From the NCBI GenBank assembly GCA_025352225.1, contig JANXTT010000054.1:1-64000 (forward strand): DNA of 64,000 nucleotides, read 5' to 3'. Within the stretch, counting starts at the first letter, position 1; each line of letters starts with the position of its first letter. The notes under the pieces were generated by a model. It worked only from the letters and a program-made list of their open reading frames with translations, was not told where the DNA came from and searched no databases. The DNA is from Mucilaginibacter sp. (GTDB taxonomy: Bacteria > Bacteroidota > Bacteroidia > Sphingobacteriales > Sphingobacteriaceae). Made by a program: the position numbers and the translations under genes. Of this stretch, positions 1 to 64,000 are shown piece after piece.

Positions 1-296
1 TCAGCAATGATCTTTATGTTTACATCCATACCACAGTTTTGTTTTTGTCGACTTAAAGAACCGGGTTTTATCCGGTTCTTTAAACTGTGGTCACCCCATT
101 TTTCCTTAACTTAACGACATTGCCATTTTTACCCATGTTCCCTCTCTCTGAGTATCAAGTAGCTAGACTTTGGAAAACACGCTTGCTACTAATTAAAAAT
201 ACCCATTTTTACCCATGTCCCGTTTTTTGGGTGTGTATAGGCTAACTACTAAAAACTTAAGGAACAAAGCGCAGGCAAAATTAAATGGCAGTATGG
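1..296. other. Gene-free stretch with a large inverted repeat and two intergenic repeat copies
   Basis: No gene is supported here. Positions 53-64 and 72-83 form a perfect 12-bp inverted repeat around a 7-nt loop, and an outer pair (31-39 with 82-90) extends the pairing. There is no clean T tract, so it may be a bidirectional terminator of the operon to the right or another structured element. Two copies of a short motif, CCATTTTTACCCATG, lie at 123-137 and 202-216. The same motif occurs reversed near 15.24 kb. Confidence 0.6.
53..83. terminator. Strong hairpin, possible bidirectional terminator
   Basis: A perfect 12-bp stem with a 7-nt loop lies downstream of the minus-strand lipid operon. 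The position fits transcription termination, but the run of T after the stem is short. The surrounding CCACAGTTT/AAACTGTGG arms would make the structure longer than an ordinary terminator. Confidence 0.45.
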
Positions 297-1094
297 TTAC
301 TTCTGTTTTTTGAACCAAGGTACAAACACGCTGGTAGTTTGTTGATAGGCTTTGTATAGGTCGCCTTTGGAGCGGATAGATTGGTCTTCGGTAGCAGGTA
401 TGCCCGTTACCTTCAATAATAAATAGAGTATAACCAGCGGACTAATAACTGCCAGATAACCATATGGCGATGCCAGTGCAAAAATGAAATAGGCTACCCA
501 TATTAGCCATTGGAGGAAATAGTTGGGATGCCGCGAATAATTCCATAATCCTGTATTACAAACTTTGCCTTTGTTGGCGGGGTTGTTTTTAAACGTTTTT
601 AACTGCCAGTCGGCAATGGTTTCGCCTAAAAACCCAATCAGCCATATGCATGCTCCGGTAAATTCTAATATAGAGAGGTTTTTATTAGTATTGGCGGTAA
701 TAATAAAAAATGGGATAGCTAAAAAAACATTAGAGAATGCTTGCATCTGAAAGAACCAGAAAAATTTCCTATCGGGATGAGGTGCCCATTCTTTACGGAG
801 CTGTTGATAGCGCCCTTCTTCCTCGCCCAAATGGCTAACTATACGTATCATTAAATGCATGCCCAATCTAATACCTGCAATGGCTACCATTAAACATATC
901 AATAACTTACGGGTATCATGGCCATGGGCCATCATATATAATAGAACAGCTATTACAGGAAAATTGAAAGACCAGAAAATATCAACTACACCGGCATTTT
1001 TGATTTGGTTGGCCCAAATCCATACCAAAACCATTATACTAGAGCATACAATTGTAGTTATAATAACTAAACTTAAAATTGAGCTATAATCCAT
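297..1094 (-). CDS. DUF1295 membrane protein (steroid 5-alpha-reductase-like)
   Basis: This 265-residue polytopic membrane protein matches the DUF1295 family. The C-terminal part has the diagnostic run ADWQ, GLWNYSRHPNYF and FVPWF, which in 5-alpha-reductase and ICMT relatives lies near the NADPH or SAM site. About seven hydrophobic segments are visible. It is the last gene of a three-gene operon with an acyl desaturase and DUF1475, and its start overlaps DUF1475 by 11 nt. The family is commonly encoded beside CFA-type methyltransferases and DUF1365, and both occur in this window at about 40-42 kb. A role in modifying membrane fatty acids is inferred; the reaction is unknown. Confidence 0.85.
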   Translation of the reverse strand: MDYSSILSLVIITTIVCSSIMVLVWIWANQIKNAGVVDIFWSFNFPVIAVLLYMMAHGHDTRKLLICLMVAIAGIRLGMHLMIRIVSHLGEEEGRYQQLRKEWAPHPDRKFFWFFQMQAFSNVFLAIPFFIITANTNKNLSILEFTGACIWLIGFLGETIADWQLKTFKNNPANKGKVCNTGLWNYSRHPNYFLQWLIWVAYFIFALASPYGYLAVISPLVILYLLLKVTGIPATEDQSIRSKGDLYKAYQQTTSVFVPWFKKQK

Positions 1095-1422
1095 TTTGTT
1101 TAGTAAAAAGTTCTTTCAATCCTTCGTTGGGCTTAAGCCTAAAAAGCTGGATAAGTATATAACTACAAGTAGCAATACTACCTAAAGCAACAAGCATTAC
1201 CAGCCAGATAATTTTAGATACTATGCCGCGTTCTTTATAACAGAGCCATAAATAAATTACAATTACATTGGTGTAAAAATCCCAAAGGGTGGCACGCATC
1301 CAGGGTATAGTGCCCAAAAAATCCCATTCTTTAAAAAGGTTGCTTTTTATACTGGTGCTAATTACTACATAGCATATCCAAAGTAATAATACACTAAACA
1401 GTATTTTAAGCATTTTTATCAT
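1084..1422 (-). CDS. DUF1475 family membrane protein
   Basis: A 112-residue protein with three predicted membrane helices. The central run WDFLGTIPWMRATLWDFYTNV, followed by an aromatic-rich helix, is characteristic of DUF1475. The start codon overlaps the stop of the upstream desaturase in an ATGA arrangement, so translation is probably coupled. It shares the operon with DUF1295 and the desaturase, which places it with a lipid-modification function by context only. No catalytic residue is recognisable. Confidence 0.75.
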   Translation of the reverse strand: MIKMLKILFSVLLLWICYVVISTSIKSNLFKEWDFLGTIPWMRATLWDFYTNVIVIYLWLCYKERGIVSKIIWLVMLVALGSIATCSYILIQLFRLKPNEGLKELFTKQNGL

Positions 1423-2150
1423 GAGCCTTTTCTAAGTTGGATAATACGAAGGATATGCAACACTTTAATTATAGGATAAGTTGGATCAAGTTCGAACCAT
1501 TTTTTGGCGAAGTTGGCATCATTTGGTTTTTTATGGTGATTATTCTGAAACAATTCACCAAGCATTAAAAAATCTAATGGTATACTGTTTTTGCTATGAT
1601 CATCGTTATCAAAATTTGAATAACCATATTTATGACCACACCAGTTTACAATAGCTCCATGTAATGGCCCCATCACTATATGTATGGGTAATAATAAAAA
1701 CATCCACCAATATGTGGCAAAGTGAACATAAAAGGCAATGTAAAATGCTATAAAAAATATCCGGGTTATCCATAAATCGCCTATACGATCAATAAAGGCC
1801 CAGCTTGGGTATCGATCAATAAACTGCGCTTCGGGCTCGGTTTTATGATTGCGATAAGAGAGATAGATATTTTTGGTTTGGATCATCAATCCCCAAACAT
1901 CTTTAATAAAATGCGGCGAGTGCGGATCTTTCTCCGTATCACTATAAGCATGGTGCATCCGGTGAATAATCGCGTACGCGCGCGGGTTTAAAAATGATGA
2001 CCCTTGTGAAATAAAAGTGACCATGTAAAAGAACTTCTCCCAAAACTGATTCATTCTAAACATCTTATGAGAGGCATACCGATGAAGAAAAAAAGTTTGT
2101 GAGAAGAGTGAAAAAAACCAATGGCAAAGAAAAAACACTAAAATGATCAT
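1419..2150 (-). CDS. Membrane-bound acyl desaturase
   Basis: Integral-membrane fatty-acid desaturase family, about 243 residues from the ATG chosen. The three histidine boxes of di-iron desaturases are present: HRYASH near residue 23, HRMHH near residue 63, and NNHHKKP near the C-terminus. An in-frame TTG four codons upstream is possible, but the ATG is the better start. Soluble acyl-ACP desaturases lack this layout, so the substrate is probably a membrane acyl lipid or acyl-CoA, with insertion of a cis double bond. First gene of the operon with DUF1475 and DUF1295. Confidence 0.9.
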   Translation of the reverse strand: MIILVFFLCHWFFSLFSQTFFLHRYASHKMFRMNQFWEKFFYMVTFISQGSSFLNPRAYAIIHRMHHAYSDTEKDPHSPHFIKDVWGLMIQTKNIYLSYRNHKTEPEAQFIDRYPSWAFIDRIGDLWITRIFFIAFYIAFYVHFATYWWMFLLLPIHIVMGPLHGAIVNWCGHKYGYSNFDNDDHSKNSIPLDFLMLGELFQNNHHKKPNDANFAKKWFELDPTYPIIKVLHILRIIQLRKGS

Positions 2151-2384
2151 AACGGTTATCAATTATTTAAATTACGTATTTATATACGATACGGTTTATA
2201 AAACACAAAAATAGTATTTACGTATGGTTTGCTCAAATAAATGTAACATTGTGAGGTTGATCTGTCAAATACATGATATAAGTGTTCCATTCTAAAAAAA
2301 CCAATCATTATACTAATGGCTTTTAAGGGCAAATTACTGGCAATTAGCTGGTTAATTCCCGCTAAAAAAATATTAAAAAACAAC

Positions 2385-2415
2385 TTGCAGTATATACCTA
2401 ATAACCCTATATTTG
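2385..2415 (+). promoter_or_regulatory. Bacteroidota-type promoter of tRNA-Lys
   Basis: TTG at 2385-2387 and TATATTTG at 2408-2415 are separated by 20 nt. This matches the -33 TTG and -7 TAnnTTTG consensus of the Bacteroidota primary sigma factor. Transcription would begin about 20 nt before the tRNA. Confidence 0.65.
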
Positions 2416-2441
2416 CACCACCTTAATCGGAAGCGATTAAT

Positions 2442-2514
2442 GATTCCGTAGCTCAGCTGGTAGAGCATAACACTTTTAATGTTGGGGTCCTGGGTTCGAA
2501 TCCCAGCGGGATCA
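2442..2514 (+). tRNA. tRNA-Lys (anticodon TTT)
   Basis: A 73-nt cloverleaf: the 7-bp acceptor stem GATTCCG/CGGGATC contains one T-G pair, the D arm is GCTC/GAGC, the anticodon stem TAACA/TGTTG encloses loop CTTTTAA (anticodon TTT), and the T arm CTGGG/CCCAG encloses TTCGAAT. No CCA is encoded. A tyrosine integrase gene begins 300 nt downstream, so this tRNA is a plausible integration target for the accessory region that follows. Confidence 0.97.
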
Positions 2515-2558
2515 CAGAAGCGAACAGAATACCAGAGTTCGCATCCGTTTTTGAAGTA

Positions 2559-2588
2559 AGAGTCTCTTGAAAAAGAGGCTCTTTTTTT
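2559..2588 (+). terminator. Rho-independent terminator after tRNA-Lys
   Basis: A 10-bp stem (AGAGTCTCTT with AAGAGGCTCT, one T-G pair) and a short loop are followed directly by a run of T. It lies about 45 nt after the tRNA. Confidence 0.8.
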
Positions 2589-2814
2589 GTTTAAAGGCGG
2601 TTTTTGAACTCTAAACCAACTTTCCACAATTACTTTACTCCGCTTTTCTTAAAAATTTCAGTACAAGTTAGTTCAATCTAATTCAAAGTAATCGGTACCC
2701 TATTCGGTACTCCATTGCTTATACCGAATTTAGGAGTACCGAATTGCACTGTACACTTGTATCAGTTTGATTTTCAGTTTAAAAAACATGGTTTCACATT
2801 AAAACTAAAAACAC

Positions 2815-3593
2815 ATGAAAGTAAATGAAGATCTGTCTATTTTATTTTGGCTTAAAAGAGAAAAGGCAACAAAAGAAGGATTAGTCCCTATCTACGTCCG
2901 CGTCACGGTGAAAGGTGATCGAGACAATTTTTCTTCAGGAAAAAAAATTCACCCTGAATTTTGGGATGAGGAAACCGGAACAGCATTTGGTGGATGTCCT
3001 GATGGAAAAATGATAAATAGCTACATCACTAAAACAAAGGCCGACCTTGAACGACATTACAACCAGCTGGCTGGTGTTAACAAAAAGATAAAAGCCGCAA
3101 TGATTAAGGAAGCCTATATGCCTAAACAGGTTTTACAAAAATCATTAATGCAGGCATTCAAACTGCATAACGATGAATTTGCAGAAAGAGTAAGTAAGAA
3201 TAAAGGCAGCAGCGGCACTTTGGCGAGATATGAGCGACTAAAAGATAAGGTACAGGACTTTCTAAAGAAAAAATACAAACTGGCCGATATGGCCTTAGAA
3301 GATATTGAAATGGCACTCGCTGTTAATTTTTTTCATTATATGACGATGGAAAACATTAGCGACAATACAGCGATGAAATATGTTAAAACCTTAAAGCAAA
3401 TCATTGATCGTGCTATAGATGAAGGCTGGATAAAACATAACACGATATCAGGTTTTAAGTGCACCTACAAAGACCCTGACAGGGAAACACTTGAAATGCA
3501 CGAGTTAGTTGGAATGTATGAAAAAGAAATTGCTGTAGAACGTTTAGCCGAGGTGCGGGATGTATATGTATTTTGTTGCTTTACGGGCTATGC
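2815..3593 (+). pseudogene. Tyrosine integrase, 3' half lost at IS21 insertion
   Basis: About 259 native residues survive. They contain the arm-type DNA-binding domain (about 1-90) and the SAM-like core-binding domain (about 105-215) of the phage/conjugative-transposon integrases common in Bacteroidota. The reading frame then runs into the IS end at 3594 and continues for 35 residues of IS-encoded sequence to a stop at 3702. The whole catalytic part, with the R-H-R-Y residues, is missing, so the protein should not recombine DNA. Its position after tRNA-Lys suggests that it once mobilised the adjacent island. A degenerate copy of its middle lies at 15.06-15.18 kb. Confidence 0.85.
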
Positions 3594-3610
3594 TGGAGAT
3601 TCTGATGAAT

Positions 3611-3692
3611 GTGACCACTCCATTCCGGCGCAAGCTGACCACCCATTCCGGGCGAAACTGACCAGGGCATTCCGGGGGAAATTGACCACCCC
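3611..3692. repeat. Left-end internal repeats of IS21 element
   Basis: Three imperfect units of about 22-23 bp (around 3621-3642, 3643-3665 and 3667-3689), each of the form CATTCCGG-n-GAAACTGACCAC. They correspond to the multiple terminal repeats bound by the IstA transposase. Confidence 0.8.
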
Positions 3693-3755
3693 AAACGCGT
3701 AGCAAATGCTGTAGAAGTAACCATCTTTTTGAGGGCAAAGACACCTTCGTAAAGC

Positions 3756-5306
3756 ATGGCCAACTTAACAATCAGCATGAGTAAGATTAGAAAGATACTA
3801 AAGATGTACAGCCAGCAGCGGGCGATAATGACCATAGCTGCCCAGGCCGATGCATCGAGAAACACCGTAAAGAAGTACATAGCAGCTTTTAATGACAGCG
3901 GCTTTACCTTTGAAGAGGTTAACGCACTGAACGACAAAGAGCTGGAAGATTTGTTCGGTAAAAGCAGGGAACACCCGCCTAACGCACGTATGCAGTCCAT
4001 GCTGCGCTGCTTTCCCCACGTCGATAAAGAACTCAAACGAACTGGCGTTAACCGGCAGATGCTATGGGAAGCCTACTATAAAGAGTTTCCTGACGGCTAC
4101 CAATACAGCCAGTTTTGTTTTTATTATAACCAATGGAAGGCCAGAGTAAACCCGACCATGCACATGGATCACAAGGTCGGTGACAAGCTGTACGTTGACT
4201 TTGCCGGTGAAAAGATGAGCTATACGGACAAGGAAACCGGGGAGATCATACCTGTAGAGGTTTTTGTAGCTATTCTGGGTGCCAGTCAGTTAACCTATGT
4301 AGAGGCTGTTATGAGCCAGCAAAAGGAAGACTTTATAGCGGCCTGCGAGAATACCCTGCACTTTATCGGCGGCGTTCCCGCCGCCATTGTGCCGGATAAC
4401 CTGAAAGCTGCAGTAACCAAAAGCAGCCGCTATGAACCTACCCTGAACGAAACGTTTGAAGACTTCGCCGACCATTACGGTACAACCATTCTACCAGCGC
4501 GGGCGTACCGCCCGCGCGATAAGGCATTGGTAGAAGGTGCCGTTAAGATCATTTATACCAAGATCTACGCCCCTTTAAACAAACATGTCTACCATTCTTT
4601 AACAGAACTCAATACAGCGATCTGGCAGGCCCTGGAAGTCCATAACAGCCAATTGCTTAAAGGTCGCAACTACAGCAGAAAGCTACAGTTTGAAGAGATA
4701 GAGCGCCAAACCCTGGCACCACTGCCTGTTCTGCGCTACCAGTTCAAAAAGCAATTCCAGGCCAGGGTGATCAAGAACGGCCACGTTAACCTCGGCCCGG
4801 ACAAGCACTATTACAGCGTTCCTTACCGCTATATCGGCAAACGGGTCAAGCTGTTATACTCGCGCACCATTGTAGAGATCTACTCCAACTATGAGCGTAT
4901 CGCATTGCACCCTCGCAATAAAAACCCTTATGGCTATACCACTGACAAAGAGCATATGGCCAGTACCCACCGCTTTAAAAGTGACTGGACACCAGATATG
5001 TTTTTGGATTGGGCAGCCTCCATTCATGAGGATGTCAGGCTGTATATCCTTCAGATACTGGAACGTAAACAACACCCGGAACAGGCTTACAAGTCCTGCC
5101 TGGGGGTACTCGGCTTTGCTAAAAAAGCAGGGAATGAACGGTTAACAGTGGCTTGCCAGCGGGCATTGAGTTACGGCGTCTATAACTATAAAACGATACA
5201 AACCATACTGGAAAACAAGATGGATAACTATGAGGAAAGCTTATTTGCCGATGAGTTGCCTATGCCTGATCATGGTAATATCCGGGGAGAAGACTATTAC
5301 AAATAA
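3756..5306 (+). CDS. istA: IS21-family transposase IstA
   Basis: A 516-residue DDE transposase. The N-terminal helix-turn-helix region (about 10-45) is followed by the RNase-H-like integrase core with D148 (YVDFAG), D214 (VPDNLK) and E260 (KALVEG), all intact. A C-terminal beta-barrel-like region and a basic tail follow. The length is normal for IstA. An alternative ATG seven codons in (3777) is equally plausible. The gene is followed after 20 nt by istB. Intact frames suggest the element may still be active. Confidence 0.93.
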   Translation: MANLTISMSKIRKILKMYSQQRAIMTIAAQADASRNTVKKYIAAFNDSGFTFEEVNALNDKELEDLFGKSREHPPNARMQSMLRCFPHVDKELKRTGVNRQMLWEAYYKEFPDGYQYSQFCFYYNQWKARVNPTMHMDHKVGDKLYVDFAGEKMSYTDKETGEIIPVEVFVAILGASQLTYVEAVMSQQKEDFIAACENTLHFIGGVPAAIVPDNLKAAVTKSSRYEPTLNETFEDFADHYGTTILPARAYRPRDKALVEGAVKIIYTKIYAPLNKHVYHSLTELNTAIWQALEVHNSQLLKGRNYSRKLQFEEIERQTLAPLPVLRYQFKKQFQARVIKNGHVNLGPDKHYYSVPYRYIGKRVKLLYSRTIVEIYSNYERIALHPRNKNPYGYTTDKEHMASTHRFKSDWTPDMFLDWAASIHEDVRLYILQILERKQHPEQAYKSCLGVLGFAKKAGNERLTVACQRALSYGVYNYKTIQTILENKMDNYEESLFADELPMPDHGNIRGEDYYK

Positions 5307-5326
5307 CCATTTAAAACAACAATAAC

Positions 5327-6073
5327 ATGAACACAAGCACCTTAGACAAACTGCGGAAGATGAAGTTCTTCGGCATGTTCCATGCCTTTAAAAGCAGCAT
5401 GGAAACCGGTAAAACAAATGAGTATACAGCGGATGAACTACTGGCCCACCTGGTGGAAGCTGAATGGGATGACCGGCAAAACAGGCGTATTGAACGCACC
5501 ATCCTTTATGCCAAGTTCCGCTATAAAGCTGCTATAGAGGACGTTCATTACCATGCTGACAGAAGTATCGACCGCAACCAAATCATGCGCTTGGCGGACT
5601 GTACGTTTATTGACCGCTTCGAGAACCTGCTAATCACCGGAAGCACCGGTATCGGTAAAAGCTATGTGGCTTCTGCTATAGGCTACCAGGCCTGCATATT
5701 GGGCTACCGTGTATTATACACCAGTACGCCCAAGCTATTCGCTAAACTGAAGATGGCAAAGGCAGACGGCTCCTATATCAAGGAGATCGCCAAGCTTGAA
5801 CGGCAGCAACTGCTGATACTGGATGACTTCGGCATCCAACCTTTTGACGCACAAAGCAGGGCTGCCCTGATGGAGATCATTGAGGACCGGCATGGAAAGA
5901 CCTCGCTGATCATTACCTCACAACTGCCGGTTAGTAAATGGTTTGAAGTAATTGGTGAAAAAACGATTGCTGATGCTATCCTTGATCGGATCGTTCATGA
6001 TGCACACCGTATAGAACTGAAGGGGGAATCTATGAGAAGAAAACGTAGTGTTGAACCGGAAAACAACCACTAA
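5327..6073 (+). CDS. istB: IS21-family helper ATPase IstB
   Basis: A 248-residue AAA+ ATPase related to DnaC. Walker A is GSTGIGKS at residues 105-112 and Walker B is LLILDDFG at 162-169. The N-terminal helical part is the IS21 IstB-like region. IstB assembles on DNA and stimulates IstA and target choice in the family. Length and motifs are intact. Confidence 0.93.
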   Translation: MNTSTLDKLRKMKFFGMFHAFKSSMETGKTNEYTADELLAHLVEAEWDDRQNRRIERTILYAKFRYKAAIEDVHYHADRSIDRNQIMRLADCTFIDRFENLLITGSTGIGKSYVASAIGYQACILGYRVLYTSTPKLFAKLKMAKADGSYIKEIAKLERQQLLILDDFGIQPFDAQSRAALMEIIEDRHGKTSLIITSQLPVSKWFEVIGEKTIADAILDRIVHDAHRIELKGESMRRKRSVEPENNH

Positions 6074-6149
6074 TGAAATTACCTTTTAAATAACTATTTT
6101 TGTACATGCTTTTATAGCATTTGCTGCAACCCAAAAGTCAGCTAACCCA

Positions 6150-6189
6150 GTGGTCAATTTGGCCCGGAACAGGGTGGTCAACATCTCCA
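6150..6189. repeat. Right-end terminal repeats of IS21 element
   Basis: Two inverted copies of the GTGGTCAA motif (6150 and 6173) lie just inside the right end, which reads ATCTCCA. They mirror the left-end repeats. Confidence 0.75.
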
Positions 6190-6431
6190 TAATATACAGC
6201 ATAGTCTTCCCATTTGGCGAGTTTACCTTCACAGGTATCACAGAGCAGGTATTCGCGGATGCCCTTTTGCTGAATGCGCGAACTGCTTCGGTCCATTTCC
6301 TCCAAATCAAGTTTCAGCGTATAGAACCTTTTGGGGTCCTGGTCATAAACGTTCTGGTACATGAACTCGGGCAGGATATGCGACTGGCGCAGGTTTTTGG
6401 GGAGCTGGCAGAGCCGGCAGGTTCCTTCCAT
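6190..6431 (-). pseudogene. Zinc-ribbon/HNH-like protein, 3' end removed at IS21 junction
   Basis: About 80 native residues remain, then the frame enters the IS and stops at 6138. The fragment has CRLC near the N-terminus, a RQSHILPEF motif and a second pair LLCDTC followed by KWEDYAVYYG. Two CxxC pairs around an SHxxPEF motif resemble uncharacterised HNH-like zinc proteins; the function is unknown. The start lies 35 nt after the stop of the HEAT/SCO1/MerC gene on the same strand, so it was probably the fourth gene of the tyrosinase operon. Confidence 0.6.
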
Positions 6432-6466
6432 GGTTTTGCTGTTTAAGTTTTTTGATTGCGATCAAG

Positions 6467-8038
6467 CTAGGTCAAACGGCGTTTCAGGTGAAAACCGGTA
6501 TTGCTGAGCGAGGAACCGGTCAGCATCAGCGCCAGTCCCGGATAGATGGCCCATTCGTATTTCAGATAAGCGCAAAGGAACAGGCTGAAGAATAGGCCGA
6601 GGGTGTTGAGGAGGATGGGCGCGTAATGGCGAGAACGGCTTGCGCGGTAGATCAGTACGGCGTAATTGATGGCGATCATCCCGATAAATACGGCCAGCCA
6701 GTTACGGTTATAAGAGAGTAAGGGCGAGCCGGAAATGCCGAGTGCGCTCATGTAGACTGCCCAGCATAAGGGGCATTTGGGGAAAAAGGCGACCAGGAAA
6801 GGAAAGAGTCCGGCACCGATGGTGCGCAACAGGTTTTTGCCCCATTGGAAAGCTTCGGATAGCTTGCCGGATTTTGCGTTTTGGCGGGACAGTTCCTGTC
6901 CGATAGCGTGCATCACTTCTGCCGGTTGCCATTGTTTTCTTGTAAAGGTCTGAAATATCTCGCCGTTGGCATTGGTCAGGTAGACTTCGATGCGGTGCTG
7001 GTTAACGATGGAACCGATAAAGGAAACGCCGTTACGGAAATGTGCTTTGACGGCATCAAAGTCTTTGGGTACCCGGATGAGGCGGTTGCCGGCGGAGAAA
7101 GCAAAGCCGCGTTGCTCGCCGTAATTTTTTAGTTTTTCGGCCGTATCATGGGCGGCATCATAGGTAATGCCGATTATCTGGATCGGTGCACCGGGGAATT
7201 TTTCCGGGCATTCCCGGCTGAGTTGCGCCAGGTTGCTAACTGTCAGCGAGCATTTAAAAGGGTTATCGCAGCGGGTGTAAAAGAAACTGAGCACGGTGAT
7301 ATGTCCTTGGAGGTGGTTTTCCAGCTGGAAGGTTTTACGCTCCTGATCCTCGGCGGTTGCAATGAGGTGTTTTGTTTTCTGATAAGAGTTTCTGATGTTG
7401 GCCGCGGGGACGGTACAGCAGGTTTGTGCTGGGGATCCCTGAAGCGTTTGGATCGTTTGCCTGAGGTCTTCGAGAATGGCGGACAATAGAATTGCTTCGT
7501 TATCGCCCAGCAGTTGGTTTAAGCTATTGAGTTCGCTTGCCGTTGCCTGCCTATACCAGCGGAGCGTCGCCAGTATCTCTTTCAGGGCTGTGGTATAGTC
7601 GGTTAATGGCCAGCGGGGTTTATAGGTAGTATAGCTCAGCGCGTCATCTTTGAGCCGGATATGGTCGAAAGCGGTGAGCAGGGATGGTATGGCCACTTGG
7701 CGGGGGTTTCTGGAACCCCTCAAAGCTTTGCAGGCACCGCCGATGAGGTAGGCGTTCCGTTCGTTTTCGAGGATATTGAGGATATAGGGAAAGGCATCGG
7801 GCGGTGTCCCGGCGATTTCCATGGCGGCGAGCGCATAACCCCGAAGGCGGACGACGGCATTGGCGCTTTTACCCCGGAAGGCGGGATGATCCTCGGCTAG
7901 CAGTTCCAGTAGCAGCGGGCGGTACAGCTTTTGCGTCTTGGCGGCTTCGATGGCGCGCGCGAGTTCGTCCTCGTTTAGCTGGTCGCCTGCGGCTGTTGGG
8001 CGGTGGGGTAAGACTTTGGTTAAGGCCGGGGCGCCCAT
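6467..8038 (-). CDS. HEAT / SCO1-like / MerC-like fusion protein
   Basis: A 523-residue protein with three parts. Residues about 20-200 are helical and resemble HEAT repeats. Residues about 225-385 form a thioredoxin-like SCO1/SenC domain: FFYTRC257DNPFKC263 replaces the usual CxxxC by Cx5C, and H348 (NQHRIEVYLTNANGE) sits where SCO1 has its metal-binding His. Residues about 400-510 form four membrane helices with KC422PLC425, as in MerC-type heavy-metal proteins. A CC pair occurs at 207-208. Copper(I) binding and transfer to the tyrosinase encoded upstream is inferred. Only 2 nt separate it from the preceding gene. GC content is well above the flanking DNA. Confidence 0.8.
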   Translation of the reverse strand: MGAPALTKVLPHRPTAAGDQLNEDELARAIEAAKTQKLYRPLLLELLAEDHPAFRGKSANAVVRLRGYALAAMEIAGTPPDAFPYILNILENERNAYLIGGACKALRGSRNPRQVAIPSLLTAFDHIRLKDDALSYTTYKPRWPLTDYTTALKEILATLRWYRQATASELNSLNQLLGDNEAILLSAILEDLRQTIQTLQGSPAQTCCTVPAANIRNSYQKTKHLIATAEDQERKTFQLENHLQGHITVLSFFYTRCDNPFKCSLTVSNLAQLSRECPEKFPGAPIQIIGITYDAAHDTAEKLKNYGEQRGFAFSAGNRLIRVPKDFDAVKAHFRNGVSFIGSIVNQHRIEVYLTNANGEIFQTFTRKQWQPAEVMHAIGQELSRQNAKSGKLSEAFQWGKNLLRTIGAGLFPFLVAFFPKCPLCWAVYMSALGISGSPLLSYNRNWLAVFIGMIAINYAVLIYRASRSRHYAPILLNTLGLFFSLFLCAYLKYEWAIYPGLALMLTGSSLSNTGFHLKRRLT

Positions 8039-8040
8039 GT

Positions 8041-9039
8041 TTATTCGCTTTGCGTGGCCAGATCCGAATTGTCCTGGTAATTCTGCACGGCCTTTAAGAG
8101 GCCAGGCGAAAGTTTCCGGGTTTTCAGGATATCTACTTGCTGGTTGAATTCCAGGCCCATGCTGCTGGCGGTAATCTGCGGATCCTGCGTGATGGTGGTC
8201 AGCAGCAAGGATTTCAGGTCGTCGTACTCTGTATGGTCGGTGATGGCATTGGCGGCAAAACTTTTGAACTCTTCCGGAGCAAAGGACTGAACAGCCAGGG
8301 CGCTTGATGAGCGGACGTCTTTCAATTCGCCTTTATCTTTCAGGCGGTCCAGCAGGAGGTCCTTGGAGTTGGGGTCGAGCGCGAGTATCCGGGCGGCTTC
8401 GATCTTGGTTTGGGCGTTGGGCGGGTTTTCCAGTAGTTTTTGCAGCAGCGGGTATTGTTCAGCATGAATATCATAGCCGAGCAGCTGTACGCCTCTTTCG
8501 GGCGGCACCAATGCTTTCCCGGGTTCTTCCAGGCCTTCGATCACACGGCGCTGCAGATATTCATCCTTGAATTTACCGAGTACACCCATGACCTGGTCGC
8601 GGATCACCGGCTCGGGATCGTCCATCAAACCTCGTAAAGCGGCGAGGTAGGCCGGCAGGTATTTATTAAATTTAACTTCCAGGAAGGTGCTTTGCTTGAG
8701 GATGTTCAGGGCGCTGATGCGCATGGGCAATATTTCTTCCCGATCCTGCAGGATACCGAGGACCAGTTCGAAGATGTCCTGACGTTCAAAAAGCAGTCCG
8801 GCGATCTTGACTAAAACAAGGCTGCGCCAGCTGACAGGTTTGGCGCGTTCGAGAGCCGCGGCCTTGAATTGTTCAGCCAGGTCCGGGTCGCTGATATCGG
8901 GCAGGGCCAGTAAGATATCTTCGCCGGCTTCGGCCACCGGCTGGGTTCGGATGTGCTGCAGGGCATTGGCCTGGCGCTCCTGCTCCGCTTTAAGTTCCTG
9001 ATCGATGTTCAGGCGGTATTGTTCTACTTCTGTTGTCAT
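8041..9039 (-). CDS. HEAT-repeat protein
   Basis: A 332-residue, alpha-helical protein without signal peptide or membrane segment. Repeated motifs such as LYLAALRGLMDDPEPVIRDQ and ALNILKQS are typical of HEAT/armadillo repeats, about six to eight units. It lies between the tyrosinase (18 nt upstream) and the SCO1/MerC fusion (2 nt downstream), whose N-terminus has a similar fold. It is probably a scaffold or adaptor for the tyrosinase complex; no enzymatic motif is seen. Confidence 0.75.
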   Translation of the reverse strand: MTTEVEQYRLNIDQELKAEQERQANALQHIRTQPVAEAGEDILLALPDISDPDLAEQFKAAALERAKPVSWRSLVLVKIAGLLFERQDIFELVLGILQDREEILPMRISALNILKQSTFLEVKFNKYLPAYLAALRGLMDDPEPVIRDQVMGVLGKFKDEYLQRRVIEGLEEPGKALVPPERGVQLLGYDIHAEQYPLLQKLLENPPNAQTKIEAARILALDPNSKDLLLDRLKDKGELKDVRSSSALAVQSFAPEEFKSFAANAITDHTEYDDLKSLLLTTITQDPQITASSMGLEFNQQVDILKTRKLSPGLLKAVQNYQDNSDLATQSE

Positions 9040-9057
9040 CTTTTTCGAGTTTAAAGC

Positions 9058-10296
9058 TTATTGTTCATAGGGAATGTTATCGTAATCAAATCCGAGATAA
9101 GCGCGGGCATCGTGTTTGCCCTGATAATCGATCATATCAGCGAGCCTTGGGCTGATGCCGGGCGCCGGTACTTCGGGGCTGCCGGGCATGCCATTACCGG
9201 GCGGTGGAAAGTTGGGCCGCGGCGGGGTATGCACATTGTTCCAGGGCCAGAGGGTGTCTTTCAGGTTATGCCCGATGCGGATGGAACCGGGTGTGCCAGC
9301 GGCACCGAGAAACGGATAAGTGGCGGTGCTGGCCAGGTCGGTGCGTTTGTATTGGGACTGCCACCTGGCCCATAGCCGATCAACATTGGTATGCAAAAGG
9401 TAAAACAAAGGGTCTTTAGGGGCGGTGGCGGGGTTACTGATCGAACCGTTGAAACTGTTATGGGCGCTGCCATGGGGATCGCCTTCCATGGCGGTGAACT
9501 GCACGAACTGGTTGCTGATGGCGATGGTCTGGCTGTCATTCCGGACGACTTCGCTAGCTTTTTCGGTTGCGGTCTGAAACTTGGGGGTACGGATGATGCC
9601 GACATCGGTATCGGTCTTCCAGGTGCGGAAAGGATGGGCATCGGTAAATTGTACATTGCCGAGGTTGCCGCTGATACCCATGAACGCCAGCGTAAAAATA
9701 TTGGGCGCGGGGGTGTCGAACTTCCAGTAAGGCAGGGTGACGCTGGGGATGATGGCTTGCAGCTGCCGTTCTAGGTCGAGCAGGTAAGCGCGGTGCCAGG
9801 GCAGAAAGCCGTAATTGCCATGGGCCTCGGCGAGCGAGGTTTGGACGTGCATATCCCGGAAGGGCTGGAATTTGCCTGAAGAATTAAGGATGCCAAAGGC
9901 CTGCACAAAACGGTCACGTTCGGCATCGCTCAGTTTGTTGGCATCTTTTCTGACGCGGATCATGAGTTCGAGTTGACCGACGACGGCATGGGTCGCGGCA
10001 TCGGCGACCAAGATGACGGTGTCCTTATCATTGCTGCTGGGTGAACCGTATTTGCCGGCGACAAAAAAGCTGACGGGTGCCACGCCGGCGGTGAGCTGCA
10101 GGGTATCGCTGTAGGCACCGTTCTCGGTTAAGGAGAAGATGACTTTGCCGCCCCCAGCCGGGCCGTTGTTGCTCAGCAACAAATTGACGTTGGCGGTACC
10201 CGCGGGGATATTACTTAGAGCCAGGCTGCAGGGTACCGGCCGCCAGCTGATATAGGGCAATGAATTGGTCGAAAAAAGGGTGAGCTGTGCATTCAT
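9058..10296 (-). CDS. Tyrosinase (type-3 copper monooxygenase)
   Basis: A 412-residue protein from the ATG chosen; an in-frame TTG nine codons upstream is less likely. The CuA site is H150, H159 and H168 (HVQTSLAEAHG...PWHRAYL). The CuB site is H275, H279 (DPHGSAHN) and H302 (FYLLHTNVDRLW). Both fit the tyrosinase/polyphenol-oxidase pattern. Residues 1-115 form an extra beta-rich domain that ordinary bacterial tyrosinases lack. A proline-rich segment precedes the C-terminus. No signal peptide is visible. The expected activity is o-hydroxylation of phenols and oxidation of catechols. First gene of a high-GC operon with HEAT and SCO1/MerC proteins. Confidence 0.9.
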   Translation of the reverse strand: MNAQLTLFSTNSLPYISWRPVPCSLALSNIPAGTANVNLLLSNNGPAGGGKVIFSLTENGAYSDTLQLTAGVAPVSFFVAGKYGSPSSNDKDTVILVADAATHAVVGQLELMIRVRKDANKLSDAERDRFVQAFGILNSSGKFQPFRDMHVQTSLAEAHGNYGFLPWHRAYLLDLERQLQAIIPSVTLPYWKFDTPAPNIFTLAFMGISGNLGNVQFTDAHPFRTWKTDTDVGIIRTPKFQTATEKASEVVRNDSQTIAISNQFVQFTAMEGDPHGSAHNSFNGSISNPATAPKDPLFYLLHTNVDRLWARWQSQYKRTDLASTATYPFLGAAGTPGSIRIGHNLKDTLWPWNNVHTPPRPNFPPPGNGMPGSPEVPAPGISPRLADMIDYQGKHDARAYLGFDYDNIPYEQ

Positions 10297-10583
10297 TGTT
10301 TGTGATAATTTGCGATGGAACAAATATTGTTTAGGACAAGGCTAATATACTAATTTATAAACATTTACAAATAAAATGAAAGAAATAATATGGGTCGCAA
10401 GCTTATTATTCTGTACGGAAATAAGCGGGATATTTTCCGGGTGTCAGGCAGCGAAAAAAGGCCATTAGAATTTTACAATATCTGACCGAATTTAAAATAG
10501 GAATAGGCCAGGCAAAAAAGGATAAGCATTACAACCAAAACAACCAGAATCATTCGTGCAGCAGACGCCACCGAATAGGATAA
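10297..10583. other. Intergenic stretch with short remnant frames
   Basis: No complete gene is supported. On the plus strand, 10376-10468 encodes a 30-residue peptide with a lipoprotein-like start (ending FSGCQAAKKGH). On the minus strand a short hydrophobic frame (about 10480-10560) encodes one membrane helix. Both look like decayed gene ends. The region also holds the upstream sequence of the tyrosinase operon, without a clear TAnnTTTG promoter. Confidence 0.4.
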
Positions 10584-10793
10584 ATGATGAAACGTGGTGC
10601 TGGCAAATTGAAGGTAACGGCAGTAATTGAACTTCAAAAATCGATAAATGAGTTGATTTCATCAAACCTTTACCGGATAATCCAGGAATTTTTCACCAAC
10701 ACGTTGAAACATGCCATGGCGAGACAGGCCAGGATTGAACTATCACTTTTTTATTTCCATTATCAATTTTTAAGTTTTACGGTTTTTAATTAA
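10584..10793 (+). pseudogene. Fragment of a histidine-kinase ATPase domain
   Basis: The 69-residue frame contains NLYRIIQEFFTNTLKHA followed by a short beta-strand-like segment. This matches the N-box region of LuxR-associated (HisKA_3-type) sensor kinases. Everything before and after is missing and the tail is unrelated. It is a remnant, and evidence of turnover in this island. Confidence 0.6.
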
Positions 10794-10986
10794 ATCGTTT
10801 TTTGTACGTATGATTTTTGAGGTGGCGCGATGGGTGCACTTTATAGTGTTTTATCCACCTCTCCATCTGATACAGAACTACAGTCATCTTTTATTTTAAT
10901 TCTGTTTATTTAAGCAGGAACCACAGTCGTCATTTGGGTCTGAATGATTTACGGTACAATTAAATGTTAGGTATTATTGCAGGGAA
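10794..10986. other. Intergenic stretch before the fic repeats
   Basis: AT-rich DNA without a supported gene. Nothing recognisable was seen apart from a faint, diverged extra repeat unit near 10963-10986. Confidence 0.35.
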
Positions 10987-11106
10987 TACTAATTATAGCA
11001 CAGCAATATTTACTAACTTTGACCCTGCGGTAAATACTAATTACAACACAGCAATGTTTACTAATTTCATCACAATGGTATTTGCTAATTATAGCACAAG
11101 AACAAT
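10987..11106 (+). repeat. Five imperfect 24-bp tandem repeats upstream of fic
   Basis: Units start at 10987, 11011, 11035, 11059 and 11083, each beginning TACTAA or TGCTAA and ending near an ATT or GTT. The last unit contains TGCTAATTATAGCA, a 5-bp inverted repeat with a 4-nt spacer; the first has the same with one mismatch. Unit 2 also creates TAACTTTG, a match to the -7 box. The array ends 28 nt before the fic start codon. Operator sites for the AbiEi-like N-terminal domain of the encoded protein are the most likely role, by inference. Confidence 0.8.
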
Positions 11107-11134
11107 CATATTTAAATTTTAAATTGGACGAATT

Positions 11135-12697
11135 ATGGCAACACCAAGAGAAAAGTTTGCTGAAGCATTGAAGTTACTAAAGGTACTTCAGGACAAAGGG
11201 CATGTAGCCATACACACCGATGAAATCCCCAACCGAGTTCATAGGGAAATCCTTCTAAAAAATGGCTTTCTTAAAGAAGTAACCAAGGGATGGTATATTG
11301 CTGCAGACCCAATGGAAAGGGATGGCGAAACCACCTCGTGGTACAGTTCATATTGGGACTTTTGTGCCAAATTTCTTGAATATAAATATGATTCTGATTG
11401 GTGTTTGTCGGCAGATCAATCAGTACTTATACACGCTGGTAACTGGTCTGTACCACCACAGTTATTTATCCGGTCACCACATGCGAATAACAAACCAACA
11501 CCGTTACCTCATAATACCTCGTTGTTTAACCTGAAAACAGATCTCCCAACCGGGAACCAACTGATAATTGAACGAAGAATAAGAATGTACAACTTGCAAG
11601 CTTCATTAATTTATAGTACCGCAAGCATGTACGGTAAAAGCAGTATAGATGCCAGGACTGCTTTGTCTTTAATAAGAGATGCTTCGGAACTATTGCCAGT
11701 GCTCTTGGAAAATGGACACACTAAAATAGGTGGCAGATTGGCTGGTGCATTTAGAAATATTCAAAGGGACAGAATAGCAGACCAGATCATGGAAACCATG
11801 AAACAGGCTGGCTATGATATTCGTGAAGAAGACCCTTTTGAAAATAAACTGGCCATTAATCTGTCCACCCGCGATCGTTCTCCTTTTGTAAACAGGATCA
11901 AGCTAATGTGGCAGCAAATGAGAGAAGTAGTTATAAAAGACTTCCCAGTGACCCCAGGTATCCCAAAAGATCATGAAGCCTATCTGAAAAACGTCGAGGA
12001 GGTTTACGTGACGGATGCTTACCACTCTTTATCTATTGAGCGGTACAAAGTAACCCCTGAATTAATTGAGCGGGTTAGCACCGGACAATGGGACAATAAC
12101 GCAACCGAACAAGATAAAAAACAAAAAGATGCGATCGCAGCACGCGGGTATTATCAGGCGTTTCAAGTAGTTAAAGAAACCATATTCCAAGTATTGAATA
12201 ATGCAAATCCCGGTAGCCAAAGTGAAAAAGATCACCAGAGATGGTATCGGGAACTCTTTGATCCGAGCGTAGCTGCTGGTATTTTGAAAGCAGCAGATCT
12301 CGCAGGTTATCGCAGCCACCAGGTTTTCATTGGTGGCTCCAAGCACGTGCCATTAAGTGTAGATTCGATGCGCGACGCTATGCCGGTACTATTCGAGTTG
12401 CTTGAGGCCGAAGCTGAAGCTTCTGTAAGGGCGGTCCTTGGTCATTTTATTTTTGTATTTATACATCCTTACATGGACGGGAACGGGCGGGTGGGCAGAT
12501 TTTTAATGAATATAATGTTTGCGTCCGGCGGTTATCCATGGACAGTAATCCCTGTTGAGAAAAGATCGGAATACATGTCAGCCCTGGAAAAAGCAAGCAC
12601 TGAATCGGACATAAGTGCCTTTTCAAAATTCATTGCATATTTAGTAAATGAAGGGCTAAAAGGCACACCAGTAGCAACTCTGCCCGGAACGAAATAA
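11135..12697 (+). CDS. AbiEi-like antitoxin domain fused to Fic AMP-transferase
   Basis: A 520-residue protein. Residues about 10-130 resemble the AbiEi/type IV antitoxin winged helix (HREILLKNGFLKEVTKGWY, then LSADQSVLIH). The C-terminal half is a Fic domain with an intact motif H444PYMDGNGRVGR455, so nucleotidyl transfer, usually AMP, to protein hydroxyls is expected. An inhibitory helix is present as S298LSIE302R, which has the S/T-xxx-E core but Arg in place of the usual Gly or Asn. The protein thus carries both a likely DNA-binding regulator and a self-inhibited toxin-like enzyme. The 24-bp repeat array lies immediately upstream. Confidence 0.85.
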   Translation: MATPREKFAEALKLLKVLQDKGHVAIHTDEIPNRVHREILLKNGFLKEVTKGWYIAADPMERDGETTSWYSSYWDFCAKFLEYKYDSDWCLSADQSVLIHAGNWSVPPQLFIRSPHANNKPTPLPHNTSLFNLKTDLPTGNQLIIERRIRMYNLQASLIYSTASMYGKSSIDARTALSLIRDASELLPVLLENGHTKIGGRLAGAFRNIQRDRIADQIMETMKQAGYDIREEDPFENKLAINLSTRDRSPFVNRIKLMWQQMREVVIKDFPVTPGIPKDHEAYLKNVEEVYVTDAYHSLSIERYKVTPELIERVSTGQWDNNATEQDKKQKDAIAARGYYQAFQVVKETIFQVLNNANPGSQSEKDHQRWYRELFDPSVAAGILKAADLAGYRSHQVFIGGSKHVPLSVDSMRDAMPVLFELLEAEAEASVRAVLGHFIFVFIHPYMDGNGRVGRFLMNIMFASGGYPWTVIPVEKRSEYMSALEKASTESDISAFSKFIAYLVNEGLKGTPVATLPGTK

Positions 12698-12796
12698 AAA
12701 AATGCGATAGGCACATAAGTGAATAGCGTGATGTGAGCCGCTTTTGACCGGATCGTATCAGTGGTTACCACAATTTATTGAAGATAAGTTATTTAA

Positions 12797-13015
12797 AACA
12801 GTCATATCATTAGTGATGCAGCTAGCGGAGATCACGATAGCCCGACAGTTATCACCGATGATGCTGTAAATGATGCTGTAAGTGATGCTGTAAATATTCA
12901 GGTACGAGATAGGTTAGTAGAAAAATTAAAATGGATTCGAAAGCATAGTGGTGTAGCAATCAAATGTGGTAAAATTATAATAACGAAACGGGGTATTTAT
13001 ATAATAATCGATTAA
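12797..13015 (+). pseudogene. C-terminal remnant of a wHTH regulator
   Basis: An open frame of 72 codons with no start codon and a stop immediately before it. It encodes DDAVNDAVSDAVN followed by RLVEKLKWIRKHSG and a short beta-rich end. Repeated D-A-V-N/S linkers before a winged helix are typical of the C-terminus of AlbA_2/RecG-like ATP-binding regulators in Bacteroidota. The linker DNA is a 12-bp repeat, three units at 12860-12895. The N-terminal part is missing. Confidence 0.5.
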
Positions 13016-13089
13016 GGTATATACCTGGCGAAATCAGATTAGTTACCTCCTTATATATGATCAAACCACAATACAAATCACTGATTAAT

Positions 13090-13112
13090 ATCATATTAAG
13101 TATTAATATGAT
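13090..13112. promoter_or_regulatory. Perfect 10-bp palindrome
   Basis: ATCATATTAA-GTA-TTAATATGAT. It could be an operator or a recombination site, but no regulator gene adjoins it. Confidence 0.35.
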
Positions 13113-13253
13113 TCGCATTTTAGATTTATTATATTGCATAATTAATTGTTTTTTATTACCTTAGCCATACGATTTCAGGTTACAATACCTATTCCGTAAC
13201 CCGGCGTTGTTTGATAGAAAAAGATAATTGATAATCAATTAGTTAAAGATATA

Positions 13254-13275
13254 GGTTCGAGCCGAGGTGGGACAC
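13254..13275 (+). other. tRNA 3'-end-like segment, candidate distal att site
   Basis: The segment begins GGTTCGA and ends GGGACAC, in the layout of the T loop and acceptor end of a tRNA, and is followed at once by T residues and a terminator. It shares GGTTCGA and the general 3' pattern with tRNA-Lys at 2493-2515 but is not identical, and no T stem can be drawn. It may mark the far end of an element that inserted at a tRNA gene. Confidence 0.3.
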
Positions 13276-13287
13276 TTTTTTATCGAA

Positions 13288-13323
13288 AAACAGCCTTTAA
13301 GGTACCTTTATGGCTGTTTTTTG
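13288..13323 (+). terminator. Rho-independent terminator
   Basis: The stem AAACAGCC/GGCTGTTT encloses an inner palindrome AAGGTACCTT and is followed by a T run. No intact gene precedes it, which fits a leftover tRNA or gene end. Confidence 0.65.
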
Positions 13324-13483
13324 TTTAGCAAAAGCCAATAACCCACAACTGACCTAGCCTTTTTTGCAACTTTGAAACTTTTTGTTTCGTAAATAATACT
13401 GACTGTTTCGCATGAAAAGCGAATTTAACCAAAGCATCATTTCCTTTAAGATCATCATTAATCCGTTAGAGCGAAAGGAAGGT

Positions 13484-14014
13484 ATGCATACAAAACATCC
13501 TAGAGTGAAGATCAATAAAAATAGACTTTTTTTAAGGTATGGCCAGGTGATCCTATCCGGCTTGATCCTAATAAACCTTTTTGCTTGTAAAAAGGATGCC
13601 ATTACAAAGCCGCAGCTAATCAATATTAAGGCGGGTTTGCTAAATAGTATAAACGCCTTGCGTGCCAAAGGTTGTCATTGCAGTATAGATACTATAACGC
13701 CGGTAAAACAGGTAAGCTGGAATGATAGCCTTGAAAAGGCTGCGGCAGCTCATGCTATGGATATGTATAATAAAAACTATTTTGAACATATATCGCCACA
13801 GGGCATTACACCGGGCGACTGGGCTAAACAGCAAGGTTATAACGCCGTAAGCCTGGGTGAAGACATTGCCCAAAACTATGAGACCATAGACGCTACCATA
13901 ACAGCCTGGAAGGCCAGCCACGAACATTGCACCGTAATGATGGACTCTGTTTACAGGGAGGTAGGTGCCGCGCGATATGGCAATTACTGGGTTATGCTGC
14001 TTGGCAGGCGTTGA
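13484..14014 (+). CDS. CAP/SCP-domain lipoprotein
   Basis: 176 residues from the ATG preceded by AAAGGAAGG five nt upstream; an upstream in-frame ATG at 13412 would bury the signal peptide. The signal sequence ends in a lipobox (LFAC). Residues about 65-176 are a CAP domain: AAAHAMDMYNKNYFEH, LGEDIAQNY and ASHEHC supply the conserved His and Glu residues of the SCP/PR1 cavity. It should be an extracytoplasmic lipoprotein of unknown activity. The gene stands alone and ends at a bidirectional terminator. Confidence 0.85.
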   Translation: MHTKHPRVKINKNRLFLRYGQVILSGLILINLFACKKDAITKPQLINIKAGLLNSINALRAKGCHCSIDTITPVKQVSWNDSLEKAAAAHAMDMYNKNYFEHISPQGITPGDWAKQQGYNAVSLGEDIAQNYETIDATITAWKASHEHCTVMMDSVYREVGAARYGNYWVMLLGRR

Positions 14015-14057
14015 TTGTCAATAACTTATTGTAATTACTACGCCAAAGCTTTTAAAA

Positions 14058-14096
14058 AAAAGAGGTTGCTCCATATTTTACGGGCAACCTCTTTTG
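14058..14096. terminator. Bidirectional terminator between convergent genes
   Basis: The stem AAAGAGGTTGC/GCAACCTCTTT is flanked by A on one side and T on the other. It serves the CAP gene and the convergent GH12 gene. Confidence 0.8.
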
Positions 14097-14136
14097 CTTT
14101 GTTACAAGTTGAAACGAAAGTTTACCTACTATGGAA

Positions 14137-14886
14137 TTAATATGCGTTTAGCGAGTAACTGTTACATGTAAAGTTTAGCTGTTGCGAATTTGTCGATGTA
14201 AATTCGCATCCAAAACCTACTCTGGATAGGGTTCTGTTATAGAAGTTATAACCCCAGTTGGTGTTTTTATCGATCCACTGTATCATAGCCTTCATATCTA
14301 CATAACCGCTGGTGTTCTGGCTGGTAGCTACAAAGCTTATACAATCATGATCGGTATGTCCGCGGGCGATATTATAAGTGCGGCCGCCTACATTTACATT
14401 GGTGTACGCCCAAACAGGCCCGTTTGAATTGTAGCTGTATGAAATAGGCGATGAGTTTTTCCATTGCTCCCAAACCATTATTTCATAGTTATAATTATCA
14501 AACCAGAAATCATAAGCTACGTCCCAAACGCCTAACCACTGCGACATGGAGAAATTGTAGTTAGAGTTTAAAGCACTCATACTACCAAATCTTTTGTTTA
14601 CATTAAGATTTACGTTTGGATAAGATTTTACCCCGCCGCCATTAGGCTGCCAGGAATTGGCACCCCAGTTGGATGCCGAGTTGGCCCACGCTTTTTGAGA
14701 CGAGCCCGAAACACCGGCCCACACGAGATTTTGAATGCTGTAGGGCGAATAATTTAACACGCCAGTCCAGCTCCATGTTTCCTGATAGGATTTCACTTCG
14801 GCTGATGGTTTAGGGTTTTCTGAAGCATTTTTTGAACATGAGTTCAGGAGTGCTATAGCTAGCAATCCAATCGCAATTTTTTTCAT
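14137..14886 (-). CDS. GH12 endoglucanase/xyloglucanase-like lipoprotein
   Basis: 249 residues from the ATG chosen, starting with a lipoprotein signal (LLNSC). Family GH12 is shown by an aromatic-rich beta-jelly-roll sequence with the predicted nucleophile E135 (YNYEIMVWEQW) and acid/base E228 (GFGCEFTST). The expected activity is cleavage of beta-1,4-glucan or xyloglucan at the cell surface. An in-frame ATG 12 codons upstream overlaps a possible -7 box (TATGTTTG on the minus strand, 14920-14927, with TTG 23 nt before it), which supports the shorter start. Stand-alone gene, without SusC/D neighbours. Confidence 0.85.
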   Translation of the reverse strand: MKKIAIGLLAIALLNSCSKNASENPKPSAEVKSYQETWSWTGVLNYSPYSIQNLVWAGVSGSSQKAWANSASNWGANSWQPNGGGVKSYPNVNLNVNKRFGSMSALNSNYNFSMSQWLGVWDVAYDFWFDNYNYEIMVWEQWKNSSPISYSYNSNGPVWAYTNVNVGGRTYNIARGHTDHDCISFVATSQNTSGYVDMKAMIQWIDKNTNWGYNFYNRTLSRVGFGCEFTSTNSQQLNFTCNSYSLNAY

Positions 14887-15060
14887 TTTAGATAGATTTT
14901 TTTGGTTTATATAATATTTCAAACATATATATTATTTTAAATGAATGTATCAATATGTAATTATATGATTATATTTGGGTAAAAAAATACAAGTTATAAC
15001 ATACATATGCTTGCCTTGTGTTTAAAAACCTTAAAATTCTGATTATAAAATTATAGGATT

Positions 15061-15180
15061 AAAGAAACATTATAATCAATTAGCCGCCATAATGGGCGTA
15101 CCAATCCCGATATGTTTAAAGATGCCCAAGCAAGTTTTGCAAAAATTTATGCAGGCTTTCAAACTACATAATGAAGAGAC
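15061..15180 (+). pseudogene. Degenerate internal fragment of a tyrosine integrase
   Basis: This stretch aligns with about 3052-3175 of the integrase gene. CATTATAATCAATTAGCCG matches CATTACAACCAGCTGGCTG, and the encoded MPKQVLQKFMQAFKLHNEE matches MPKQVLQKSLMQAFKLHNDE apart from a deleted codon. Flanking integrase sequence is absent. It marks an older integrase copy and probably an old island boundary. Confidence 0.75.
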
Positions 15181-15189
15181 GATAATTAA

Positions 15190-15253
15190 TTATCTACGCA
15201 CTTGCCCTCGCTGCTATTGCGCCAAAATGGGAGACATGGGTAAAAATGGGTAT
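15190..15253 (-). repeat. Intergenic repeat element (reverse copy)
   Basis: Read on the minus strand it begins TACCCATTTTTACCCATGTC, which is identical over 20 bases to the copy at about 200-219. It then continues through CATTTTGGCGCAA, which resembles the element at 17684-17740. Confidence 0.6.
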
Positions 15254-15324
15254 AATAAAAATTGTATTTTTTTCTTTAAACCGTAATTAACACACGCCAC
15301 AGGCGTGCGCCAGCGTTGGGGTTC

Positions 15325-15573
15325 CTATCCTTTTTTCAAGTCCAAGTTATTCCAGCCAGCCCGCTTAATGTCATCTTTAGTAGCAGCAACAGCAGAAAAG
15401 TCCTCTGTTAACGTAAGAAACGAATGAGCAACGTCAATCTGTTGAAGGTCGTAATATCCTCTTTCGCACTCTTCGCAATGAAGATATAGTTTATTTTCAT
15501 CTAAGTTTTTGAAAATAAATAATCTGCCTTGATTACAAAAAGGGCATGTTTTTATCCAATATTGATTTTCCAT
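15325..15573 (-). CDS. Small zinc-ribbon protein, unknown function
   Basis: 82 residues from the ATG chosen; an in-frame start 17 codons earlier exists. CPFC and CEEC pairs form a zinc ribbon in the first half. The rest, with FLTLTEDFSAVAATKDD, is unlike any family I recognise. It is the leftmost of five small minus-strand genes that share no function but are separated by similar intergenic elements, a layout seen for immunity-gene arrays next to polymorphic toxins. Confidence 0.6.
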   Translation of the reverse strand: MENQYWIKTCPFCNQGRLFIFKNLDENKLYLHCEECERGYYDLQQIDVAHSFLTLTEDFSAVAATKDDIKRAGWNNLDLKKG

Positions 15574-15640
15574 GAATTCATTGTGAAGGGTACGAAGTAA
15601 CAATTTTATTTGTTCCCGGTACACCCGTTACCTGCCCGCA

Positions 15641-15997
15641 TTACTCGGGGTAAACAACACCAAAAAGTTTAGTATAGTTTACATCGGTAAAAACAGCATA
15701 TCTTCGATTCTCCGTTTCTACTCCCGTGATAGCTAATTTCAAATCATCGGGCTCGTTTTCAAGTCCTTTTAACAGCTTGGCAAAGCTTTCGTTATATTTC
15801 CCTTGCTCTATCAAAAAATCAAGTCTTGAATAATATACGGCCCAAATATGGTCCTTGGTTATCTTTCCCGATCCTTTATTTATATACACCGTTCCATTCT
15901 CTAGCAATTCTTTTAATTCGTCATTTATACTTTTTGAATTTCTCACAGTTTCTTTGAATCTGTTTAATTTCAATTGAATTTCAGTGCCCGTTTCCAT
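15641..15997 (-). CDS. Hypothetical cytoplasmic protein
   Basis: About 118 residues from the internal ATG; the frame extends 26 codons upstream. Helical N-terminal half (LKLNRFKETVRN), then DHIWAVYYSRLDFLIEQGKYNESFAKLLKGLE, and a beta-rich end. No signal peptide or family recognised. It sits in the small-gene array and may be an immunity protein by context. Confidence 0.55.
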   Translation of the reverse strand: METGTEIQLKLNRFKETVRNSKSINDELKELLENGTVYINKGSGKITKDHIWAVYYSRLDFLIEQGKYNESFAKLLKGLENEPDDLKLAITGVETENRRYAVFTDVNYTKLFGVVYPE

Positions 15998-16080
15998 AGC
16001 AACAAATATTTTTTTACATTTAGTTAGGTAGCTTTTTAGGTGTTTCAGGTATGCCGTTACTTGTTGAAGCTGCACCAGTA

Positions 16081-16140
16081 ACTACGCCTGCCATATCCTG
16101 GCAAGTATGTCGGGTTGGCTATGTGTAAAGGCTACTTGGG
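16081..16140 (+). repeat. Intergenic repeat element, array copy A
   Basis: Contains CCTGGCAAGTATGTCGGGTT followed by GGCTATGTGTA and AGGCTACTT. The layout matches copies near 17011-17070 and 17684-17745. Confidence 0.6.
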
Positions 16141-16170
16141 CCCGTTCTAGGATACTTTCAACTATTCACG

Positions 16171-16554
16171 TTAGCCATTATATTCTTCATCCAAATCTAT
16201 TTTTAATTTATCAGGAGTAATAGCCAACGTTTCTCTTTTTTCATTATAAAATACGCCAAATAAAATATCATCTTCCTTCATATCGGGAATGCAATATTTT
16301 AAAAACGAATCAAGTTCAATAGGCTTTATAAAATAACCTATCACTTTTAGTTCCTCGAAAATACAAAGTTCCGCAACTTCTTGATGTGGCCAAATTGGGA
16401 AAATTTCATCCCCACTTTCATCAACAAACATTACCCATGAGTCGGGGGTAGCTACCGCCCAAACCTTTCCTAACTTTACTATTTCTCTTATTGAATATTC
16501 ATATCTTTCTTCTGAGCTCAAATTCAGTATGTTTTTAATTTTATCCTTGTGCAT
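16171..16554 (-). CDS. DUF2750 family protein
   Basis: 127 residues matching DUF2750: LSSEERYEYSIREIV near the N-terminus, VWAVATPDSWVMFVDESGDE, then FPIWPHQEVAELC and a C-terminal LKIDLDEE. The family is small, cytoplasmic and uncharacterised, and frequent in arrays of presumed immunity genes. Second-to-middle gene of the minus-strand array. Confidence 0.8.
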   Translation of the reverse strand: MHKDKIKNILNLSSEERYEYSIREIVKLGKVWAVATPDSWVMFVDESGDEIFPIWPHQEVAELCIFEELKVIGYFIKPIELDSFLKYCIPDMKEDDILFGVFYNEKRETLAITPDKLKIDLDEEYNG

Positions 16555-16680
16555 AATTAATATCTTCCATTTAGTCTGTGTATTCTAGTTTCAACTTTAT
16601 GGTCTGCATGATTTTTTACTTTCCTCCTTCCTTGGGGCAACTTAAAAGTCCTTGCGCTAGCGGGCATATACTAGCACCAG

Positions 16681-16950
16681 CTATTTCAGCCTAGCTATAA
16701 TCCAACTAGTAATAATAAATATAAAATTGACAACAATACTTATCCAAACGAAGGAGTTATAAAAAAAAGTCGTCTCTGTTAGAAATCCGCTAAATAGAAA
16801 ATCTATTGTGATTAAAGTACACAAAATAAAAACTTCAAACATTGAAGTAAATAGTAGCCTTATTCTTATGCTTACTTTTCTATAGAAAAGTAATAGGTAA
16901 GGTGCCACCAAAATTAAAAGTACTAAAACTAAACTTAAAAACTTTTTCAT
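16681..16950 (-). CDS. Small membrane protein, unknown function
   Basis: 89 residues with three hydrophobic helices (about 4-22, 34-57 and 64-86) and a basic loop KVSIRIR. No family recognised. It lies within the small-gene array; a membrane-bound immunity protein is one possibility. Confidence 0.5.
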   Translation of the reverse strand: MKKFLSLVLVLLILVAPYLLLFYRKVSIRIRLLFTSMFEVFILCTLITIDFLFSGFLTETTFFYNSFVWISIVVNFIFIITSWIIARLK

Positions 16951-17010
16951 TTGTTTTCTTGATAAGATTCTGTTTTCTGTCCAGTTGTCAAATCTTCATT
17001 TACTTTTTTT

Positions 17011-17070
17011 ACTGCTCCCCCTTCCTGACCAAGTAGCTGGGTTGGCTATGTTTATAGGCAACTTATGTAG
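17011..17070 (+). repeat. Intergenic repeat element, array copy B
   Basis: Contains ACTGCTCCCCCTTCCTGACC, then AAGTAGCTGGGTTGGCTATG and AGGCAACTT. It aligns with copies A and C across about 55 nt. Confidence 0.6.
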
Positions 17071-17083
17071 CAACACAATTAGG

Positions 17084-17623
17084 CTAATTCAAATTATATA
17101 ATATAGAATCTGCTATATGGTGATTTTTCCCGTACTCTTCTGCTTTTTTTAATATTTCTGTTTCAAACCTTTTTTTTATTCTATTTAATTCAGCCTCAGA
17201 AATAAATTTTTTGTCATGAATCATACCAACGGATAATAAGGGATTATAGATAGCCTCAATCCCGCATGGCGAAGAATCAAATACAACTAAATACCATTCC
17301 TGGGGATTATCTTTGAAATATACTATTCGTTTAAAATCAGGAATCTTGTCCCCATTAAAAAACACCTCATTGATTGAATCGGGTATTTGTTTGTGATCAT
17401 TGCGAATACTATCGACATATTTCTCCAAAAAAAATGGATTTAACTTACTGTCATTAAACGTTATATTTAGATATGTATGCTCATTTACTGTATAACAAGA
17501 ACTAAAAATCAACGTTAAGTAGCATAAGAGTAACTTAAGCTTATTTTGAAAGAGGCTTTGGCGTATAATTTCCGTCCTTATCTTGACTCCACATATCTTT
17601 CCTTCTTTCATATGTTCCATCAT
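17084..17623 (-). CDS. Hypothetical lipoprotein
   Basis: 179 residues. A hydrophobic segment ending in LIFSSC near residue 43 is a lipoprotein signal with an unusually long N-terminal region; the first ATG, or the second at residue 2 or 5, may be used. The mature part (about 135 residues) includes GDKIPDFKRIVYFKDNPQEWYLVVFDSSPC. No family recognised. Rightmost gene of the small-gene array. Confidence 0.6.
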   Translation of the reverse strand: MMEHMKEGKICGVKIRTEIIRQSLFQNKLKLLLCYLTLIFSSCYTVNEHTYLNITFNDSKLNPFFLEKYVDSIRNDHKQIPDSINEVFFNGDKIPDFKRIVYFKDNPQEWYLVVFDSSPCGIEAIYNPLLSVGMIHDKKFISEAELNRIKKRFETEILKKAEEYGKNHHIADSILYNLN

Positions 17624-17683
17624 GTTTGCTTAGCTATAATTGCAAAAATAATTGATAATTTTGTTCTATATTATTATTTTGTC

Positions 17684-17745
17684 ACTGTCCCCATCTTGGC
17701 GCAAGAATGTAGAGTGGGCGATGTGTATTTTACACCGCAATGATC
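17684..17745 (+). repeat. Intergenic repeat element, array copy C
   Basis: Contains ACTGTCCCCATCTTGGCGCA, then AGAATGTAGAGTGGGCGATG and TGTATTTTACACCGC, with a GTGTATTTTACAC hairpin. It marks the right end of the small-gene array. Confidence 0.6.
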
Positions 17746-17775
17746 CCTGACAGTATCTAACTACTTGATGCTAAA

Positions 17776-18855
17776 TCACCACTTAACTTGCGTATCAATA
17801 TATTTGATAAGGTCGTTGGCCATGTCTTGTTGTTCTTTAATGGTAGGGTGGCCAGGCGAGTTTTTAAAGGGAAAGAAATGGGCGGTTATTAATTTATCAT
17901 TCAATTTTTCAACCGCTTTTTCAATATAGCTTTTCCAGGGAAGGTTATCTTTTACGGCATCCATACTGCCTAACGCGCATATAATTTGTGCTTTTGGGTA
18001 TTTTGCCCTTATGCTTTGTATAAATTTACGATAGGCCTCAATAATAAATTCTGCAGTGGGCGGCGTATTGCCAAATTTAGCCCTGAATATTTCACTGCCC
18101 GGCTGGCGCATTAGCGAGGCATCGTTCTGAAAAAGATTTACCACTACAACATCGGGGGTATATTTTGCAAAATCCCATAAACTTTTGGGGTCGTTGGCAT
18201 CCACACGGTTGTATATCTCAGACATTGGAGCCGGATAATATCCAATCACAATACCGATCCCGCTTTTGCTGATGCACGAGTACTCTGCATCAAAATGGCG
18301 GGCAGTAATTGCCGCATAACTTAGGTAATTATTTTTGTAACGACTTAAATAGGAATCCTGTCCCGTAAAATCTTCAATAGCATAACCAGATGTGATAGAG
18401 TTGCCATAAAACTCAATTTTACGTTTCTTTATTGGTGGCGGCGCCAAAACTTCGGCACCGGTATTAAACTGAAAATTATAGAATGCAGTTGTGCCATCGG
18501 CCCATTCGGTTCTTTTAAATAACTCAACGCTATGTATGCCAGCGGTTAAATGAGAAGCCAACGTATACAAACGTTTAGCTGTATCAGGGTGCAGTACCAC
18601 AATTTTCCCGTCTATTATCACATTGTAATAACTGTCGCCACGCTCGTCTTTTAATAAAACCTTTACTTCGGTACCTTTAAAATTAACCTTTACCGATGTG
18701 CCCGACCAGTACAATTGCGCCGCATTGTCTTTATAACCCACCCTGCCCATATAGCGGATATGGGTATCATTATAACTAACAATCTTTTGAGCCTTAACTT
18801 GCAGGCCCGCAAATAGCGCAATTAGGAATACTACCCGGATATAAAACTGTCGCAT
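17776..18855 (-). CDS. CE2-type carbohydrate esterase (SGNH hydrolase)
   Basis: 359 residues with a signal peptide (cleaved after VKAQ), an N-terminal jelly-roll domain (about 25-135) and a C-terminal SGNH hydrolase domain. The catalytic Ser is S153 in FYGNSITSG, and the catalytic His is H336 in PGHPTIKEQ. The two-domain order matches carbohydrate esterase family 2, which deacetylates xylan or other acetylated sugars. It would act in the periplasm or outside the cell. The stop of mutS2 transcription is not separated from this gene by a clear terminator. Confidence 0.87.
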   Translation of the reverse strand: MRQFYIRVVFLIALFAGLQVKAQKIVSYNDTHIRYMGRVGYKDNAAQLYWSGTSVKVNFKGTEVKVLLKDERGDSYYNVIIDGKIVVLHPDTAKRLYTLASHLTAGIHSVELFKRTEWADGTTAFYNFQFNTGAEVLAPPPIKKRKIEFYGNSITSGYAIEDFTGQDSYLSRYKNNYLSYAAITARHFDAEYSCISKSGIGIVIGYYPAPMSEIYNRVDANDPKSLWDFAKYTPDVVVVNLFQNDASLMRQPGSEIFRAKFGNTPPTAEFIIEAYRKFIQSIRAKYPKAQIICALGSMDAVKDNLPWKSYIEKAVEKLNDKLITAHFFPFKNSPGHPTIKEQQDMANDLIKYIDTQVKW

Positions 18856-18870
18856 GGTTTTTTTAATTAA

Positions 18871-21225
18871 CTATTTCAAATATACATAAGTAATACCATC
18901 TCCACCACGGTCTGCATGCTCATCCTCCATTCTATCCACTTCTTTATACTTTTTCATATACTCGCGGATCAGCTTGCGTAAAATGCCATCTCCTTTGCCG
19001 TGTATAATTTTCAGGTTGCCAAAACCCATCATAATGGCTTTATCCAGGTACTTTTCAATTTCGTACAAAGCTTCCTCGCCGCGTTTGCCACGCACATCGA
19101 TCTCCGGACTAAAATTAGCCATCGAATCCGTATTGGCATAACCCCGCCTGATCTCTTTAGGAACTTCCTTTTTGGATACCTTTTCTACACGGGTCTTTTT
19201 AGCTACCGTCCGCAGATCGCCAATGGCAATTATTAAATTATCCCGGGCAATTTCCATCACCTGCCCTGTAGTTTCCGAATCATTGAGCTTCACCCAATCT
19301 CCTATCTTAATTTCGTTATCGGGTGCTTGTTTAACGGTTGGCGGCTTAACTGTATTCTTCCCCAATTCAATATTTAGCTTTTCGCGAAGGTTGCGGGTTG
19401 TATCCTTATCCGCGTTAGTGCTTTTTATTTCGGAAATGGTGTTTTCAACCAGTTTATTGGCATTGAGGATGATACTTTTAGCTTCTTGCCGGGCCTCACT
19501 TATTAAAGTACGCTTGTTTTCCTCATAATAAGCTTTAAGTTTTTGATTTTCTTCCAGCAACGCGTTAACCTGGCGCTGCTGTTTTTCTATATTTATTTTA
19601 GCATCGTATACTTCTTTTTTATCACGCTCAAGGTCAACTAACAACGTATCAACACGTTTTTGGCCAGAGCTGATTTTGTTGCGGGCCAGGTTCAATACAT
19701 TTTGCGGCAAGCCTATTTTTTGAGCTATTTCAAAAGCATATGAGCTACCCGGTTTACCTATTTCAAGGCGGTATAAGGGCAACATCCGCACGTTATCAAA
19801 CAGCATGGACGCGTTTTCTAAACCCTCGGTATTACTGGCAAATATTTTAAGGTTAGAGTAATGGGTAGTAACCATGCCCCTCACCTTTTTATGGTTTAAC
19901 GATTCTAAAACGGCCTCTGCTATTGGCCCGCCAAATTGGGGGTCGGTGCCGGTGCCAAATTCATCAATCAATATCATGGTTTTGGCGTTTGCTTGTTCTA
20001 CAAAGGTTTTCATTTTGGATAAATGCGCGCTGTAGGTACTCAAATCACTTTCTATCGATTGGTCATCACCAATATCTACAAATATCTGTTTAAACACACC
20101 TACCTCACTTGCCTCTGCAGCAGGGATCAATAATCCCGCCTGGATCATCATTTGCAACAAGCCTACGGTTTTCATACATACCGATTTGCCCCCCGCGTTT
20201 GGCCCCGAAACTACAATTATCCGGTCTGTATCGTCTATCTGTACATTTAGCGGCACAACGGTTTTATGCTCCTTTTTAAAACTCAGCAGTAAGAGCGGAT
20301 GGCGCGCGTTGATCAGTTTCGTTTTTGCCTCATTTATTATTACCGGCATTTCCGCGTCAATATCAATAGCAAACAACGCTTTAGCCCTAACAAAATCGAG
20401 TTTGGTAAGCAAGCTATGGTACGATAACAACAACGGCGCGTAAGGCCTTAATTCATCAGTTAAGGCAGTTAATATCTTTACAATCTCGCGGCGGCGTTCA
20501 AATTCCAGATCGCGGATGCGGTTATTTAGTGTGAAAACCTCTTCGGGCTCCATGTAAACGGTTTGGCCGGAGGCAGATTCATCATGGATGAACCCTTTTA
20601 ACTTTCGCTTATTTTCGGCAAGCAAGGGTATACATAATCGCCCATCCCTAATAGTTAAGCTGCCATCGGCTGTCCAACCACTGCCAGATGCGCTTTTAAA
20701 AATATGGTCGATTTTGCGGCGGGCATCCTGCTCAGCCTTGGCAATACCCGAAGTAATATCCATTAATTCCCGCGAAGCGTTGGGCCTGATCTTCCCTTTC
20801 TGATCAATAACACGGTCAATATGTTTTAGTATGATCTTCTCAATAGGCAAATGCTCAAACAAAGCCTCCAGGTTAGGGTATTGGCCCTCGCGTTCATTAA
20901 AATAACTAATAACTGCGAAAACTGTAGTTAGAGATGCCTGTACCTGGAAAAATTCTTCTTCAGTTAAAAAAACACCTTCAATGCGTGTTTTATTGGCTAA
21001 TGATTTTATATCAAAAAAATGGTGAATTGGCAATGGGGCATCATTTACCAGTATGTTTTTAAACTCGTTAGCCTGGCTTAAATATTTACGTATCAGATCG
21101 TAATTATTCATAACCTGTATCTTATCAACCATCTGCTGGCCCATAATACTGAGGCAATGTGCCTTTATCAGCTCTTTTACCTCGGTAAACCCAAGCTTAT
21201 CAATGCTATTTTGTGGGTAAAGCAT
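18871..21225 (-). CDS. mutS2: MutS2 family ATPase/endonuclease
   Basis: 784 residues in the MutS2 order: core/clamp helices, MutS-type ATPase with Walker A G341PNAGGKS348 and the DEFGTGTDPQFGG signature, a long coiled coil (about 515-610), and a C-terminal Smr domain (about 705-784, with DVRG and IHGKGDGILR). MutS2 acts on recombination intermediates and, in some bacteria, on collided ribosomes. It is not the mismatch-repair MutS. Its start overlaps the DUF4296 gene by 20 nt, so the two are co-transcribed. Confidence 0.95.
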   Translation of the reverse strand: MLYPQNSIDKLGFTEVKELIKAHCLSIMGQQMVDKIQVMNNYDLIRKYLSQANEFKNILVNDAPLPIHHFFDIKSLANKTRIEGVFLTEEEFFQVQASLTTVFAVISYFNEREGQYPNLEALFEHLPIEKIILKHIDRVIDQKGKIRPNASRELMDITSGIAKAEQDARRKIDHIFKSASGSGWTADGSLTIRDGRLCIPLLAENKRKLKGFIHDESASGQTVYMEPEEVFTLNNRIRDLEFERRREIVKILTALTDELRPYAPLLLSYHSLLTKLDFVRAKALFAIDIDAEMPVIINEAKTKLINARHPLLLLSFKKEHKTVVPLNVQIDDTDRIIVVSGPNAGGKSVCMKTVGLLQMMIQAGLLIPAAEASEVGVFKQIFVDIGDDQSIESDLSTYSAHLSKMKTFVEQANAKTMILIDEFGTGTDPQFGGPIAEAVLESLNHKKVRGMVTTHYSNLKIFASNTEGLENASMLFDNVRMLPLYRLEIGKPGSSYAFEIAQKIGLPQNVLNLARNKISSGQKRVDTLLVDLERDKKEVYDAKINIEKQQRQVNALLEENQKLKAYYEENKRTLISEARQEAKSIILNANKLVENTISEIKSTNADKDTTRNLREKLNIELGKNTVKPPTVKQAPDNEIKIGDWVKLNDSETTGQVMEIARDNLIIAIGDLRTVAKKTRVEKVSKKEVPKEIRRGYANTDSMANFSPEIDVRGKRGEEALYEIEKYLDKAIMMGFGNLKIIHGKGDGILRKLIREYMKKYKEVDRMEDEHADRGGDGITYVYLK

Positions 21226-21742
21226 GCTTTTTTTTCTTCTTCTTTTTCTTCGATTTATGTTTTTTAACCGGCTTTGCTTTTTGCATGATGCTAACTCTGG
21301 CTATTTGAGCCAAATCCATTGGAATTTTATATCTGAGCTGAGCTATTGAATCTTGTTTATGCTTAACTTTAACATCAACAAATGGCGCTTTCTGTTGGAT
21401 TTGTTGCAGGGAATCTACTTTTTTAGTAAGCCTTCTTACAACCCCATCATAAATTGTATTCAACTTATCAGGGCGCAGGCTGTAGTACTTCATGCTTTTT
21501 TTAAATTGGACAGTATCCGTATGATGTACTTTTAATACAGCCATGTAGAGGCCCATACCGTGGCTGGCTAAGCTATCGGGCATCTGCGATACGTTGTATA
21601 AATTACCGTCAACAATATGAATATCGGTTAACAACTCGGCCATATCATGCATTTTTAATATGCCTGCAGGTGTATCATCATTACTACCACAGCCAATAAA
21701 AAAAACTGATACGAAAAAAAACAAGATTATATAAAAACGCAT
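21206..21742 (-). CDS. DUF4296 lipoprotein
   Basis: 178 residues from the preferred ATG. A lipoprotein signal ends in FFIGC. The DUF4296 domain (about 30-115) is shown by MAELLTDIHIVDGNLYN and a later KKSMKYYSLRPDKLNTIYD. The C-terminus is strikingly basic (a run of lysines interrupted by His and Ser), encoded where the gene approaches and overlaps mutS2. The family is restricted mainly to Bacteroidota and its role is unknown. Confidence 0.82.
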   Translation of the reverse strand: MRFYIILFFFVSVFFIGCGSNDDTPAGILKMHDMAELLTDIHIVDGNLYNVSQMPDSLASHGMGLYMAVLKVHHTDTVQFKKSMKYYSLRPDKLNTIYDGVVRRLTKKVDSLQQIQQKAPFVDVKVKHKQDSIAQLRYKIPMDLAQIARVSIMQKAKPVKKHKSKKKKKKKKHALPTK

Positions 21743-21782
21743 TCTGTAATTTAGCAGCATTATTGGGTAAAATTACGGATTA

Positions 21783-22472
21783 ATGAGTATTGCAGATAAT
21801 ATTAAAAATTTAAAATTAGAAATTGAACCTTTAAAGGTGCAACTGGTTGCTGTATCTAAAACAAAACCCGTCGGGGATGTGCAGGAAGCCTATAATGCCG
21901 GCCAGCGTATATTTGGCGAAAACCAGGTACAAGAGCTGGTAGAAAAATACGAAAAGCTGCCAAAAGACATCCAATGGCATTTGATAGGGCATTTGCAAAC
22001 CAATAAAGTAAAATATATTGCACCATTTATTAGCCTCATAGAGGCTGTTGATAGTTTAAAGCTTTTACAAGAGATTAATAAACAAGCTTTAAAAAACAAC
22101 CGGGTTATTGACTGCCTGTTACAAGTATACATTGCCGATGAGGACACTAAATTTGGATTGGATTATGCCGAACTAATAGAACTACTACGATCGGAAGAAT
22201 ACCTGGCCATGAAAAACATACGGATAACGGGTTTAATGGGCATCGCTACCAATACAGATATTGAGAAACAGATTAACGATGAGTTTCATGAATTAAAGGT
22301 GCTATTTGATGGTATTAAACTAAGCTTTTTCAGAAAGGAGGAGTATTTCAAAGAACTTTCGATGGGAATGTCTTCCGATTACACAATAGCTATTCAGCAA
22401 GGCAGTACTATGGTACGCCTCGGCAGTACAATTTTTGGCCAAAGGGTTATCAAACATTGGAAAAATAACTGA
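21783..22472 (+). CDS. YggS-family PLP homeostasis protein
   Basis: 229 residues, a single-domain TIM barrel of the PLPBP/YggS family. The PLP lysine is K26 in AVSKTKP. FGENQVQELVEKY, WHLIGHLQTNK and GLMGIATNT are family signatures, and SMGMSSDY binds the phosphate. It has no catalytic activity in the family and controls free pyridoxal phosphate. It begins a cluster read toward aspartate kinase; the next gene starts 3 nt after its stop. Confidence 0.95.
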   Translation: MSIADNIKNLKLEIEPLKVQLVAVSKTKPVGDVQEAYNAGQRIFGENQVQELVEKYEKLPKDIQWHLIGHLQTNKVKYIAPFISLIEAVDSLKLLQEINKQALKNNRVIDCLLQVYIADEDTKFGLDYAELIELLRSEEYLAMKNIRITGLMGIATNTDIEKQINDEFHELKVLFDGIKLSFFRKEEYFKELSMGMSSDYTIAIQQGSTMVRLGSTIFGQRVIKHWKNN

Positions 22473-22475
22473 TTG

Positions 22476-22934
22476 ATGGATGTAAATTTAAGAGCGGCAC
22501 AACTAGCCGATTGCCCCCGACTTTTAGAATTGGTTCACGAACTAGCCGTTTTTGAAAAAGCGCCAAATGAGGTTGATGTTTCCCTTCCCGAATTTGAAGA
22601 CGCCGGCTTTGGCAATAACCCCGTTTGGAAAGCCTTTGTTGCCGAAGTTGATGATTATATTGTTGGCTTTGCTTTATACTATACACGTTACTCTACCTGG
22701 AAAGGCCGACGTGTTTACCTGGAAGACCTGATAGTTACAGAAAGCATGCGTGGCCAGGGAATAGGCAAACTTTTATTTGAAAGCGTATTAAAAGAAACTA
22801 AAGAACTGAATTATAGTGGCATGGTATGGCAGGTACTGGACTGGAACAAGCCGGCTATCAACTTCTATAAAAAATACGGGGCCGGGGTAGAAGCTGGCTG
22901 GCTTAACGCATCACTCTCAACCGACAAATTATGA
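22476..22934 (+). CDS. GNAT N-acetyltransferase (diamine acetyltransferase-like)
   Basis: 152 residues from the ATG; a TTG one codon earlier is also open. The acetyl-CoA loop is RGQGIGKLLF, preceded by VYLEDLIVTESM and followed by WQVLDWNKPAINFYKKYGA. This LEDLxV...WxVLDWN pattern is that of spermidine/spermine-type acetyltransferases. The substrate is probably a polyamine or another small amine. Its stop overlaps the next start by 4 nt. Confidence 0.9.
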   Translation: MDVNLRAAQLADCPRLLELVHELAVFEKAPNEVDVSLPEFEDAGFGNNPVWKAFVAEVDDYIVGFALYYTRYSTWKGRRVYLEDLIVTESMRGQGIGKLLFESVLKETKELNYSGMVWQVLDWNKPAINFYKKYGAGVEAGWLNASLSTDKL

Positions 22935-23737
22935 AGAACGTAAGTGGATCAATCATCGTGCTCACCATATTAACTGCTACAGCGTGCATCAATACCAGGC
23001 ACCCTAAAACCAAGGCGGATATTACAGCCGATACACTTGCTTACACTTACCAAACCATAAAAGAACGTGCCCCTGATTGCGGAACCAAACCCGATAAAGA
23101 TTGCACTTTAGCCAAAATTACCTTTCAGCTTTTTAACGCGCAACCTGCTTTAAACGATTTTGTAAGTCAAAAGCTATTGTATTTACCATTACCGGGCACC
23201 CATCCCGATAAGGACTTGCAAACACAGGCTAAAAATTTCATCACCGGTTATGGGCAATTTAAAAAACATGCCCGGGATATTAAGTTCCCTTTTAAACTCA
23301 ATACCCATGCAATAGTTTTAAGACAGGATTCCAGCCTGGTTACTATTGACGTTGGGGGCTATAGTTATGCTGGTGGCGCGCATGGCACGTCCTTAACTTT
23401 TTTCATCAACTGGAACACCAAGGCCCAAAAAATCATTACACTAAACGATCTGCTCGTAGGTGATTATAAACCGCTGCTTACCCAGATAGCCGAACAAATA
23501 TTTCGTAAAAATGAAAACCTGAAAGATACATCATCACTCGCGAGGGATTATTTTTTTAAGGATAACCAGTTCGTGCTTAATAATAACTTTGTTATCACTC
23601 CAATTGGCCTGCGGTTTTTGTATAATCAATACGAAATTAAACCCTATGCGGCAGGTACTTCTGATCTTTATATCCCATATCAATTGATCATCCCGTTATT
23701 AAAGCGCAATACGGTTATCACTCAATACATCAAATAA
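22931..23737 (+). CDS. DUF4163/DUF3298 (RsiV-like) lipoprotein, copy 1
   Basis: 268 residues with a lipoprotein signal (ATAC). An N-terminal DUF4163-like part (about 35-130) and a C-terminal DUF3298-like part (about 140-265, with GGAHGTSLTFFINW and LNDLL) are seen. The related soluble region of Bacillus RsiV binds lysozyme, but no sigma factor is adjacent here, so function cannot be transferred. It is a tandem paralogue of the next gene. Confidence 0.85.
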   Translation: MKNVSGSIIVLTILTATACINTRHPKTKADITADTLAYTYQTIKERAPDCGTKPDKDCTLAKITFQLFNAQPALNDFVSQKLLYLPLPGTHPDKDLQTQAKNFITGYGQFKKHARDIKFPFKLNTHAIVLRQDSSLVTIDVGGYSYAGGAHGTSLTFFINWNTKAQKIITLNDLLVGDYKPLLTQIAEQIFRKNENLKDTSSLARDYFFKDNQFVLNNNFVITPIGLRFLYNQYEIKPYAAGTSDLYIPYQLIIPLLKRNTVITQYIK

Positions 23738-23755
23738 CTCAAGTAAACTTAAATC

Positions 23756-24592
23756 ATGAAATCATTTATCCTTGTTTCTATAGTTTTTGCCAGTTTACTG
23801 TTAACAGCCTGTTTACATAGTAAGACCCACACGGTTATAACAGACAGTACCGCTAATCTAAAAGGTATTGCTAAGGCAGATACCTTTACCTATAATTACA
23901 AAACCATACGCGAACAGGCAAACAACGGCACAGATAAAAAGTGCATTGATTGCAGCTATGCTGAAATATCATACCCCGTTTTTGATAAAATGCCCATTTT
24001 AAATGATTCAATAACGCATCGCATTCTTAACTATAATGGGGTAGAGGCTGCTTTTAAAAATGCGAAAGACGTGCATGCTATCGCTACCAATTTCATCAAA
24101 TTTTATGAGAAGGAAAAAAAGAACGATCCAAAAGTAGAAGAGCCTTTTACATTGGATATGCGGGTTAAAGTATTAACCCAGGCTGCTGGTTTGATTGTAC
24201 TTGAAATCCGCGAAGAAAGCAATACGGGCGGTGTACACGGCAGCGAATGGTCAGATTTTGTAAATTGGAGCACCAATGCCGCCAAACCACTTTATCTAAA
24301 AGATATACTAATCAATGGATATGAGGCAAAACTCACCAAAATAGGTGAAAAAATCTTCCGCAAAAACGAGCAACTGAGTGATACAGCCTCTCTGGAACTA
24401 TCCTATTTTTTTAAGAACGATATCTTCGTATTAAACAACAATTTCTTCATTACACCTAAAGGTATAGCGTTTTATTATAACAATTACGAGATCAAATCAT
24501 ACGCGGCAGGCCCAACTACACTCCTTATCCCTTATACAGCCATTAAACAATTGCTTAGGCCCAATACCGTTATAACACAATATATCAAATAA
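23756..24592 (+). CDS. DUF4163/DUF3298 (RsiV-like) lipoprotein, copy 2
   Basis: 278 residues, signal with lipobox (LTAC), same domain order as the upstream gene. The paralogues share blocks such as RKNE, YFFK, FVLNNNF, ITP and the terminal NTVITQYIK, so they arose by tandem duplication and then diverged considerably. The gene lies 18 nt after copy 1 and 3 nt before aspartate kinase, so the whole group is probably one transcript. Confidence 0.85.
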   Translation: MKSFILVSIVFASLLLTACLHSKTHTVITDSTANLKGIAKADTFTYNYKTIREQANNGTDKKCIDCSYAEISYPVFDKMPILNDSITHRILNYNGVEAAFKNAKDVHAIATNFIKFYEKEKKNDPKVEEPFTLDMRVKVLTQAAGLIVLEIREESNTGGVHGSEWSDFVNWSTNAAKPLYLKDILINGYEAKLTKIGEKIFRKNEQLSDTASLELSYFFKNDIFVLNNNFFITPKGIAFYYNNYEIKSYAAGPTTLLIPYTAIKQLLRPNTVITQYIK

Positions 24593-24595
24593 TAC

Positions 24596-25852
24596 ATGCA
24601 GGTATTTAAATTTGGAGGCGCATCGGTTAAAGATGCTGCCGGTATCATCAACTTAACCCAGATAGTCCGTAACAACCTACAAGCCCCTTTGCTCATTGTT
24701 GTATCGGCTATGGGGAAAACCACCAACGCGCTTGAACAGCTAACTAATGCGTACGTTAACCAAACCGATGAAATAGCCACTATTTTTGATACAGTTAAGC
24801 AATACCATTATGCTATACTGCACGAACTTTTTGACCCATCGCATCCGGTTTTTAATGAGATCGCAAACACTTTCGTGGAAATTGAATGGATGATAGAGGA
24901 TGAGCCACAGGATGATTATGATTTTATTTATGACCAGATCGTATCTGTTGGCGAACTGGTATCAACCCGAATAGTTAACGCGTACCTCAATAAAGTTGGG
25001 ATAACATGTCAATGGCTTGATGCACGTGGCTATATCCACACCGACAATAACTATCGCGAGGGTATGGTAAACTGGCCTAAAACCACTCAAAGCATTCAGC
25101 AGGATTTACCGGCACTATTGCAAAAGAGCGTAGTTATTACCCCTGGGTTTGTAGGCGGCACATCCGAAAACTTTACCACCACACTAGGCCGAGAAGGCTC
25201 CGATTATACCGCTTCCATATTTGCAGCCTGCCTGCATGCAGTGTCGGTAACTATCTGGAAAGATGTACCCGGTGTACTAAATGCCGATCCAAAGCTATTT
25301 AAAGACACCGTAAAATACGACGAACTATCCTATGCCGAAGCCATTGAGATGACGTATTACGGTGCGAGCGTTATACACCCTAAAACTATTAAGCCGTTGC
25401 AAAACGCTAAAATACCCTTGTTGGTTAAACCCTTTTTACATCCCGAAGAGCCCGGTACAATTATCCGCGAAACAGATTACATCACTTTTACCACCCCGGT
25501 TATCATCGTTAAGCAGCAGCAAGTGTTGTTATCCATCTTCGCTAAAGATTATTCCTTTATTTCAGAAAATCACCTGCGGGATATTTTCGCCTTACTGGCC
25601 CAAAACCATATTAAAGTAAACATGATGCAAAATTCGGCATTAAGTTTTACCGTTTGCTTTGATCACGATCAGCAACGGTTTGATAAGATGATAGCTCCGT
25701 TAAAACAAAACTTCACCGTTAAATACAATAGCCACCTTACACTCATCACCGTAAGGCACCATAAACAAAAGCTGCTAAATGAACTAACCCACGGTAAAAC
25801 TGTGCTGTTAGAGCAAACCAGCCGCAATACGGTGCAACTGGTATTGAAGTAA
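24596..25852 (+). CDS. lysC: Aspartate kinase
   Basis: 418 residues, monofunctional. The N-terminal kinase domain begins VFKFGGASVKDAAG and contains TLGREGSDYTAS and KDVPGVLNADP. The C-terminal part (about 300-418) carries the ACT regulatory region. It phosphorylates aspartate at the start of the lysine, threonine and methionine pathway. No fused homoserine dehydrogenase is present. Feedback by lysine or threonine is likely but cannot be assigned from sequence. Confidence 0.92.
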   Translation: MQVFKFGGASVKDAAGIINLTQIVRNNLQAPLLIVVSAMGKTTNALEQLTNAYVNQTDEIATIFDTVKQYHYAILHELFDPSHPVFNEIANTFVEIEWMIEDEPQDDYDFIYDQIVSVGELVSTRIVNAYLNKVGITCQWLDARGYIHTDNNYREGMVNWPKTTQSIQQDLPALLQKSVVITPGFVGGTSENFTTTLGREGSDYTASIFAACLHAVSVTIWKDVPGVLNADPKLFKDTVKYDELSYAEAIEMTYYGASVIHPKTIKPLQNAKIPLLVKPFLHPEEPGTIIRETDYITFTTPVIIVKQQQVLLSIFAKDYSFISENHLRDIFALLAQNHIKVNMMQNSALSFTVCFDHDQQRFDKMIAPLKQNFTVKYNSHLTLITVRHHKQKLLNELTHGKTVLLEQTSRNTVQLVLK

Positions 25853-26051
25853 ACTGTGCAAAATTAGTAATCACAACTTTTTTCAGGACGTGACAATTTA
25901 TATGATACTAACAATAGACATAATTACTTAATTGGTATTGGTAGTTATTATCTATTAATCCAAGTGATAATACCGTTAAAATATTTCTATAATTTATTTA
26001 TAATATTATAGCGTAATTTACTAAAAGTAAAAATGTTGTTTTATAAGTAGT

Positions 26052-26069
26052 TAAGGTATTTATACCTTA
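26052..26069. promoter_or_regulatory. Palindrome upstream of amylase gene
   Basis: TAAGGTA-TTTA-TACCTTA, a perfect 7-bp inverted repeat, 60 nt before the GH13 start codon in a very AT-rich stretch. It could be an operator or a terminator for lysC; no T run follows directly. Confidence 0.4.
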
Positions 26070-26128
26070 GTATTTATTTTGAAAATTGCATTATTTTTTT
26101 TATTATTACGTTATTAAAACATATCGCT

Positions 26129-27451
26129 ATGGGTGTAATTTTGCAGGCATTTTACTGGGATTGCCCCCAGCACGAAAATCAGGAATTTGAGTGGTGGAAT
26201 TTTCTCAAAGATAAAATTCCCGCATTGAGCCAAGCTGGTTTTACTGCGCTATGGTTGCCGCCAATCAGTAAAGCAGCCGAGCAAAAATCCATGGGTTACG
26301 ACCCATATGATTATTATGACCTCGGTGATTTTGACCAGAAAGGTGGTGTTAAAACTTGGTTTGGTAACCAGGCAGAATTAACCGCATTAATTGCAGAAGC
26401 TCATAAACACCAGATTAACATGTATGCCGATATGGTGCTGAACCATAACAGCGGTGGCGAACTGGAGTTAAACCTACTGGATAATATTTCCAGGTACACC
26501 AAATATAACCCCGCAAGCGGTAAATTCCCAAGAAATTGGGAATGTTTTCATCCTTGTAAATATGAAACCACGGATGCCGGAGACTTTATGGGTATGCCCG
26601 ATCTTTGCCACCGCAACCCGGATGTTTACACAGCTTTCCTCGAATATGGCAGATGGTTGCTTGAAGATATAGGGATAGACGGTTTTCGTTTCGATTTTGT
26701 TAAAGGCTATGGTGCCTGGATGGTGCGTGCCATACAGGAAATGCGCGGGTTAAAAGGCAATTCGCAATTTAAACCCTTCGGCGTAGGTGAATGCTGGGAT
26801 AGCGACCGTAATATTTATGACTGGCTCGCTGAGGTCAATACCTGGAGCGACAATCCAATTGACGCGTTTGATTTTCCTTTACGCTACCGTTTAAAGGATT
26901 TATGCATGACTTATGGTTTCAGCCTAAAAACCTTAACAAAAGGAGGCACCTTGCTTACCGATGGCCTTCCTGGTACTGCGGTCACCTTTGTAGAAAATCA
27001 TGACGTAGTTCAAAATGATTCTATTGTAAGAGATAAAATGCTGGCTTATTCCTTTATACTAACTCATGAAGGTTATCCATGCGTTTTCTGGAAGGATTAT
27101 TTCAATTGGAACCTCGCTCTCCAAAATACGCCCAATGGTATAGCCGCGCTTATTAAGGTGCATGAGCATTATGCAGGCGGCAGCACTTCTGTTTTATATG
27201 TTGACGATGAGTTGTATATTATACAAAGAAATGGGTGGGGTAATCAGCCTGGGCTTATTTATGTATTAAATAATAGTGGCCAATGGAAGGGTACCTGGGT
27301 ACAAACCCAATGGGCTAATACCAACTTTGCGCCCGCCGCTTGGTGGAGCAATGGCAGTAATGCTGCACCACAACAAAAACAAACCAATCAATATAGCTGG
27401 TCAGATTTTTGGGCTCCTCCACGAGGATATGTTGTTTATATACCGCAATAG
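26129..27451 (+). CDS. GH13 alpha-amylase, intracellular
   Basis: 440 residues without a signal peptide. The four conserved GH13 regions are present: DMVLNH (101-106), GFRFDF with nucleophile D189, GVGECW with acid/base E221, and FVENHD with D292. A C-terminal beta domain with many Trp and Gly residues follows. It should hydrolyse alpha-1,4-glucans in the cytoplasm. No glycogen or maltose genes lie beside it. Confidence 0.9.
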   Translation: MGVILQAFYWDCPQHENQEFEWWNFLKDKIPALSQAGFTALWLPPISKAAEQKSMGYDPYDYYDLGDFDQKGGVKTWFGNQAELTALIAEAHKHQINMYADMVLNHNSGGELELNLLDNISRYTKYNPASGKFPRNWECFHPCKYETTDAGDFMGMPDLCHRNPDVYTAFLEYGRWLLEDIGIDGFRFDFVKGYGAWMVRAIQEMRGLKGNSQFKPFGVGECWDSDRNIYDWLAEVNTWSDNPIDAFDFPLRYRLKDLCMTYGFSLKTLTKGGTLLTDGLPGTAVTFVENHDVVQNDSIVRDKMLAYSFILTHEGYPCVFWKDYFNWNLALQNTPNGIAALIKVHEHYAGGSTSVLYVDDELYIIQRNGWGNQPGLIYVLNNSGQWKGTWVQTQWANTNFAPAAWWSNGSNAAPQQKQTNQYSWSDFWAPPRGYVVYIPQ

Positions 27452-27454
27452 ATA

Positions 27455-27595
27455 ATGAAAGATACTAAATCGCTGGTTCAGAAAGTTAAGCTACTTTTGA
27501 ATGATCCGTTTTGGAATCCAGACAGTAGTAGTCAATACGGGGGCATCAATAAAGCTATCAGTAATTTACCCTGTCCTCTTCAGGTCTTTTATTAA
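27455..27595 (+). CDS. Possible 46-residue peptide after the amylase
   Basis: A short frame starts 3 nt after the amylase stop and encodes MKDTKSLVQKVKLLLNDPFW and about 26 more residues. It overlaps the end of the convergent DUF3999-like gene by 38 nt. No family recognised; it may be a gene remnant or spurious. Confidence 0.25.
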   Translation: MKDTKSLVQKVKLLLNDPFWNPDSSSQYGGINKAISNLPCPLQVFY

Positions 27596-28799
27596 CCTCT
27601 TGCATCATTTTAAAGGTAAGCAATGCCAGTATACTGATAACCGTTATAATTATTATCCAAATTAACCATATGGGGATATGCGCGCTTTTTTCCGTTTCAG
27701 TTTTTTTATATAAAGGATTATTTGCGACATTGCCCGGGTTTATTTGCCTTAATTGTTGGCCCAGGCTATCTGTAAAAAACCTAAGATCGTAAACTGGCGC
27801 AGGGATTTTTTCATCACCCAACAAAATGTGGTACTGGTGCCCTTTTTCAAGGTAACTGATAAGTGATTGGTTAATTTGATAGCCAGCAACTGCTTTAACC
27901 ACAAGTGGAGGGTTGTCATCATTAATTATTTGCAATTCAATAATATTGGCCCGGGTTGAAAAATACAGATCAGAAGAACCTGCAGAAGTTAATATAGTAT
28001 CTATTATCAGATTGCGGGCTTTTTTGTCAACCTGATAAATGGCCACATTGCGTTTATAAAATTTTGACCCGCCTAAATCAATATGCAATTTATTGATTTG
28101 ATATTTAGCATTAAATGTTATTATAATACTGCTCAATTTAGCGCTGTCTTTTTGCGTAAAACGAATATCTGGCAACCTACTAAAACTTGGCTTAAGCAAT
28201 TGCTGGAGGTAGGTGCCCATATTTATTATTGATACAGCCTCCTTGTTTTTATGGTTTATTTGTATTTTAAAATAACGATAGCTACTGGCTGGGAAATTTA
28301 TCAATTGTTGGTAAACTCCATTTGAGCTTGAGCCTGCGTCTGCTAATTCAATATCTTCTTTAATCGCATACCACTTTTTCAAATCATCGCTTCCAGATAA
28401 ATTTACCATGCGTTGTACCGATGTATTACGCATGCTCAACCATAACTGGCTGATAGTTAAAATGCTTTTATTTTCTGCAATTAATGAGGTTACGCTATCT
28501 GTAATTGAAGAATGGTTCAAGCGTGGGAATACAATAAAGTATTGATTATTACATGGTAACTGGTTACCAAAAATATAAGGAATAAATTTTCCGCTTTGAT
28601 CGGATACCCTAATATCGGCAAAGTCGGGTCTGCAATTTGCAACTATTGACGGTTGTAAGTTAATACGATAAAATCCACTGGTATCTATCTTTTGTAGATT
28701 TGCCTGATACTTGAAATTTTGCTGGGCAAAAATGCCGGTAACAGTTAAAAATAAAATGAAAGTTAAAACCAGTTTGTTAAGGGTGTTTGATTGTCTCAT
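27558..28799 (-). CDS. DUF3999-like membrane-anchored protein
   Basis: 413 residues from the ATG chosen: a signal peptide (ending FAQQ), a long beta-rich extracytoplasmic region (about 30-370) and one C-terminal membrane helix (IPIWLIWIIIITVISILALL). Size, layout and its place immediately after a DUF2339 gene match DUF3999, which is known to pair with DUF2339. Function unknown; an envelope complex with DUF2339 is inferred. The start region overlaps the end of the DUF2339 gene. Confidence 0.75.
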   Translation of the reverse strand: MRQSNTLNKLVLTFILFLTVTGIFAQQNFKYQANLQKIDTSGFYRINLQPSIVANCRPDFADIRVSDQSGKFIPYIFGNQLPCNNQYFIVFPRLNHSSITDSVTSLIAENKSILTISQLWLSMRNTSVQRMVNLSGSDDLKKWYAIKEDIELADAGSSSNGVYQQLINFPASSYRYFKIQINHKNKEAVSIINMGTYLQQLLKPSFSRLPDIRFTQKDSAKLSSIIITFNAKYQINKLHIDLGGSKFYKRNVAIYQVDKKARNLIIDTILTSAGSSDLYFSTRANIIELQIINDDNPPLVVKAVAGYQINQSLISYLEKGHQYHILLGDEKIPAPVYDLRFFTDSLGQQLRQINPGNVANNPLYKKTETEKSAHIPIWLIWIIIITVISILALLTFKMMQEVNKRPEEDRVNY

Positions 28800-31218
28800 C
28801 TTCAACAATTATTTTTTTAACTTTTTGGTACATAAACGAAACAATTAGCAACAGTACACCCAAACAAAAGAAGGCCGCAATTTTACCCGCCGGCGGAATG
28901 TTTTGAATATCAAATGCAAATAGCTTAAACAACGTGATGGAAAATAGGGTTAAGGAGATAATTCGTAATGTGCTTACTTTATTACGCATACCCAGCCACA
29001 TCAGCGCAAATGATGCTAATCCCCATAATATGGGTAACCCTACTTTAATATAAACAGTTTGGATGCCCTCAATAAGGTTTGTTTTTGAGTAAAATATAAG
29101 GTTTGCAGCCAAACAAATTTCGAGGCTCAAAAATAAAACTATTCCGCCAGCTATTATCCAGGTGGCCGCTTTTTGAAACTCTTCTGGTATTTGATTTTTA
29201 GCTATTAAAATTAATTGGTAAAACAATAAGGCTACAAAAACAACACCCCACCAATGCGCTATAAAATGCATAGTTGATATTTTGTTTTGTGTAAGCATGT
29301 AGTATTGTACATTAAAAAACTGCGGAGTGAATAAAAAGTAGGTTACTATACAGATACTCAATAAGGCAGTACTTACCATCCAAGAGAGTTGGATGCCCGC
29401 AACCCTTTTTGAAAGGATATGGAAAATGTAAATGAACGCGGGTACATAAAGCATCAGGTATAAACTATTTAACTCTATGCCCGGGTAATGGTTTAAAAAT
29501 TGGTGATTGATCTCCAGTAAACCAGTTAGGAATAAAAGCAGAAACGCCGAATATTTGAATACACGGGCGTTAATATTAATATTATAAATCTCTTCAGACT
29601 CATCTTTACCCATCAAGACAGATAACAAATAAGAGCTTAAAGCTGTAAAAAACGTTGTTATAAAACCTTTATTGGCAATAATGGCAATGGTTTTTGTGGT
29701 GTCACTATAAATATTTATCCAATCTATCCATAAGCTTGTAATCATCGCACCCCATATAATTAACGAGGTAAGTTTCATTAACTTAATATTCGACTTTTGG
29801 TACAACCAATACAACAATACTGTTTCTGCCGCCCAAAACAAAGTAATGTTATGCCCGTGTAATTGTATTGGCGCGGTAAGTGATATAAACGTTAATGTGA
29901 TACCAATAAGTAAATAAAGGATATTGGTATCGACTTTTTTATTTTTGAATAGCAGGTAAGACAGTGCCAGGTTAATTACCCCCAAACTTGCAGAAAATAG
30001 CCCACGCCATTGCTCCATATGCATAACTGTGAACAGGTAAAGGCCAACTGCAAAGTATAATGCTGTATTGGTAAGCAGGATGGTAAAATCTGACGCGACG
30101 AATTTTTTATTCTCCCTTACGTTATTGGCCACATTTATTGAAAAGAATAACAGGTATAAAATACTGGCATATATAAACCCGGTAAAATAAGTTGGTGCGG
30201 TTAGCGTAAATAAAACCACCGAAAATACAATTACCGTTAACGCAAAAGCAGCAGCATTTAATATGCGCCATGATTTATTATAAGCTATAACCAATAAACC
30301 CGCGTTCAATATAATCAGATAAATAAATAGCGCATGATAGTTTGCATGATCGCCGCTTACTATAAATGGGCTTGATAAGCCACCTATTAACGCAATTATG
30401 GCAAGTTCCTGTTTGTCATAAAGCAAGGAGAGTACAACAGCAAAACTGGTAATAACGATAAGGATAATAAATGAAGTTGTTTGGTTAAATAAATGAAACT
30501 GATGATAAGCCAGGGTAATGGTAAAGTACAGAACAGCAAGCCCACCGCCTACTAAAACCGAGCTGAATGCCTTGTAGCTGTTACGGAGCTTATGCGCAAT
30601 ACCGATAAGTATCCCGGCGCAAAGTACGCCAATTCCTACGCGGCCAACCGGGCCTATCCAGTTGTTATCAATGGCGTATTTTACAAAAAAACCAATGGCT
30701 AAAACCAGGATGGCAATACCTATTTTATTAATGAGGTTCTCTCCAATAAATTTTTCCAGATCAGGGTAACGTTCAAAAAAAGATAGTTCAGGCTCAGATG
30801 GTTTGAAAGCGGGAGTTGGAGAGGTGCTACTAGTTCTTAGAGGCCTCCTGATGGTGGATAATGGGTCGGTAATAACCTCTTTATGGTGCTCAATGTTTTC
30901 AGGAAGCCAGGGTTTGGGCTCCTCTGGTATGCTTTGTTTCTCTTTTATATCATCAGCTACAATTATAGGTTTAGCTATCGGTTCATTAAATGGTTTAGGG
31001 GTTACAGGAACAGATTTACCATCCGGAATTTGTTTTATTAAATGCTGTAGGTCAATTATTCTGCGTTCCAGCGCATCTATATCCGGAATTTGTTTTATTA
31101 AATGCTGCAGGTCAATTATTCTGCGTTCCAGCGCATCTATTTTTTCATTATAACTGCTTTTATTTGTAATCAGTAAATAAATGATCAACACAAAAAGCAC
31201 TACATATAAAATATCCAT
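28777..31218 (-). CDS. DUF2339 polytopic membrane protein
   Basis: 813 residues: one N-terminal helix, a coiled-coil stretch, a Pro-rich linker (about 60-150), and then about two dozen membrane helices. LEKFIGENLINKIGIAILVL and VGRVGIGVLCAG are typical of DUF2339. The coiled coil contains a 20-residue unit repeated twice in tandem, encoded by a 60-bp duplication with one mismatch. The gene pairs with the DUF3999-like gene. Confidence 0.88.
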   Translation of the reverse strand: MDILYVVLFVLIIYLLITNKSSYNEKIDALERRIIDLQHLIKQIPDIDALERRIIDLQHLIKQIPDGKSVPVTPKPFNEPIAKPIIVADDIKEKQSIPEEPKPWLPENIEHHKEVITDPLSTIRRPLRTSSTSPTPAFKPSEPELSFFERYPDLEKFIGENLINKIGIAILVLAIGFFVKYAIDNNWIGPVGRVGIGVLCAGILIGIAHKLRNSYKAFSSVLVGGGLAVLYFTITLAYHQFHLFNQTTSFIILIVITSFAVVLSLLYDKQELAIIALIGGLSSPFIVSGDHANYHALFIYLIILNAGLLVIAYNKSWRILNAAAFALTVIVFSVVLFTLTAPTYFTGFIYASILYLLFFSINVANNVRENKKFVASDFTILLTNTALYFAVGLYLFTVMHMEQWRGLFSASLGVINLALSYLLFKNKKVDTNILYLLIGITLTFISLTAPIQLHGHNITLFWAAETVLLYWLYQKSNIKLMKLTSLIIWGAMITSLWIDWINIYSDTTKTIAIIANKGFITTFFTALSSYLLSVLMGKDESEEIYNININARVFKYSAFLLLFLTGLLEINHQFLNHYPGIELNSLYLMLYVPAFIYIFHILSKRVAGIQLSWMVSTALLSICIVTYFLFTPQFFNVQYYMLTQNKISTMHFIAHWWGVVFVALLFYQLILIAKNQIPEEFQKAATWIIAGGIVLFLSLEICLAANLIFYSKTNLIEGIQTVYIKVGLPILWGLASFALMWLGMRNKVSTLRIISLTLFSITLFKLFAFDIQNIPPAGKIAAFFCLGVLLLIVSFMYQKVKKIIVEDETIKHP
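31021..31140 (-). repeat. 60-bp tandem duplication inside DUF2339 gene
   Basis: Two adjacent 60-bp units (31021-31080 and 31081-31140) differ at a single base (T/C at position 28 of the unit). Each encodes the same 20 residues, beginning IDALERRIID in the coiled coil, so the frame is kept. Confidence 0.97.
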
Positions 31219-31330
31219 GGCTCGAAAAGGTTAGGTGATAAATATAAATGATATTTATCAATATCGCATAGGCAATAATACCCTTAAATAACAGGGTTTG
31301 GTAATTAACTTCAAGCTATAATAAATACTG

Positions 31331-31747
31331 TTATGATAAACGTTTCGAGTACGCCATTTTTAGTAATTTAATGGCGTATTCATTATCTTCTTTCCCTTTA
31401 ATATAAAAACTGATCCAGCCTGTATCTTTAAATATATGATGGTGTGCAATCTTCCCTTCTATCATTAATTGCGTTTTTGTTTTTTTGCTGAACCGTATAT
31501 CTAATATTCCATTGCTATGAATATGCCCCAATTCTTTACCATTACAGTTAAACTGAATGCCGCCGTATTTATGCAAACTAGTGTAAGTGCCTTTCCATAA
31601 TAAAACTTCAGTTTCTATATCATCCAGGCAATCAAGCATCTCCGAACCTATAATCAGCATCCAGATTTTTAACATGCTATCAAATACAAGTGCTAATAAG
31701 GGAACCGACTTAAGAAAGCCCAGATATTTTACAATAAAGTTGAACAC
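31331..31747 (-). CDS. DUF5519 (luciferase-domain) protein
   Basis: 138 residues. Residues about 35-135 match DUF5519: YGGIQFNCNGKELGHIHSNG, IRFSKKTK, and HHHIFKDTGWISFYI followed by a helix AIKLLKMAY. The short hydrophobic N-terminus may be a membrane anchor, or the true start may be internal. Last gene of the GbsR/MarR-led operon; 2 nt separate it from the SRPBCC gene. Confidence 0.8.
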   Translation of the reverse strand: MFNFIVKYLGFLKSVPLLALVFDSMLKIWMLIIGSEMLDCLDDIETEVLLWKGTYTSLHKYGGIQFNCNGKELGHIHSNGILDIRFSKKTKTQLMIEGKIAHHHIFKDTGWISFYIKGKEDNEYAIKLLKMAYSKRLS

Positions 31748-31749
31748 GG

Positions 31750-32664
31750 TTACTTTTTCTCGCTCAATTGTTTAATATGCTCCATAACCCGCAAATGCAC
31801 GTTTCTGGTAATGCTTTGCGCCCAAATATCATAGTACCAAACCGGGAATACGTATAACTTATACCAGCTGTTGCCAGTAAGCGTAGTAGTGCCATTGCCA
31901 TTATCTTTCAATAAAAACTGTCCGCGCTTAATGTCTATATGACCCATAATTTCCGGATCGCGCGGCTGGCCTATTATGTCAAATGTGAGGTCCTTGCCCT
32001 CATCGTACGTGGCTATTCTTTCATCAAACACATATCCGTTGCTAAAAATACACTTACGGCCAGCGCCTTTATAATTGCCCTCAACGGTTGATTCGATTGG
32101 GCTTGGCATGCCAACCTGAAAGAGCCAGAATTTATTGGGCTGTTCAATTCTTTTGAACGATACCACGTTTTTCCATACCTCGCTTGGCGGGGCATTAATA
32201 ATGATCTGGTCAGATACCATATTTACATACTCGTGGGTAGAAAATGAGTCGGTAATAAAAATGAATAACAGTAAAGTAACAATACTTACGTTTAACGTTG
32301 TATCGTTCTTTTTAAACATTGCCTTCCCTATAAACGCGCCGGCAATAATAAAACCAATTATAAGAGGGGATACAATAATGAGGCATATCATACCCTCTTT
32401 TAAAATTATTGAGCTAAGCAAAATTGCGATAATGCCATTATAGCAGGAGTACAAAGTCAACTTTCTTTGTTTAATAATGGTGTCTTTCCAAAACCAGGCA
32501 CTTATAATACCCATTAAAGTAGGTATAATTATAAATTCAGAAAATATAAATACGCCACTTGGATTTTGACCAACAAATAATTTACTGATACCAATTAATG
32601 TAAATGCGAAAACATTTGGTAAAATAAACCCCAATTCTTTGGAGTTAAATGGTTTTTTTATCAT
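31750..32664 (-). CDS. Membrane protein with C-terminal SRPBCC domain
   Basis: 304 residues: about four to five membrane helices (1-145), then a START/SRPBCC-type domain (about 150-300) with VSDQIIINAPPSEVWKNVVS. This domain usually binds hydrophobic ligands. The fusion of a helical membrane part to SRPBCC is known in Bacteroidota clusters with TIGR01777 proteins, but its ligand is unknown. Confidence 0.8.
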   Translation of the reverse strand: MIKKPFNSKELGFILPNVFAFTLIGISKLFVGQNPSGVFIFSEFIIIPTLMGIISAWFWKDTIIKQRKLTLYSCYNGIIAILLSSIILKEGMICLIIVSPLIIGFIIAGAFIGKAMFKKNDTTLNVSIVTLLLFIFITDSFSTHEYVNMVSDQIIINAPPSEVWKNVVSFKRIEQPNKFWLFQVGMPSPIESTVEGNYKGAGRKCIFSNGYVFDERIATYDEGKDLTFDIIGQPRDPEIMGHIDIKRGQFLLKDNGNGTTTLTGNSWYKLYVFPVWYYDIWAQSITRNVHLRVMEHIKQLSEKK

Positions 32665-32692
32665 TGAGTTTTAGGTTTAAGGTTGTATGATA

Positions 32693-33613
32693 TTAATTGA
32701 TCAAAATATTTTTTATAGCCTGCTCTGTTGTAGGAAATAGAAATGTAAAGCCAGAATCCGTTAGCCGCTTAGGTACAACCCATCTGCTTTTTAAAATAAG
32801 TTCGGTTTCTGTGCCGATAACTATGGCACCAATTTTAAGCAACCATGCCGGGGTCGGAAGGCCGAAACGGACATTGCAAGCTTCGCGGATGCAGGTCATA
32901 AACGCAACGTTTTTTATAGGTTGTGGTGCCGTGCAATTTAAAACGCCCTCTAGTTCAGTATGTTGTAGAAGCCACTCTGTGCAATTTGCTGCATCGTGTT
33001 CGTGCACCCATGACACGTATTGCTGGCCATTACCCTGCCTGCCACCCAAACCCAGCCTCACCAAATTCAGCAATCGCGGAAGTGCACCATCGGCCAGGCC
33101 AAGTACTATCCCCATGCGCAAAGCAATTTTACGGGTATGCGGTGTGCTCGCTTTAAAAAAAGTGTCTTCCCATTTACGGCATACTTCTATTGAAAACCCT
33201 TTGCCTATTTCTCCATTATACTCATCCTGTGGACGATCTTCGGCATGCCGGTACATAGTTGCCGATGTGATGTTGATCCAGAGCATTGGCGGATGCTCCA
33301 TTTTTTCAATCACTCTGCCTAAGAGTGCTGTGGGGATAATTCTGGATGCAAAGATCTCTTCTTTATTTTTCTCAGTATATCTGCAATTTACGTTTTTACC
33401 ACAAAGATTTATCAATAGTTCAGCACCTTCAATCGCTTTAACCCATTCACCCGGGGTGTTGCCATCCCAAATAAGTGTTTTTACATTTCCGTCTTCAGGC
33501 CGGTAAGTACGGCTCAAAATAATAATCTCTTGTGCAATAGCACGGTAATGGTTTAGCAGCACTTTACCGATGTAGCCATTGCCGCCTGCCAGTATAATTT
33601 TTTTGTATTTCAT
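32693..33613 (-). CDS. TIGR01777 family epimerase-like protein
   Basis: 306 residues, extended short-chain dehydrogenase fold. The NAD(P) motif is GGNGYIGKVLL at the N-terminus; LINLCGKNVNCRY, RMGIVLG and the C-terminal region with LLKIGAIVIGTETELILKSR are TIGR01777 signatures. The substrate is unknown. It is in the same operon as the DCC1-like protein, 1 nt after it. Confidence 0.9.
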   Translation of the reverse strand: MKYKKIILAGGNGYIGKVLLNHYRAIAQEIIILSRTYRPEDGNVKTLIWDGNTPGEWVKAIEGAELLINLCGKNVNCRYTEKNKEEIFASRIIPTALLGRVIEKMEHPPMLWINITSATMYRHAEDRPQDEYNGEIGKGFSIEVCRKWEDTFFKASTPHTRKIALRMGIVLGLADGALPRLLNLVRLGLGGRQGNGQQYVSWVHEHDAANCTEWLLQHTELEGVLNCTAPQPIKNVAFMTCIREACNVRFGLPTPAWLLKIGAIVIGTETELILKSRWVVPKRLTDSGFTFLFPTTEQAIKNILIN

Positions 33614-33614
33614 T

Positions 33615-34433
33615 TTATTTAGTCCAAAAAATAAATAACAGAACCATTAAACGATACAATGCCCAGCTAATGGTTAATGTCCAGCCAAGTTTTAAAATAC
33701 GAACTCTCCTGATATGCTCTAAGAACATGAGCCCCGCTACCGCTAAAAAATATAGCACATACCAAATTGGGTTAAGGCTAAAATATGCCGCTATCGTTAT
33801 ACCGGGCAATAACAACATTGCCCCTGCAAATGAAATGGTCATCATGTTACCCAAATAGGCCCATAATTTATCTTTTGCTAGGATGGTAACAATTACGCTC
33901 TGGAAAAAAACCTGACCGCCGCAGATCAAATATTCGCGATAAGTATTCCCTTGTGGAAGTAGTCCATACATTAAATGTACATACGCGGTTAAGATGTAAC
34001 TCGTAATTGCCCAGGTAAACAGCAGGTAAGCCATGCGGTAATCTAACCTGAACGTTGGTTGCAAATGATATTGCGCATCAGCCACGGGTGCAATTACACG
34101 TCTGTTATAAGATATAAATGCATATACCTTGCTCATAAGCCATACAAAGGGGCTAAATTGTAATAATGGTTTAAGTACAGGTATAGCCACTGCCAAAACT
34201 TTAAACAAGCTATTAATGCCATAACTAACTTCGCCTGTGGTTTGATCTATTAGTGCTATTTCGTTAACCGCGCGTTGCCTGTCAAGCATTGGGCAAGTCT
34301 CCTGGGCTATGTTCTGGTAAGCGGCTCGTTCATCCATGTTTAATACACCTGTGGATACAAGTGCCCGGGTATACACCTTACATATAGGGCATTCGGCATC
34401 AAACAATATCATATGGTTTTTTAAAGCGTTCAT
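33615..34433 (-). CDS. DCC1-like thiol-disulfide oxidoreductase (DUF393) with membrane region
   Basis: 272 residues from the ATG preceded by an AT-rich leader; a 15-codon upstream extension is possible. The N-terminal DCC1/DUF393 domain has the defining FDAECPICK motif (DxxCxxC). After about residue 125 come four or five membrane helices. A redox role at the membrane is inferred. Second gene of the operon, about 50 nt after the regulator. Confidence 0.85.
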   Translation of the reverse strand: MNALKNHMILFDAECPICKVYTRALVSTGVLNMDERAAYQNIAQETCPMLDRQRAVNEIALIDQTTGEVSYGINSLFKVLAVAIPVLKPLLQFSPFVWLMSKVYAFISYNRRVIAPVADAQYHLQPTFRLDYRMAYLLFTWAITSYILTAYVHLMYGLLPQGNTYREYLICGGQVFFQSVIVTILAKDKLWAYLGNMMTISFAGAMLLLPGITIAAYFSLNPIWYVLYFLAVAGLMFLEHIRRVRILKLGWTLTISWALYRLMVLLFIFWTK

Positions 34434-34483
34434 TTTATAAAAATTGGAGTTTAGATAATAACTGAAGATTATAAACAAAAAAA

Positions 34484-34990
34484 CTATTTGAATATTTTAA
34501 CTATCGACCCCCAAAACCAGCTTTCTTCTGCTTTAAGCATCGTGTCTAATGTTTTGTCTACATTTTTAGCTAACTTGTTTATATCGGTAACCGTTCTGTT
34601 AAATGTATTATAAGCCGGATCGCTAACATCGCCTTGTACTTTAGATAACTCATCCAATATTTTAATTACCGGATCAAGCTCTCTCTTTCTGCGTTCTTTA
34701 GCAACCTGCCTTGCAATATTCCAGGTATCTTTATCAGCATAGAAGTATTCTTTTCGTTCACCGGGTTTATGCTGCTTCTCTACTAAACCCCATCCCATCA
34801 GATCCCGCAAGGTCATATTTGCATTACCTCTTGATATGCTTAAGCTTTCCATGATCTCTTCCGTGGTTAACGCCTCGGGTGTTACAAGTAATAGCGCATG
34901 CACCTGTGCCATAGTACGGTTTATTCCCCACTCTGATCCTAATTTCCCCCAAGCTTCAATAAACTTTTGTTTTGCTTCTGCCAATTCCAT
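34484..34990 (-). CDS. GbsR/MarR family transcriptional regulator
   Basis: 168 residues from the second ATG. The winged-helix domain (about 10-90) contains TTEEIMESLSISRGNANMTL as recognition region and GWGLVEKQHKPGERKEYFYA as wing, which is the GbsR/MarR-like pattern. A C-terminal helical part mediates dimerisation. It is the first gene of the DCC1/TIGR01777/SRPBCC/DUF5519 operon, and a strong palindrome lies 24 nt upstream of its start, so autoregulation is likely. Confidence 0.88.
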   Translation of the reverse strand: MELAEAKQKFIEAWGKLGSEWGINRTMAQVHALLLVTPEALTTEEIMESLSISRGNANMTLRDLMGWGLVEKQHKPGERKEYFYADKDTWNIARQVAKERRKRELDPVIKILDELSKVQGDVSDPAYNTFNRTVTDINKLAKNVDKTLDTMLKAEESWFWGSIVKIFK

Positions 34991-35013
34991 ATACAAATGT
35001 ATAGATAATATTG

Positions 35014-35037
35014 AACTTTCAAAATATATTGAAAGTT
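35014..35037. promoter_or_regulatory. Palindromic operator of the GbsR/MarR operon
   Basis: AACTTTCAA-AATATA-TTGAAAGTT, a perfect 9-bp inverted repeat just upstream of the regulator start. The length and symmetry suit a dimeric MarR/GbsR regulator. Target assignment is by position. Confidence 0.7.
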
Positions 35038-35057
35038 TATTTTATAATATACGATAA

Positions 35058-35486
35058 TCTAGCTATTGGGAGGAAGCCACTTTCTTTTTGATTAAAGAAG
35101 GCATTGGTACATCGATTGGATTATCCCGGAATTGAATTGGTTACATTCCTAAACTCATTGCCTGACTAAAATAAAAGCAAGGTCCTCAATATTAACTCCA
35201 CTAATGTTTTTTATCAAATACTAAAAAAATCATCGTTAAAATTGATTTTATCTTAAAAAAATCTATAAAAAATAAGTTTTTAAGTCAATTAATTTAAAAA
35301 TGACTAAATAGAATACCATTTTTTAATAAATATTGATTAAATTTGGTATTATTGTTAAATAAATGATTGAAATATTGATAATATTCTAGTATTAATTGTT
35401 TTTTTATAGAAAATTATTAATTTTTTAATTAAAAAATGCCTGTTTTACTTAAATATATAATATTTTTTTACTTAAACCCCACAAAA
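35058..35486. other. AT-rich gap before the PAS kinase
   Basis: No gene is supported in this 430-nt stretch. TAAATTTG at 35338-35345 fits the -7 box, without a good -33 TTG at normal spacing. The last 150 nt are almost pure A and T. Confidence 0.4.
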
Positions 35487-38042
35487 ATGCCTGTAAATGA
35501 ACAAAATTTAGAAATTTTCGATCAATTTGAACGATCAAACCCGGAGATCTTATTTAACGGTGCAGGAGATTTAATTTGGTCTATAGATAACAACGGCGAC
35601 ATTATAAGTACTAATAGCGCTTATCGTGAATTGGTTACCAGCAATGTTACAGCAGAAGGCGACCTTGCCTTTGTGCCAGATTTTGGTGATGACCCCAATA
35701 ATAAATGGAAAACTTACTACCAAAGAGCACTAGCAGGGGAGAGTTTTTCTGTAAAAGAGCTCATATTTGACACTCAAAAACAACAAAATGAATATTCGCT
35801 GTTTTCATTTGTTCCAATGTTCAATAACCATGGACACCAAATTGGCGCCACCTGTTGTTCTAAAAGTATAAACAGAGAAACACAGGGACAGATTGACGTT
35901 AATACACCAAACCTTGCACTTGATAACATAGTTGATCCGCTGCATGGATCTGATAGAAAATACAAATATTTGTTTGAGAATAATCCATGCCCAATGTTTA
36001 TATGGGATCTGAAAACGCTCCAAATACTTGATTGTAATGAAGAAGCCATATTAAAATACGGATATACAAAAAATGAATTTCTGGGTTTAACTATCAGGGA
36101 TCTGCAGGTTGAAACGGATATCCCGCTGATAGAAAGTTTTGTGGCAGGAGAGGAATATCATGATCGGATTAATAAACAAACCTGGAGACATACCGACAGT
36201 AATGGAAAAATAATGTTTATGGAAGTTACCGGTCATTTGATTGAATACAACGACCGTAAAGTAGCATTTATACAGGTAACCGATTTAACGGAAAAGGAGG
36301 CCGCCTTAGCCCAATTAAAAGAAAGCCAGGCTAAGCTGCGTACAGCAACAAAAATTGCACGCCTGGGCTATTGGCAGCTTAGGGCCGACGGTACAGATAG
36401 ATACTGGTCTGATGAGGTATATGAAATATGGGGTATATCAAGGGATACGTTTGTGGTAACGTTTGATTCCTTTTTAAACACCATACATCCTGATGATAAA
36501 GAAGCATTTGCCAAAGAGCAAGCTGATTTTCATAGCTGGAAAAAAAGATTTGACCTTGAGTACCGAATCATTTTGCCTGATGGTTCCATTAAATGGGTTT
36601 ATGAAAAAGGCACATTATTGGAAGATGAAAATGGAAATGCCATCATTTTTCAAGGAATGGTGCAAGATATTACAGAACAAAAACTGTTATCATTATCATT
36701 AGAAGAAAGTAACCAGCGTTATAAATATGTAACCAAAGCTACCTTTGTAGCCGTTTGGGATTGGGATTTGATAAAAGGAACTTTATATAGGAGTGAGGGA
36801 TATAGAAATATTTTTGGGCATGACGTAGGCTCGTTTCAAACCGATATTTATTCTCCTAATCAATTTATCCATCCCGAAGACCTGGATAATGTTGTGAAAA
36901 ACATCTACGCCGTTATTGATGGTGGCGAAACCAATTGGATAGCCGAATACAGGTACATGAAAGCTGATGGCGATTATGCTTATGTAATTGACAGAGGCCA
37001 TGTGATTAGGGATGAAAAAGGCAACGCCATCAGGATGGTGGGTGCCATGCAGGATATTACGCAACGTAAAAAGGAGGAAGTAGAAATACGGCAAAGGGCG
37101 GAGGAATTGCAATTACTCAATGAGGAATTGCACGTACAATCCGAAGAGCTCACCTCTCAGGCCGAACATTTGCAGAAGCTTAACGATGAAATTGAAGCCC
37201 AAAAAGGGTACGAACTGGAAAAAGCACTGGCGCAGGGTAAGTTTGAGATAGCAGCGGAAGTGATGCATGATATTGGTAATGCTATGGTTGGTTTTGGCGC
37301 ATATATTAACCGCATTAATCAATCGCTTGGCGAAAACCAATTAGATAACGCAAATAATTTGGCGGTTTTCTTAAAATCACAACAACCAATCATCGCTTCG
37401 GTTATGGGCGAAGCTAAAGCAAATGCCTTAGTAACCATATCAGAAGGTATAGCTAAAACTCAACATGATAATCATCAGGATATTAACAGGTCAATTACTG
37501 AATTAAATAATATCGCTTCGCACATTCAGGAAATACTGCATATACAACGCCAATATGTAAAGGGCGACGGGAGCGGTGTTTCGCAATCCAGAAAACGGGT
37601 TGACCTGATTGGTTTGATTAATGACTGCCACTCCATGCTGTTGGCGTCATTCGAAAAAAACGGAGTTATTGTTACTTTAAATACCGCCCCGGGTAAGTAT
37701 GTAATAAAAGGCGACCATACCAAGTTGATGCAGGTAATTCTGAACATACTTAAAAACAGTGTAGAGGCATTTGATTTTACCTCTCCGGATAAAAGTATAA
37801 CTATTAATGTGCAAAATATTGATAGCGTTATAGAAATAACCTTTACAGATAAGGGTAAAGGGTTTGATGAAGCTACTGCCAGGCATCTATGCGAACGCGG
37901 TTTTACCACTAAAAAAACAGGTACAGGCCTGGGTTTATACAATTGTAAAACTATATTGGAAAGCCATGGGGGCACATTTAATATTATGAGCCCTGGTGTA
38001 ATGCAGGGTGCGGTAACTACCCTAACGTTTCACCATAATTAA
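35487..38042 (+). CDS. Multi-PAS sensor histidine kinase, cytoplasmic
   Basis: 851 residues from the second ATG; the frame extends 17 codons upstream with a hydrophobic stretch, so a short membrane anchor cannot be excluded. About four PAS domains precede a coiled coil (about 540-575). The phosphoacceptor is probably H594 in EVMHDIGNAM, followed by a long dimerisation region and a HATPase domain with the N box near 753 (NILKNSVEAF), DKGKGFDE, and G2 box GTGLGL near 812. No response regulator is adjacent, so this is an orphan kinase. It ends at a strong terminator. Confidence 0.9.
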   Translation: MPVNEQNLEIFDQFERSNPEILFNGAGDLIWSIDNNGDIISTNSAYRELVTSNVTAEGDLAFVPDFGDDPNNKWKTYYQRALAGESFSVKELIFDTQKQQNEYSLFSFVPMFNNHGHQIGATCCSKSINRETQGQIDVNTPNLALDNIVDPLHGSDRKYKYLFENNPCPMFIWDLKTLQILDCNEEAILKYGYTKNEFLGLTIRDLQVETDIPLIESFVAGEEYHDRINKQTWRHTDSNGKIMFMEVTGHLIEYNDRKVAFIQVTDLTEKEAALAQLKESQAKLRTATKIARLGYWQLRADGTDRYWSDEVYEIWGISRDTFVVTFDSFLNTIHPDDKEAFAKEQADFHSWKKRFDLEYRIILPDGSIKWVYEKGTLLEDENGNAIIFQGMVQDITEQKLLSLSLEESNQRYKYVTKATFVAVWDWDLIKGTLYRSEGYRNIFGHDVGSFQTDIYSPNQFIHPEDLDNVVKNIYAVIDGGETNWIAEYRYMKADGDYAYVIDRGHVIRDEKGNAIRMVGAMQDITQRKKEEVEIRQRAEELQLLNEELHVQSEELTSQAEHLQKLNDEIEAQKGYELEKALAQGKFEIAAEVMHDIGNAMVGFGAYINRINQSLGENQLDNANNLAVFLKSQQPIIASVMGEAKANALVTISEGIAKTQHDNHQDINRSITELNNIASHIQEILHIQRQYVKGDGSGVSQSRKRVDLIGLINDCHSMLLASFEKNGVIVTLNTAPGKYVIKGDHTKLMQVILNILKNSVEAFDFTSPDKSITINVQNIDSVIEITFTDKGKGFDEATARHLCERGFTTKKTGTGLGLYNCKTILESHGGTFNIMSPGVMQGAVTTLTFHHN

Positions 38043-38049
38043 TACATTT

Positions 38050-38090
38050 AACCCAAAAGGCCCGCCACTAGTGGGCGGGCTTTTTGGGTT
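38050..38090. terminator. Bidirectional terminator
   Basis: A GC-rich stem GCCCGCC/GGGCGGGC is flanked by AACCCAAAA and TTTTTGGGTT, which extend the pairing. It lies between the kinase gene and the convergent DUF1456 gene. Confidence 0.85.
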
Positions 38091-38105
38091 AATATATGGT
38101 AAGTT

Positions 38106-38348
38106 TTAATTGCCTTGGTCGGGCTTCTTTTCACGGGGACCCCGTTTATAAATGATTAACCCGTTTAAAAAGTTGCGCAGTATCTGATCGCCGCAGGGCT
38201 TAAAGTTTGGATGATCCTCATTACGGAATATAGCACTCAATTCGGTTTTTGTGGCCGCAAAATCAACTAGTTTTAAAATCTCTATAATATCATCATCGGT
38301 TAACTTTAACGCTACCCGGAGTTTTTTCATCACATCGTTATTACTCAT
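38106..38348 (-). CDS. Single-repeat DUF1456 (YehS-like) protein
   Basis: 80 residues with one copy of the DUF1456 motif: NNDVMKKLRVALKLTDDDII, then PNFKPCGDQILRNFLNGLI. The usual family member (for example E. coli YehS) carries two such repeats in about 155 residues, so this is a half-length form. The stop is followed by the shared terminator, and the frame is clean, so it may be a true short variant rather than a break. Function unknown. Confidence 0.8.
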   Translation of the reverse strand: MSNNDVMKKLRVALKLTDDDIIEILKLVDFAATKTELSAIFRNEDHPNFKPCGDQILRNFLNGLIIYKRGPREKKPDQGN

Positions 38349-38454
38349 ATTTTGTTGCTTAAAGGCGAAATGTAAATTCCATCACATAATTTACATGCGC
38401 TGGTTGGTATTGGACAAACTTAATGTCTAAATTCGAAAACCAAATAACAAAATT

Positions 38455-39915
38455 ATGAATCTTAAACTTAAGGTTACACTACTACCTTGTTTTTTAATTC
38501 TTCTTATTAGCTTCACTCAGGCGCAAATCAGGTTGCCTAAAATAATAGGGAGCAATATGGTGCTTCAACGCAATCAGGTTGTACCGGTATGGGGATGGGC
38601 AAAACCTGGTAAACAGGTTATGGTAAAGTTTTCGGGCCAGCAAAAAAATGCCATTGCCGATGATCAAGGCTATTGGAAAATTTTGCTTTTCCCATTAAAA
38701 ACCTCTTTACAACCGCAAAAAATGGTTATCTCATCGGATACAACAACCATTAATCTTACAAATATTTTGGTTGGCGAAGTTTGGTTATGCTCTGGCCAAT
38801 CAAATATGGAATACCTCATGAAACTTGTGCATGCTAAACCTGCCAAGGGAATTGATAGTGCCGCGCTCGAAATATTAACCCACAATCCGCAGATACGGTT
38901 GTTTAAGGTAAAAAAGGAATTAAGCACGCCTGATGTTACCACAACCGGCTGGAACGAGTCGGGTGGTGAGTCGCTTGAACAATTTTCAGCACCGGGATAT
39001 TATTTTGCAAAAACACTTTACGCTAAGCTGCACATACCGATCGGTATGATAGTATCTTCATGGGGGGGCAGCCGTATAGAGCCCTGGACACCGCCAAGCG
39101 GATATGCTAATTTGCCCATATTTAAAGATTCGTTTGTTAAAGAACCAATATTAATTGATAGCGTGGTACCGGGTAAAAATTATCAAAGTATGATACAGCC
39201 TCTCGCGCCATATGCGCTTCGCGGATTTTTATGGTATCAGGGCGAATCAAATTGTATGACTAACGATGGGATGCGGTACGCTGATAAAATGCAGGCTCTG
39301 GTAGAGAGCTGGCGCAAAGCCTGGCGAAACGATAAACTTCCATTTTATTCGGTTTTGATAGCACCTTATTATTATAGCAAACGCAAGGATCATGTACCAC
39401 ATACACCCGAAACCTTAGCTGAATTTTGGGAGGCCCAGATACAGTCATTAAAAATACCTGGAACCGAAATTATTTCAGTTACAGATCTGGTTGACAAACT
39501 AAGCGATATTCATCCGTCGTACAAATGGGAGGTAGGCAGGCGGCTCGCCATGGTAGCTCTTGCTAAAGATTATGGTTACAGTAAAGTAATTTATAGTGGC
39601 CCCCGGTATAAGAAAATGCAAATCAAAGCTGATAAAGTTACCTTGTTTTTTACCAATGCAAACGGACTAAAAACAAATGATGGTAAAGCGGTTGACAGTT
39701 TTACCATTGCCGGTAATGACGGTAAGTTTGTAATCGCCACAGCCGAAATTGCCGGCAGTAAAATTATAGTTTCAAATCCTGCAATTAAAAATCCGGTAGC
39801 TATACGCTTCGCCTGGAACGAAGCCGCTCAACCTAACCTTGTTAACAATGCCTGGCTGCCGGCTTTGCCTTTCCGTACAGATGGTAAAACGTGGAAGTAT
39901 GTAAAGCCAGAATAG
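38455..39915 (+). CDS. Sialate O-acetylesterase-like secreted esterase
   Basis: 486 residues with a signal peptide (ending TQAQ). The domain order is an N-terminal beta-sandwich, an SGNH hydrolase with S116 in CSGQSNMEYL and FLWYQGESN, and a C-terminal beta domain. DIHPSYKWEVGRRLA supplies the catalytic Asp/His. It should remove acetyl groups from sialic acids or acetylated polysaccharides outside the cytoplasm. No sialic-acid genes are adjacent, so plant or algal polysaccharide is also possible. Confidence 0.88.
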   Translation: MNLKLKVTLLPCFLILLISFTQAQIRLPKIIGSNMVLQRNQVVPVWGWAKPGKQVMVKFSGQQKNAIADDQGYWKILLFPLKTSLQPQKMVISSDTTTINLTNILVGEVWLCSGQSNMEYLMKLVHAKPAKGIDSAALEILTHNPQIRLFKVKKELSTPDVTTTGWNESGGESLEQFSAPGYYFAKTLYAKLHIPIGMIVSSWGGSRIEPWTPPSGYANLPIFKDSFVKEPILIDSVVPGKNYQSMIQPLAPYALRGFLWYQGESNCMTNDGMRYADKMQALVESWRKAWRNDKLPFYSVLIAPYYYSKRKDHVPHTPETLAEFWEAQIQSLKIPGTEIISVTDLVDKLSDIHPSYKWEVGRRLAMVALAKDYGYSKVIYSGPRYKKMQIKADKVTLFFTNANGLKTNDGKAVDSFTIAGNDGKFVIATAEIAGSKIIVSNPAIKNPVAIRFAWNEAAQPNLVNNAWLPALPFRTDGKTWKYVKPE

Positions 39916-40025
39916 GGGATATAGGTCGTTTATTTTAACTGATGACGTTATTATATTTTATATACACATCTTTTTTCAACCTAATCACGTAAATAAAATA
40001 AAATTACATCCATCCGTAAAAAAAC

Positions 40026-40844
40026 ATGCAATTCAACTCTTGCCTTTATAAAGCCAAAGTGATGCATCATCGCTTAGCACCAAAGGTGCATCGTTTCCAT
40101 TACGAAATATTTATGTTCTATCTGGATCTGGATGAGATTGATACACTACACAAGCGACTCAGGTTTATGAGCCGTAACCATTTTAACCTCTTTAACTTTA
40201 AGGATAAGGATCATTTGCAACTCCCGGCCGGCAATCCGGATACGTCAAAAAACCTCCGGCAGCATATTACCGATTTTTTGCGCCTCCAAAATGTAAATAT
40301 TGGTAAAGGGCGCATTATGGTATTAACAAATTTATGTACATTAGGGTATCAATTTAATCCGGTTTCGTTTTATTTTTGTTATGATGAGTTTGACAAACCG
40401 CTATGTTCTATAGTAGAAGTTTGCAATACCTTTCACGAAATGAAGCCCTATTTTTTAGGTGCTGAAACCAAAAAGGAGAACCGTTTTAAATTAAACACCG
40501 CAAAGTATTTTTATGTGTCGCCGTTTATAGATATGGATACCAACTTTGATTTTGACCTGCAAATACCCGGCGATAAACTACAGGTTAGGATAGACGATTA
40601 TGATAAGGAAGGTAACCGGTTTTTTATCAGCACATTAAGCGGGCAGAAAAAAAACCTTAACGATGCCAACCTGTTGTATTATTTTTTTAGTTTCCCCATG
40701 ATCACCCTTAAAGTAATTGGGTTGATACATTGGCAGGCATTAAAATTGTGGGTCAAAAAACTTGAATTTCACAAAAAGGATGATCAAATGAGTCTGCAGC
40801 GCGATGTATATAGGCCGTATCCATCAAAAAAAGTAATTTCTTAA
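40026..40844 (+). CDS. DUF1365 family protein
   Basis: 272 residues matching DUF1365: NSCLYKAKVMHHRLAPKVHRF at the start, NLCTLGYQFNPVSFYFCYD, EVCNTFHE and YFFSFPMITLKVI near the end. It is followed after 53 nt by a CFA-type methyltransferase, the usual partner. The family is thought to act on membrane fatty acids or lipids; its reaction is not established. The DUF1295 and desaturase genes often found with it lie 38 kb away in this window. Confidence 0.9.
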   Translation: MQFNSCLYKAKVMHHRLAPKVHRFHYEIFMFYLDLDEIDTLHKRLRFMSRNHFNLFNFKDKDHLQLPAGNPDTSKNLRQHITDFLRLQNVNIGKGRIMVLTNLCTLGYQFNPVSFYFCYDEFDKPLCSIVEVCNTFHEMKPYFLGAETKKENRFKLNTAKYFYVSPFIDMDTNFDFDLQIPGDKLQVRIDDYDKEGNRFFISTLSGQKKNLNDANLLYYFFSFPMITLKVIGLIHWQALKLWVKKLEFHKKDDQMSLQRDVYRPYPSKKVIS

Positions 40845-40897
40845 ATCTTTTTAAACATGTATCTCGTAAATAAGACAATATTATAATCCTAATTACC

Positions 40898-42136
40898 ATG
40901 CCCAACGCACTCACACTTGTTAAAAAAAGCGGTTTTTATCAGGATATCGTTTTGAAATTCCTGTCGAAAATGGATAAAGGAACACTTTATCTTACTCTGC
41001 ACGATGGGCAGTCAATAACACTTGGCGATGGCAGGGATCATACATCAGCTAATATTACAGTTAGGAACGAGGAGTTTTACAAACGCTGTATTTTGTTTGG
41101 CGATATAGGTTTTGGTGAGGCTTATGTTGACGGCTTATGGGATACAGATAATATTACTAATGTAATTAAATGGGTGCTGTTAAATATTGATAATGCCCCT
41201 GGAGTTTCGGGGAGTAAAACCCAGGCAACTGCTTTAAACATTTTAAAGTTATTTAACAAACTATCACATTTTAAAAGATCAAACACTTTAGAAGGGTCTC
41301 GTAAAAACATTGCCGAGCACTATGATCTGAATAACGACTTTTTTGCCAGTTTTTTGGATCCAACCATGACTTACTCCAGCGCTTATTTTTATAAGGATGG
41401 TTTAAGTTTAGAGGAAGCCCAGCTAGCTAAATACGAACGGCTCTGCCGTCAACTGCATTTAAAAGCAACCGACCATGTTTTAGAGATTGGCAGCGGCTGG
41501 GGGGGTAATGCTATTTATATGGCTAAAAATTACGGTTGCAAAGTAACATCATTAACCATATCTGAGGAGCAGCATAAACTAGCCTGCCAACGCGTAGAGG
41601 CCGAAGGCTTATCAGACAAAGTAGAAATACTATTGCAGGATTACCGCCAAATGGAAGGCAAGTTTGATAAGATAGTCTCTGTTGAAATGCTGGAAGCCGT
41701 AGGTGATGCCTTTCTGGATGTGTATTTTAGGCAGGTTAACGCGCTTTTGGCAAAGAATGGCATACTTGCTATCCAGGTTATAACCAGCCCTGATTCGCGC
41801 TACGAGAGCCTTAAAAAAGGGGTGGACTGGATACAGAAACATATCTTCCCGGGTTCGTTATTGCCATCGGTGGGAGCCATCAACAACGCCATTAACCGTA
41901 CCAGCGATCTAACGATGGTAGATCTAAAAGATTTGGGAATACATTATGCCACTACATTAAAATTATGGTTCGAGCAGTTTAACTCCAATCTGACAAAAGC
42001 GAAAAAAATGGGGTTCGACGAAACCTTTATCCGTAAATGGAACTATTACCTATGCTATTGCGAAGCCGCCTTTGCCATGCGTAATATTAACGTGATGCAT
42101 TTGGTATATGTAAGGCCTAATAACACGGAGTGGTAG
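40898..42136 (+). CDS. Cyclopropane-fatty-acid synthase-like methyltransferase
   Basis: 412 residues, SAM-dependent. The N-terminal lipid-binding part (about 1-120) precedes the Rossmann domain with VLEIGSGWGG and SVEMLEAVG. ITSPDSRYESLKKGVDWIQKHIFPG and the C-terminal YLCYCEAAFAMRNINVMHLV are CFA-family signatures. It should add a methylene or methyl group to the double bond of membrane phospholipid acyl chains. Co-transcribed with DUF1365. Confidence 0.92.
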   Translation: MPNALTLVKKSGFYQDIVLKFLSKMDKGTLYLTLHDGQSITLGDGRDHTSANITVRNEEFYKRCILFGDIGFGEAYVDGLWDTDNITNVIKWVLLNIDNAPGVSGSKTQATALNILKLFNKLSHFKRSNTLEGSRKNIAEHYDLNNDFFASFLDPTMTYSSAYFYKDGLSLEEAQLAKYERLCRQLHLKATDHVLEIGSGWGGNAIYMAKNYGCKVTSLTISEEQHKLACQRVEAEGLSDKVEILLQDYRQMEGKFDKIVSVEMLEAVGDAFLDVYFRQVNALLAKNGILAIQVITSPDSRYESLKKGVDWIQKHIFPGSLLPSVGAINNAINRTSDLTMVDLKDLGIHYATTLKLWFEQFNSNLTKAKKMGFDETFIRKWNYYLCYCEAAFAMRNINVMHLVYVRPNNTEW

Positions 42137-42327
42137 GCGTTAGTTTCGTTTTTGCTACGTGGTAAGTTAGAGTTAATACCAAACAGTTGTTTTATTGGGG
42201 TGTTTCGTACTTAAGTTGTTTTATATTGCATTTGTCCTTTTAACTTCATTCAATTTTCATAATTTACCACTAAAATTGTGATACAACTAAAGTTGATATT
42301 TCAATTTGTTTAACGCTGCGCAATAAT

Positions 42328-43260
42328 ATGTGTAATAACCTGGTTTTTAAACGAAGCTGTAAGTTAATGGGTAACCATTTTGAACTGAGTGTTGTTTCGG
42401 ATAATGAAAAATGGGCCAATGAGCGAATAGACGATGGCGTCAATGAAATAAAACGCATAGAACGGTTGCTTACCACTTTTAACGATGATAGTGAAACCAA
42501 CCAGGTAAATAATAATGCGGGTGTTATGCCGGTGGCGGTAAGCAGAGAAACTTTCGATTTGATTAAGCGATCTGTACGGATATCCGAAATTACCCAGGGT
42601 GCATTTGATATTAGTTATGGTTCTATTGATAAACGGTTATGGAACTTTGATCAGCAAATGACTTCGTTACCAGATAAAAGCATTGCGAAAAAGATGGTTC
42701 GGCTAATCAATTTTCGCAATATTATACTAGATGATGAAAAATGCACGGTGTTTTTGCGCGAAGCCGGGATGCGTATTGGTTTTGGAGGAATAGGTAAAGG
42801 ATACGCGGCCGAGCGGGCCAAACATGTTATGAAAGAGAAGGGCGTAGAAAGCGGGGTTGTAAATGCTTCGGGCGATTTAACGGCTTGGGGCCTGCAGCCG
42901 AACGGTAATAAATGGACACTTGGTATTGCTAATCCAGATTCATCGCACCAAATATTTTCGTATATGAATATTACCGACATGGCCGTGGCTACATCGGGTA
43001 ATTACGAAAAGTTTATTATGGTTGATGGGAAAAAATATTCGCATACTATTAGTCCGCTTACGGGCCTGCCAGTAACGGGTATAAAAAGTGTAACCATTAT
43101 CACTACAAACGCCGAAATTGCCGACGCTATGGCAACTCCGGTAATGATTATGGGGATTTATGCCGGCCTTGATATGATTAACCAAATGAAAAACATTGAA
43201 GCTGTTATTATTGATGATGATAACAGATTATATACATCTAAAAATATTAATCTAACATAA
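42328..43260 (+). CDS. apbE: FAD:protein FMN transferase (ApbE)
   Basis: 310 residues. It has the ApbE core: LMGNHFELSV, FDISYGSIDKRLWNF, GGIGKGYAAERA, NASGDLTAWG, the MAVATSGNYEKF loop, HTISPLTGLP and NAEIADAMATPVMIMG. The enzyme links FMN to Thr or Ser of exported proteins. This copy has no visible signal peptide from the ATG used, whereas most bacterial ApbE proteins are exported. It leads the operon with DUF4266 and DUF3570 and lies 7 nt before DUF4266. Confidence 0.93.
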   Translation: MCNNLVFKRSCKLMGNHFELSVVSDNEKWANERIDDGVNEIKRIERLLTTFNDDSETNQVNNNAGVMPVAVSRETFDLIKRSVRISEITQGAFDISYGSIDKRLWNFDQQMTSLPDKSIAKKMVRLINFRNIILDDEKCTVFLREAGMRIGFGGIGKGYAAERAKHVMKEKGVESGVVNASGDLTAWGLQPNGNKWTLGIANPDSSHQIFSYMNITDMAVATSGNYEKFIMVDGKKYSHTISPLTGLPVTGIKSVTIITTNAEIADAMATPVMIMGIYAGLDMINQMKNIEAVIIDDDNRLYTSKNINLT

Positions 43261-43267
43261 CAGCAAA

Positions 43268-43489
43268 ATGATTCAGCGATTTTTTAAAATATTATCATGC
43301 ATTATATTTACAATAACTATTACGTCATGTGTGCATTTAAAAGAGTATCAGAAGAACAAATTGAACGACTCAGAAATGGCGCTAGGTAACCGGAAGGTGG
43401 AGCGTAATGAACTTAATTTTGAATCGTACCGCGAAAGCGCGTCAGGTGCAAATGCCGGAAAAACTGGCGGTGGTTGTGGCTGTAATTAA
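43268..43489 (+). CDS. DUF4266 small lipoprotein
   Basis: 73 residues. A signal peptide with lipobox (ITSC) leaves about 50 mature residues: a charged segment (LNDSEMALGNRKVERNELNF) and the conserved tail ESYRESASGANAGKTGG followed by GCGCN. The family is short and found next to ApbE and DUF3570. The tail, with two Cys in a glycine context, suggests a cofactor site or modification, but none is proven. Confidence 0.88.
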   Translation: MIQRFFKILSCIIFTITITSCVHLKEYQKNKLNDSEMALGNRKVERNELNFESYRESASGANAGKTGGGCGCN

Positions 43490-43519
43490 ATATGCTGATA
43501 ACACGTACTATATTGTTTT

Positions 43520-44815
43520 ATGAAAAGAATTTTTTTATCCATTATCGGTTTTTCGTTTTTATGCCGCGTCAGTAGCTATGCCCAAACCAATCAGGACAGT
43601 ATACACAATCCTGGTAAGTTTAGTTTATATACGCCTGTAGAGGAGGATAGCAGCGGTTATAAAGCCCGGAAACTGCGATTGGATGAAATAGACCTCGTTT
43701 CGAGCTATTATACACAAGATGGTAATCATTCCCCTATTACCGGAGGCGTTGGTACCGAAAAAGTAACAGATATCGCTAACGGTATTGATCTTAAATTTGT
43801 ATGGTATGGCGTTGGTAAAAACAAAAACATCCTATCCACAGGCCTCGGCGTAGATTACCATACATCAGCTTCGGCCGCGTATGTTTCTAAATCAGGGGCG
43901 TCAAAAACAGGTGGAACAAGGATATATCCTTCACTTGATTTTACTACAGAAAACGTTAAAAAAGGGAGTACTTTTGGGATAGGTGCTTATTACTCTACGG
44001 AGTATAATTATAAATCATTTGGCGCCGATTTGCATTTTTCAAAAAAGACAGCAGATAAAAACGGCGAATTTAGTGCTAAAGTACAAGCTTATCTTGATCA
44101 GGTTACCCTCATATATCCGTCTGAATTAATACCTGCAACTACTACCACAAATACTATTGTAACGTCAGCCAGCGGCACAACTTCATCAGGTAGTAGTGGT
44201 ACTAGTGTAAAAATTCCAAGTAGCCCCCGTAATACCTATACGGCATCGTTATCCTATTCGCAAATGATCAATTCAAGGCTTCAGGTTATGGTAATGGCTG
44301 ATGTAGTTAAGCAAGATGGTTATTTAGGTTTACCTTTCCACCGGGTATATTTTACCAACAGGGTGGATAGTGTTGAAAAACTGCCTTCGTCGCGGTTTAA
44401 ACTGCCATTGGGTATCAGGCTCAATTATTTTATGGGCGATAACATCATTATACGCTCCTACTATCGGTACTATACCGATGATTGGGGTACCCAATCTAAT
44501 ACAGCATATTTGGAAGTACCATATAAAATAACTCCGTTTTTTTCGGTTTCGCCTTTTTACAGGTATTATACACAAACAGCGGCCAAATACTTTAAACCTT
44601 ACGCCATTCATACCATTGGCGAGACCTACTATACCAGTAACTATGCTTATGCAGAGTTTAACAGTGCTTTTTATGGTGTTGGGCTAAGGCTGGCTCCGCC
44701 AAAGGGTGTTTTAGGTTGGCAAAACCTGCATGAGATGGAAATTAGGTACGGTCATTATTCGCAAACTACCGATTTAACGTCAAACGTGATTTCAATAAGC
44801 TTTGGATTTAAATAA
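43520..44815 (+). CDS. DUF3570 outer-membrane beta-barrel protein
   Basis: 431 residues with a signal peptide (ending SSYAQ). The mature part has alternating beta strands, including LRLDEIDLVSSYYTQDGNHS near the N-terminus and a final SFGFK with a C-terminal aromatic-basic end, typical of outer-membrane barrels. A Ser/Thr-rich loop lies around residues 210-240. It is the third gene of the ApbE/DUF4266/DUF3570 operon; a surface redox or metal function is inferred. Confidence 0.87.
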   Translation: MKRIFLSIIGFSFLCRVSSYAQTNQDSIHNPGKFSLYTPVEEDSSGYKARKLRLDEIDLVSSYYTQDGNHSPITGGVGTEKVTDIANGIDLKFVWYGVGKNKNILSTGLGVDYHTSASAAYVSKSGASKTGGTRIYPSLDFTTENVKKGSTFGIGAYYSTEYNYKSFGADLHFSKKTADKNGEFSAKVQAYLDQVTLIYPSELIPATTTTNTIVTSASGTTSSGSSGTSVKIPSSPRNTYTASLSYSQMINSRLQVMVMADVVKQDGYLGLPFHRVYFTNRVDSVEKLPSSRFKLPLGIRLNYFMGDNIIIRSYYRYYTDDWGTQSNTAYLEVPYKITPFFSVSPFYRYYTQTAAKYFKPYAIHTIGETYYTSNYAYAEFNSAFYGVGLRLAPPKGVLGWQNLHEMEIRYGHYSQTTDLTSNVISISFGFK

Positions 44816-44840
44816 AAAGCAATTTATTATAATCTATCCG

Positions 44841-44868
44841 TCCGCTCAGGCACCCGCACCTGAGCGGA
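44841..44868. terminator. Hairpin between convergent genes
   Basis: TCCGCTCAGG and CCTGAGCGGA form a 10-bp stem with an 8-nt loop, between the DUF3570 gene and the convergent symporter gene. There is no strong T run. Confidence 0.5.
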
Positions 44869-44905
44869 TAAACCAGCAGGCAACCAGGTAGCTTGCACAA
44901 AGCTT

Positions 44906-46255
44906 CTAAACTCGTACTGGCTTAGTCTCCCTAAACCTGCTAAAAAATATCAGCGCAAGCAAGCAGAGTACAAACCCGCATAAACCATTTAGGCGCAGGC
45001 CATAATCATGGCCGGGGTCTTTACCATATATAGTCAATAAGGCAAATAACGCAATGCCCAGGGTTTGGCCAAGTTTAACAAACAAGTATTTCACTGCAAA
45101 AAACATCCCCTCACTGTTCTCTCCGGTTTTTATGGAGTCGTTTTGGGCAATTTCGGCTAAAATAGCATTAGGTAAAATACCCAGGGCAGCCAGCGGGAAA
45201 GCGGCACAAATCACCAGCGTATAAATTTGGGCATGCGCCGAAAAAGGAAGTTTTCCCAAAAAATAGATCACCACAAAAATTAAGCTCAGTATCCCGAAAG
45301 AAAACAATACCAGCGGCTTTTTACCAAACCGGGCCGAGATATAATTGATGAGCGGATAAAACATAACTGATACCAGTACCATAACACCCATTAATAAACC
45401 ACCTTCGGACTGGGGGAGGCCAAGCAGTACAGTAACAAAAAATAATAACCCGCTTGATATGATACTTAGTGCCATATAGTACGAAAAATCTGATATAAGA
45501 TAATACTTGAAGTTGCGGTTGCCAAAAGTTTTGCGGACAGCTGGCCATAACGGCAGGTGAGAGGGTTTACTATTGGAGTATTTTTTCTCGTTAATATAAA
45601 AAACAGGAATCAGCATAACCAGGCCAGCGAAAACGCTTAAAGCCCAAATGGTATATTGTAATGCATTGGTGCGGGATGTGACATGGTAAAAATGCTGTAT
45701 AAGATCGGCAAAGTTATTAATCAGAGCCGAAAATATAATACCCATTACAAACCCGATCTGTTGGAACGAGGACAGCTTAACTTTCTCGTCGGCCGTATCG
45801 GTCATTTCGGGTAAAAGGGCATTATAGGGTATAATATAACTGGTAGCCGCAATAAAAAAACCAATAAGCGCAAAGGTTAACCATATCGCGTTATGGATAT
45901 GTTCGGCCATAACAACCGGGTAAAAGGTTAGACAGCAAAATATTACCGTTGGTAAGGTTGCCTTCTTCATAAAAGGTATTCTACGACCTTTCGGGTTATC
46001 GCTCTTATCGCTCAATGACGCTAAAAAGGGATCAAAAAAAGCATCTACCAACCTGCCCGATGCCGCTATGATAGACATGATATTGAGTACCCCAAATACC
46101 ATTAGCTGTGGCACCAACGGTATCAGCCCGGAGTTAGATGGCGGCAAATAAAAGTATGGCAGCATCACAATAATGGTATTAGTCATGATGCTCCAGCCCA
46201 TCATACCGGCAGCATAAGCTACCTGTTTCCGGAAGGGCAATTTAGATACAGACAT
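44906..46255 (-). CDS. GPH-family (MFS) sugar:cation symporter
   Basis: 449 residues from the ATG that begins MSVSKLPFRKQVAYAAG; the frame extends 20 codons upstream with a hydrophobic run. Twelve membrane helices are expected. DAFFDPFLASLSDKSDNPKGRRIPFM is the signature of the glycoside-pentoside-hexuronide symporter group. It should import a sugar or oligosaccharide with a cation. Divergent from the ethanolamine genes, with no sugar enzyme beside it. Confidence 0.87.
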   Translation of the reverse strand: MSVSKLPFRKQVAYAAGMMGWSIMTNTIIVMLPYFYLPPSNSGLIPLVPQLMVFGVLNIMSIIAASGRLVDAFFDPFLASLSDKSDNPKGRRIPFMKKATLPTVIFCCLTFYPVVMAEHIHNAIWLTFALIGFFIAATSYIIPYNALLPEMTDTADEKVKLSSFQQIGFVMGIIFSALINNFADLIQHFYHVTSRTNALQYTIWALSVFAGLVMLIPVFYINEKKYSNSKPSHLPLWPAVRKTFGNRNFKYYLISDFSYYMALSIISSGLLFFVTVLLGLPQSEGGLLMGVMVLVSVMFYPLINYISARFGKKPLVLFSFGILSLIFVVIYFLGKLPFSAHAQIYTLVICAAFPLAALGILPNAILAEIAQNDSIKTGENSEGMFFAVKYLFVKLGQTLGIALFALLTIYGKDPGHDYGLRLNGLCGFVLCLLALIFFSRFRETKPVRV

Positions 46256-46367
46256 GCTGCAATATGCAATTATTATAATAATAAATGTAATGATTTTACC
46301 ATTTTTACATAACAACGTTTATTGGTATATTGAAGCGATTTGAATATTAGCTACTTAATTAAATAAA

Positions 46368-47723
46368 ATGGCGGCTGAACAGGCACAACAACTTAAAAAG
46401 GTTTTAAAGCCGGTACATTTATGGGCCATTGCGGTGGGCCTGGTTATATCCGGCGAATATTTTGGTTGGAACTACGGTTGGGGTGTAGCAGGTACGGTGG
46501 GGTTTTTAATTGCCACCATTATTGTAACGGTTATGTATGTTACCTTTGTTTTTAGCTATACCGAGCTAACTACATCTATACCCCACGCAGGGGGCGCATT
46601 TGCTTATGCTTACCGAGCTATGGGGCCTGTTGCGGGCTTAATAGCAGGTTATGCAACTCTGGTTGATTTTGTACTAGCTACACCCGCCATAGCATTTGGG
46701 TTGGGCAGTTACCTCCATTTTCTATATCCCGGTTTATTGGTGCTGCCATCTGCTTTGGTGTTTTACCTGGTGTTTATCATCATCAATATATGGGGTATTA
46801 AAGAGTCGGCGGTGTTTTCCATAATGATGTCTGTATTGGCTGTTGCCGAACTGATATTGTTTATGGGCATTATATCTCCATCTTTTAAAATGACTAATTT
46901 TATGCATAACCCAATGCCTTTTGGGTGGATGGGCATATTTGCCGCACTGCCCTTTGCTATTTGGTTTTACCTGGCTATTGAAGGTGTTGCCATGGTTGCC
47001 GAAGAGGTAAAGAATCCTAAAAGAGATATCCCGAAAGGTTATATATCAGGTTTGGCAACCTTAATTTTTTTAGCGCTGGGTGTGATGATATTTGCAGGCG
47101 GCATCACCGATTGGCATAAACTCAGTAATCTGGATTATCCCTTGCCCGAGGCAATAGCCATAGTTTTAGGCAAAGCGAATGGTTTAACCAAGATATTTGC
47201 CAGTATAGGTCTGTTTGGGCTAATTGCCTCGTTCCATGGCACTATGCTGGCTTACTCACGGCAGGTATATGCTATGGCCCGTAGCGGATACCTGCCCCGT
47301 GGCTTGGCTACCGTCAATAAAAAATTCAATACCCCGCATTGGGCCATTATTGCCGGTGCCGTGGTGGGATGCATTGCATTAGCAACAGGCACTACCAGCC
47401 AGATCATCGTACTATCAGTATTGGGAGCCGTTATTATGTATATGCTGAGTATGGTTAGTTTATTTGTTTTGCGCGTTAAAGAGCCAGGCCTTGAACGGCC
47501 ATTTACGGCTCCATTTTACCCAATATTTCCGGCTATAGCATTGCTTATCACGTTTATTTGTATGGGTGCCATTATTTATTACAATGTATGGGTGAGTATG
47601 CTGTTTTTAGCAGGCCTTGTAATAGCTGTTCTAACTTTTGTGTTAATGGGAAAACATAAACAAAAGATAACAGGAGAGGTATTATTAGATAACAGGGAAG
47701 AAGTTATGTTTGAAAAATTATAA
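46368..47723 (+). CDS. eat: Ethanolamine permease (APC family)
   Basis: 451 residues with 12 predicted membrane helices. AVGLVISGEYFGWNYGWGVAG and HAGGAFAYAYRAMGPVAGLI fit the APC superfamily ethanolamine permease, and the position immediately before eutB (13 nt) supports the substrate. It should bring ethanolamine across the inner membrane for the lyase encoded downstream. Confidence 0.93.
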   Translation: MAAEQAQQLKKVLKPVHLWAIAVGLVISGEYFGWNYGWGVAGTVGFLIATIIVTVMYVTFVFSYTELTTSIPHAGGAFAYAYRAMGPVAGLIAGYATLVDFVLATPAIAFGLGSYLHFLYPGLLVLPSALVFYLVFIIINIWGIKESAVFSIMMSVLAVAELILFMGIISPSFKMTNFMHNPMPFGWMGIFAALPFAIWFYLAIEGVAMVAEEVKNPKRDIPKGYISGLATLIFLALGVMIFAGGITDWHKLSNLDYPLPEAIAIVLGKANGLTKIFASIGLFGLIASFHGTMLAYSRQVYAMARSGYLPRGLATVNKKFNTPHWAIIAGAVVGCIALATGTTSQIIVLSVLGAVIMYMLSMVSLFVLRVKEPGLERPFTAPFYPIFPAIALLITFICMGAIIYYNVWVSMLFLAGLVIAVLTFVLMGKHKQKITGEVLLDNREEVMFEKL

Positions 47724-47736
47724 CCAAATTATCAAA

Positions 47737-49128
47737 ATGGCCTATCAGCACACCATTAAAAATAAAGTTTACCGGTTTAACAGCCTCAAAATTTTATTGG
47801 CCAAAGCCACCCCTTACCGCTCGGGCGACGCGTTGGCCGGTTTGGTTGCCGATGGTTACGAAGAACGGATTGCCGCGCAAATTACGCTGGCCGATGTACC
47901 GTTGAAGGTGTTTTTGAATGAAGCCATTATACCTTATGAAACTGACGAAGTAACGCGCCTCATTATTGACGATCATAACACTAAGGCTTTCTATCCGATC
48001 AGTCATTTAACTGTTGGTGAGTTTAGGGACTGGCTTTTAGCCGATGAAGCTGATACCACAACATTAGCTTCATTAGTACCTGGAGTAACGCCCGAAATGG
48101 CAGCCGCGGTATCTAAACTGATGCGCAACCAGGATCTGATAGCTGTTGCCAGGAAATGCGAGGTCGTTACCCGTTTCAGAAACACCATTGGTTTGCACGG
48201 CCATTTTTCTACACGGTTACAACCTAACCATCCAACTGATGATGCTAAAGGAGTTGCCGCCAGCATGATAGATGGCTTGCTGTACGGTAGCGGTGATGCC
48301 GTTATTGGTATTAACCCCGCAACAGACAATCCAGCCGCGGTGATCCAATTGCTCAACCTGATAGATACATTAAGGCAACAGTTTGACATTCCAACACAAT
48401 CGTGCGTATTATGCCATTTAACTACTACGCTGCAAATTATAAACAGCAATGCCCCGGTTGATCTTACCTTCCAGTCCATAGGTGGTACTGAGCAAACTAA
48501 TGCCAGTTTCGGTATTAACCTGGCATTGGTAGAAGAAGCCTACCAGGCAACATTATCCCTAAAAAGGGGAACAATAGGCAATAATGTAATGTATTTTGAA
48601 ACTGGCCAGGGAAGTTCATTATCTGCCAACTCGCATCATGGTGTTGATCAGCAAACCTGCGAGGCGCGTGCTTATGCAGTAGCTCGTAAATTTAACCCGC
48701 TACTGGTCAATACAGTTGTAGGCTTTATTGGCCCTGAATATTTATTTGACGGTAAGCAGATTATCCGCGCAGCGCTCGAAGATCATTTTTGTGGTAAATT
48801 GCTCGGCCTGCCAATGGGAGTTGACGTTTGTTATACCAATCATGCCGACGCAGATCAGGACGATATGGATAACCTGTTGACATTGCTTGGTGTTGCGGGT
48901 TGTAACTTTGTAATGGGGATCCCGGGCTCTGACGATATTATGCTGAACTATCAATCTACGTCTTTCCACGATGCTTTGTACCTGCGTAAACTGCTGGGTT
49001 TAAAACCAGCCCCCGAGTTTGAACAGTGGCTGATTAAGCAAGGCATATTTGATGAACATGGCACCATCAGCCATCAGCATAACACCCATAAACTATTAAA
49101 TGCCAATAATGACTTATGGACGAAATAA
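47737..49128 (+). CDS. eutB: Ethanolamine ammonia-lyase large subunit
   Basis: 463 residues from the ATG; a TTG nine codons upstream is also open. The EutB TIM-barrel sequence is clear: GDALAGLVADGYEERIAAQ, FRNTIGLHGHFSTRLQPNH, IGINPATDNP and YFETGQGSSLSANSHHG. With EutC it splits ethanolamine into acetaldehyde and ammonia using adenosylcobalamin, so the cell must obtain B12. Its 3' end overlaps eutC by 13 nt. Confidence 0.95.
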   Translation: MAYQHTIKNKVYRFNSLKILLAKATPYRSGDALAGLVADGYEERIAAQITLADVPLKVFLNEAIIPYETDEVTRLIIDDHNTKAFYPISHLTVGEFRDWLLADEADTTTLASLVPGVTPEMAAAVSKLMRNQDLIAVARKCEVVTRFRNTIGLHGHFSTRLQPNHPTDDAKGVAASMIDGLLYGSGDAVIGINPATDNPAAVIQLLNLIDTLRQQFDIPTQSCVLCHLTTTLQIINSNAPVDLTFQSIGGTEQTNASFGINLALVEEAYQATLSLKRGTIGNNVMYFETGQGSSLSANSHHGVDQQTCEARAYAVARKFNPLLVNTVVGFIGPEYLFDGKQIIRAALEDHFCGKLLGLPMGVDVCYTNHADADQDDMDNLLTLLGVAGCNFVMGIPGSDDIMLNYQSTSFHDALYLRKLLGLKPAPEFEQWLIKQGIFDEHGTISHQHNTHKLLNANNDLWTK

Positions 49129-49883
49129 CTAATAGTCAACCAATAGTAAATGATACATGGATGGCTCTGCGCGAGTTTACCGCGGCCCGTATTGCGCTCG
49201 GGCGAACAGGTAATAGCATCCCTTTGCAAGAATTGTTTGATTTTAAACTTGCACACGCGCATGCCCGTGACGCGGTATTTTCTGAATTGGATATACCCGG
49301 GATAACCAACAGCCTTAACCAATTTGATAACCTGGTTTTTACCCTGCACAGCAAAGCCACCAACAGGGCAAAGTATTTAAAGCGGCCCGATTATGGCCGA
49401 AAGTTAAATGAAGCATCTACCCAATACCTCGAAAGCATTATCTCTCCCCAAACAGATATTACCATAGTTATTGCCGACGGCCTTTCGGCTACCGCGGTTA
49501 ACCAATATGCTGTAAGTATGCTTGAATGCCTGATGCCAAAACTTTTAAACGCGTCATTAAAGCTTTCGCCTTTTGTTATAGTAAAACAGGGCAGGGTTGC
49601 TGTAGCTGATGAGATTGGCTATTTACTGAGATCCAAATTATCGATTATATTAATTGGAGAGCGTCCGGGCCTTAGCGCACCCGATAGCATGGGGGCTTAC
49701 CTCACTTTTAACCCTCAACCAGGCCTAACCGACGAATCACGCAACTGTGTCTCTAACATTCGCCCTGATGGTTTAAATATGCAGTTAGCTGCCGACAAGT
49801 TGTTTTACCTTATCTGCCAATCTCTGCAAAGAAAACTCTCTGGCATCGATCTTAAAGATAACTCGGGATTAATAGGGGAGTAA
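49116..49883 (+). CDS. eutC: Ethanolamine ammonia-lyase small subunit
   Basis: 255 residues matching EutC: an N-terminal helical part with FTAARIALGRTGNSIP, then DYGRKLNE, TDITIVIADGLSATAVNQYA and IGERPGLSAPDSMGAYLTF. It completes the cobalamin-binding active site with EutB. Overlap with eutB implies coupled translation. No microcompartment, reactivase or aldehyde dehydrogenase genes follow. Confidence 0.95.
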   Translation: MDEITNSQPIVNDTWMALREFTAARIALGRTGNSIPLQELFDFKLAHAHARDAVFSELDIPGITNSLNQFDNLVFTLHSKATNRAKYLKRPDYGRKLNEASTQYLESIISPQTDITIVIADGLSATAVNQYAVSMLECLMPKLLNASLKLSPFVIVKQGRVAVADEIGYLLRSKLSIILIGERPGLSAPDSMGAYLTFNPQPGLTDESRNCVSNIRPDGLNMQLAADKLFYLICQSLQRKLSGIDLKDNSGLIGE

Positions 49884-49884
49884 G

Positions 49885-50682
49885 TTACTTTTCTCCTCCG
49901 AAAACCCACTCAATACCCGGACGAAAAAGAACAGCGTGATTATTGTCATAACTAACGCCTAAAGAGAGTAGTACGTTTTTTTTAACATGATATCCATATC
50001 CAAATGCTACAATGTTTTCACCGCCGGAAAGTTCCTGGGTACCCAGGTTTGGATTGGTTGTAACTACAACGCTTTCAGGGGCATCGCCTCCAAGCGAAGA
50101 TGTATTTCCATATATTTCGGCAAAAAGGATACTTTTTTCGGAAAGCTTAAAGGTTGTACCCAAAGCATAGTTTAATAAATTATTAGCGGTTACCCCTTGC
50201 GGTGCTCCCAGGAAAGTATAACTCAGGTTGAAACTTGTGTAAAATTTCCCGGTTGTTTTACTCAGAATAATAAAAGGGGTGTAATCTGTTTTACCTGTGC
50301 CAATAAGCGAGTTTTGAGCAGTAGGTATTTTAATCTCAGCCGCAATAGAAACTGAAGGAAGTATTTTGGTTTCAGCATATAACTGGTAAAAAAGAGTGGC
50401 TTCAAGATCGCCAATCCCCGTTGCAGATGGCCCGTTTTTAGAGTGAATATTGGTAAATGCTACCGGCTCTACCAATAGTGTAAGTTTTTTAGTAAGCCCC
50501 AATTCAAATGCTAATGGCATGGCAGTTTCTGTTCCCTGATTAGATGTTTGAAATTCAATCCCTGTGCCTATTGCTAATTGCCCGGGCAAAAGAGGCTTGG
50601 AGTCTTCTGTTTCTAAAGCCTGAGCGTTTACTTTTAAAAAGCATATGATAGAAATCAAAAAAGTGAATGCTAGCCTTTTCAT
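49885..50682 (-). CDS. Outer-membrane beta-barrel (MetA-pathway/transporter-like)
   Basis: 265 residues with a signal peptide (ending VNAQ). The mature protein consists of short beta strands with turns such as GIGDLEATLFYQL and a C-terminal FRPGIEWVFGGEK. The pattern fits the Phenol_MetA_deg family, which is a generic outer-membrane barrel group; phenol metabolism is not implied. It is convergent with eutC. Confidence 0.75.
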   Translation of the reverse strand: MKRLAFTFLISIICFLKVNAQALETEDSKPLLPGQLAIGTGIEFQTSNQGTETAMPLAFELGLTKKLTLLVEPVAFTNIHSKNGPSATGIGDLEATLFYQLYAETKILPSVSIAAEIKIPTAQNSLIGTGKTDYTPFIILSKTTGKFYTSFNLSYTFLGAPQGVTANNLLNYALGTTFKLSEKSILFAEIYGNTSSLGGDAPESVVVTTNPNLGTQELSGGENIVAFGYGYHVKKNVLLSLGVSYDNNHAVLFRPGIEWVFGGEK

Positions 50683-50768
50683 CTTAATAAAATTTAAAAT
50701 CTATTATGAATTGTGTACAATTATAGCCAAAAAATATTGTGATTGAGCAAGCCTTATTTATCTAATAT

Positions 50769-51443
50769 CTACTTCAAAAACGGCTTAACTTTACCAATCG
50801 CGAAAGCTAATTGCTCAGCAGGGGTGAGGTTGGTGTTATCCAATATAATGGCATCATGTGCCCGTATTAACGGACTTTCTTCGCGGGTGGTGTCCTGATA
50901 ATCACGGTGAGCAAGGTTATCAAAAACCTGTTCTAAAGTTATATCCGGGTTTTTTGGCGAAAGTTCCATAAATCGCCTTTTGGCACGTACAAGAGGGTCT
51001 GCAGTCATAAAAAGCTTTACCTGGGCATGCGGAAAAACAATGGTGCCGATATCGCGGCCATCCATTACAATATTTTTGGAGCGGCCCATACGTTGCTGTT
51101 GTTTCACCATTTCAATACGCACATCATGCAAAGCGGCTACGGTGCTCACGTTTTCAGAAACCGGCATTTGACGTATTTCGTCTGATACTTCTTCGTCGTT
51201 CAAACTAATATGAGTTTGATAATCACGTGAGTGGAAGTTGAGGTGTATATTGTGCAATGCAGCTATTATTTGCTCATGATCTTTTAAATCAATATCATTG
51301 CGCAAAAAATATAAAGTAACGGCGCGGTACATAGCACCACTATCAATATAAATAAAGTGGAGATTTTTTGCTAAAGCTTTTGCTAAAGTGCTTTTTCCGC
51401 AGGAAGAATATCCATCTATAGCGATTACGATGTTGTTGCCCAT
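50769..51443 (-). CDS. cmk: Cytidylate kinase
   Basis: 224 residues. The P-loop is GYSSCGKST at residues 11-19, and IDSGAMYRAVTLY, MDGRDIGTIVFP and RRFMEL are CMP-kinase signatures. It phosphorylates CMP and dCMP with ATP. The divergent arfB gene starts 26 nt beyond its start, so a shared promoter region serves both. Confidence 0.95.
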   Translation of the reverse strand: MGNNIVIAIDGYSSCGKSTLAKALAKNLHFIYIDSGAMYRAVTLYFLRNDIDLKDHEQIIAALHNIHLNFHSRDYQTHISLNDEEVSDEIRQMPVSENVSTVAALHDVRIEMVKQQQRMGRSKNIVMDGRDIGTIVFPHAQVKLFMTADPLVRAKRRFMELSPKNPDITLEQVFDNLAHRDYQDTTREESPLIRAHDAIILDNTNLTPAEQLAFAIGKVKPFLK

Positions 51444-51469
51444 TTATAAACAAAGCTACAATTTTTGAA

Positions 51470-51883
51470 ATGAATTTTACCAAAACAGATCTGCAAAGAG
51501 ACGTACATTATAAAACTTCGCGCAGCGGGGGCAAAGGCGGGCAAAATGTAAACAAGGTTTCGAGTAAAGTGGAGCTCCTGTTTTCTGTAAACGATTCCAT
51601 TTTGTTTAATACCGACGAAAAACAACTGTTGTTAACCCGCCTGCAATCTCGTTTAAGCAAAGAAGGGTTTATACAAATTATATGCGACGAAGAGCGTAGC
51701 CAGTATTTAAACAAAGAAATAGCATTGGAGAAGCTGATGGAAATATTGGTTCGGGCATTGCATGTTCCAAAGAAACGTAAGGTAACTAAACCATCAAAAA
51801 GTTCGATAAATGCCCGGCTGGACAATAAACGAAGGTCGGCACTGAAAAAGATAAATCGAATTAAGCGTGATTTTCATGATTGA
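51470..51883 (+). CDS. arfB: Alternative ribosome-rescue factor ArfB
   Basis: 137 residues. A class-I release-factor GGQ domain with SRSGGKGGQNVNKVSSKVEL (GGQ at 23-25), followed by a basic C-terminal tail (KKRKVTKPSKSSINARLDNK). No codon-recognition domain is present. It hydrolyses peptidyl-tRNA on stalled ribosomes, the tail entering the empty mRNA channel. Confidence 0.93.
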   Translation: MNFTKTDLQRDVHYKTSRSGGKGGQNVNKVSSKVELLFSVNDSILFNTDEKQLLLTRLQSRLSKEGFIQIICDEERSQYLNKEIALEKLMEILVRALHVPKKRKVTKPSKSSINARLDNKRRSALKKINRIKRDFHD

Positions 51884-51922
51884 TAAGGATCAGGCCTATT
51901 TTACTGATTGCTAATTAACCAA

Positions 51923-52885
51923 CTAATTAAAACGGTATAAAACGGATACCGATCCCCATTGATGCGGATGCACCATTTCCTGGGTTTCGCGCGACTGAAA
52001 TATCACTGATAAATCAAGAACCCAATGGCCATTCACAAAACTTCCGCCTATTTGATCAGTAAAAATAATTGGTTTTTGAGTTGCTGTTATTTCAAGGTGA
52101 CGAGGTTTATGATTAAATAGACTGCCCGCTACTGTGGCATTATAAGCTACATAATTTATTAATGGCTTATTATAAAAAAAAAATTCAGCATCATGAAGTG
52201 GTTTTATATTACGATTTTGCCAAATAGAACTTGTGGTACTGCTGGAATTAAATAGCTGATTAAATTTGCCAGCACGAAACAGTACACCTGCCGATGCGCC
52301 TGTTAAACCGTTCCCAACATCGGCGTGCGTATTTAGAGAGATATCAAATGCCGAACCTCTTAATAACAAACGATTATATTCTGCCGAAAGGTTTACTTCA
52401 TAGTTGTTTTGTATTTGGTATTGCCAGCCTCCTGGCGTATAAAATCCAAATGTTTTATGTATTAAATCCTGAATTTCTTTGCCGTAGGAGTATCGTCCAA
52501 CAAATCCGGTTTGTATCTCCAGTTTAAGGTTACTTTCGTTTTTGTACAATAGGTTTAATGAAGAACCTACATAAAGATAACCGGCAAATGGCCTGTCCAC
52601 ATATATTGATGATGGAATAAAGCCCGATTGTGGAGTGTATATCTTTTGCCCAAGCTCAAAGCTCAATACCTTGTTTTGCAAAAACGAAGTATTAGTATTG
52701 TCGATCTTTAACGCGTGTCTGAAATAAAAAAAGTTACCTGCTGTATAGTATTTATCCGATCCGCGGGCCAAAAAACCATCATTGTCTGTTTTGAAACCAG
52801 CTTCGTTTTTATAAGTTTCATTTTGTGCGAACAGGGTATACCCCCAAAACAGAAGAACAAGTATTACAAGAAATCTAGGTTTCAT
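51923..52885 (-). CDS. LpxR-like lipid A deacylase (DUF2219)
   Basis: 320 residues with a signal peptide (ending LFAQ). It is an outer-membrane barrel: KTDNDGFLARGSDKYYTAGN near the N-terminus carries the Asn-Asp and Tyr-Thr residues of LpxR, and VDRPFAGYLYVG and GWQYQIQNN follow. The family removes 3'-acyl chains of lipid A. Enzymatic activity is inferred by family. Confidence 0.82.
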   Translation of the reverse strand: MKPRFLVILVLLFWGYTLFAQNETYKNEAGFKTDNDGFLARGSDKYYTAGNFFYFRHALKIDNTNTSFLQNKVLSFELGQKIYTPQSGFIPSSIYVDRPFAGYLYVGSSLNLLYKNESNLKLEIQTGFVGRYSYGKEIQDLIHKTFGFYTPGGWQYQIQNNYEVNLSAEYNRLLLRGSAFDISLNTHADVGNGLTGASAGVLFRAGKFNQLFNSSSTTSSIWQNRNIKPLHDAEFFFYNKPLINYVAYNATVAGSLFNHKPRHLEITATQKPIIFTDQIGGSFVNGHWVLDLSVIFQSRETQEMVHPHQWGSVSVLYRFN

Positions 52886-52962
52886 TCAAAGAAAATAATT
52901 TGCCAAAAATAAAAAAAAGCTAGACAATATCCGGCTTTTAATATTCTCATCATTAGCCCAGA

Positions 52963-53535
52963 TCAAAAAGTATATCCAAAACTAAAGTATGGCCAATAGG
53001 GCGCAAACGAGTTGGATGTTATTATAGGGCTTACACCAGCTCTAAAGCAAAATCCGCCATCTTCGGGCTGGCTTCGGTATCCAAAGGTCATGGTGCCGTA
53101 TACTCCATTTAGTGACGATGAATTTGAATTATTATAGCTGCCACCAGGGTTGTTGTTGTCGACAAAAATAAATGAGCCTGACGTTTTTACGCTATAATAA
53201 CTTATACCGGCTCCAACTTCAAAATATTTTCCCTTTTTTCCGGCCAAATAGTTGAGTACTACCGGTGCCGAAAAAAAATTATCGCCGTTTTGGGCAAAAA
53301 AACCTATCCCTACTCGTCCACCTAATCCATCATGCCTTTTGCTGAACCTCGTATCGTAATTTAACGAATAGATGATTCCGTTTCCAAATAATTCAAAATA
53401 TACGTTACTTGCCGGCTTGGCAGTTGTTGAATCGGATCTTAAGGCGACACTTTTATTTTGTGCCGTTAAGACACTATTAAATGTAACTACCAATAACAAT
53501 ACAAATATTGTTCTTTTTAGAAAAATGTGTTTCAT
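52963..53535 (-). CDS. Hypothetical outer-membrane beta-barrel protein
   Basis: 190 residues from the ATG chosen, with a signal peptide (ending LTAQ). Mature strands include VYFELFGNGIIYSLNYDTRF and a C-terminal PYWPYFSFGYTF with final Phe. No specific family recognised. It is downstream of lon with only 52 nt between, so read-through is possible. Confidence 0.7.
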   Translation of the reverse strand: MKHIFLKRTIFVLLLVVTFNSVLTAQNKSVALRSDSTTAKPASNVYFELFGNGIIYSLNYDTRFSKRHDGLGGRVGIGFFAQNGDNFFSAPVVLNYLAGKKGKYFEVGAGISYYSVKTSGSFIFVDNNNPGGSYNNSNSSSLNGVYGTMTFGYRSQPEDGGFCFRAGVSPIITSNSFAPYWPYFSFGYTF

Positions 53536-53587
53536 AGAGGTTTTTTTATTTGTTGTGAAGATACTTTTTTTACAACAGATCAAAAAA

Positions 53588-56062
53588 CTAATTTAAGACG
53601 GGTTTTAAATCTTCTTTAACGGTTAAGTCTATTGCGTCTTTTACCTTTTCTTTCAATAGAGCCATATCAATTACTTCGCGCATTTCTTTAACGTAATGAA
53701 ATTGCATGTCAGTAATGTAACCTTCTTTTATTTCAAGAATATCTTTCTCATTTGATTTACAAAGGATTATCTCTTTAATATTAGCGCGTTTAGCTGCCAG
53801 TATTTTTTCTTTAATACCACCAACAGGCAATACTTTCCCTCTTAAGGTAATTTCGCCCGTCATGGCTAAGTGAGGTTTAACTATACGCTGCGTAAAGGCC
53901 GATGTTAACGCGGTTAACATGGTTATACCTGCCGATGGGCCATCTTTAGGTGTAGCACCCGCTGGCACATGGATATGTATATCCCATTGTTCAAATAATT
54001 TAGGATTAATATCAAAGTATGAGGCGTGCGCACGTAAATATGCTAATGCGATTGTAGCCGATTCTTTCATTACATCTCCCAAACTGCCGGTTAATGTTAA
54101 GCGACCCTTGCCGGGGCTTAGGCTGGCTTCAATAAATAATATATCGCCACCAACCTGTGTCCAGGCTAAACCTGTTACAACGCCTGCAACATCATTACCT
54201 TCATACATGTCTTTATCGTAAATAGGCGCGCCTAATATTTTTTCAACGTCTTCTTTATTGATAACCTGATTGTATTCCTCTTCCATAGCAATGTTTTTAG
54301 CAATGCCACGTATTAATGAGCCTATTTTTTTCTCCAATGCCCGCACGCCAGATTCGCGCGTGTAATCTTCTACCACTTTTTCAAGCACATTGTTTTTAAG
54401 CGTAACATCTTTAGTTTTTAAACCATGTGCATCGCGTTGTTTAGGTACAAGGTGTTGTTTAGCAATTTCAATTTTTTCTTCAATGGTATAGCCATTTACT
54501 TCTATAATCTCCATCCTATCCAGCAGGGCAGGTTGTATGGTGCTTAATGAATTTGCTGTAGCGATAAACATTACATTAGAAAGGTCGAAATCCATTTCTA
54601 CATAATGATCGTAAAAAGTGCTGTTTTGTTCAGGGTCGAGCACTTCAAGCAAGGCTGACGATGGGTCGCCCCTGAAATCATTTCCTACCTTATCAATTTC
54701 ATCCAGTATAAAAACCGGGTTTGCCGCTCCTGCCTTTTTTAGTGACGATATAATACGGCCCGGCATAGCGCCAATATATGTTTTACGGTGGCCGCGTATC
54801 TCTGCTTCGTCGCGGATGCCGCCCAGTGCCATACGTACATATTTGCGGCCCAGCGCTTTGGCTATGGATTTACCAAGCGAGGTTTTGCCAACTCCAGGAG
54901 GGCCTACCAGGCAAAGTATAGGAGCTTTCATGTTATGCTTTAGCTTTAATACAGCTAAATATTCTATGATGCGTTTTTTAACCTTATCCAGCCCAAAATG
55001 ATCCTTGTCTAGTACTTTTTGTGCTCTTTTCAGATCAAAATTATCTTTAGTAAAATCATTCCAGGGGAGGTCAAGTAATAATTCCAGGTAATTTATTTGT
55101 ACAGAATAATCTGCCGCCGCAGGATTGGTGCGTGCAAGTTTTTCTAATTCTTTAGTAAAATGTACATTTACCTCTTTACTCCATTTTTTCTTTAATGCGC
55201 GTTTGCGCAGGTCTTCTATTTCCAAATCCGGAGAGTTTCCACCTAGTTCTTCCTGAATTGTTTTTAACTGCTGATTTAAAAAATAATCGCGCTGTTGCTT
55301 ATCCAGGTCTGTACGTACCTTGGTTTGTATCTGGTTTTTTAGTTCGAGCATTTGTATCTCAACAGTTAAATGCTCTAAAATTAACCGAGCCCTGTCGCGT
55401 AGGTTGTTAACTTCCAATAAGTGCTGTTTGGCATTCATATCCGCATTCATGTTTGAGGATATGAAATTGATCAGAAATGAAGTGCTTTCAATATTGCGTA
55501 TGGCAATGCTGGCTTCGCTTGGCAGGTTTGGCGAAAGTTGAATAATGCTCATGGCCATATCTTTTATTGATGATACCATGGCTTTAAATTCTTTATCTTC
55601 TTTTGATTTAACTTCCAGAAAAGGCTGTACGGTAGCTTTAATATAAGGATCAGTTTGTATTTCGTCCTTTAACATGAACCGCTTTTTTCCTTGCAGTATA
55701 ACAGTAGTGTTGCCGTCGGGCATTTGCAGCATTTTAACTATCACAGCAATGGTACCCACCTGGTTCAATTGTTCAAATGTGGGGTCTTCTATTCCCACAT
55801 CCTGCTGCGAAACTACCCCGATCATCCGGGTGCCTTTGTTGGCATCGCGTATTAATTTAATTGATTTATCACGGCCAACCGTAATAGGAATTACTACCCC
55901 CGGAAATAATACCGTATTTCGTAAAGGTAGTATTGACAAAATTTCAGGCAGTTGTTCATTGTTCATTTCCTCCTCATCCTCGGAGGACATGAGCGGAAAA
56001 AACTCTGAATCTTCGTTTATTATTGGTAAAGCGCTTCTAAAATCAAATGGGTCAAAACTCAT
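53588..56062 (-). CDS. lon: ATP-dependent protease Lon
   Basis: 824 residues in the LonA order: N-terminal substrate-binding domain (about 38-245), AAA+ domain with Walker A G387PPGVGKT394 and FILDEIDK, and the protease domain with the Ser-Lys dyad S710 (DGPSAG) and K753 (GGIKEKI). It degrades misfolded and regulatory proteins in the cytoplasm. A 30-residue acidic extension precedes the usual start of homology. Confidence 0.97.
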
Positions 56063-56294
56063 GTAGTACTGTTATGTTAATATAAATAACGTCAAACTGT
56101 CAGCCTGTTTTAATATAACAGGTAAATATATGCAATTATTGACGGAGTAACTGTTGAAAAGTATATGTTTCAAGAGCTATGCCAAGCTTATAAAATTTGT
56201 AACTTTATCATGATTTATATTAACACTATTATAAGATTGGCATAATATTTTCTTGATAAAAGAGTTAATATAGTATTAATGGCTTAATACCCTA

Positions 56295-56927
56295 ATGAAG
56301 ATTTCAGTCATAATTTCGTTTTTGATTATTTCATCGCTTGAAGTTGTACAGGCTCAAAATGCACATTTAATGCTCGGGCAACAGGCTGTTATGGATCGCG
56401 ACTTTAAAAAGGCGGTGGTTCATCTTGAAAAAGCTTGTGTTATTGACTCCACAAATTCAAATGCGCTGTGGATGCTTGGCTATTCTTATTACCATAGCGA
56501 AAATTACAAAAAATCAATAATAGCTTACACCAAGGTTATTGAATTTAAACCTACAGATTGTTCGGCATACTATTACAGGGCGAGGGCAAAAGATTACCTG
56601 GCCAAGGATGCACAAACCACGCCTACCGAAAAGGAAGCTGACCTGCTGGGGGCCATTGTAGATTTAACTAAAGCAATTACAATTAACCCTTCTGATATTA
56701 AATTTTACCAGAACCGCGGAATATTTTACCGCGAATACGGGGTATTTAAACTGCAGAAAACGCATAAATTTTACGATAGAACCCGTGGTATTAATTCGTT
56801 AAAGGCCTCTATTGCCGATTTGGAAAAAGTTTTGAATGAAAATCCGGATCATCCTGATATTGCATCCTTGCTTGAACTGTCAAAACAGCAGCTAGCGGCG
56901 GCAACTATGCAGGTTGCTAAAAATTAA
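56295..56927 (+). CDS. TPR-repeat protein, exported
   Basis: 210 residues with a signal peptide (ending VQAQ). Three to four tetratricopeptide repeats span about residues 22-190: ALWMLGYSYYHSENYKKSII, then DCSAYYYRARAKDYL and DIKFYQNRGIFYREYG. It is probably a periplasmic adaptor. It is a single gene, divergent from lon. Confidence 0.82.
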   Translation: MKISVIISFLIISSLEVVQAQNAHLMLGQQAVMDRDFKKAVVHLEKACVIDSTNSNALWMLGYSYYHSENYKKSIIAYTKVIEFKPTDCSAYYYRARAKDYLAKDAQTTPTEKEADLLGAIVDLTKAITINPSDIKFYQNRGIFYREYGVFKLQKTHKFYDRTRGINSLKASIADLEKVLNENPDHPDIASLLELSKQQLAAATMQVAKN

Positions 56928-56951
56928 CTTTGTGTTTATCTTCCCATTAAT

Positions 56952-57509
56952 TTACCTGAACTTCCCGGTAATAGTGTAATTATTGAGTCCCAAGAATAAA
57001 ATTTTTTGATTTTTTTTGATAGAATAGAGCGAATCTGGGAAATACGTTAATTGCTCTTTAGTTTGATATAGAAGATTTTTTGTAAAATTTTTGATTCGCA
57101 CACTCCTAACCTGAGTGTCCCTCAATATAACCAGTATCTGCCGTATATGTAAGGCGGTATCAATAGCGTTGTATACTATTGAATCCGCATTGCTTTTAAC
57201 CTGGTAACTATCTTTCCACGATGCTTTATTAATGTCAGACTCAATAAATAAGGCCAGCTCGCGTTTCCAGTTTTTTATTTTGGCCGGCTTAGTGTACTCA
57301 TGCCCATTATAGCTTGCTGTTTTTAAAATCGGAGTCTGTTTCAGGTTGAGCCTTGTAGCTTCGGCATTAAAATACCTTTTCAAGTCAAAATATCTTAAAC
57401 TGCCGTTACCTTGTTTTACCTCGGGTTTACACCCAAAAATGCAGGTCCAAAAAACAACAATCAGTAATAATACACATACATGTTGCTTGCGCGGGTTACA
57501 CCAATACAT
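56952..57509 (-). CDS. Hypothetical lipoprotein overlapping gpmI
   Basis: 185 residues with a lipoprotein signal (CIFGC). The mature part has GSLRYFDLKRYFNAEATRL, SYQVKSNADSIVYNAIDTAL and a C-terminal beta-rich region. I do not recognise a family. Its start lies 14 nt inside the end of gpmI, so it is co-transcribed with it. It is probably an envelope protein of Bacteroidota. Confidence 0.7.
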   Translation of the reverse strand: MYWCNPRKQHVCVLLLIVVFWTCIFGCKPEVKQGNGSLRYFDLKRYFNAEATRLNLKQTPILKTASYNGHEYTKPAKIKNWKRELALFIESDINKASWKDSYQVKSNADSIVYNAIDTALHIRQILVILRDTQVRSVRIKNFTKNLLYQTKEQLTYFPDSLYSIKKNQKILFLGLNNYTITGKFR

Positions 57510-59025
57510 GCTCGCTCATTTGTTTAGGTATAGGTACGCCTATAATTTTTAAAATAGTAGGGCCAATATCGCCTAGCTTGCCGTCTTTTATAGCTTTGTA
57601 ATCATCGTCAATTAAAATGCAGGGTACAAGGTTAGTTGTATGCGCGGTATTGGGCGATCCATCATCGTTTATCATAAACTCGGCATTGCCATGATCTGCA
57701 ATAATAATAAAGGAATAACCGTTTTCGATTCCTGTTTCAACAACTTCCCGGGTACAGCTATCAACAGTTTCGGCGGCTTTAACTACAGCTGCAAAATCGC
57801 CGGTATGACCAACCATATCGGTATTGGCAAAATTAAGACAGATAAAATCGGCCCATCTGCTTTTAAGCTCCGGTATGATTGCATCACGAATACCTTCGGC
57901 GCTCATTTCGGGTTGTAAATCATAAGTAGCTACCTTAGGCGAAGGGATTAAAATGCGTTTTTCGTTTATAAACTCTTTTTCGCGGCCACCGGAGAAGAAA
58001 AAGGTTACGTGCGGATATTTTTCTGTTTCAGCTATCCTGATTTGATTTTTACCGGCATCTTGCAAGGTTTCCCCCAATGTATAACTCAGGTCATCCTTAG
58101 TAAAAACAACTTTTACATTTTTAAAAGTCTCGTCATAAGTAGTCAATGTAATATAATGCAAGTCAAGCGGGTGCATATTTTGCTCCGGAAATGCTTTTTG
58201 CGTTAAAGCGGTAGTAATTTCGCGGCCACGGTCTGTACGAAAGTTGAAGCAAAGCACAACATCGCCATTTTTAATTAGAGCAATGGGGTTATTATTACTG
58301 TCTGTTTTTACAATAGGCAATATAAATTCATCGGTAACACCTTCGGCGTACGATTCAGTAATAGCTTTTTGAATATCATGTGTATGTTTTCCTTCGCCGT
58401 TTACCATAACATCATATGCTTTTTTTACTCTTTCCCACCGGTTATCCCTATCCATAGCATAATATCTGCCAATGGCCGATGCCAGTTTGATATTACTCGT
58501 ATCGGCAATATAGTTTTCCAGATCAGTAATATACCTGATACCTCCATTTGGGTCGGTATCGCGCCCGTCTAAAAAGGCATGAATATAAACATTGGGTAGC
58601 TGAAACCTTCCGGCAACATCACATAACCCTTTTACATGCTTAATATGGGAGTGAACGCCGCCATCAGATACCAGGCCGATAAAGTGAACGTCGCGATTAT
58701 TTTGTTTAGCGTAGGTAAAAGCCTCCTTGATCACCTGGTTTTCATCAAACTCCTTGTCGTCAACTGCTTTATGTATGCGGCCAAGTTCCTGATAAACCAC
58801 ACGGCCGGCACCTAAATTCATATGTCCAACTTCCGAATTTCCCATCTGGCCCGCAGGTAGCCCCACTGATATACCCGAAGCTTGTAATTTAGAATTTGGA
58901 TATTTCTGTAAAAGCGAATCGAAATATGGTGTATTGGCAGCTAAAATAGCATTTGATTTATCATTACGGCCATAACCCCATCCATCCAGGATAATTAAGG
59001 CAACTTTTTTATTTAATTTTTCCAC
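57496..59025 (-). CDS. gpmI: Phosphoglycerate mutase, 2,3-BPG-independent
   Basis: 509 residues in the alkaline-phosphatase superfamily. LIILDGWG carries metal-binding D14, and MGNSEVGHMNLGAG carries the Ser64 nucleophile. DGRDTDPNG, GRYYAMDRDNRW and the C-terminal ADHGNAE complete the manganese sites. It interconverts 3- and 2-phosphoglycerate in glycolysis. Confidence 0.96.
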   Translation of the reverse strand: MEKLNKKVALIILDGWGYGRNDKSNAILAANTPYFDSLLQKYPNSKLQASGISVGLPAGQMGNSEVGHMNLGAGRVVYQELGRIHKAVDDKEFDENQVIKEAFTYAKQNNRDVHFIGLVSDGGVHSHIKHVKGLCDVAGRFQLPNVYIHAFLDGRDTDPNGGIRYITDLENYIADTSNIKLASAIGRYYAMDRDNRWERVKKAYDVMVNGEGKHTHDIQKAITESYAEGVTDEFILPIVKTDSNNNPIALIKNGDVVLCFNFRTDRGREITTALTQKAFPEQNMHPLDLHYITLTTYDETFKNVKVVFTKDDLSYTLGETLQDAGKNQIRIAETEKYPHVTFFFSGGREKEFINEKRILIPSPKVATYDLQPEMSAEGIRDAIIPELKSRWADFICLNFANTDMVGHTGDFAAVVKAAETVDSCTREVVETGIENGYSFIIIADHGNAEFMINDDGSPNTAHTTNLVPCILIDDDYKAIKDGKLGDIGPTILKIIGVPIPKQMSEHVLV

Positions 59026-59145
59026 GGTGCAAATATATATTGATCCAATTAACTTTAGTATATTTATATGGTTGCCGCGTTAAAAATTAATAAGTTTTTT
59101 GGCACAATTATGGCTGCCCTTATATTGTTCTCATTATAACACGAA

Positions 59146-59538
59146 ATGAAATTGCTCTATTTACTGACTGTTTTTTCAATTGCAATGTTTCAGCCCAAAG
59201 CAGCTGACCCAATTGAGCGAGTTGTGGTTATGTTTAAGCAGAATAATTTAGTGGAACTATACAAAAGCTTTGCCCCTAGCATTGAACTTAGTTTGTTAAA
59301 CGATAATAATATATACTCTAAAGAGCAGGCAGAAATTATATTGAATAATTTTTTTGCTAAAAATACGATAAGTAGTGTTAAAGTTATTCATAGAGTTGAT
59401 TCAAACCCCGATTACCGTTTTGCCGTGTTGATTTTAACAAGTAAAGGAGGCAATTACCGTACGTCATTTTCTTTACGCAACACTAATGGGATTTTCCAGA
59501 TGAATGAACTCCGCATTGAAGAAGAAAAAATCAAATAG
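59146..59538 (+). CDS. DUF4783 family protein
   Basis: 130 residues with a signal peptide (ending PKA). The DUF4783 pattern is seen in VVVMFKQNNLVELYKSFAPS and in the later YSKEQAEIILNNFFAKN, and in a beta-rich second half. This cystatin/NTF2-like small protein is frequent upstream of nadC in Bacteroidota. Function unknown. Confidence 0.85.
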   Translation: MKLLYLLTVFSIAMFQPKAADPIERVVVMFKQNNLVELYKSFAPSIELSLLNDNNIYSKEQAEIILNNFFAKNTISSVKVIHRVDSNPDYRFAVLILTSKGGNYRTSFSLRNTNGIFQMNELRIEEEKIK

Positions 59539-59582
59539 CTTTAAAGTATTTTTATACTTTTGGAGCTATTAAAAAACAGAAA

Positions 59583-60431
59583 TTGGATATAACTGCAATT
59601 CGCGAATTAATAACCATATACCTTGCCGAAGATGTTGGCGATGGTGACCATACCTCCTTATCTACCATTCCAGCAAATACGCCGGGTAAAGCTAAATTGT
59701 TAGTTAAAGAAGACGGCATACTGGCCGGTGTGGATTTAGCCGTTGAAATATTTAAAATAATTGATGATGGCCTTGAAGTTGAATTGTTTTTAAAAGACGG
59801 CTATCCAATAAAAAAAGGTGATATTGCTTTCTACGTGAAAGGTGATGTACACAGTATACTGAAGGCCGAGCGGCTTGTGCTGAATTGCATGCAGCGTATG
59901 TCGGCCATAGCTACAGAAACCCGTAAAATTGTGGACTTGCTGATTGGTACAGAAACAAAAGTACTGGATACCCGTAAAACAACACCTGGATTTAGATATT
60001 TTGAAAAATGGGCAGTTAAAATTGGTGGTGGCGTTAACCATCGTTTTGGGTTGTACGATATGATATTGATTAAAGATAATCATGTTGATTATTCAGGCGG
60101 CATTAATAATGCTATTAATAACGCCAGGCAATATGTAGCTAAACATCATAAAAAACTGGACATAGAAATAGAGGTTAGAAACTTTGATGAGCTTAATGAG
60201 GTTTTGAAAACAGGAGGCGTACAAAGAATATTGCTGGATAATTTTTCGCTAACTGATTTAAAAAAAGCTGTTAATATGATAGGAGAGCAGCATACAACGG
60301 AGGCTTCGGGTGGTATAACGATAGATAATGTACGGGATTATGCGGAGTGTGGTGTAAACTATATTTCGATAGGAGCCTTAACTCACTCAGTCAAAAGCCT
60401 TGATCTTAGCTTAAAAGCCGTTAAAGAATAA
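59583..60431 (+). CDS. nadC: Nicotinate-nucleotide pyrophosphorylase
   Basis: 282 residues from a TTG codon; no ATG lies close enough to preserve the conserved N-terminus (LITIYLAEDVGDGDHTSL), so TTG is taken as start. RKTTPGFRYFEKWAVKIGGG, HRFGLYDMILIKDNH and the final EASGGI with GVNYISIGALTH are family signatures. It converts quinolinate and PRPP to nicotinate mononucleotide. Confidence 0.93.
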   Translation: MDITAIRELITIYLAEDVGDGDHTSLSTIPANTPGKAKLLVKEDGILAGVDLAVEIFKIIDDGLEVELFLKDGYPIKKGDIAFYVKGDVHSILKAERLVLNCMQRMSAIATETRKIVDLLIGTETKVLDTRKTTPGFRYFEKWAVKIGGGVNHRFGLYDMILIKDNHVDYSGGINNAINNARQYVAKHHKKLDIEIEVRNFDELNEVLKTGGVQRILLDNFSLTDLKKAVNMIGEQHTTEASGGITIDNVRDYAECGVNYISIGALTHSVKSLDLSLKAVKE

Positions 60432-60476
60432 ATAATATGCGTAGTACAACCAGCAATTTAGTATTATTGTAGTGAG

Positions 60477-61124
60477 ATGATTTCAATATATTCGATTTCA
60501 GCGCTCATACTGGCTTATCTGTTTGGTTCTATACCTACAGCCGTATGGATTGGCCAGGCGTTTTACAATGTTGATGTACGTGAGTATGGCAGCGGTAATG
60601 CAGGAGCAACAAACACCTTTAGGGTGCTGGGGAAAAAGGCCGGCATCCCGGTAATGCTTATTGATATTCTTAAAGGATGGACGGCAACAAACCTGGCATA
60701 CTGTATTGGTATATCTACTACGGGGGCGTTTCATTCAAATGCATTTGTAAATTTCCAACTCGCTTTAGGTATTACCGCTGTAATGGGTCATTTGTTCCCG
60801 CTTTTTGCAGGGTTTAGGGGTGGTAAAGGTGTGGCAACATTGTTTGGTATGGTTTTGGCAGTTCACCTGCAGGCTTCATTACTTTGTGTGTCCGTATTTA
60901 TTGTAGTTCTTTTATTTACTCGTTATGTTTCCTTAAGCTCTATTTTGGCCAGCTTTACTTATCTCATCGGCGTTACATTTGTTTTTCCGTTGTATATTAA
61001 ATCGGTCATAATTTACGGAATGTGCATATGCGTATTAATATTAGTTACTCACCAAAAAAATATAGAACGTTTACTAAAAGGTAAGGAGTCGAAAGTTAAT
61101 CTTTTTAAACGTAAAACTACCTAA
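60477..61124 (+). CDS. plsY: Glycerol-3-phosphate acyltransferase PlsY
   Basis: 215 residues with five to six membrane helices. The three PlsY motifs are visible: YLFGSIPTAVWIG, REYGSGNAGATNTFRVLGKK and GHLFPLFAGFRGGKGVAT. It acylates glycerol-3-phosphate from acyl-phosphate, the first step of phospholipid synthesis. It begins 45 nt after nadC and is followed after 2 nt by the M48 peptidase. Confidence 0.95.
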   Translation: MISIYSISALILAYLFGSIPTAVWIGQAFYNVDVREYGSGNAGATNTFRVLGKKAGIPVMLIDILKGWTATNLAYCIGISTTGAFHSNAFVNFQLALGITAVMGHLFPLFAGFRGGKGVATLFGMVLAVHLQASLLCVSVFIVVLLFTRYVSLSSILASFTYLIGVTFVFPLYIKSVIIYGMCICVLILVTHQKNIERLLKGKESKVNLFKRKTT

Positions 61125-61126
61125 CT

Positions 61127-61921
61127 ATGAAATTAAACCAAACAATAGCGGCAACTGCACTTTCAGTTGTGCTTTTTTCGTGCACCACTGTTCCGCTAAC
61201 AGGGCGCAAACAATTTAATGCCGTGAGCGATGCCGAAGTTAACCAGTCCGCGGCTCAAAGTTACACTCAACTATTATCTGATCCGCAAACCGTAGTAATA
61301 AGAGGCACCAGTGATGCGCAGCGTGTGAAAACTATTGGAACCAGGTTGGCCAATGCCATTGAGCGTTATTTACAAGCTAATGGCCTGGGCGATCAATATA
61401 ACTTTAAGTGGGAATTTAACCTGATACAAAGCAAACAAGTAAATGCCTGGTGCATGCCAGGTGGTAAAGTGGCCGTATACTCTGGCATATTACCTGTAAC
61501 ACAAACCGATGCAGGTTTAGCTACCGTATTAGCTCACGAAATTGGCCATGCTATTGCACACCACTCTGCCGAAAGAATTTCCCAGCAAATGGTTGCTCAG
61601 GGCGTTGGCGGTTTATTGGGGGCCTCAACTGGTAACTCCAGTAGCGGAGCTATCATCAATCAACTGTATGGCATTGGCGGCCCTTTATTGCTATTGAGCT
61701 ATTCACGTAACCAGGAATCAGAAGCTGATCGTTTAGGTTTAACGTTTATGGCTATGGCCGGATACGACCCTCGTGCTGCTTTAACTTTTTGGCAACGTAT
61801 GGTTAGCCAAAGCCAGGGAGGTGCACCACCGGAACTTTTAAGTGATCACCCGTCTGACGATAGACGGATTGCTGATATTCAGAGCCGTATGCCCGAGGCC
61901 CTAAAATATTACAAAAAATAA
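61127..61921 (+). CDS. M48 family metalloprotease, lipoprotein
   Basis: 264 residues with a lipoprotein signal (LFSC). The zinc site is H137EIGH141, and ESEAD at 197-201 supplies the third ligand. LTGRKQFNAVSDAEV at the N-terminus is typical of the BepA/LoiP-like group. Quality control of envelope proteins is likely. Confidence 0.92.
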   Translation: MKLNQTIAATALSVVLFSCTTVPLTGRKQFNAVSDAEVNQSAAQSYTQLLSDPQTVVIRGTSDAQRVKTIGTRLANAIERYLQANGLGDQYNFKWEFNLIQSKQVNAWCMPGGKVAVYSGILPVTQTDAGLATVLAHEIGHAIAHHSAERISQQMVAQGVGGLLGASTGNSSSGAIINQLYGIGGPLLLLSYSRNQESEADRLGLTFMAMAGYDPRAALTFWQRMVSQSQGGAPPELLSDHPSDDRRIADIQSRMPEALKYYKK

Positions 61922-61925
61922 ACGT

Positions 61926-61950
61926 ACCCGCGCAAGCGGGTTTCTTATTT
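61926..61950 (+). terminator. Rho-independent terminator
   Basis: The stem ACCCGC/GCGGGT with a GCAA loop is followed by a T-rich run. It separates the nadC/plsY/peptidase group from DUF2071. Confidence 0.75.
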
Positions 61951-61957
61951 TTGTATC

Positions 61958-62701
61958 ATGCAGAAAGTTAAATTCCTGACAGCAGCGTGGAAAAACCTGT
62001 TAATGGTGAATTACGAAGTTGATCCTGAAATTTTAAAACCGTACCTGCCCCCGGCAACAGAGCTCGACTATTGGCAGGGAAAGGCCCTTGTGAGTATGGT
62101 GGGTTTTCTTTTTCAGGATACGCGTGTATTTGGCGTTAAATGGCCCATGCATGTAAACTTTGAAGAAGTTAATCTCCGTTTTTATGTGCGGCACTTTAAT
62201 GGTACAGAATGGAAACGAGGAGCGGTATTTATTAGTGAGTTAGTGCCTAAGCCAGTTATCAGTATAATGGCTAATAGTTTATATAATGAGCCATACCGCG
62301 CATTGCCTATGCGCCATAGCATAAAGCCGGTTGATGATGCGCATACCGAATATATGTACGAGTGGAAACTTAAGGGTAAATGGAACAAGTTAGGCGCTAC
62401 TGTTTATAACCATACTTCGCCAATTGATAGGGGTAGCCCCGAAGAGTTTATTTTTGAACATTATTGGGGATACAATAAACTAAGGAGCAATAACACCCTG
62501 GAATACCAGGTTGAACATCAGTCCTGGTTGATACAACAGGTTAAAAATTATGTTTTTGATGCTGATATAGCTGAATTGTATGGAAAGGAATTTGTTCAGT
62601 ATTTGAGTGCGGAGGCCTATTCAGCGTTTTTTGCTGTGGGGTCTGAGGTGGCGGTTAGGGTTGCTGGGAAGATAACAAAACATGTAGTTACTGAAGTTTA
62701 A
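61958..62701 (+). CDS. DUF2071 (YqjF-like) protein
   Basis: 247 residues matching DUF2071: AAWKNLLMVNYEVDPEILKP, KALVSMVGFLFQDTRVFGVK and VNLRFYVRH are family signatures, and the sequence continues with the acetoacetate-decarboxylase-like barrel. No catalytic Lys is evident. Cytoplasmic, of unknown function. Its end overlaps the convergent hypothetical gene by 14 nt. Confidence 0.88.
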   Translation: MQKVKFLTAAWKNLLMVNYEVDPEILKPYLPPATELDYWQGKALVSMVGFLFQDTRVFGVKWPMHVNFEEVNLRFYVRHFNGTEWKRGAVFISELVPKPVISIMANSLYNEPYRALPMRHSIKPVDDAHTEYMYEWKLKGKWNKLGATVYNHTSPIDRGSPEEFIFEHYWGYNKLRSNNTLEYQVEHQSWLIQQVKNYVFDADIAELYGKEFVQYLSAEAYSAFFAVGSEVAVRVAGKITKHVVTEV

Positions 62702-63194
62702 AGTCCGACAGTGCGAGTGTTACAATAATATCCGCCCAAGTTTCAAATCCAATTTTTTTAGCTAAAACAGGTAATACATCTGTTTTGACCCATCTCTTTT
62801 GCTTCATTAAAAACATATGTGCAATGTAATTGAGCTTGTGATCAAATGGGTTGTCAATTTTTAAAATCATGTTTTGATGTAATTTCCCCTCTTTTGTTTG
62901 AGTGAATGAAATTATAATCGTTTTTTCGGGATGTAGGTTTGATATTACACTCTTCATACCCGAAAGAGTGTCCTTTGATATTTCAGCTTCTATGTATAAA
63001 GTTTCCCCAGGATAAATTTGGATGATGTTTTTAGGTAATATATAGGAGGAAGCTTTAATGTCAGTTTGATAAAAGTTTGTGTCATTAACAGCTAATGTCA
63101 ATTTGAAGCTCTCTCTGATGGGCAGGTCATTATTTTGGCCGTAACTACAAAATTTAATTGATCCCAAAAATAAAAACAGAATAATTTTTTTCAT
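62688..63194 (-). CDS. Hypothetical exported protein
   Basis: 168 residues with a signal peptide (ending CSYGQ). A beta-rich mature region contains SYILPKNIIQIYPGETLYIE and FTQTKEGKLHQNMILKI, and ends in a helical tail (VLPVLAKKIGFETWADIIVT). No family recognised. It overlaps the pabB stop by 4 nt, so it is probably co-transcribed with it. Confidence 0.65.
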   Translation of the reverse strand: MKKIILFLFLGSIKFCSYGQNNDLPIRESFKLTLAVNDTNFYQTDIKASSYILPKNIIQIYPGETLYIEAEISKDTLSGMKSVISNLHPEKTIIISFTQTKEGKLHQNMILKIDNPFDHKLNYIAHMFLMKQKRWVKTDVLPVLAKKIGFETWADIIVTLALSDFKLQ

Positions 63195-64000
63195 TTGAGT
63201 AATTTTTTGGCTTGCCCCAACACCTCAAATATAGCTTTTGCTTTTAATAAACATTCCTCGTATTCTTTTTCAGGATCTGAGGAATGGGTTATAGCGCCAC
63301 CTACCTGGAATGAAAGGTATTGATTATTGGCATTGTAAAGCAAAGTTCGGATCACTACATTGAAATCAAAATCACCATCTGGACTAAAGTAACCCACCGC
63401 GCCCGAATATACGCCACGTTTGGTACGTTCGTATTTTTCCATTAGTCGCATAGCGTTTATTTTGGGCGCGCCCGTCATGCTGCCCATTGGGAAAGTGTTT
63501 TTGATAGCTTCTATATCTGATATGTTTTCGTCCTTTTCGCATAAGATGGTTGATATCATTTGATGCACCTGTTCAAACGTGTATATGCCAAATAACTCAT
63601 CTACTTTTACGGTACCTGGTTTGGCAGAGCGGGTAAGATCGTTACGTACAAGGTCAACTATCATTACGTTTTCCTGCTGTTCTTTAGGGTGATGCTTTAA
63701 TGTTTGTTTGAGGGCATCGTCTTCGGTTGGGTCGGCACTGCGTTTAGCGGTTCCTTTTATCGGTTGCGAAATTAATTGGTTGCCGCGTTTAGCCAGAAAA
63801 CGCTCTGGCGAAGCCGATAAGATATTATGATTATAAAGCTTAAAAAAACAACTAAAAGGAGAAGGAGATATTTTACTAAGTTCGGTATATATCAACAATG
63901 GGTCTATTATGGCATTCTCGGCATAAAACTCCTGGCAAAAGTTGGTTTCGTAAATATCGCCACGTATGATGTGCTGCTGGATGGTTTCTATGGTTTTTAT
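63191..64000 (-). CDS. pabB: Aminodeoxychorismate synthase component I, partial
   Basis: The C-terminal 269 residues; the gene continues beyond the window edge, since the frame is open to the last base with IRGDIYETNFCQEF. SASPERFL, QPIKGTAKR, MIVDLVRNDL, MGSMTGAPK and the terminal QVGGAITHSSDPEKEYEE are the chorismate-binding-family motifs. PIKGT, with Lys in place of Ala, supports PabB over TrpE. It makes 4-amino-4-deoxychorismate for folate. Confidence 0.9.
   Translation of the reverse strand: MKTIETIQQHIIRGDIYETNFCQEFYAENAIIDPLLIYTELSKISPSPFSCFFKLYNHNILSASPERFLAKRGNQLISQPIKGTAKRSADPTEDDALKQTLKHHPKEQQENVMIVDLVRNDLTRSAKPGTVKVDELFGIYTFEQVHQMISTILCEKDENISDIEAIKNTFPMGSMTGAPKINAMRLMEKYERTKRGVYSGAVGYFSPDGDFDFNVVIRTLLYNANNQYLSFQVGGAITHSSDPEKEYEECLLKAKAIFEVLGQAKKLLK

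Follow-up and report, generated by a model that had tools for sequence, protein, structure and literature searches.

A 24-bp direct-repeat array conserved upstream of AbiEi-like–Fic fusion genes is most likely an operator for the gene's own N-terminal module

S. agalactiae AbiEi and Rv2827c are autorepressors that act on their operons via 23-bp sites; according to the available parts of the reports, these sites form inverted repeats, the two members of a pair being separated by 3 or 13 bp (PMC3985639, PMC7319586). CccR of Yersinia pseudotuberculosis, a FIC and HTH protein, represses its own gene, according to the available part of the report (PMC9755527). Here, we describe a gene from a 64,000-nt stretch of Mucilaginibacter sp. 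DNA (the window), which encodes an AbiEi-like module fused to a Fic domain (AbiEi-Fic) and is preceded by a tandem array of 24-bp units. The first-pass annotation of this locus had invoked AbiEi antitoxins that repress their own promoters through repeats. As worded, this precedent does not fit, since in the available parts of the reports the AbiEi operators are 23-bp inverted repeats (PMC3985639, PMC7319586), whereas the array consists of direct repeats. A search on AbiEi, Fic, repeats and operators that covered papers outside subscription found no description of an array upstream of AbiEi-Fic.

The array and the gene with all its parts lie on the + strand. A direct reading confirms five units at 10987-11106 in an exact 24-bp register, which leave 28 nt to the ATG at 11135: TACTAATTATAGCACAGCAATATT (unit 1, 10987-11010, with core TACTAA and a CACA block), TACTAACTTTGACCCTGCGGTAAA (unit 2, 11011-11034, diverged), TACTAATTACAACACAGCAATGTT (unit 3, 11035-11058), TACTAATTTCATCACAATGGTATT (unit 4, 11059-11082) and TGCTAATTATAGCACAAGAACAAT (unit 5, 11083-11106, with core TGCTAA). 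TRF reported 10985-11098 with period 48, 2.4 copies and a score of 135. The repetition is far above chance: the best self-match segment reaches 35 (lag 48) or 25 (lag 24), whereas none of 100 dinucleotide shuffles exceeded 15 at any lag. Exact matches of TRCTAAYTWYANCACA in the own genome are located in four of the five units and at one place elsewhere. The unit pattern with up to two mismatches occurred at 219 places (153 for the reversed control), and this regulon search revealed no second array among the 100 of the 219 places listed.

Two further features ascribed to the array did not hold. The inverted arms TRCTA-N4-TAGCA are present in unit 1 (with one mismatch) and unit 5 but absent from units 2-4, and the palindrome is not the conserved feature, because TRCTANNNNTAGYA lies upstream of only 6 of the 66 representatives of the family described below; it was therefore ruled out as the repeat unit and dropped as a functional element. 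Binding along one face of the helix is not supported by the geometry. B-DNA has ~10.5 bp per turn, so that 24 bp correspond to ~2.3 helical turns, and neighbouring units are therefore rotated by ~100 degrees. Other repeats in the window are a 12-nt repeat, ATGATGCTGTAA, with 3.2 copies at 12858-12895, shortly 3' of the AbiEi-Fic gene, and a tandem duplication of 60 nt with 98% matches at 31021-31140.

The gene (11135-12697) encodes a protein of 520 aa, in which Pfam at E<=1 detects only Fic (residues 371-461, E 1.1e-10), while PADLOC matched SoFic and candidate defence profiles through the Fic part (best E 7.2e-21). The AbiEi family of Pfam was found in none of the 63 family members at E<=0.1, with other weak matches in a few, and a sequence search of the PDB with the N-terminal profile gave nothing at E<=10. 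The AlphaFold2 model has a mean pLDDT of 92.2; since the VIA search with the whole model covered mainly the Fic part, residues 1-245 were also modelled separately (mean pLDDT 93.5). For this N-terminal model, Foldseek ranked the AbiEi antitoxin 6y8q first (E 7.9e-5) and matched the AbiEi homolog 1zel with E 3.8e-3. VIA aligned 225 residues to 1zel (Z 10.4, rmsd 4.4) and 166 residues to 6y8q (rmsd 5.2) with a Z of 8.3 that is little above unrelated rows (7.5). By predicted fold only, residues 1-245 are like AbiEi antitoxins, in agreement with the AbiEi-like N-terminus of the first-pass annotation, yet Pfam gives no AbiEi match.

The Fic domain (codons 250-510, 11882-12664) has its closest solved fold in human FICD (4u04; VIA Z 22.4, rmsd 2.8, 217 aligned). 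Its catalytic motif HPYMDGNGRVGR (codons 444-455, 12464-12499) is intact, and the H, P, D, G, N, G, R and R of HPFx(D/E)GNGRxxR are conserved in 63 of 63 homologs. The Fic inhibitory motif SLSIE (codons 298-302, 12026-12040) is identical in all 63 aligned homologs. The Fido fold, HPxxDGNGRxxR and the inhibitory S-xxx-E are common to AbiEi-Fic and to class II Fic proteins such as FICD and SoFic. AbiEi-Fic differs from these in its N-terminal AbiEi-like module and in the residue after the glutamate: the full class II motif preceding the Fic core is (S/T)xxxE(G/N), and the last position is R in 36 and G in 20 of the 63 proteins (R in the window protein).

A search of 149 genomes with the N-terminal profile gave 11 places, spread over 10 genomes. 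Nine are in frames of 516-540 residues, like the AbiEi-Fic fusion, and the remaining two are partial (L111, in a 162-aa frame, and L112). As to a partner gene for an AbiEii (DUF1814) nucleotidyltransferase, the + strand contains no ORF of at least 80 aa from the AbiEi-Fic gene to 13412. Neither a recurrent partner nor AbiEii was annotated beside the gene in 12 plasmid regions, whose gene tables are incomplete and contain hypothetical proteins. The own genome also harbours a second wHTH-Fic fusion of 503 aa (L002; G000 contig 95:311-553) with an N-terminus that is DUF6088-like by eye; its upstream region lacks a 24-nt array, the best lag being 21 with a score of 9, and shows by eye a single inverted repeat, so that this looks like a parallel fusion.

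The relatives come from genome contigs (20 loci), viral contigs (one locus), overlapping whole-genome draws (19/395 phylum genomes at E 1e-30, 39/400 order and 21/395 class genomes at E 1e-60) and plasmids (79 records, 12 of them read); phage records gave no match at E<=1e-10. From 98 tblastn starts, removal of four duplicates (L001, L024, L042, L044) resulted in 94 loci with 86 distinct upstream sequences, while matches without the N-terminus (L035, L038, L043, L102) and other Fic genes (L002, L003) stand outside the set. Thinning at 90% protein identity resulted in 66 representatives. For each locus the best self-match was determined over lags of 8-60 within 200 nt upstream of the gene.

The best lag was 24 in 62 of the 94 loci, 48 in 14, 23 in 10, 47 in two and another value in six (L008, L022, L037, L045, L096, L101), and 81 of the 86 distinct upstream sequences had lags of 23, 24, 47 or 48. 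Among the representatives, lags 24, 48, 23 and 47 were best in 49, 7, 4 and 2 cases, and L008, L045, L096 and L101 were without a clear period. Upstream regions of homologous genes share the 24-bp-type period in 62 of 66 cases; this comparison, proposed in the first-pass annotation as one that could refute its reading, did not do so. All 100 shuffles of the own upstream sequence were beaten at 76/94 loci and in 59/66 representatives. The array-bearing family spans Bacteroidota as well as Alpha-, Beta- and Gammaproteobacteria. Array length in the 62 scored representatives ranges from 1.7 to 8.8 periods (median 3.9), and the distance from the array end to the start codon from 1 to 142 nt (median 29). 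Alternate units are more alike, at 10985-11098 as well as at the other loci with lag 48 as the best, which is due either to a 48-nt duplication or to two classes of site. Upstream of the Fic genes L005 and L006, a stretch common to both arrays is by eye displaced by 24 nt in L006, away from the gene, so that these close relatives may differ by the gain or loss of a single whole unit. L008-L013, L022 and L023 have nearly identical upstream regions and proteins across Terrimonas, Sediminibacterium and Olivibacter, which points to recent transfer, and the most degenerate arrays include theirs.

Since AbiEi_4 (PF13338) was nearly absent from the 149 genomes (1/149), DUF6088 (21/149) was used as control. 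One DUF6088 locus with a short upstream region (L149) was left out and the PF13338 locus added, giving 21 control antitoxin genes of the same class (20 DUF6088 and one AbiEi_4, several with guessed start codons). None of these had a best lag of 23 or 24, and one had 48. Inverted repeats above shuffles preceded 8/21 of the AbiEi-type controls vs 8/66 of the Fic-family representatives. Lags of 23, 24, 47 or 48 occurred before seven of 125 other ORFs at these loci, two of them with scores of at least 12: one is the family array itself, located between the L083 Fic gene and its divergent neighbour, and the other consists of the repeats before an istA-like transposase gene of the window. The latter repeats of ~24 nt (3612-3691; TRF period 24, 3.4 copies) precede the IS21-like istA at 3756-5306, named by eye, and IS21 ends carry repeated sites. 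No such array was present at the two other Fic genes of the own genome (L002, L003).

Unit profiles were built for the 62 representatives with a self-match score of at least 12, aligned by rotation only (L008, L045, L096 and L101 were left out). All 62 fit the leave-one-out consensus better forward than reversed. The unit letters differ between clades: the core in columns 9-15 is variable (TACTAA, AACCTAA, AAGCTAA, AATTGT, ACTTGT, CAAAGT and others), and a CACA block at the unit end, running into the next unit, is commoner. For 59 loci (alignment A3, without L021, L039 and L055), 509 protein windows, each 11 residues long, were analysed for covariation with the unit, and the values were stratified according to distance over the rest of the protein. 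Columns 1-8 covary best with windows that begin at residues 28-35 (the top eight; best r 0.46), at the predicted winged-helix recognition helix (residues 34-42, 11234-11260); over the Fic part (260 windows), the mean is -0.01, the sd 0.08 and the maximum 0.21. The top eight windows for the core begin at 118 and 123-129 (best r 0.34 for 126-136, Fic maximum 0.15) and are located within or beside the predicted strands 109-134 of the second AbiEi-like domain (11459-11536). In a label permutation of residues 108-136 against the core (r 0.34), 0/2000 permutations were as high. Columns 16-18 gave no signal (best r 0.19, in the Fic part). Columns 19-24 show a third, weaker and unexplained peak with windows from 223-230 (r 0.37, or 0.39 in another analysis; Fic maximum 0.28).

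Pairs with >70% identical Fic parts show a mean distance in columns 1-8 of 0.19 (n=59), 0.30 (n=118) and 0.47 (n=139) for 0-1, 2-3 and 4-6 differences at six helix residues. The mean core distance over the same groups is 0.17, 0.29 and 0.38 and grows with helix differences too, so that the pair test alone cannot separate the blocks. The covariation result also depends on the block borders. With other borders, the helix signal is mainly on a block that unites CACA with the unit's first three columns (partial r 0.417), compared to only 0.113 for helix vs core (14/999 permutations), and within an array this linking block is not attributable to one particular neighbouring core. Permutation and stratification reduce the share of common ancestry in these values, without removing all of it. 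Two elements of the AbiEi module, the recognition helix and the second-domain hairpin, track the unit beyond overall relatedness. The earlier proposal of a link between N-terminal module and array is strengthened in so far as the unit covaries with the presumed DNA-reading elements, from which we infer DNA contact.

The period is conserved, and the unit letters change together with protein elements that are predicted to contact DNA. The most likely role of the array is therefore that of a self-control switch: an operator to which the AbiEi-like module of the same gene would bind head to tail, which would lead to negative autoregulation of an autoinhibited AMP-transferase. Period, orientation, covariation and predicted fold are results of this analysis, while binding, repression and autoinhibition are what we infer. 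The five units would be tandem, same-direction binding sites for the N-terminal module of the protein encoded directly downstream, with one protomer per 23-24-bp unit. The recognition helix may read one block of the unit and the second-domain beta-hairpin the variable core, as their covariation suggests. Several protomers bound head to tail over the promoter would keep transcription of the AMP-transferase low, by analogy to the AbiEi precedents, and the internal inhibitory helix with its conserved motif may further restrain Fic activity. One gene would then carry repressor, toxin-like enzyme and inhibitor.

A weak candidate for the promoter itself is the box TAACTTTG in unit 2 (11014-11021), located 121 nt before the start codon. 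It matches TAnnTTTG, presumably the Bacteroidota -7 promoter consensus, and no -33 box could be paired with it. TAnnTTTG lies no more than 120 nt from the start in 28 of the 54 representatives outside the plasmid set (mostly Bacteroidota, and one viral contig), compared to a mean of 3.9 and a maximum of 7 in simple shuffles. In 24/50 of such representatives a box is inside the array, where a bound protein would cover the promoter. Since the unit's own composition adds to these counts, they give weak support.

The operator reading has to be weighed against other functions of the array. The array could be the protein's own binding site and yet serve mainly for activation or, like iterons or centromeres, for maintenance of a plasmid or other element. 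Presence of the gene on 79 plasmid records and arrays of up to 8.8 periods, beyond the need of a simple repressor, are in line with this possibility, which we regard as unlikely: several homologs (e.g. L061, L066, L080, L085) are on contigs of 4-7 Mb and so chromosomal, the array precedes the AbiEi-Fic gene in the same direction, and we know of no replication or partition role of AbiEi modules.

Binding of another host regulator, or a role of the repeats as promoter parts, with the likeness to the protein due to shared ancestry, appears quite improbable. Units resemble each other where the proteins do (simple correlation with the rest of the protein 0.42-0.45), and the boxes inside arrays would suit promoter parts. 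However, once protein distance is stratified out, windows of the AbiEi module reach much higher values than the Fic part, both for columns 1-8 and for the core, and Alpha-, Beta- and Gammaproteobacteria retain the period in units of different letters.

Tandem repeats directly before the toxin gene are also a feature of type III toxin-antitoxin loci (ToxIN), which AbiEi-Fic resembles in having repeats upstream of a toxin-like gene, and transcribed repeats could thus provide an RNA antitoxin for the Fic toxin. We consider this very unlikely. Of the four arrays that were folded, L090 and L049 have somewhat more structure than their shuffles (z -1.9 and -2.8), but the window array (z 0.35, or 0.59 with the stretch to the start codon) and L056 (z 0.06) do not, and the RNA antitoxin was not adopted, as the four show no consistent RNA structure. 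Moreover, ToxN is replaced by Fic, the toxin being no ToxN-like RNase according to Pfam, and the unit covaries with a DNA-binding-like module. A selfish or neutral repeat arising from slippage, to which the one-unit shift between L005 and L006 and the almost exact arrays of L049 and L078 would conform, is hardly credible and already contradicted by the conserved period, which is kept over two phyla although copies in many arrays have diverged, while such lags are rare before other ORFs (7/125).

Autorepression by AbiEi via 23-bp sites, with a monomer site of about unit length, and autorepression by CccR argue for the head-to-tail operator. AbiEi-Fic and AbiE have the two-domain fold (residues 1-245), ~23 bp per site and a module directly downstream of the sites in common. 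In contrast to the inverted pairs of AbiE with their gaps, as given in the available parts of the reports, AbiEi-Fic has gapless direct repeats with a median of 3.9 periods, and it is fused to Fic. Since no partner gene was seen, and neither an inverted operator nor a match to the Pfam AbiEi family, AbiEi-Fic was not filed as type IV AbiE. The half-sites of S. agalactiae resemble the unit strikingly by eye; when they were scored with the profile of the family, 435 and 54 out of 1000 shuffles did at least as well, and this likeness was therefore not used as evidence. With CccR, the proposed system shares a FIC enzyme and repression of the own gene through a fused DNA-binding domain, but in the available part of the report CccR has its HTH at the C-terminus and one 10-bp inverted repeat with a 26-bp spacer (PMC9755527).

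AbiEi-type modules thus also exist apart from the AbiE pair, joined to a Fic AMP-transferase in a single polypeptide; this fusion occurs in Bacteroidota and Proteobacteria and is often plasmid-borne. In the plasmid records listed, the labelled genes are annotated just as 'Fic family protein', except for one split gene. It is conceivable, with a small chance of being correct, that the array itself is the 'antitoxin' and holds a head-to-tail row of AbiEi-Fic protomers silenced. If so, loss or breakdown of the DNA, as in plasmid loss or phage attack, would free active AMP-transferase, and the number of units would set the amount of enzyme held. For the family as a whole, conserved site spacing and changing letters provide a natural data set for co-change of protein and site, and the alignment gives a first indication of the unit part that each protein element reads.
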